NCBI GenBank assembly: GCA_946479475.1
Contig: CAMLGG010000076.1
Span: forward strand, 1-19,850
Direction of reading: 5' to 3'
From: an uncultured Ideonella sp.
Lineage (GTDB): Bacteria; Pseudomonadota; Gammaproteobacteria; Burkholderiales; Burkholderiaceae
DNA length: 19,850 nucleotides
Position 1 is the stretch's first letter. Each line of letters begins with the position of its first letter. A program made the position numbers and the translations under genes. Below are positions 1-19,850 of this stretch, piece by piece. Under the pieces are notes generated by a model that saw only the letters and a list, made by a program, of their open reading frames with translations, was not told the origin of the DNA and did not search any database.

Positions 1-120
1 GGCATCAGCATCAAGACGGTGGAGGCGCACCGCGCCAACATCATGGAGAAGCTGAACGCCAACACGGTGGCCGACCTGCTCAAGATCGCGCTCGGCGCGA
101 CCCACCCCAACAAGGCCTGA
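1..120 (+). CDS. LuxR/FixJ-family response regulator, C-terminal end (partial)
   Basis: Only the last 39 codons are present; the gene begins left of the window. The residues read SIKTVEAHRANIMEKL near the start, the recognition helix and following helix of a GerE/LuxR-type helix-turn-helix, and end with a short tail after the last helix (DLLKIAL). This form (KTVEAHRA.IMEKL) is typical of FixJ/NarL two-component response regulators, so the missing part is probably a receiver domain. It would be a DNA-binding transcription regulator in the cytoplasm. Its targets cannot be told from this fragment. It stops with TGA 93 bp before folD; a GC-rich hairpin lies between them. Confidence 0.85.
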   Translation, partial: GISIKTVEAHRANIMEKLNANTVADLLKIALGATHPNKA

Positions 121-165
121 ACGGCGAAGGCCGGAACGTCTTCACGCCCGTGCACACCTTCCGAT

Positions 166-190
166 CAACGGGGCCTTCGCGGCCCCGTTG
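166..190 (+). terminator. Perfect 10-bp hairpin between the regulator and folD
   Basis: CAACGGGGCC (166-175) pairs exactly with GGCCCCGTTG (181-190) around a TTCGC loop. It lies 45 nt after the regulator stop and 23 nt before the folD ATG. There is no clean T-run after it (GTACTTCT), so it may be a weak terminator or a stable hairpin in the folD leader. Confidence 0.45.
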
Positions 191-213
191 GTACTTCTGA
201 CGAGGATCTTCAC

Positions 214-1068
214 ATGCCCGCCCAAGTCATCGATGGCAATGCCCTGTCGCGCCAGTTGCGCGCCGACGTCGCTCGCCGTGCCGCCGCGCTCACGGCGCGT
301 GGCCACCAGCCCGGCCTCGCGGTGATCCTCGTCGGCGACGATCCCGCCAGCGCGGTCTACGTGCGCAACAAGGTCAAGGCCTGTGCCGACAGCGGCGTGC
401 ACTCGGTCCTCGAGAAGTACGACGCCACCCTGAGCGAGGCCGAGCTGCTGGCGCGCATCCAGGCCTTGAATGCCGACCCGGCGATCCACGGCATCCTGGT
501 GCAGATGCCCTTGCCCAAGCACATCGACCCGCACAAGGTCATCGAATCCATCGCCACCACCAAGGATGTCGACGGCTATTCCGTGCTCTCCGCCGGCGAG
601 CTGATGACCGGGCTGCCGGGCTTCCGGCCCTGCACGCCCTACGGCTGCATGAAGCTGATCGAGACGACCGGCGTGAGCCTGCGCGGCAAGCACGCGGTGG
701 TGATCGGCCGCAGCAACACGGTCGGCAAGCCGATGGCCTTGCTTCTGCTGCAAGCCAACGCCACCGTCACCGTCTGCCACAGCGGCACGCCGGACCTGGC
801 GCACCACACGCGCCAGGCCGATGTCGTCGTGGCCGCGGTCGGGCGGCGCAACACGGTCACCGGTGACATGGTCAAGCCCGGGGCCATCGTCATCGACGTC
901 GGCATCAACCGCAACGACGAAGGCAAACTCTGCGGCGACGTCGATTTCGCCAGCACCAGCGAGGTCGCCGGCTGGATCACCCCGGTTCCGGGAGGCGTCG
1001 GCCCGATGACCATCACGATGCTGCTGGTCAACACCCTCGAGGCCGCGGAACGCCGGGCCGGGATCTGA
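214..1068 (+). CDS. folD: Bifunctional methylenetetrahydrofolate dehydrogenase / methenyltetrahydrofolate cyclohydrolase FolD
   Basis: Interconverts 5,10-methylene-, 5,10-methenyl- and 10-formyl-tetrahydrofolate with NADP(H) in the cytoplasm, supplying one-carbon units for purines and formyl-methionine. At 284 aa it has the usual family length. The catalytic Y49-xxx-K53 sits in YVRNKVKAC, followed by [13 protein letters not shown] (first FolD signature), PCTPYGC, the nucleotide-binding stretch [14 protein letters not shown] and the C-terminal signature [14 protein letters not shown]. The ATG at 214 is preceded by GAGG at 202-205, a good ribosome-binding site at 8-nt spacing. It is followed 43 nt later by prlC on the same strand, so the two may be co-transcribed. 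Nothing is missing or disrupted. Confidence 0.98.
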
Positions 1069-1111
1069 GTCAGTCCATCATCCGACTCTGCTGGAAGGTT
1101 ACGGAGAAGAG

Positions 1112-3139
1112 ATGAGCGCCAATCCCCTGCTGCAGTTCGAAGGTCCCATGGCCTACGACGAGATCCGCCCCGAGCACGTGACCCCGGCCGTGGACGACTT
1201 GCTGGCCGACGCCAACGCGGCGCTGGAGCGGGTGGTCGGGCCGGAGGTGCCGGCGGATTTCGATGCCATGTCCGCCGTGCTCGCGGTGGCCACCGAGAGG
1301 CTCGCGCGCGGCTGGGGCGCGGTGAACCACCTCAACCATGTGGCCGACACGCCCGAGCTGCGGGCCGCCCACGGCGAGAACCTGGCTCGGGTGACCGAGT
1401 TCTACACCCGCCAGGGCAGCGACGAGCGGCTCTACGCCAAGTACCGCGCGCTCGCCGCGAGCCCTTCTGCCGCCACCCTGAGTGCGCCGCGCAGGCAGGC
1501 CCTGGCCCACTGGCTGCGCGACTTCAAGCTCGGCGGCGCCGACCTTCAGGGCGAGGCCAAGGCGCGCTTCGCCGCCATCCAGGATCGCATGGCGGAGCTG
1601 TCGCAGGCCTTCTCCAACCACGTGCTGGACGCGACCGACGCCTTCGCCTACTACGCCTCCGCCGAGGAGCTGGCCGGTGTCCCGGCCGACGTGGTGCAAG
1701 GCATGCGCGAGGCTGCCGAGAAGGACGGCCAGGCGGGCCACAAGATCACGCTGCACTTCCCCAGCTACTTCCCGGTGCTGCAGTACGGCAGCCACCGGCC
1801 CCTGCGCGAGAAGCTCTACACCGCCTATGTGACGCGCGCTTCCGAGCTGGGCCCGGCCGAACTCGACAACTCCGCCATCATGGCCGAGCTTCTCACCCTG
1901 AGGCAGGAAGAGGCCCGGCTGCTGGGCTACTCCAACTACGCCGAGGTGTCGCTCGCCAGCAAGATGGCCCGCTCGCCGGCCGAGGTGATGGCCTTCCTGC
2001 GCGACCTCGCCCACCGCGCACGCGCCAGCGCCGAGCGCGACCTGGCCGAGCTGCGGGAATTCGCCGCGCGCGAGCTCGGCCTGCCGGAGCTCAAGTCCTG
2101 GGACATCGCCTACGCCAGCGAGAAGCTGAAGGAAGCCCGCTACGCCTTCAGCGACCAGGAGGTCAAGGCCTACTTCCCGCTGCCCAAGGTGCTCGACGGC
2201 CTGTTCAGGATCGTCGAGACGCTCTTCGACGTCGCCATCCGACCGGCCCAGGCGCGCGTCTGGAACGATGCCGTGCGCTTCTTCCGCATCGAGCGCGGCG
2301 GGGAACTGGTCGGCGAGTTCTACCTGGACCCGCATGCAAGGCCCGGCAAGCGCCCCGGTGCGTGGATGGACGACGCCCGCGAGCGCTGGCGCCGACCGGA
2401 CAGCGGCAGCCTGCAGACGCCGATCGCCCACCTCGTGTGCAACTTCGCTGCGCCGGTGGGCGACAAGCCGGCCCTGCTGACGCATGACGACGTCATCACC
2501 GTCTTCCACGAGTTCGGCCACGGCCTGCACCACCTGCTGACCCAGGTCGACGACCTCGGCGTCTCGGGCATCGCCGGCGTCGAGTGGGACGCGGTCGAGC
2601 TGCCCAGCCAGTTCATGGAGAACTTCTGCTGGGAGTGGGAGGTGCTCAAGCACCTGACCGCCCACGTCGACACGGGCGAGCCGATGCCGCGCGCGCTGTT
2701 CGAGAAGATGCTTGCCGCCAAGAACTTCCAGAGCGGCCTGCAGACCCTGCGCCAGGTCGAGTTCGGCCTGTTCGACATGCGCCTGCACACCGAGGCCGAT
2801 GCGCCTAAGCGCGTGCAGGCGATAGCGGAGGAAGTGCGCAACGAGGTCGCGGTGATCACGCCGCCGCCTTTCGCGCGAACGGCGAACACCTTCTCGCACA
2901 TCTTCGCGGGCGGCTACTCCGCGGGCTACTACAGCTACAAGTGGGCCGAGGTGCTGTCGGCCGACGCCTTCAGCGCGTTCGAGGAGGAAGGCGTGCTCAG
3001 CCCCGCCACCGGCCGCCGCTACCGCAGCGAGATCCTCGAGGTCGGCGGCAGCCGGCCAGCGATCGAGAGCTTCAAGGCCTTCCGCGGCCGCGAGCCGACC
3101 ATCGACGCCTTGCTGCGCCACCAGGGCATCGCCGCTTGA
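1112..3139 (+). CDS. prlC: Oligopeptidase A, M3-family zinc metallopeptidase
   Basis: Cytoplasmic zinc endopeptidase that degrades oligopeptides, including cleaved signal peptides, in E. coli-type bacteria. At 675 aa it is close to the E. coli PrlC/OpdA length. The zinc-binding HEFGH motif is at residues 466-470 (H466, E467, H470), and the third ligand is E496 in VELPSQF, at the spacing found in thimet oligopeptidase-like enzymes. The C-terminal part keeps the M3 signatures FAGGYSAGYYSYKWAEVLSADAF and FRGREP. There is no signal peptide. The ATG at 1112 has GGAGAAGAG directly upstream. The alternative is another M3A peptidase (Dcp), but the length and the N-terminal NPLL start favour PrlC. Confidence 0.95.
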   Translation: MSANPLLQFEGPMAYDEIRPEHVTPAVDDLLADANAALERVVGPEVPADFDAMSAVLAVATERLARGWGAVNHLNHVADTPELRAAHGENLARVTEFYTRQGSDERLYAKYRALAASPSAATLSAPRRQALAHWLRDFKLGGADLQGEAKARFAAIQDRMAELSQAFSNHVLDATDAFAYYASAEELAGVPADVVQGMREAAEKDGQAGHKITLHFPSYFPVLQYGSHRPLREKLYTAYVTRASELGPAELDNSAIMAELLTLRQEEARLLGYSNYAEVSLASKMARSPAEVMAFLRDLAHRARASAERDLAELREFAARELGLPELKSWDIAYASEKLKEARYAFSDQEVKAYFPLPKVLDGLFRIVETLFDVAIRPAQARVWNDAVRFFRIERGGELVGEFYLDPHARPGKRPGAWMDDARERWRRPDSGSLQTPIAHLVCNFAAPVGDKPALLTHDDVITVFHEFGHGLHHLLTQVDDLGVSGIAGVEWDAVELPSQFMENFCWEWEVLKHLTAHVDTGEPMPRALFEKMLAAKNFQSGLQTLRQVEFGLFDMRLHTEADAPKRVQAIAEEVRNEVAVITPPPFARTANTFSHIFAGGYSAGYYSYKWAEVLSADAFSAFEEEGVLSPATGRRYRSEILEVGGSRPAIESFKAFRGREPTIDALLRHQGIAA

Positions 3140-3182
3140 GAATCCGCTGCAGACCCGCCTCTCACTCCACCGTCTCACCGCC

Positions 3183-3812
3183 ATGAAGCTTCATCGCCCT
3201 GCCCTGCTCGCCACTGCTGCCCTGCTCGTGTTGGCGGGCCCGGCCCACGCGGTCTACAAAGTCATCGGCCCCGACGGCAAGGTGACCTACACCGACACCC
3301 CGCCCGTCGACAACGGTGCCAAGGTCCAGCCAGTGGCCGTGGACGCCGGCGGCGGTGGCGGTGCTCCGAGCCTGGTCGGCTTGCCCTTCGAGGTGAAGCA
3401 GGCCGCCAGCAAGTTCCCGGTGACGCTGTACACGAGCAAGATCTGCAGCCCTTGCGACAGCGCCCGCCAGCTGCTGCGCCAGCGCGGCATCCCGTTCGCC
3501 GAGAAGACGCTCAACGACACGAGCGCCGACCAGGCCGCCCTGCAGCGCCTCGCCGGGACGACAAGCGTGCCGGTGCTGACCATCGGCCAGCAGCAGCTCA
3601 AGGGCCTCACGCCGGGCGAGTGGCACAGCTACCTGGATGCCGCCGGCTACCCGAAGGAGAACAAGCTTCCGGCCAGCTACCGCCAGCCGGCGCCCACGCC
3701 GCTGCTGACCATCGTCGAGCCGACGCCGCCCAACGAGACCGAGGCATCGCCCGCGGCAACCACCAGCGCGCCGGCACGCCCGGCGGCCAGCGGGCCGAAC
3801 ATCCGCTTCTGA
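3183..3812 (+). CDS. Secreted DUF4124-glutaredoxin-like protein
   Basis: A 209-aa exported protein. Residues 1-23 form a signal peptide ending AHA. A DUF4124-like segment follows immediately (VYKVIGPDGKVTYTDTPP, about 24-41), then a Gly/Pro linker. A glutaredoxin/thioredoxin fold begins at about residue 78, with the redox motif C88-S-P-C91 in TSKICSPC and the cis-Pro region TSVPVLTIG. The tail after about residue 170 is Pro/Thr/Ala-rich. The likely role is thiol-disulfide chemistry in the periplasm; the partner is unknown. There is no clear Shine-Dalgarno before the ATG. It ends 8 bp from the stop of the converging MFS gene. DUF4124-glutaredoxin combinations occur in betaproteobacteria but have no firm function that I know of. 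Confidence 0.85.
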   Translation: MKLHRPALLATAALLVLAGPAHAVYKVIGPDGKVTYTDTPPVDNGAKVQPVAVDAGGGGGAPSLVGLPFEVKQAASKFPVTLYTSKICSPCDSARQLLRQRGIPFAEKTLNDTSADQAALQRLAGTTSVPVLTIGQQQLKGLTPGEWHSYLDAAGYPKENKLPASYRQPAPTPLLTIVEPTPPNETEASPAATTSAPARPAASGPNIRF

Positions 3813-3820
3813 CCGCAGGC

Positions 3821-5008
3821 TCAGCCCGCAGCAGGCTCGATCCTGCGAGCCGCCAGCTGAGCACCCAGCACGAGCGAGGCCATCAGCCACAGCGGCGCCG
3901 CCGGCACGGTGGCCGCCGCGAGCAGGCCGAAGCCGGATGGCATGACGATGGTGGCGCCGTTGGTCACCAGCATGCGCAGGCCGAGCGCCTGGCCATGGCG
4001 GTCGGATGGCGTCACCTGGTGCAGCATCGACAGCACCATCGGCTGCACCGAGCCCAGCGCCAGCCCGAGCAGCGCCGAGCCGACCAGCATGCCGGCCACT
4101 CCCGGCAGCCAGGCGTAGACCACGCACACCACCGTCGCCAGCGCCATCGCGCGACGCAGCGCCCGACGCTCTTCGAGATGTTCAGCCCAGCGCGAGATGG
4201 CCAGGCGTACGAGCGTGGCTGCCACGGCAAAGGAGCCGAGGATGAGGCCTATGCTGGATGCGCTCAGCCCGCGGGCGTGGCCCAACACGGGCACCGCGAA
4301 GCTGTGGGCATCCCAGCAGGACGACAGCGCCAGGTTGACCAGCAACAGACGCCGCAGCGAGGCCATCCTCAGCAGGCTCCACGCGGTGCGAGGCCTCCCG
4401 CGGATGTCCTCCGCCGCCGAGCGATCTGCAGCCACCACGCCGCGTGGCACGAACCGGCCAAGCCACCAGGCGACGGCCGGCAGCAGCAGCGCGAACACGA
4501 AGCCCGCGCGGTAGCCGACATGATCGATCAGCAGGCCCACGACGATAGGCGCCAGTGCGTTGGACAGCGCCGGACCGAGGGCGATCCAGCTGAACACGCG
4601 CTTGAGGTCGCTGGGCTGGCGGGCCATCAGGCCGGCCTCGCGCTGGATGCCCACGGCCGCCACGGCCACCGCGCCGCCGGTGGCCAGCGCTGCCAAGGCC
4701 AGGGCCGCAGGATGCTGGCTCATCACGGCCACCAAGCTGCCGAGCGCGCCCATGGCCACGCCCACGGCCAGGGGCCGGTGCAGGCCGTGGCGATCGGCGA
4801 GTCGACCGGCCCAGAGTGAAAGGCCGATCGGCGCCACCGCAAACAGCGAAAGCAGCGCGCCGACCGTCCACTCCGGATAGCCCAGGTGCAGCACCAGCAG
4901 GCTGGCCGTGACGCGGGTGGCCGCCATGGCTGCATGCACGCAGACCAGTGCGCCGACGGCCGCCGGCAGGCCGCGGCGCGGATCGATGGACGAGGTGCTG
5001 TCGGACAA
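3821..5008 (-). CDS. MFS transporter (12-TM permease), TTG start
   Basis: A 395-aa very hydrophobic protein with about twelve membrane segments, acting in the inner membrane as a proton-coupled importer or exporter of unknown substrate. The MFS motif A loop is visible at residues 68-80 (GRLADRHGLHRPL) between the second and third helices, and a second-half copy is suggested by SRWAEHLEERRALRRAM. The start must be TTG at 5008: the rmuC stop codon lies in the same frame 21 nt upstream and no ATG or GTG intervenes. The gene is last in the - strand run, 21 bp after rmuC, and may depend on translational coupling because no strong ribosome-binding site is seen. Substrate cannot be predicted. Confidence 0.88.
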   Translation of the reverse strand: MSDSTSSIDPRRGLPAAVGALVCVHAAMAATRVTASLLVLHLGYPEWTVGALLSLFAVAPIGLSLWAGRLADRHGLHRPLAVGVAMGALGSLVAVMSQHPAALALAALATGGAVAVAAVGIQREAGLMARQPSDLKRVFSWIALGPALSNALAPIVVGLLIDHVGYRAGFVFALLLPAVAWWLGRFVPRGVVAADRSAAEDIRGRPRTAWSLLRMASLRRLLLVNLALSSCWDAHSFAVPVLGHARGLSASSIGLILGSFAVAATLVRLAISRWAEHLEERRALRRAMALATVVCVVYAWLPGVAGMLVGSALLGLALGSVQPMVLSMLHQVTPSDRHGQALGLRMLVTNGATIVMPSGFGLLAAATVPAAPLWLMASLVLGAQLAARRIEPAAG

Positions 5009-5029
5009 GTGGATGGCTCGGCCGCCGCC

Positions 5030-6484
5030 TCAGAGGTCCAGTTCGTCCTGGTCCGGCGTGGCCGAGGCGCCGAGCAATGCCTGCGCCTCGACCTCGGGCA
5101 GCGCCTCGACACCCTTGAGCTTGCGGGCCATCACGCGGGTCCTCGTCTCGGCCAGCTCGATCTGGTTGCCGGCTTCCTCGATCTTGCGCTTGGTCTTGGC
5201 CAGCACTTCGCCGAACTTGTGGAACTCGCCCTTGACCGCGCCCAGGACCTCCCACACCTCGGCACTGCGCTTCTCCAACGCGAGCGTGCGGAAGCCCATC
5301 TGCAGGCTGTTCAAGGTGGCGAGCAGCGTGGTCGGCCCTGCCAGGGTGATGCGATGCTCGCGCTGCAGCCCCTCGACGAGGCCGGGCCGGCGCAGCGCCT
5401 CGGCGTAAAGGCCTTCGGTCGGCACGAAGAGGATGGCGAAGTCGGTCGTGTAAGGCGCGGCGATGTACTTCTCGCGGATGGACTTGGCCTCCTGCCGCAG
5501 GCGCTGCTCGATGGCCTTGGCGGCCGCCTCCACGCCGGCCTTGTCGGCCTCCTCCTGGGCGTTGAGCAGGCGCTCGTAGTCCTCGCGGGGGAACTTGGCG
5601 TCGACCGGCAGCCACACGGGCGCGCCGTCTTCGCGCCTGCCGGGCAGGCGGATCGCGAAGTCGACCCGCTCGCGGCTGCCCGGCACGGTCTCCACGTTGA
5701 CGCCGTACTGGTCGGGCGTCAGCACCTGCTCCAGCAGGCCTGCGAGTTGCACCTCGCCGAACATGCCGCGCGTCTTCACGTTGGTCAGCACGCGATTGAG
5801 CGAGCCGACGTCGCGCGCCAGGGCCTGCATGTCGCCCAGGCCCTTGTGGACCTGCTCCAGGCGCTCGGCCACCTGCTTGAAGCTCTCGCCCAGCCGCTGC
5901 TCCAGCGTCGCGTGCAGCTTCTCGTCGACCGTTGCGCGCATCTGCTCGAGCTTCTTCTCGTTGCCCTCCTGCAGCGTGGCCAGGCGCTGCTCGACTGCCT
6001 GCCGCACGTCGGCCAGGCGGCGCTCGTTCGCTTCCGACAACGACTTCAGTTGCTCCGACTGGCTGTCGGCGAAGCGCTTGAGCGCCATGTCCTGCGCCTC
6101 GCGGCTTTGCACCTGTGCCTGCGCCATGGCCTGCACGCTCGCCTGCAGGGCCTGCGCCACCTGCTGCTGCATCGCCGCCAGTTGGCCGCGGAAGCTGTCG
6201 ATCTGCTCGTTCTGGGTGCGGGCGACGTCGCCCGATTGGGTCAGCAGCGCCTGCTGGAACAGCGAAAGGCTGCTGCCGAGTTCGCCGCGCGTGGTGCTGG
6301 CGCTGGCCTGGACCTCGTTGCGGAGCTCGCGTTCCAGGCGTTCGCCGTCCTGGCGTTGCTGCTGCGCCAGCTTCTCCAGCACGGGTGCCACCGCATCGGA
6401 GGCGGGGCGACGCCCCAGGAGCCACAACAAGAGAACAAGGTTCAGCGCGAGCAGCGCGATCGTCAGCCAGTCACCCAGGGTCAT
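5030..6484 (-). CDS. rmuC: DNA recombination protein RmuC
   Basis: RmuC-family protein, 484 aa. It limits DNA inversions and rearrangements in E. coli; the family fold is nuclease-like, and the exact activity is not settled. Residues 6-24 form an N-terminal membrane anchor. A long Gln/Glu/Lys/Arg-rich coiled coil covers roughly 30-220. The conserved RmuC core follows, with FPREDYERLL, APYTTDFAILFVPTEGLYAEAL, the PTTLLATLNSLQMGFRTLA stretch and the helix containing FHKFGEVLAKTKRKIEEAGNQI. The ATG at 6484 lies 24 bp after the 2-hydroxyacid dehydrogenase stop. The ribosome-binding site is weak, which suits expression within an operon. Confidence 0.95.
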   Translation of the reverse strand: MTLGDWLTIALLALNLVLLLWLLGRRPASDAVAPVLEKLAQQQRQDGERLERELRNEVQASASTTRGELGSSLSLFQQALLTQSGDVARTQNEQIDSFRGQLAAMQQQVAQALQASVQAMAQAQVQSREAQDMALKRFADSQSEQLKSLSEANERRLADVRQAVEQRLATLQEGNEKKLEQMRATVDEKLHATLEQRLGESFKQVAERLEQVHKGLGDMQALARDVGSLNRVLTNVKTRGMFGEVQLAGLLEQVLTPDQYGVNVETVPGSRERVDFAIRLPGRREDGAPVWLPVDAKFPREDYERLLNAQEEADKAGVEAAAKAIEQRLRQEAKSIREKYIAAPYTTDFAILFVPTEGLYAEALRRPGLVEGLQREHRITLAGPTTLLATLNSLQMGFRTLALEKRSAEVWEVLGAVKGEFHKFGEVLAKTKRKIEEAGNQIELAETRTRVMARKLKGVEALPEVEAQALLGASATPDQDELDL

Positions 6485-6508
6485 CGCGCCATTGTCGCAG
6501 CCGCGGGT

Positions 6509-7504
6509 TCACCCTCGCCGGTCGAGGACCTCGCGGTTCAGGGGGGTGGGCGGCGTGCCGCCGGTGAGTGCCGCGATGAGGTTGGTGGCCGCCAGGTCGG
6601 CCATCGCCCGGCGCGTGGGCAAGCTCGCGCTCGCGATGTGCGGCGTGAGCACGACATTGGGCAATTCGAGCAGCGCCGGGTTCACGCTGGGCTCGCCCTC
6701 GAACACATCGAGGCCGGCCGCGGCGATTCGCCGGCGACGCAGGGCCTGCGCGAGGGCGGCGTCGTCCACGACGCCGCCGCGTGCCACGTTCGTCAGCGTG
6801 GCCGTGGGTTTCATCAACGCCAGCTCGGCGGCGCCGATGAGTTGGTGCGTCTGCGGCGAATAGGGGACCACGATGACGAGGTGGTCCGCTTCGCGCAACA
6901 GCTCGTGCAGGCCGAGGTAGCGCGCGCCGACGACGGCCTCCTCCTGCGCCGGCAGGCGGCTGCGGTTGTGATAAGCCACCTTCATGTCAAAGCCCAGCGC
7001 CCCGCGGCGGGCGATGGCCTGGCCTATCCGGCCCATGCCGACGATGCCCAGCGTGGCTCCGTGCACGTCGGCACCGGCGAACAGGTCGACCGACCAGTTC
7101 TTCCAGCGCCCGGCCCGCAACCAGTGCTCGCTCTCGGCGATGCGCCGGGCGGCGGCCATCATCAGCGCGAAAGCGAAGTCCGCGGTGGTCTCGGTCAGCA
7201 CGCCGGGGGCGTTGGTGGCGAGCACGCCATGCGCCGTGCAGGCCGGCACGTCGATGTTGTTGAAGCCCACGGCCATGCTGCAGACGGCGCGCAGTTGCGG
7301 GCACGCGGACAGCACGGTGGCATTGATCGGCTCGGTGCCGGCGATCAGCGCACCGGTGCAGCCTTGCAGGCGCGCGGCCAGTTCGTCAGCGGCGATGGGC
7401 TCGTCGGCTTCGCGATAGTCGACGTCGAAATGCGGCCGCAGCCGATCCACCACCTCGGGGAACATGCGTCGCGCCACCAGCACGCGGGGACGTTGCTCAC
7501 TCAT
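6509..7504 (-). CDS. D-isomer-specific 2-hydroxyacid dehydrogenase (GhrB/glyoxylate reductase-like)
   Basis: A 331-aa NAD(P)H-dependent dehydrogenase of the D-2-hydroxyacid family, probably reducing glyoxylate or hydroxypyruvate in the cytoplasm. The Rossmann motif GMGRIG is at residues 156-161 in TLGIVGMGRIGQAIARR. The catalytic triad is present: R242 in NVARGGVVDD, Glu in DVFEGEP (269-271) and H289 in TPHIASAS. The N-terminal part carries VGFNNIDV and the conserved TETTADFAFALMM. Overall layout matches E. coli GhrB, but substrate choice within this family cannot be read from motifs. The ATG at 7504 is preceded by GAGGAG 8 nt upstream. It is fourth in the - strand run. Confidence 0.92.
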   Translation of the reverse strand: MSEQRPRVLVARRMFPEVVDRLRPHFDVDYREADEPIAADELAARLQGCTGALIAGTEPINATVLSACPQLRAVCSMAVGFNNIDVPACTAHGVLATNAPGVLTETTADFAFALMMAAARRIAESEHWLRAGRWKNWSVDLFAGADVHGATLGIVGMGRIGQAIARRGALGFDMKVAYHNRSRLPAQEEAVVGARYLGLHELLREADHLVIVVPYSPQTHQLIGAAELALMKPTATLTNVARGGVVDDAALAQALRRRRIAAAGLDVFEGEPSVNPALLELPNVVLTPHIASASLPTRRAMADLAATNLIAALTGGTPPTPLNREVLDRRG

Positions 7505-7546
7505 TCTTCAGGCTCCTCGTCATCGAAGTGGGCCGCGCCGCGCCCG

Positions 7547-8251
7547 CTAGCCATGGAAGCGCGCGAAGCCGGCCACCGGCTCGCGATGCGTCACCAGACT
7601 GTTCTCCACCGCATCCGGATCGGCGTGGCCGAGCGCCATGCCGCAGACGACCATCTCGTCCGGCAGCAGCCCGAGTTCCGCAGCGATGACCCGGTGGAAC
7701 TGGGTGAAGGCGGCCTGCGGGCACGTATCGAGGCCACGGGCGCGAGCCGCGACCATCACGTTCTGCAGGAACATGCCGTAGTCCAGCCAGCTGCCCTGCT
7801 GCATCACCCGGTCGATGGTGAAGATCATGCCGATCGGGGCACCGAAGAAATCGTAGTTGCGGCCATGCTGGGCGTGCATCCGGGCCTTGTCGGCCTTGCC
7901 GATGCCGAGCAGGCCGTACAGGTCCCAGCCGACTTTGCGGCGGCGGTCGATGTAGGGCGCCCGCCACTGCGTCGGGTAGTAGGCGTACTCCTCGCTGTGC
8001 TGCGCGCGCACCTCGGGGTTGTCGTACGCGGCCCGGATGCGGCTGGACAACCGCTGGCGCGCCTCGCCCGTCAGCACGTGGACCCGCCAGGGCTGCGTGT
8101 TGGTGCCCGAAGGCGCCCGCGAGGCCACCGCCAGGATCTGCTCGATCGTCTCGCGGGCCACAGGCGTCGGCAGGAAGGCCCGGATCGAGCGCCGGCTGGT
8201 GATGGCGGCGTCCACCGCCGCGGTGTCCGATGGAGTCGGATTCGTTGTCAT
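7547..8251 (-). CDS. Nitroreductase-family FMN oxidoreductase
   Basis: A 234-aa flavin enzyme of the nitroreductase superfamily, usually an FMN-dependent NAD(P)H oxidoreductase acting on nitroaromatics, quinones or related compounds; the natural substrate is unknown. The FMN-phosphate motif SRRSIRAF (residues 19-26) and the APSGTNTQPW stretch (46-55) are clear. The C-terminal half has GLDTCPQAAF and the conserved VVCGMALGHADP. An insertion-like segment, WRAPYIDRRRKVGWDLYGLLG, matches the long-chain nitrobenzoate reductase-like subgroup. The ATG at 8251 comes only 4 bp after the thioesterase stop (TGATGCCATG), so the two are almost certainly translated from one message. Confidence 0.92.
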   Translation of the reverse strand: MTTNPTPSDTAAVDAAITSRRSIRAFLPTPVARETIEQILAVASRAPSGTNTQPWRVHVLTGEARQRLSSRIRAAYDNPEVRAQHSEEYAYYPTQWRAPYIDRRRKVGWDLYGLLGIGKADKARMHAQHGRNYDFFGAPIGMIFTIDRVMQQGSWLDYGMFLQNVMVAARARGLDTCPQAAFTQFHRVIAAELGLLPDEMVVCGMALGHADPDAVENSLVTHREPVAGFARFHG

Positions 8252-8255
8252 GGCA

Positions 8256-8699
8256 TCACCCCCGCAAGGCCTCGACGGCGTTCAGCAGCGGCGCCGGCAG
8301 CGCCGTGGGCCGGCGGGTGTCGCGATCGACATAGACGTGCACGAAGTGCCCGGCCGCAGCCGTGAGCGGCTCGCCCGCGCCGAAAAGGCCAATCTCGTAG
8401 CGGACGCTGGATCGCCCCACCTGCGCCACCCGCAGGCCCGCCTCCACCGCCTGCGGGAAGGCGAGCGAGGCGAAGAAGTTGCAATGCGTCTCCACCACCA
8501 GGCCGATCACCGGGCTGGTCTCGATCTGCAGCGCCCCCTCATCGATCAGGTGGCCGTTCACCGCCGTGTCGAAGAAGCTGTAGTAGACGACATTGTTGAT
8601 GTGGCCATAGGCATCGTTGTCCATCCATCGGGTGCCGATGGGACGGAACACGCGGTAGGCGCTGCGGGCCTGTGGCTGGGGTCGAGCATCAGCGGTCAT
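8256..8699 (-). CDS. Acyl-CoA thioesterase, 4HBT hot-dog fold
   Basis: A 147-aa single-domain hot-dog thioesterase that would hydrolyse an acyl-CoA to the free acid and CoA in the cytoplasm. The signature [22 protein letters not shown] (residues 23-44) carries the catalytic Asp (D27) of the WxDxDxxGHxNN motif typical of the YbgC/FadM group. I chose the ATG at 8699 because residues upstream of it look like non-coding translation and homologues of this family start about 15-20 residues before the WxD motif. The gene lies 22 bp after the HDAC-family gene. A nine-codon reading frame bridges the gap. Specificity (short- or medium-chain, aromatic) cannot be told. Confidence 0.9.
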
Positions 8700-8725
8700 G
8701 TCGTGAGGCGCCTGTCCTGTCTCAT
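8696..8725 (-). other. Nine-codon bridging reading frame between the HDAC-family and thioesterase genes
   Basis: On the - strand an ATG at 8725-8723 overlaps the HDAC-family stop as ATGA. It opens a frame encoding MRQDRRLTT, whose TGA (8698-8696) overlaps the thioesterase ATG, again as ATGA. It could hand ribosomes from one gene to the next. It may also be chance; there is no strong ribosome-binding site of its own. Confidence 0.3.
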
Positions 8726-9675
8726 GCCGTCGATTGTTCCATCGCGCGCCAGGCGCGCCAGCTTTGCGCTGCCAGCGCAATGGTGTGCGCCTGGACGGCG
8801 ACCGTCTCATGGATGTCGCGTCCGTAGCCCCCCGCCATGCTGATGGCCACCGGAATGCCCCGTTCGCGCAGGGCAGCGAGCACGCGCCGGTCGCGCTCAG
8901 CCAGCCCTGAGGCGCTCAGCTTCAGGCGGCCCAGCCGGTCGTTCTCGTGCGGATCCGCTCCGGCCAGGTAGAACGCCAGGCCCGGCTTCCGGGCCTCGTG
9001 GCGGCGCCAGACCTGCGCCATGGCCCCGTCCAGCGCGGCGAGGTATTCATCGTCGAGGCAGCCATCGGGCAGTTCGACGTCGAGGTCGCTCGCTTCCTTG
9101 CGGAACGGAAAGTTGCGCGCGCCATGCATGGAGAAGGTGAAGACGGTCGGGTCGTCGGCAAAGATGGCCGCGGTGCCGTTGCCCTGGTGCACGTCCAGGT
9201 CGATCACCAGCACCCGCAGAAGCGCCCGACGTTGACGGTGCCACTCGGCCTGCATCAGGCGCGCGGCCACCGCCACGTCGTTGAACACGCAATAGCCGGA
9301 GCCCTTGCCGGCGCTGGCGTGGTGGGTGCCGCCCGCCAGATTCACGCAGACGCCTTCGGCCAGTGCGGTGCGCGCCGCGGCAATCGTGGCGCCCACCGAG
9401 CGCCGCGCCCGCTCCGCCATCCGGGGCGACCAGGGGAAGCCGATCTCGCGCTGGGCCGCCGGACTCAGCAGGCCCTCCAGGACCGCGCTGACATAGACCG
9501 GGTCGTGTGCCAGCGCCAGTTCCCCTTCCGTGGCGGCAGGCGACTCGGCCAGCTGGACTTCATGGGCCAGCTCGGCAGCCACCCGCTCGCGCAACAGCCG
9601 GTACTTCGGCATCGGGAACCGGTGCCCCTCGGGCAAAGGGAGCACGAAATGGTCGGAGGTATAGGCCCGCAGCAT
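8722..9675 (-). CDS. Histone deacetylase-family zinc hydrolase (acetyl-lysine or acylpolyamine type)
   Basis: A 317-aa member of the arginase/deacetylase superfamily, a zinc amidohydrolase that removes acetyl groups from lysine, polyamines or small amines; bacterial members vary. The active-site pair H118-H119 sits in [15 protein letters not shown]. Zinc ligands are D161 and H163 in [10 protein letters not shown], and D241 in GADPHEND. The catalytic Tyr is Y284 in MAGGYGRD. All key residues are present. I prefer ATG 9675 ([10 protein letters not shown]) over an upstream TTG because family members begin just before the [21 protein letters not shown] stretch. It is the first gene of the - strand run and diverges from phaP across 190 bp. 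Confidence 0.92.
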
Positions 9676-9715
9676 GGTGCCGGGGCAATGTGCCACAAGC
9701 CTGTCGCCGAACGGA

Positions 9716-9735
9716 TCTAGGCTGTATTCCCTAGA
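9716..9735. promoter_or_regulatory. Inverted repeat TCTAGG-N8-CCTAGA in the divergent region
   Basis: TCTAGG (9716-9721) and CCTAGA (9730-9735) form a perfect 6-bp inverted repeat with an 8-bp spacer. It lies 41 bp upstream of the HDAC-family ATG and just outside the phaP promoter. It is a candidate operator for the - strand run. I do not recognise the regulator. Confidence 0.35.
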
Positions 9736-9737
9736 CT

Positions 9738-9754
9738 TTGCTGCACCGCAACAA
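9738..9754. promoter_or_regulatory. Candidate PhaR-type operator, upstream copy
   Basis: TTGCTGCACCGCAACAA reads as TTGyTGC-N3-GCArCAA, an inverted repeat with one mismatch pair. It ends 5 bp before the -35 element of phaP. The TGC-N3-GCA core resembles TGC-rich sites described for PhaR repressors of phasin genes. A second copy lies across the predicted start of transcription. Assignment to PhaR is inference. Confidence 0.45.
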
Positions 9755-9759
9755 AGTTC

Positions 9760-9787
9760 TTGCAATGCTCGCCAGCGCTCCTATACT
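9760..9787 (+). promoter_or_regulatory. Sigma-70-like promoter of phaP
   Basis: TTGCAA (9760-9765) and TATACT (9782-9787) are separated by 16 bp. The -10 matches five of six consensus bases and stands out in GC-rich DNA. Transcription would start near 9794, giving a 5' untranslated region of about 72 nt. Confidence 0.6.
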
Positions 9788-9794
9788 GTGAACC

Positions 9795-9811
9795 ATGTTG
9801 CAGCGCACCAT
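9795..9811. promoter_or_regulatory. Candidate PhaR-type operator, downstream copy
   Basis: ATGTTGC (9795-9801), AGC, GCACCAT (9805-9811) form a 7-bp inverted repeat with one mismatch pair, sharing the TGC-N3-GCA core with the site at 9738-9754. Centres are 57 bp apart. It would cover positions about +1 to +17, where a bound repressor blocks initiation. Confidence 0.45.
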
Positions 9812-9865
9812 AGATGTTGGAAGGGCTGCAGAACCCGTGTGTCCCCCTCTCACCTGGAGATCATC

Positions 9866-10423
9866 ATGCTGACTGCTGAACAAGTCCTGGCCGCCCAGAA
9901 GGCCAACGTCGAGACCCTGTTCGACCTGACCAACAAGGCCTTCGAAGGCGTCGAGAAGCTCGTCGAGCTGAACCTTCAGGTTGCCAAGGCCTCGCTGGGC
10001 GAGGTCGCCGAAGCCGCCAAGGCCAGCCTGTCCGTCAAGGATGCGCAAGAGCTGCTGTCGCTTCAAGCCGGCCTGCTGCAACCGGCCGCCGAGAAGGCCG
10101 CCGCCTACAGCCGCCACCTGTACGACATCGCCGCCTCGACCAACGCCGAAGTGACCAAGGTCGCCGAAAGCCAGCTGGCCGATGCCCAGAAGAAGTTCAT
10201 GGCCAGCGTCGACACCGCGGTGAAGAACGCTCCGGCCGGCACCGAGAGCGCCGTCGCCCTGGTGAAGTCCGCCATCTCGGCCGCCAACAACGCCTACGAA
10301 AGCGCCCACAAGGCCGCCAAGCAGGCCGCCGAAGTCGCCGAAGCCAACTTCCAGGCCGTGACCAGCACCGCCGTCAAGGCCGCCCAGTCGGCCCCCAAGG
10401 CCACCCGCCGCGCCGCCGCCTGA
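9866..10423 (+). CDS. phaP: Phasin, polyhydroxyalkanoate granule-associated protein
   Basis: A 185-aa phasin that coats polyhydroxyalkanoate granules and controls their number and size in the cytoplasm. The sequence is rich in Ala, Lys, Glu and Val and nearly all helix-forming. It opens with the typical [19 protein letters not shown] and contains [17 protein letters not shown] and [15 protein letters not shown], as in the phasin_2 family. The tail is Ala/Lys/Arg-rich (KATRRAAA). I chose ATG 9866, not upstream in-frame codons, because CTGGAGA lies 6 nt before it and family members start there. Codon use is strongly biased, as expected for a highly expressed gene. Two inverted repeats flank the promoter and suggest repression by PhaR. 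Confidence 0.95.
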
Positions 10424-10621
10424 GCGAACGGTCGTGACCGAAGAAGGATCCGAGAGAAAGCCCCGGCCGCCGAGGAGCCTGTGACGGCCGGTTGAACGCG
10501 ACGGAACTTCCGCCGCCCAACGGTTGTCTCTCCAGGGCTGCGCCTTCCTGAGTGGCGCGGCCTTCATGGAAGGTTGTCTCCTCGGTACCTCTTGAAAGAT
10601 CGGCTTTCCAGGTACCTTCCG
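10424..10621 (+). ncRNA. Structured 3' region of phaP, possible 3'UTR-derived small RNA
   Basis: About 200 nt lie between the phaP stop and its terminator with no credible gene. The stretch holds a row of inverted repeats: CCGGCCG/CGGCCGG at 10463-10491, GGCTGCGCC/GGCGCGGCC at 10536-10562, CCTTC/GAAGG at 10561-10573 and GGTACCT..GAAAG/CTTTC..AGGTACC at 10584-10616. GGTTGTCTC occurs at 10522 and again at 10572. TCTCCAGG at 10529-10536 is exactly complementary to the phaP ribosome-binding site CCTGGAGA (9853-9860). This suggests a long 3' untranslated region or a processed small RNA; it is not proof of one. Confidence 0.35.
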
Positions 10622-10656
10622 ACCCGGCGATCCGCGAGGATCGGCCGGGTTTTTTT
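10622..10656 (+). terminator. Rho-independent terminator of phaP
   Basis: ACCCGG-C-GATCC (10622-10633), loop GCGA, GGATC-GG-CCGGGT (10638-10650), then a run of seven T. It is a strong intrinsic terminator on the + strand, about 200 nt after the phaP stop and just before the stop codon of the converging patatin gene. Confidence 0.85.
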
Positions 10657-10668
10657 CGCTCCGCCTGC

Positions 10669-11655
10669 TCAGTGGGTAAGCGCGGCCATGCGTTGCCGGA
10701 GCTGGGGGACCGCCGCCATGGCCGCCTCGCGGCCTGACTGGATCGCCTTGGCGCGGGCGGTGAAGTCGGCGCCGGAGACGCCGGCCAGGGTGGGCCGCAT
10801 GACGACATCCGCTTCCTTCAGCTCGAAGCGGTTGATGCTGCGGCCCATGATGGCGAAGGTCTGGAGCAGCAGGCGCAGGGCATCGCCAGTCCCGTTGCCA
10901 TCCGGCGGGGTGGAGATGTCCACGGCGATGACCAGCTCCGCGCCCATCTGCCGGGCAAAGCGGACAGGCACAGGCGAGACCAGGCCGCCGTCCACATACT
11001 CGTGGGTGCCGATCTTCACCGGCTGGAAGACGGCCGGCACGGCGCTGGATGCCCGAACCGCGGCCCCGACGTCGCCCCGCTGGAAGAGGATAGGCTGGCC
11101 GTCCGAAAGGTCCGTCGCCACGATGCCCAGCGGCAGCTTCATCTGCTCGATCGTCAAACCGCCCGTCTGGCCGCGAACGTAGCGCGCCAGCGCCTCGCCC
11201 CGTATCAGGCCCCGGCCCGGGAAGGACCAGTCCGTCAATCCCGATTCGTCCATCGACTGGGCCAGGCTGCCCATCTCGACCCCGCTCTTGCCGGAGGCGT
11301 AAAGCGCGGCCACCAGGCTGCCTGCGGAGGTTCCGACCACCAGGTCGGGGTGGATGCCCTGCTCCTCCAGCACCTGGATCACCCCGATGTGTGCGAAGCC
11401 CCGCGCTGCGCCACCGCCCAGCGCCAGTCCGATCCGCGGAGGACGCGGCGCAGGCGGAGCACTGACTGGTTGTTGCGGCGCAACAACCGGCGGCTCCCCG
11501 ACCGGCTGGCGAGGAGGGGCCGGAGCGGTCGTCTGGCAGGCCGCCAGCGGCCCGGCAGCCATGGCCCAAAGCAGTCGCCGGCAGAACACCCGGCGCGAGT
11601 CGGCGTTCTCTTTAGATTCGGTTGAAATATCCAAGTGAATTTTGTGTTCTTTCAA
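10669..11655 (-). CDS. Patatin-like phospholipase (RssA/NTE type), probable Tat-exported lipoprotein
   Basis: A 328-aa patatin-family serine esterase or phospholipase using a Ser-Asp dyad. The oxyanion-hole motif GGGAARG begins at about residue 80, the nucleophile is S110 in GTSAGS, and the Asp lies in VDGGLVSPVPV. The N-terminus has S20-R21-R22-V-F-C, close to the twin-arginine motif, then a short hydrophobic stretch and the lipobox LAAC with C40. The product is therefore probably a lipoprotein at the cell envelope. A Pro-rich linker (41-73) leads to the catalytic domain. No ATG is available upstream of the twin arginine. TTG at 11655, with GGAG 12 nt upstream, is the likely start; TTG at codon 8 is an alternative. 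Diverges from cysI. Confidence 0.88.
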   Translation of the reverse strand: MKEHKIHLDISTESKENADSRRVFCRRLLWAMAAGPLAACQTTAPAPPRQPVGEPPVVAPQQPVSAPPAPRPPRIGLALGGGAARGFAHIGVIQVLEEQGIHPDLVVGTSAGSLVAALYASGKSGVEMGSLAQSMDESGLTDWSFPGRGLIRGEALARYVRGQTGGLTIEQMKLPLGIVATDLSDGQPILFQRGDVGAAVRASSAVPAVFQPVKIGTHEYVDGGLVSPVPVRFARQMGAELVIAVDISTPPDGNGTGDALRLLLQTFAIMGRSINRFELKEADVVMRPTLAGVSGADFTARAKAIQSGREAAMAAVPQLRQRMAALTH

Positions 11656-11659
11656 AGAA
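11647..11659. promoter_or_regulatory. Perfect 13-bp palindrome TTCTTTCAAAGAA (T-N11-A)
   Basis: TTCTTT and AAAGAA flank a single C in the AT-rich divergent spacer between the patatin gene and cysI. T-N11-A with dyad symmetry is the usual core of LysR-type regulator sites, and CysB, the sulfur regulator, is of that family. It overlaps the proposed TTG start of the patatin gene. CysB binding is inference. Confidence 0.4.
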
Positions 11660-11678
11660 TATGGAGGCTCCGTAGAGT
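11650..11678 (+). promoter_or_regulatory. Weak promoter candidate for the cys operon
   Basis: TTTCAA (11650-11655) and TAGAGT (11673-11678) are 17 bp apart, with poor matches to consensus (3 and 4 of 6). This would fit an activator-dependent promoter. Transcription would start about 38 nt before the cysI ATG. The -35 overlaps the palindrome at 11647-11659. Confidence 0.3.
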
Positions 11679-11722
11679 CGCTGTCAGGCCGCTTTCCAGT
11701 GGCAAAACCATTCGCCCTTCAC

Positions 11723-13459
11723 ATGTACCAGTACACCTCTTTCGACCGCCAGTTTGTCCGCCAAAGGGCCGCACAGTTTCGTGATCAGCTCGAGCGCAAC
11801 CTGGCCGGCGAGCTGGCTGACGACGACTTCCGCCCCCTGCGGCTGCAGAACGGGTGGTACATCCAGCGGCATGCGCCGATGCTGCGTGTCGCGGTCCCCT
11901 ATGGTGAATTGTCGTCGCGTCAATTGCGCCAGCTCGCTCGCATCGGGCGTGAACTCGACCGCGGCTTCGCCCACTTCACGACGCGCCAGAACGTCCAGTA
12001 CAACTGGATCCCCCTGCCGCGCTCCGCTGACGCGATGGACCTGCTGGCCGAAGTCGACATGCACGGCATCCAGACCTCGGGCAACTGCATCCGCAACATC
12101 ACCAGCGACGTGTTCGCCGGCATCGCGCCGGACGAGATCGTCGACCCGCGGCCGTACTGCGAGATCCTGCGCCAGTGGAGTTCGCTGCATCCCGAGTTCG
12201 CCTTCCTGCCGCGCAAGTTCAAGATCGCCGTCAGCGGCACGGTGGAAGACCGGGCCGCCATCGCCTGGCATGACGTCGGCCTGCAGCTGCTCAAGAACGA
12301 AGCCGGCGAGGTGGGGTTCAAGGTCTACGTGGGTGGCGGAATGGGCCGCACGCCGGTCATCGGCACCGTCGTCAACGCCTTCGTGCCCTGGCAGGAGATC
12401 CTGGTCTACCTGGAGGCCATCGTTCGGGTCTACAACCGCTTCGGCCGGCGCGACAACGCTTACAAGGCGCGGATCAAGATCCTCGTCAAGGCCGAGGGGC
12501 AGAAGTTCATCGACGCGGTGAACGCGGAATTCGCCAAGATCCTGGAGCTCGATGCCGACGGCCGGGAGCACATCATCCCGGTGTCGGAGCTGGAGCGTGT
12601 CGCACGCCACTTCGAGACGCCTGCCGGCGTGCGCCCCGCCACCAACGGCTTCGACCCCAACCGCACCGGCCCGGCGCCGACCGCCTTCCTGCGCTGGATG
12701 GAGCGCAACGTGCACGGCCACAAGGTCCCGGGCTACCGCGCGGTGACGCTCTCGCTCAAGCGCGCGGGCCAGGCCCCCGGTGACGTGACGTCGAGCCAGA
12801 TGGAGGCGGCCGCGACGATCGCCGACCGCTATTCGCTCGGTGAACTGCGCGTCTCGCACGAGCAGAACCTCGTCCTGCCCTGGGTGCGCGAAGCCGACCT
12901 GTTCTCGGTCTGGCACGCGGCCAAGGAAGCCGGCTTCGCCACGCCCAACATCGGCCTGCTGACGGACATGATCGCCTGCCCCGGCGGCGATTTCTGCGCC
13001 CTGGCCAATGCCCGCTCCATCCCGGTCGCAGCCAGCATCACCGAGCGCTTCGACGATCTCGATGCCCTGTACGACCTGGGCAACATCGACCTGCACATCA
13101 GCGGCTGCATCAACTCCTGCGGCCACCACCACAGCGGCCACATCGGCATCCTGGGCGTCGACAAGGATGGCGCCGAGTGGTACCAGGTCTCGATCGGCGG
13201 ATCGGACGGCACGACCTTCAGCGGCGCTGCGACGCCGGGCAAGGTGATCGGCCCGTCGTTCTCGGCCGAAGAGGTGCCGGACGTGGTCGAGGCGCTGATC
13301 GATGTCTTCCGCCGCGAGCGAACCGCGGGGGAGCGCTTCATCGAGACCGTCCGTCGGCTCGGCGTGGCGCCTTTCCGTGCCGCCTCCGATGCGGTTCGCC
13401 ACGAGACGGCCGCGCCGGTCAAGGCCGAAGCCGCCGCCGAGATCGCGGAGGCCCTGTGA
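11723..13459 (+). CDS. cysI: Assimilatory sulfite reductase hemoprotein (nitrite/sulfite reductase family)
   Basis: Siroheme/[4Fe-4S] enzyme of 578 aa that takes sulfite to sulfide with six electrons in the cytoplasm. The cluster-siroheme ligands are C419 and C425 (C-PGGDF-C) and C462 and C466 (C-INS-C). The second half also has the conserved GCINSCGHHHSGHIGILG. The N-terminal ferredoxin-like half repeats include FTTRQNVQYNWI. ATG 11723 (MYQYTSFD) is chosen over an upstream ATG at 11642 because family members begin there, although no clear ribosome-binding site is seen. It heads the operon with the DUF934 gene, cysH and cobA. That context favours sulfite over nitrite as substrate. No flavoprotein CysJ is present, so the electron donor is probably a ferredoxin or another reductase. 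Confidence 0.93.
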   Translation: MYQYTSFDRQFVRQRAAQFRDQLERNLAGELADDDFRPLRLQNGWYIQRHAPMLRVAVPYGELSSRQLRQLARIGRELDRGFAHFTTRQNVQYNWIPLPRSADAMDLLAEVDMHGIQTSGNCIRNITSDVFAGIAPDEIVDPRPYCEILRQWSSLHPEFAFLPRKFKIAVSGTVEDRAAIAWHDVGLQLLKNEAGEVGFKVYVGGGMGRTPVIGTVVNAFVPWQEILVYLEAIVRVYNRFGRRDNAYKARIKILVKAEGQKFIDAVNAEFAKILELDADGREHIIPVSELERVARHFETPAGVRPATNGFDPNRTGPAPTAFLRWMERNVHGHKVPGYRAVTLSLKRAGQAPGDVTSSQMEAAATIADRYSLGELRVSHEQNLVLPWVREADLFSVWHAAKEAGFATPNIGLLTDMIACPGGDFCALANARSIPVAASITERFDDLDALYDLGNIDLHISGCINSCGHHHSGHIGILGVDKDGAEWYQVSIGGSDGTTFSGAATPGKVIGPSFSAEEVPDVVEALIDVFRRERTAGERFIETVRRLGVAPFRAASDAVRHETAAPVKAEAAAEIAEAL

Positions 13460-13959
13460 TGAGCGCCCGCATGCACTTCGTCAAGCCTGCCCACGATTCG
13501 TGGCGCGCCGTGGTCGGCGAGTTCGGCCCCACGCCGATTCCCCCCGTCGCGGCCCACAGCCTGCTGACCGAGGAGCAATGGCTGGCCGTCCGCGACACCT
13601 GGCCGGCGGACGTGCCGGTGGGGATCTCGCTCGCCAACACGACCGATGTCGAACGGCTGGCCGATGACCTGCCGCGCTTCGCACTGGTCGCGCTGCAATT
13701 CCCCAAGTGGGTGGACGGCCGCGCCTACAGCCAGGCCCGCGTGCTTCGCAGCCGCCTGCGCTATGCCGGCGAGGTCCGCGCCACCGGCGACGTGGTCGTC
13801 GACATGCTGCCGCTGCTGGCTCGCACGGGTTTCGATGCTGTGCAGTTGCGCGATGGCCAGAGCGAATCCAGCGCGCGGCGGGCCTTGAAGCTGGTGACCG
13901 ACTTCTACCAGGGCGACGTGCACCAGCCGCGCCCGCTGTTCTCGAGGGTTCCGGCATGA
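13459..13959 (+). CDS. DUF934 protein of the sulfite-reduction operon
   Basis: A 166-aa cytoplasmic protein of the DUF934 family, which in many Proteobacteria sits next to cysI and cysH. No catalytic motif or cofactor site is obvious and no cysteine is present. Recognisable family stretches are VPVGISLANTTDVERL, FPKWVDGRAYSQARVLRSRL and GFDAVQLRDGQ. The last two resemble the usual FPxxxDGRxYSxARLLRxR signature. Its ATG overlaps the cysI stop (TGATG), and its stop overlaps the cysH start (ATGA), so translation is coupled on both sides. That implies a fixed ratio with CysI and CysH. A role as accessory or electron-transfer partner of sulfite reductase is a guess from position only. Confidence 0.9.
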   Translation: MSARMHFVKPAHDSWRAVVGEFGPTPIPPVAAHSLLTEEQWLAVRDTWPADVPVGISLANTTDVERLADDLPRFALVALQFPKWVDGRAYSQARVLRSRLRYAGEVRATGDVVVDMLPLLARTGFDAVQLRDGQSESSARRALKLVTDFYQGDVHQPRPLFSRVPA

Positions 13960-14756
13960 CTGCCCAGCAATCTTCCCTTTCCCTGTTGCCTGCGGCCGCT
14001 GCATCGAGCGCGATCTCGCTGTATGCGCGCCATACCGAGGGCTACGAGGAGCGCGTCGAGGCCACCATCGCGCAGCTGCGCGAAGCCGCGGCGGCCCATC
14101 CCGGCTCCATCGTCCAGGCCACGAGCCTGGGAGCCGAGGACATGGTGCTGACCGATCTCATCGCCCGCCTCGGCCTGCCCATCGCGATCGGCACCCTCCA
14201 GACCGGCAAGCTGCACCCGCAGACGCTGGCCCTGATCCCCGCCATCGAAGAGCGCTACGGACTGGATGTCGAGGTCTACAGCCCGCGCGAAGAGGCTGTC
14301 GTGCATTTCGTCCGCCGCCATGGCGAAGAGGCGATGTACCAGAGCATCGAACTGCGCAAGAATTGCTGCCAGGTCCGCAAGCTGGAGCCGCTGTCGCGCA
14401 TGCTCGAGGGTCGCGCGGCCTGGGTCACGGGGCTGCGCCGCGAGCAATCGGCCAACCGCGGCAGCGTGTCGCTGCGCGAGGCCGAGCCGAACGGCCGTGT
14501 CAAGTTCAACCCGCTGGCCGACTGGACCTGGAACGACATCTGGCATTACATCGCTACCCACGACGTGCCCTACAACTCTCTGCACGACCAGTTCATGCCC
14601 AGCATAGGCTGCGCTCCCTGCACCCGCGCCATCGCGGTGGGTGAAGAGTTCCGCGCCGGCCGCTGGTGGTGGGAGGACGAGAAGGCCAAGGAGTGCGGCC
14701 TGCACGCCGTCCAGTCGGTCCGCCAGGACGCCAGCGACGAGGCGGTCGCCGCCTGA
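13956..14756 (+). CDS. cysH: Adenylyl-sulfate (APS) reductase, [4Fe-4S] type
   Basis: A 266-aa enzyme that reduces adenosine 5'-phosphosulfate to sulfite and AMP using thioredoxin or a similar thiol donor. The two cysteine pairs that hold the [4Fe-4S] cluster are present: C137-C138 in RKNCCQVRKLEPL, and C219/C222 in IGCAPCTR. These pairs mark the APS-using type rather than the PAPS-using type. The catalytic cysteine is C247 in the ECGLH motif. Substrate-binding GLRREQSANR and the early TSLGAEDMVL loop are intact. The ATG overlaps the DUF934 stop by four bases. If the substrate is APS, no APS kinase is needed, but ATP sulfurylase is, and its genes are not seen here. Confidence 0.95.
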   Translation: MTAQQSSLSLLPAAAASSAISLYARHTEGYEERVEATIAQLREAAAAHPGSIVQATSLGAEDMVLTDLIARLGLPIAIGTLQTGKLHPQTLALIPAIEERYGLDVEVYSPREEAVVHFVRRHGEEAMYQSIELRKNCCQVRKLEPLSRMLEGRAAWVTGLRREQSANRGSVSLREAEPNGRVKFNPLADWTWNDIWHYIATHDVPYNSLHDQFMPSIGCAPCTRAIAVGEEFRAGRWWWEDEKAKECGLHAVQSVRQDASDEAVAA

Positions 14757-14775
14757 GCCCCGCCAAGGAGCCTGC

Positions 14776-15561
14776 TTGAGCGCCGGCCACGTCATCTTCA
14801 TCGGTGCCGGCCCGGGCGCGGCGGACCTGATCACCCTGCGCGGCGCTCGCGCCCTGGCGCGAGCGGGCGTGGTCCTCCACGACGCACTGACTGATCCCGC
14901 CCTGCGCGAGTTCGCCCCGGCGGCGGAGTGGATCGACGTCGGCAAGCGCGGCTTCTCGGCCTCGACCGGACAGGACAGGATCAACGCACTGCTGGTGCAG
15001 TACGCCTGCACGGGCGCGATCGTGGCTCGCCTGAAGGGCGGAGACCCGAGCGTGTTCGGGCGACTGGAGGAAGAGCAGCAGGCGCTGGCCGAGGCCGGCA
15101 TCTCGAGCGAGATCATTCCCGGCGTGACTTCGGCCCTGGCGGCAGCCGCGGCCTCCGCCCGCCCGCTCACGCGTCGAGGTGATGGCCGCAGCGTTGCGCT
15201 CACCACGGCCATGACGCAGGAAAGAGAGCTCCACGCCGGCCGCCGCGCCGACACCGAGGTCTTCTACATGGCCGGCCGCCAGCTGGGGATGCTCTCGCGC
15301 CGGCTGGCGGAAGCCGGCTGGCCCGCCGACACGTCGGTGTGCGTCGTCTCTCGCGCGGGGTGGCCGGATCAGCTGGTCACCGAGCACCAGGTCGGCACCC
15401 TGCCCGCCGCCTGCGTGCTGCACGCCGGCCGACCCGCCGTCGTGACGGTCGGCGTCGGGGCACGACCCGTCTTGATGCGGCGCAGGGAAGTCGGCGATGA
15501 GAGCGCCGACGAGCCCGAGCCGAGTGAGGTCGATCAGTCCACGGCCTTCACCAGGCCCTAA
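14776..15561 (+). CDS. cobA: Uroporphyrinogen-III C-methyltransferase (SUMT), TTG start
   Basis: A 261-aa S-adenosylmethionine-dependent methyltransferase that makes precorrin-2 from uroporphyrinogen III, the first step towards siroheme, the cofactor of CysI. The family motifs are [22 protein letters not shown] at the N-terminus, [11 protein letters not shown] near residue 90, [14 protein letters not shown] and the PLTRRG segment. It is the stand-alone methyltransferase, not the CysG fusion. Oxidation and iron insertion must be done by an enzyme encoded elsewhere. The start is TTG at 14776, with an ideal AAGGAG 5 nt upstream. No ATG or GTG fits the conserved N-terminus. It follows cysH by 19 bp. 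The acidic tail of about 25 residues after the core is unusual. Confidence 0.93.
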
Positions 15562-15564
15562 AAT
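15559..15564 (+). promoter_or_regulatory. Possible -10 element for fdxA
   Basis: TAAAAT overlaps the cobA stop codon and matches five of six -10 consensus bases. No convincing -35 lies 16-18 bp upstream. If used, transcription starts near 15571 and the palindrome at 15608 falls in the leader. Confidence 0.28.
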
Positions 15565-15607
15565 TCCATCTTTCGGCGCAGCACGCATCGACGCGCGCAT
15601 GCCGCCC

Positions 15608-15627
15608 TCGCGCCCGATCGGGCGCGA
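15608..15627. repeat. Perfect 20-bp palindrome between cobA and fdxA
   Basis: TCGCGCCCGATCGGGCGCGA is fully self-complementary. As RNA it folds into an 8-bp stem with a GATC loop. It lies 46 bp after the cobA stop and 32 bp before the fdxA ATG. It could be a weak terminator of the cys operon (followed by CTTTG), an operator, or a leader hairpin. Confidence 0.55.
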
Positions 15628-15659
15628 CTTTGTCGAACTCCCCACTTCCACCGCCACCC

Positions 15660-15983
15660 ATGACCCACGTCGTCACCGAAGCCTGCATCCGCTGCAAGTA
15701 CACCGACTGCGTCGACGTCTGCCCAGTCGATTGCTTCCGCGAAGGCCCCAACTTCCTGGCCATCGACCCCGACGAGTGCATCGATTGCGCGGTGTGCATC
15801 CCGGAGTGCCCGGTCAACGCGATCCTGCCCGAGGAAGACGTGCCGGGCGACCAGCAGAAGTTCATCGCGCTCAACGCCGAACTGGCCAAGAACTGGCCCA
15901 GCATCACCAAGCGCAAGCCGGCCCTGCCGGACGCGGAGGAGTGGAAGGATCGCAAGGACAAGCTCGACCAGCTCGTCCGCTGA
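15660..15983 (+). CDS. fdxA: Seven-iron ferredoxin FdxA
   Basis: A 107-aa low-potential electron carrier holding one [3Fe-4S] and one [4Fe-4S] cluster. The nine N-terminal cysteines C9, C12, C17, C21, C25, C40, C43, C46 and C50 follow the spacing of the Azotobacter FdI family. They lie in [16 protein letters not shown] and [18 protein letters not shown], and the length is typical. ATG 15660 is chosen over an in-frame TTG 30 nt upstream because family members begin MTHVVTE. It ends at a strong terminator. It sits 98 bp after cobA on the same strand. It could feed electrons to the siroheme sulfite reductase, but fdxA has other contexts in related genomes, so this is only a suggestion. Confidence 0.97.
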
Positions 15984-16002
15984 GCCAGCGAGACCTGCAC
16001 CG

Positions 16003-16036
16003 GCCCGCCCGGCACCTGCCGCGGCGGGCTTTTGTT
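16003..16036 (+). terminator. Rho-independent terminator of fdxA
   Basis: GCCCGCC (16003-16009) pairs with GGCGGGC (16023-16029), with a nested CGGC-ACCT-GCCG helix inside, then TTTTGTTT. It starts 19 nt after the fdxA stop and isolates fdxA from the riboswitch leader downstream. Confidence 0.85.
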
Positions 16037-16054
16037 TGCCCTCCGTCAGCCTCG

Positions 16055-16076
16055 GTCCGCGCCGGACGGCGATAAT
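16055..16076 (+). promoter_or_regulatory. Promoter region of the riboswitch-receptor unit
   Basis: GATAAT (16071-16076) is a good -10 element and would give a start near 16083. At the -35 position there is no TTGACA-like hexamer. Instead an inverted repeat GTCCG-CGC-CGGAC (16055-16067) lies just upstream of the -10. This may be a regulator site. Confidence 0.4.
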
Positions 16077-16082
16077 GTCTTC

Positions 16083-16109
16083 TGCCGCAGCGACTTGAGC
16101 GCCGCGGCA
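16083..16109 (+). other. Leader hairpin 5' of the TPP aptamer
   Basis: TGCCGC (16083-16088) pairs with GCGGCA (16104-16109) directly before the aptamer and at the predicted 5' end of the transcript. It may protect the RNA end or help the aptamer fold. Confidence 0.4.
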
Positions 16110-16194
16110 CTTCCGCTAGGGGTGTTGGGTTGCGATGCAGCCCGACTGAGACAGTCCCTTTGAACCTGACTGAGGTAATCCTCGCGCAGGGAAG
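16110..16194 (+). promoter_or_regulatory. TPP riboswitch (THI element)
   Basis: Binds thiamine pyrophosphate and shuts off the downstream gene. P1 is CTTCC (16110-16114) with GGAAG (16190-16194). The conserved TAGGGGTG follows. P3 is formed by GTTGGGTTGC and GCAGCCCGAC. The invariant CTGAGA is at 16146-16151, the CCCTTTGAACCTGA block ends at 16169, GGTAAT is at 16174-16179, and the CGCAGGGAAG end is intact. All the family's conserved blocks are present in order. It controls the TonB-dependent receptor that starts 81 nt after it. Confidence 0.95.
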
Positions 16195-16251
16195 CAGCTC
16201 AAGACGGCCCCGGGCGCCCGCTCGCGGCGCCTCCTTCAGAACTTGCCGACC

Positions 16252-16281
16252 TGCCATCGACCTGTCGAGTCCGAGATGGCA
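16252..16281 (+). promoter_or_regulatory. Start-codon hairpin, candidate riboswitch expression platform
   Basis: TGCCATC (16252-16258) is exactly complementary to GATGGCA (16275-16281), which contains the receptor's ATG (16276-16278). The loop is 16 nt. Closing this 7-bp stem would block translation. No terminator with a T-run lies between aptamer and gene, which fits control of translation. Confidence 0.45.
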
Positions 16282-18384
16282 TCGAGATCCCGTTTTCCCC
16301 TTCCCTCCGCCATTCGCCTGAGTGCCGTTGCGCTGGCCGCATCGAGCGTCTGTGCTGGCCCGATGGCAGCCGAGCAAGTGACCATCACCGGCCGCCTGTC
16401 GCCCCCTGCGGCAAGCGTCGCCGGCTTCGGCGACGTGCCCCTCGGCCAATCTCCGTTCCAGGCGCTGAGCCTGACCAGCGCAAGCCTGGCCGATGCCGGC
16501 ATCGAGTCGCTGGCGGGCGTTTCGGTGCTCGATGCGAGCGTCTCCGACGCGTACAACTCGCCGGGCTACTGGAGCACGCTGACCATCCGCGGATTCGTTC
16601 TCGACAACAACCACAACGTGCAGCGGGATGGCCTGCCCATCAGCGCCGAAACCGCGATCGGCCTGGAGAACAAGGACCGCATCGAGATCCTCAAGGGCAC
16701 CAGCGGCGCGCAGGCCGGCACGAGCTCCCCCGGGGGGCTGGTGAACCTGGTGGTCAAGCGTCCTCGCGGGACCGACCAGTCCACCGTCCTGCTGGGATGG
16801 TCGGAGCGCGGCAACTGGAAGGCTGCCGTCGACGTCGAACGCCAGCTGGGCGATGGCGACGCCCTTGGCCTGAGGCTGAACGCCGCGGTCGAATCGCTCG
16901 ATCCCTTGCTCCACGATGCCAAGGGCGACCGCAGCCTCGTCGCGCTGGCCGGCGCCGCCCGCTTCGGATCGGACCAGAGGCTGGACGCCGAGATCGAGAT
17001 CACCCACCAATCGCAGCCCAGCATGCCGGGCTTCAGCATGCTGGGCAGCCGCGTCCCCACCGCGCACGAGATCGACCCGAGGACCAACCTGAACAACCAG
17101 GCGTGGTCGCTGCCCGTCGTCTTCGACGGCTCCACCGCGAGCCTGCGCTGGACGCAACGCCTGGGCGCCGACTGGCAGATCGTCGCCGACGCCATGACCC
17201 AGCAGTTGCGCACGGACGACCGGATAGCGTTTCCGTACGGCTGCAGCGCCGAGGGGAACTACGACCGGTACTGCAGCGACGGGAGCTTCGATCTCTACGA
17301 CTATCGCAGCGAGCGCGAGCGCCGTGACAGCTTCGCCGGCTCGGTCCGCCTGGATGGCCGCGCCAACTGGGGCGGCATGGCCCACGCGTTGTCGGCGGGC
17401 GTGACGTGGAGCGACTTCCGCCTTCACCCCAACACGCAGGCCTACAACTGGGCGGGCGTGGGCCGGATCGACGGCAGCGTCCAGGTCGACGCCGCGCCCG
17501 AGCCCACGTATGAGACGAGCGGCCGCCATGAACGCAGCACTGAACTGCACCTGCGCGATCACGTCGAGCTGACCGAAGCCACCGGCCTGTGGCTCGGGGT
17601 GCGCCACGCTCGCCTCGAACGCGGCTACGAGCAGTCTTTCACCACGCCATGGGTGGCCCTTACCCACGAGCTCAACGACTCCCTCATGCTTTACGGTAGC
17701 TGGGGCGAAGGCGTCGAGAGCGAGGTTGCGCCATCGCTGTCCACCTACACCAATGCGGGCCAGGTGCTCCCGGCCTTGCGCAGCAAGCAGGTCGAGCTCG
17801 GCCTGAAGCTCTCCCGCAAGGACTGGAGCGCCGGCCTTTCCGCCTTCGACGTCCGCCGCCCGGCGACGAACGACGTCGGCCCCTGTGATGGCACCGACGG
17901 CAGTTGTACCCGCCGCATCGATGGCGAGGCGCATCACCTCGGCCTCGAAGCCGATGCAGAGTCGCGCTGGGGTGCCTTCGGCCTGCAAGGCAGCGCCATG
18001 TGGTTGCGCGCCCGCCGCGAGGGTTCGACGGACGTGGGTCTTGAAGGCCTCGTGCCGACGAATGTGGCGCAGCGCAGTGCGCGCATGGTGGCCAGCTGGC
18101 AGCCGGAGGCCGTCCCCGGCCTGGCTGCGCAAGCCAGCCTCGACTACCAGGGCCCGCGCTTTGGCCTGCCCGACAACAGCGCCCGCATTCCCGGCTGGAC
18201 CACCGTGGGACTGGGCGCCCGCTACGCGACCAGGGCGTTCGGCCACCAGTGGCTGGCGCGCATCGGCGTCGACAACCTCTTCGACCGCCGTGCCTGGCGT
18301 GAAAGCCCCTACCAGTTCAGCCACGTGTACCTGTATCCGCTGGAGCCTCGGACTTTCCGCGCGTCCTTGCAGGCCACCTTGTGA
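16276..18384 (+). CDS. TonB-dependent outer-membrane receptor under TPP riboswitch control (candidate thiamine transporter)
   Basis: A 702-aa outer-membrane receptor that would import a ligand with energy from TonB-ExbBD. A signal peptide ends near residue 32 (PMAA), followed by a TonB-box-like EQVTITG (33-39). The plug domain follows, with STLTIRGF, RIEILKGTSGAQAGTSSPGGLVNLVVKRP and the rest. A 22-strand-type barrel then runs to FRASLQATL. By sequence it resembles siderophore receptors, but the TPP riboswitch points to thiamine or a precursor. Four cysteines lie in what should be external loops (C323/C333 and C537/C544) and could form disulfides. The C-terminal residue is Leu, not the usual Phe. 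ATG 16276 has only a weak GAG upstream; an in-frame TTG at 16243 is less likely. Confidence 0.9.
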   Translation: MASRSRFPLPSAIRLSAVALAASSVCAGPMAAEQVTITGRLSPPAASVAGFGDVPLGQSPFQALSLTSASLADAGIESLAGVSVLDASVSDAYNSPGYWSTLTIRGFVLDNNHNVQRDGLPISAETAIGLENKDRIEILKGTSGAQAGTSSPGGLVNLVVKRPRGTDQSTVLLGWSERGNWKAAVDVERQLGDGDALGLRLNAAVESLDPLLHDAKGDRSLVALAGAARFGSDQRLDAEIEITHQSQPSMPGFSMLGSRVPTAHEIDPRTNLNNQAWSLPVVFDGSTASLRWTQRLGADWQIVADAMTQQLRTDDRIAFPYGCSAEGNYDRYCSDGSFDLYDYRSERERRDSFAGSVRLDGRANWGGMAHALSAGVTWSDFRLHPNTQAYNWAGVGRIDGSVQVDAAPEPTYETSGRHERSTELHLRDHVELTEATGLWLGVRHARLERGYEQSFTTPWVALTHELNDSLMLYGSWGEGVESEVAPSLSTYTNAGQVLPALRSKQVELGLKLSRKDWSAGLSAFDVRRPATNDVGPCDGTDGSCTRRIDGEAHHLGLEADAESRWGAFGLQGSAMWLRARREGSTDVGLEGLVPTNVAQRSARMVASWQPEAVPGLAAQASLDYQGPRFGLPDNSARIPGWTTVGLGARYATRAFGHQWLARIGVDNLFDRRAWRESPYQFSHVYLYPLEPRTFRASLQATL

Positions 18385-18408
18385 AACCGCAAAAAATCTG
18401 TCTATAAT
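18379..18408 (+). promoter_or_regulatory. Promoter of tRNA-Asn
   Basis: TTGTGA (18379-18384) and TATAAT (18403-18408, perfect -10) are 18 bp apart. The -35 overlaps the receptor stop codon. The expected start is near 18415, a few bases before the tRNA. Confidence 0.7.
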
Positions 18409-18421
18409 CTGAGGCTTCACT

Positions 18422-18497
18422 TCCCCGATAGCTCAGTCGGTAGAGCGCCGGACTGTTAATCCGTAGGTCCCTGGTTCGAGCCCAGGTCGGGGAGCCA
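18422..18497 (+). tRNA. tRNA-Asn (anticodon GTT)
   Basis: A 76-nt cloverleaf. The acceptor stem is TCCCCGA (18422-18428) with TCGGGGA (18487-18493), G as discriminator base, and an encoded CCA. The D arm is GCTCAGTCGGTAGAGC, the anticodon loop is CTGTTAA with GTT, and the T arm is CTGGTTCGAGCCCAG. No integrase or attachment repeat is visible nearby. Confidence 0.98.
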
Positions 18498-18517
18498 AGA
18501 CAAGCAAGAAGAAGTTC

Positions 18518-18550
18518 AAAGCCAGCGCGGATTCCTGCGCTGGCTTTTTT
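18518..18550 (+). terminator. Rho-independent terminator after tRNA-Asn
   Basis: AAAGCCAGCGC pairs with GCGCTGGCTTT around an eight-base loop, followed by a run of six T (18545-18550). It lies 20 nt after the tRNA and separates it from the gltI-like gene. Confidence 0.88.
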
Positions 18551-18578
18551 CTTGGGCCCTTCTCATGGGAGTCTTCTC

Positions 18579-19559
18579 GTGAGAGCCTTCTTGGAAAGCA
18601 GGATGCCGGCTCGCCGAACCCTCGTTGTCGATCTCGCCCTCGCGATCCTGGCCGCGCTGCCGGCCAGCGGCATCGCCGCTGCGCCGGCTCCAGCCCCTGC
18701 CGCGTCCTCGACGTCCGTGGCCGATTCCGCGACCCTGCGCAAGATCCGGGACACCGGCCTCATCACGGTCGGCCACCGCCTCACCTCCATCCCCTTCTCC
18801 TATCTCGATGCCAGGCTGCGGCCGGTCGGCTATTCGATGGATCTGTGCCAGCGAGTGGTCGAGGCCATCCGCACGCGGCTCGACCTGAGCGACCTCGAAG
18901 TGAAGCTGGTGGCGGTCACCTCGGCCACTCGCATGCCGCTGGTGGCCAACGGTTCGGTCGATCTCGAGTGCGGGGTGACGACCAACACCGCGGAGCGGCA
19001 GAAGTCCCAGGCCTTCTCCGTCACCACCTTCGTCGCCGCGAGCCGCCTGCTCGCCAAGAAGGAAAGCGAGATCCGCACGGTCGAGGACCTGCGCGGCAAG
19101 GTCGTGGCGTCCACCATCGCGACCACCAGCATCCGCTACCTTCACAACGTCAACGAGACGCGCAAGCTGGACATGCGCATCGTCGCGGGCCAGGACGACA
19201 CCGATGCCTTCCAGATGGTGCTCAACGACCGGGCGGTCGCCTTCGCCATGGACGACGTCCTGCTTCGCAGCTTCCAGGCCAGCGCTGGCAACCCGGGGGA
19301 CTACAGCATCTCGGAGGAGGCCCTGTCGGTCGAGCCCTACGGGATCGGGCTGCCCAAGGACGATCCCGTCTTCAAGCAGCTCGTCGACGGCGTGCTGGTG
19401 GACCTCTACCGCAGCGGCGAGATCCAAGCGATCTACCGCAAGTGGTTCCAGCAGCCCATCCCGCCCAAGGGAATCAACCTGCAACTGCCGATGAGCGAAG
19501 CGCTCAAGCGGGCGATTGCCCAGCCGACGGACGACCCGGAACCGGCGCGCTACCGCTAG
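18579..19559 (+). CDS. gltI: GltI-like glutamate/aspartate ABC transporter periplasmic binding protein
   Basis: A 326-aa solute-binding protein of family 3 that captures acidic amino acids in the periplasm for an ABC importer. It matches E. coli GltI along its length: LRKIRDTGLITVGHRLTSIPFSY, VGYSMDLCQRVVEAI, NGSVDLECGVTTNTAERQK, FVAASRLLAKK, VAFAMDDVLL and the KWFQQPIPPKGINL end. A signal peptide ends near GIAAAP. The GTG at 18579 has GGGAG 7 nt upstream. ATG 18603 (MPARRTL), 24 nt downstream, is an equally serious start. No permease or ATPase genes (gltJKL) follow; an NtrC-type regulator gene converges instead. The binding protein would depend on membrane components encoded elsewhere. Confidence 0.9.
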   Translation: MRAFLESRMPARRTLVVDLALAILAALPASGIAAAPAPAPAASSTSVADSATLRKIRDTGLITVGHRLTSIPFSYLDARLRPVGYSMDLCQRVVEAIRTRLDLSDLEVKLVAVTSATRMPLVANGSVDLECGVTTNTAERQKSQAFSVTTFVAASRLLAKKESEIRTVEDLRGKVVASTIATTSIRYLHNVNETRKLDMRIVAGQDDTDAFQMVLNDRAVAFAMDDVLLRSFQASAGNPGDYSISEEALSVEPYGIGLPKDDPVFKQLVDGVLVDLYRSGEIQAIYRKWFQQPIPPKGINLQLPMSEALKRAIAQPTDDPEPARYR

Positions 19560-19577
19560 CGCGGCAGGGGCGGCCGG

Positions 19578-19850
19578 TCATCCGGGCCGGTACTTGTCGA
19601 CGTCGATGTCGTGCCGGTGCAGCTTGTCGTAGAGCGTCTTCTTGGCGATGCCCAGCATCTCCATCACCTTGGGCACGCGCCCGTGGCACTGGCGCAGCGC
19701 ATGCTCGATCAGCGCCTTCTCGACCTTGTCCATGTGCTGGGCCAGCGTGATGGGCGCGACGCCCGGCGTGGGTGTCGTCAACTCGCCGATCTCCAGCACG
19801 AAGCGGTCGGCCGCGTTGCGGATCTCGCGCACGTTGCCGGGCCAGTCGTG
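19578..19850 (-). CDS. Sigma-54-dependent response regulator, NtrC/DctD type, C-terminal end (partial)
   Basis: The last 90 codons of an enhancer-binding protein; the rest lies beyond the right edge. The visible start HDWPGNVREIRN is the conserved end of the AAA+ sigma-54 activation domain. A linker follows, then a Fis-type helix-turn-helix, with EKALIEHALRQCHGRVPKVMEMLGIAKKTLYDKLHRHDID. This tail is typical of DctD- and AauR-like regulators, which switch on uptake of C4-dicarboxylates or acidic amino acids. It converges on the gltI-like gene with 18 bp between stops. Control of that gene is plausible from AauR precedent in pseudomonads but not shown here. Confidence 0.9.
   Translation of the reverse strand, partial: HDWPGNVREIRNAADRFVLEIGELTTPTPGVAPITLAQHMDKVEKALIEHALRQCHGRVPKVMEMLGIAKKTLYDKLHRHDIDVDKYRPG

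Follow-up and report, generated by a model that had tools for sequence, protein, structure and literature searches.

A vitamin receptor under its own vitamin's riboswitch is familiar from BtuB, in the case of cobalamin, and the original Omr1 proposal was reportedly made by Rodionov in 2002. FemA and BauA have iron-chelate ligands and are under iron control. For thiamine, OMthi (BT2390) of Bacteroides thetaiotaomicron is described as a TonB-dependent thiamine transporter with a TPP riboswitch (PMC5613172). When OMthi was lost from a biosynthesis mutant, the thiamine EC50 rose from 2.8 to 15.8 nM; single deletion of OMthi caused no defect, and, despite the TPP riboswitch, the expression of OMthi and the transport operons did not change significantly with thiamine (PMC5613172). 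A TPP operon reported from a Variovorax isolate includes, besides a permease, a TonB receptor-like protein "predicted to be a thiamine active transporter" (PMC10409787), and Omr1 appears as a potential B1 transporter in coastal bacteria, with SAR86 and Flavobacteriales named (PMC10881298). A large riboswitch-regulon survey represented the betaproteobacteria by Burkholderia and Ralstonia only, and excepted these two from the lineages with TPP-controlled thiamin transporters (PMC3766115). That outer-membrane receptors regulated by THI elements had been proposed in other bacteria, as stated in the preliminary description of the DNA studied here, agrees with the accounts of OMthi, the Variovorax protein, and Omr1.

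The window, that is, the whole 19,850-nucleotide stretch of DNA analyzed here, carries a TPP riboswitch followed by a TonB-dependent receptor gene (Table 1), and the two quite likely form a thiamine-acquisition unit under TPP control. The leader is a TPP riboswitch by its covariance score: the match to Rfam model RF00059 spans model positions 1-105 and, at 58.7 bits (E 1.8e-9), exceeds the gathering score of 54.3, which bears out the earlier reading of a complete THI element with its blocks in order; TPP binding is putative. The aptamer end and the receptor ATG are separated by 66 bases. The next gene was correctly described as a TonB-dependent receptor, with Pfam Plug (38.4 bits) and beta-barrel (112.1 bits) domains both above cut-off, and the protein shows the TonB-receptor fold. 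A TTG at 16243 was listed as an alternative start of this frame, which ends at 18384; the ATG at 16276 is the likelier start, because a signal-peptide-like stretch begins there (by eye) and because it aligns with orthologue starts. The stretch EQVTITG, seen by eye near residue 33 and within the low-confidence residues 1-38, is a possible TonB box. Because relatives of the pair occur in many bacteria that appear not to make vitamin B1, the receptor very probably imports this vitamin.

Table 1. Coordinates of features in the window and in related loci (L numbers)
Feature	Location	Strand	Basis or remark
Ferredoxin FdxA, gene just upstream	15630..15983	+	171.6 bits, cut-off 135
TPP riboswitch aptamer (THI element, RF00059)	16108..16209	+	Rfam covariance-model match
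Aptamer 3' end GCAGGGAAGC, including GCAGG	16186..16195	+	Coordinates
Conserved leader block GCCGACCTGCCATC; includes the start-codon hairpin's 5' arm (16252-16258)	16245..16258	+	
3' arm of the start-codon hairpin, GATGGCA, containing ATG	16275..16281	+	Seven-pair match to 16252-16258
TonB-dependent receptor, 702 aa, Plug and beta-barrel, candidate outer-membrane thiamine importer	16276..18384	+	
tRNA gene directly downstream, anticodon GTT	18422..18494	+	Asn (by eye)
Terminator-like stem and T run after the tRNA	18518..18547	+	Consensus match; 2 found vs 1.5 expected in shuffles
Insert-bearing receptor leaders	L017, L019, L026, L027, L033, L036, L038, L102, L111, L113; also L057 3134-3265		
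Back-to-back twin TPP riboswitches, receptor and thiD	L020 1154-1412		
Back-to-back twin TPP riboswitches, receptor and thiD	L021 3694-3970		
Back-to-back twin TPP riboswitches, receptor and thiM	L045 3078-3346		
Back-to-back twin TPP riboswitches, receptor and thiC	L050 731-995		

The pair was followed through 299 genomes of one family, a member of which (G108) has an M3 peptidase 67% identical to the window's. With three candidates scored per genome, the receptor was found at E<=1e-90 in 149 genomes, 39-58% identical to the window's protein, with one copy in 148 and two in G588; among the names carried by protein-database homologues are Ideonella, Aquincola, and Aquabacterium. Of the 149 receptor genomes, 148 were searched with the TPP model, and searches over 40 genomes used stricter filters, which lose weak matches. 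The riboswitch-receptor arrangement is far beyond chance, since 139 of 150 orthologue places have a same-strand TPP riboswitch directly upstream (joined by coordinates), 93 of these riboswitches being above the gathering score. Less than 45 bits was scored by 22 of the 139, and 21 of those 22 are at least 120 bases long. Some receptor aptamers carry an insert of 33-54 bases between the GAACCTG and GAGGTAAT blocks, which often looks by eye like two small hairpins; the spacing of these blocks was 49-70 bases, versus the usual 16 or so, in 10 of the 72 measurable aptamers among 85.

The 11 places without a direct upstream match include the second receptor of the tandem pair in G588. In five genomes (G630, G722, G791, G701, and G766) the receptor lies 5-10 kb behind a same-strand TPP riboswitch with thiamine-type genes between. 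Upstream matches were weak in G733 (36.3 bits), cut by the contig end in G527 (38.9 bits), and weaker still in G781 (24.7 bits, E 0.85), where the aptamer blocks are readable by eye; G803, which stood outside the first TPP search, has an upstream riboswitch of 58.4 bits. G688 is a possible case of lost control: no riboswitch was detected before its receptor (L055, 2038-4200), which follows an fdxA-like frame after a short gap, in a genome that has thiC. A phylum sample of 200 genomes contained six relatives at 31-34% identity. At one of them (L006), outside the family's close orthologues, a TPP riboswitch of 67.7 bits (1148-1243) precedes a receptor 32% identical to the window's, and TPP riboswitches were not found within the 1.5 kb examined at the other five; judging by L006, the pairing may be older or have arisen twice. 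A plasmid collection gave nine records, all at 26-31% identity, with no TPP match in the three examined (L117-L119), and one scan of genome contigs gave a single weak locus.

Beyond the aptamer, the leaders share a block of the GCCGACCTGCCATC type, then a spacer, and then GATGGCA with the ATG start codon. The resulting hairpin was evaluated in 85 leaders (84 of 88 loci plus the window), of which 5 had no start codon and 8 of the remaining 80 were dropped for want of a usable CCTG anchor, leaving 72; the automatic choice of start was probably wrong in L014 and perhaps in other leaders. With the 5' arm anchored on CCTG and not on pairing, 511 of 576 cells were paired over the 72 leaders. When the 3' arms were dealt anew among loci, 480 cells were paired (sd 4.3) and none of 2000 deals reached 511; for the 35 distinct arm pairs only, the count was 226 of 280 versus 212 (sd 3.8), and again no deal reached the observed value. 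These shuffles keep the relatedness among loci, and the second codon, GCN, contributes to the signal, but the 5' arm is non-coding. Arms slid out of register paired in only 95-299 cells, and the two pairs next to the ATG vary among C-G, G-T, A-T, T-A, T-G, and G-C. In single loci the signal was modest: at p<=0.05 the longest start helix beat shuffles in 33 of the 80 leaders, a number that fell to 11 at p<=0.01, and the folding energy of the window leader was no better than that of shuffles (z -0.23 and z 0.13). Taken as a family, the leaders give a strong signal: a hairpin that holds the AUG in its stem is conserved and co-varies, which points to control of translation start. An intrinsic terminator was rejected as expression platform: the only pre-gene site within the scanned 15980-18600 (16015-16028) lies upstream of the riboswitch.

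To the elements that were computed, namely the aptamer, the receptor, the conserved pairing of both, the conserved start-codon hairpin, and an association with genomes that yielded neither thiC nor thiE, a mechanism can be fitted. Plentiful cytoplasmic TPP would bind the aptamer, the bound leader would fold the hairpin that hides the start codon, and little receptor would be made; when TPP is scarce, the hairpin would open and the receptor would be produced. GCAGG, present in 80 of the 85 aptamers of receptor leaders, could pair within the aptamer or with CCTGC of the leader, and the latter pairing might form without TPP; the energies do not favor it, the hairpin being the more stable of the two by a median of 3.2 kcal/mol (66 leaders). 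Once made, the TonB-energized receptor would draw thiamine or a thiamine phosphate through the outer membrane, presumably together with an inner-membrane partner.

The nature of the cargo is best approached through the biosynthetic capacity of the genomes. In 60 of the 139 genomes the receptor's TPP riboswitch was the only one found, and these sole-riboswitch genomes were compared with 20 chosen among the remaining 89 (4 exceptions plus 16 further genomes); a Fisher test of the contrast applies to these 80 genomes only. Searches for thiC and thiE were negative in all 60, with the proviso that a very diverged ThiE could escape, because only 4 of the 18 comparison genomes with a thiE match at E<=0.001 (18 of 20) reach the curated cut-off. 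The comparison set had thiC in 17 of 20 genomes, and a TPP riboswitch lay upstream of 16 of these 17 genes, the 17th, in G803, being outside that search. ThiL (TMP kinase) was above cut-off in 56 of the 60 (76 of 80 overall), which argues against genome incompleteness as the sole cause of the missing thiC and thiE matches. On the receptor tree (quick search, no bootstrap, two short rows left out), thiC changed state at least 9 times, counted over labelled rows only and with G781, G519, and G639 treated as lacking thiC; the window's nearest relative, G584, is without thiC, and G733 and G688 have it.

Cells of the sole-riboswitch group therefore appear incapable of making the pyrimidine or of coupling it to the thiazole. 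Since neither gene was found in any of the 60, import of pyrimidine or thiazole alone would not feed these cells, which would need preformed thiamine or its phosphate, and this makes preformed thiamine or a phosphate ester (thiamine, TMP, or TPP) the likeliest cargo of the receptor. Of the ligands named beforehand, thiamine, a phosphate ester, or a precursor, the first two are thus favored, and a precursor alone fits poorly with the empty thiC and thiE counts. A narrower proposal is that the receptor is the outer-membrane gate for a large share of the thiamine-requiring family members and carries TMP (or TPP) and not free thiamine. It draws on the retention of ThiL together with the failure to find thiamine pyrophosphokinase in any of the 80 genomes; import of TMP or TPP would solve the supply of TMP for ThiL, as would a thiamine kinase, and we hold the narrower proposal to be unlikely.

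The genes around the receptor bear on whether a precursor is imported. The preliminary description held that the receptor stands alone, and this is correct for the window, where no thiamine biosynthesis gene or known thiamine permease was recognized among the 17 proteins scanned, but not for the family, in which thiC, thiD, thiM, thiE, thiG, thiO-like, and cytX-like neighbors occur. In some relatives a second, divergent TPP riboswitch lies back to back with that of the receptor. It leads to thiD in G586 and G690 (Pfam score 306 bits for each), to thiC cut by the contig end in G516, and to thiM in G639; in G690 the gene after thiD encodes a ThiO-like protein (215.7 bits, cut-off 250.8). G778 (L046) has the order TPP riboswitch, CytX-like permease, TPP riboswitch, receptor. 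Beside the receptor's own riboswitch, an extra one occurs with ThiO-like and ThiG proteins in G579 and with ThiD and CytX-like proteins in G761. Where the receptor follows its riboswitch at a distance, the interval contains a cytosine/thiamine-type permease, ThiD (other strand), and ThiG in G722; a cytosine/thiamine-type permease and a DAO-type oxidoreductase in G630; a ThiO-like protein, ThiG, and TMP synthase in G701; a CytX-like permease in G791; and ABC transporter genes, ThiD (other strand), a DAO-type oxidoreductase, ThiG, and ThiE in G766. The TPP-led run in G766 (L047 1260-6714) also includes acyl enzymes resembling LuxE and LuxC, as well as an ABC transporter whose binding protein is NMT1/THI5-like, with the thi genes and the receptor further on.

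Such neighbors could mean that what enters through the receptor is not thiamine itself but a precursor or a breakdown product (hydroxymethylpyrimidine, aminopyrimidine, or thiazole) destined for salvage. Consistent with this are the ThiM and CytX-like proteins adjoining the receptor in some relatives, the CytX family being named for hydroxymethylpyrimidine, as well as G639, which is without thiC but has thiE and thiM, and the ABC set with its NMT1/THI5-like binding protein ahead of the receptor in G766. However, the four CytX-like proteins scored reached 223-248 bits, under the cut-off of 309.85, and a CytX substrate is not assignable from such scores; moreover, joining of pyrimidine and thiazole should fail in the 60 sole-riboswitch genomes, where thiC and thiE were not found. 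Salvage of a precursor is accordingly a distinctly improbable role, and import of thiamine or its phosphates is preferred.

It is still less probable that the protein is a siderophore receptor of the usual sort, with a TPP riboswitch by coincidence and iron as its real cargo. By sequence alone, according to the preliminary description, the protein would be called a siderophore receptor, a name that fits only approximately: TIGR01783 (TonB-dependent siderophore receptor) gave 221.1 bits, 2.4 under the curated cut-off of 223.5. The closest solved structures are the siderophore receptors FemA and BauA, and the best 50 structure matches of each list comprise siderophore-type, ferric citrate, catecholate/colicin, cobalamin, PQQ (PqqU/YncD), and heme receptors; no thiamine receptor was among them, which says little on the ligand. 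The fold does not reveal the ligand. Residues such as R117, S254, Q309, E348, E423, and P678 are conserved within the clade but do not occur in the six outgroup rows compared. Against an iron cargo stand the retention of the riboswitch in orthologues sharing as little as about 40% identity with the window's protein, the thiamine-gene neighbors in relatives, and the lack of any Fur-box-like site that stands out. In a simple consensus test, the best Fur-box match in the window was 10 of 19 bases, the mean over 89 loci was 10.8 versus 10.3 in shuffles, and the highest match was 14 for loci and shuffles alike, so that iron control gained little support by this route, no clear enrichment being seen. 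Least probable of all is that the receptor supplies something the thiamine pathway consumes, such as iron for the Fe-S enzyme ThiC, under indirect TPP control: the upstream gene is a ferredoxin and genomes with thiC also have the receptor, but 60 genomes that yielded no ThiC retain the receptor behind a TPP riboswitch.

Regarding the surroundings of the unit, an FdxA-like protein occupies the matching upstream spot in L056 too. Farther upstream, window positions 11642-15558 encode a sulfite/nitrite-reductase-like protein, a CysH-like reductase, and a uroporphyrinogen methyltransferase, which look like a sulfur-assimilation cluster, and by eye L056 has a resembling order. On the other side, the tRNA is a conserved boundary outside the function of the receptor unit: a tRNA gene lies 3' of the receptor in 19 of 20 related loci scanned (L009-L028), in two or three copies in 8 of them, and the receptor-tRNA junction appears as a conserved chromosomal spot. 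An amino-acid-type binding protein follows the tRNA (18576-19556); its NMT1/THI5-like match is marginal (20.7 bits, cut-off 20.5) and is greatly exceeded by the SBP_bac_3 match at 88.4 bits.

Receptors of this clade are named TonB-dependent siderophore or iron complex receptors (named hits among the 120 matches listed), and if thiamine is the cargo, many of these names would be wrong. The gene would then also serve as a marker for vitamin B1 exchange in bacterial communities, and its occurrence as the sole TPP target would be a sign of a likely whole-thiamine auxotroph. The receptor is, in addition, an easy test case for how TonB receptors handle a small cationic vitamin.

Among known systems, BtuB shares the TonB-receptor fold with the window receptor at about 16% identity and serves another vitamin, and FemA and BauA differ from it by their iron-chelate ligands and iron control. 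Going by published descriptions, the window receptor resembles Omr1 in being TonB-dependent, in its proximity to TPP riboswitches, and in having its ligand assigned from regulation (PMC10881298). OMthi is similarly an outer-membrane TonB-dependent receptor behind a TPP riboswitch, but it belongs to Bacteroidota and its regulon includes a pnuT operon (PMC5613172). Closest in lineage is the betaproteobacterial thi operon of Variovorax, which is led by a TPP riboswitch, contains a permease and a TonB receptor, and has a layout resembling L041-L043; going by that source, a thiamine TonB receptor under TPP control is not a new idea for this bacterial group (PMC10409787). In the open-access literature searched, neither the orphan arrangement nor its link with auxotrophy was seen described. 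As described, the Variovorax receptor sits in the biosynthetic operon of a thiamine producer (PMC10409787), whereas here an orphan receptor has its own riboswitch and is the sole TPP target found in 60 relatives. What the present analysis adds is the breadth of this orphan arrangement, its link to whole-thiamine auxotrophy, and the switch platform.
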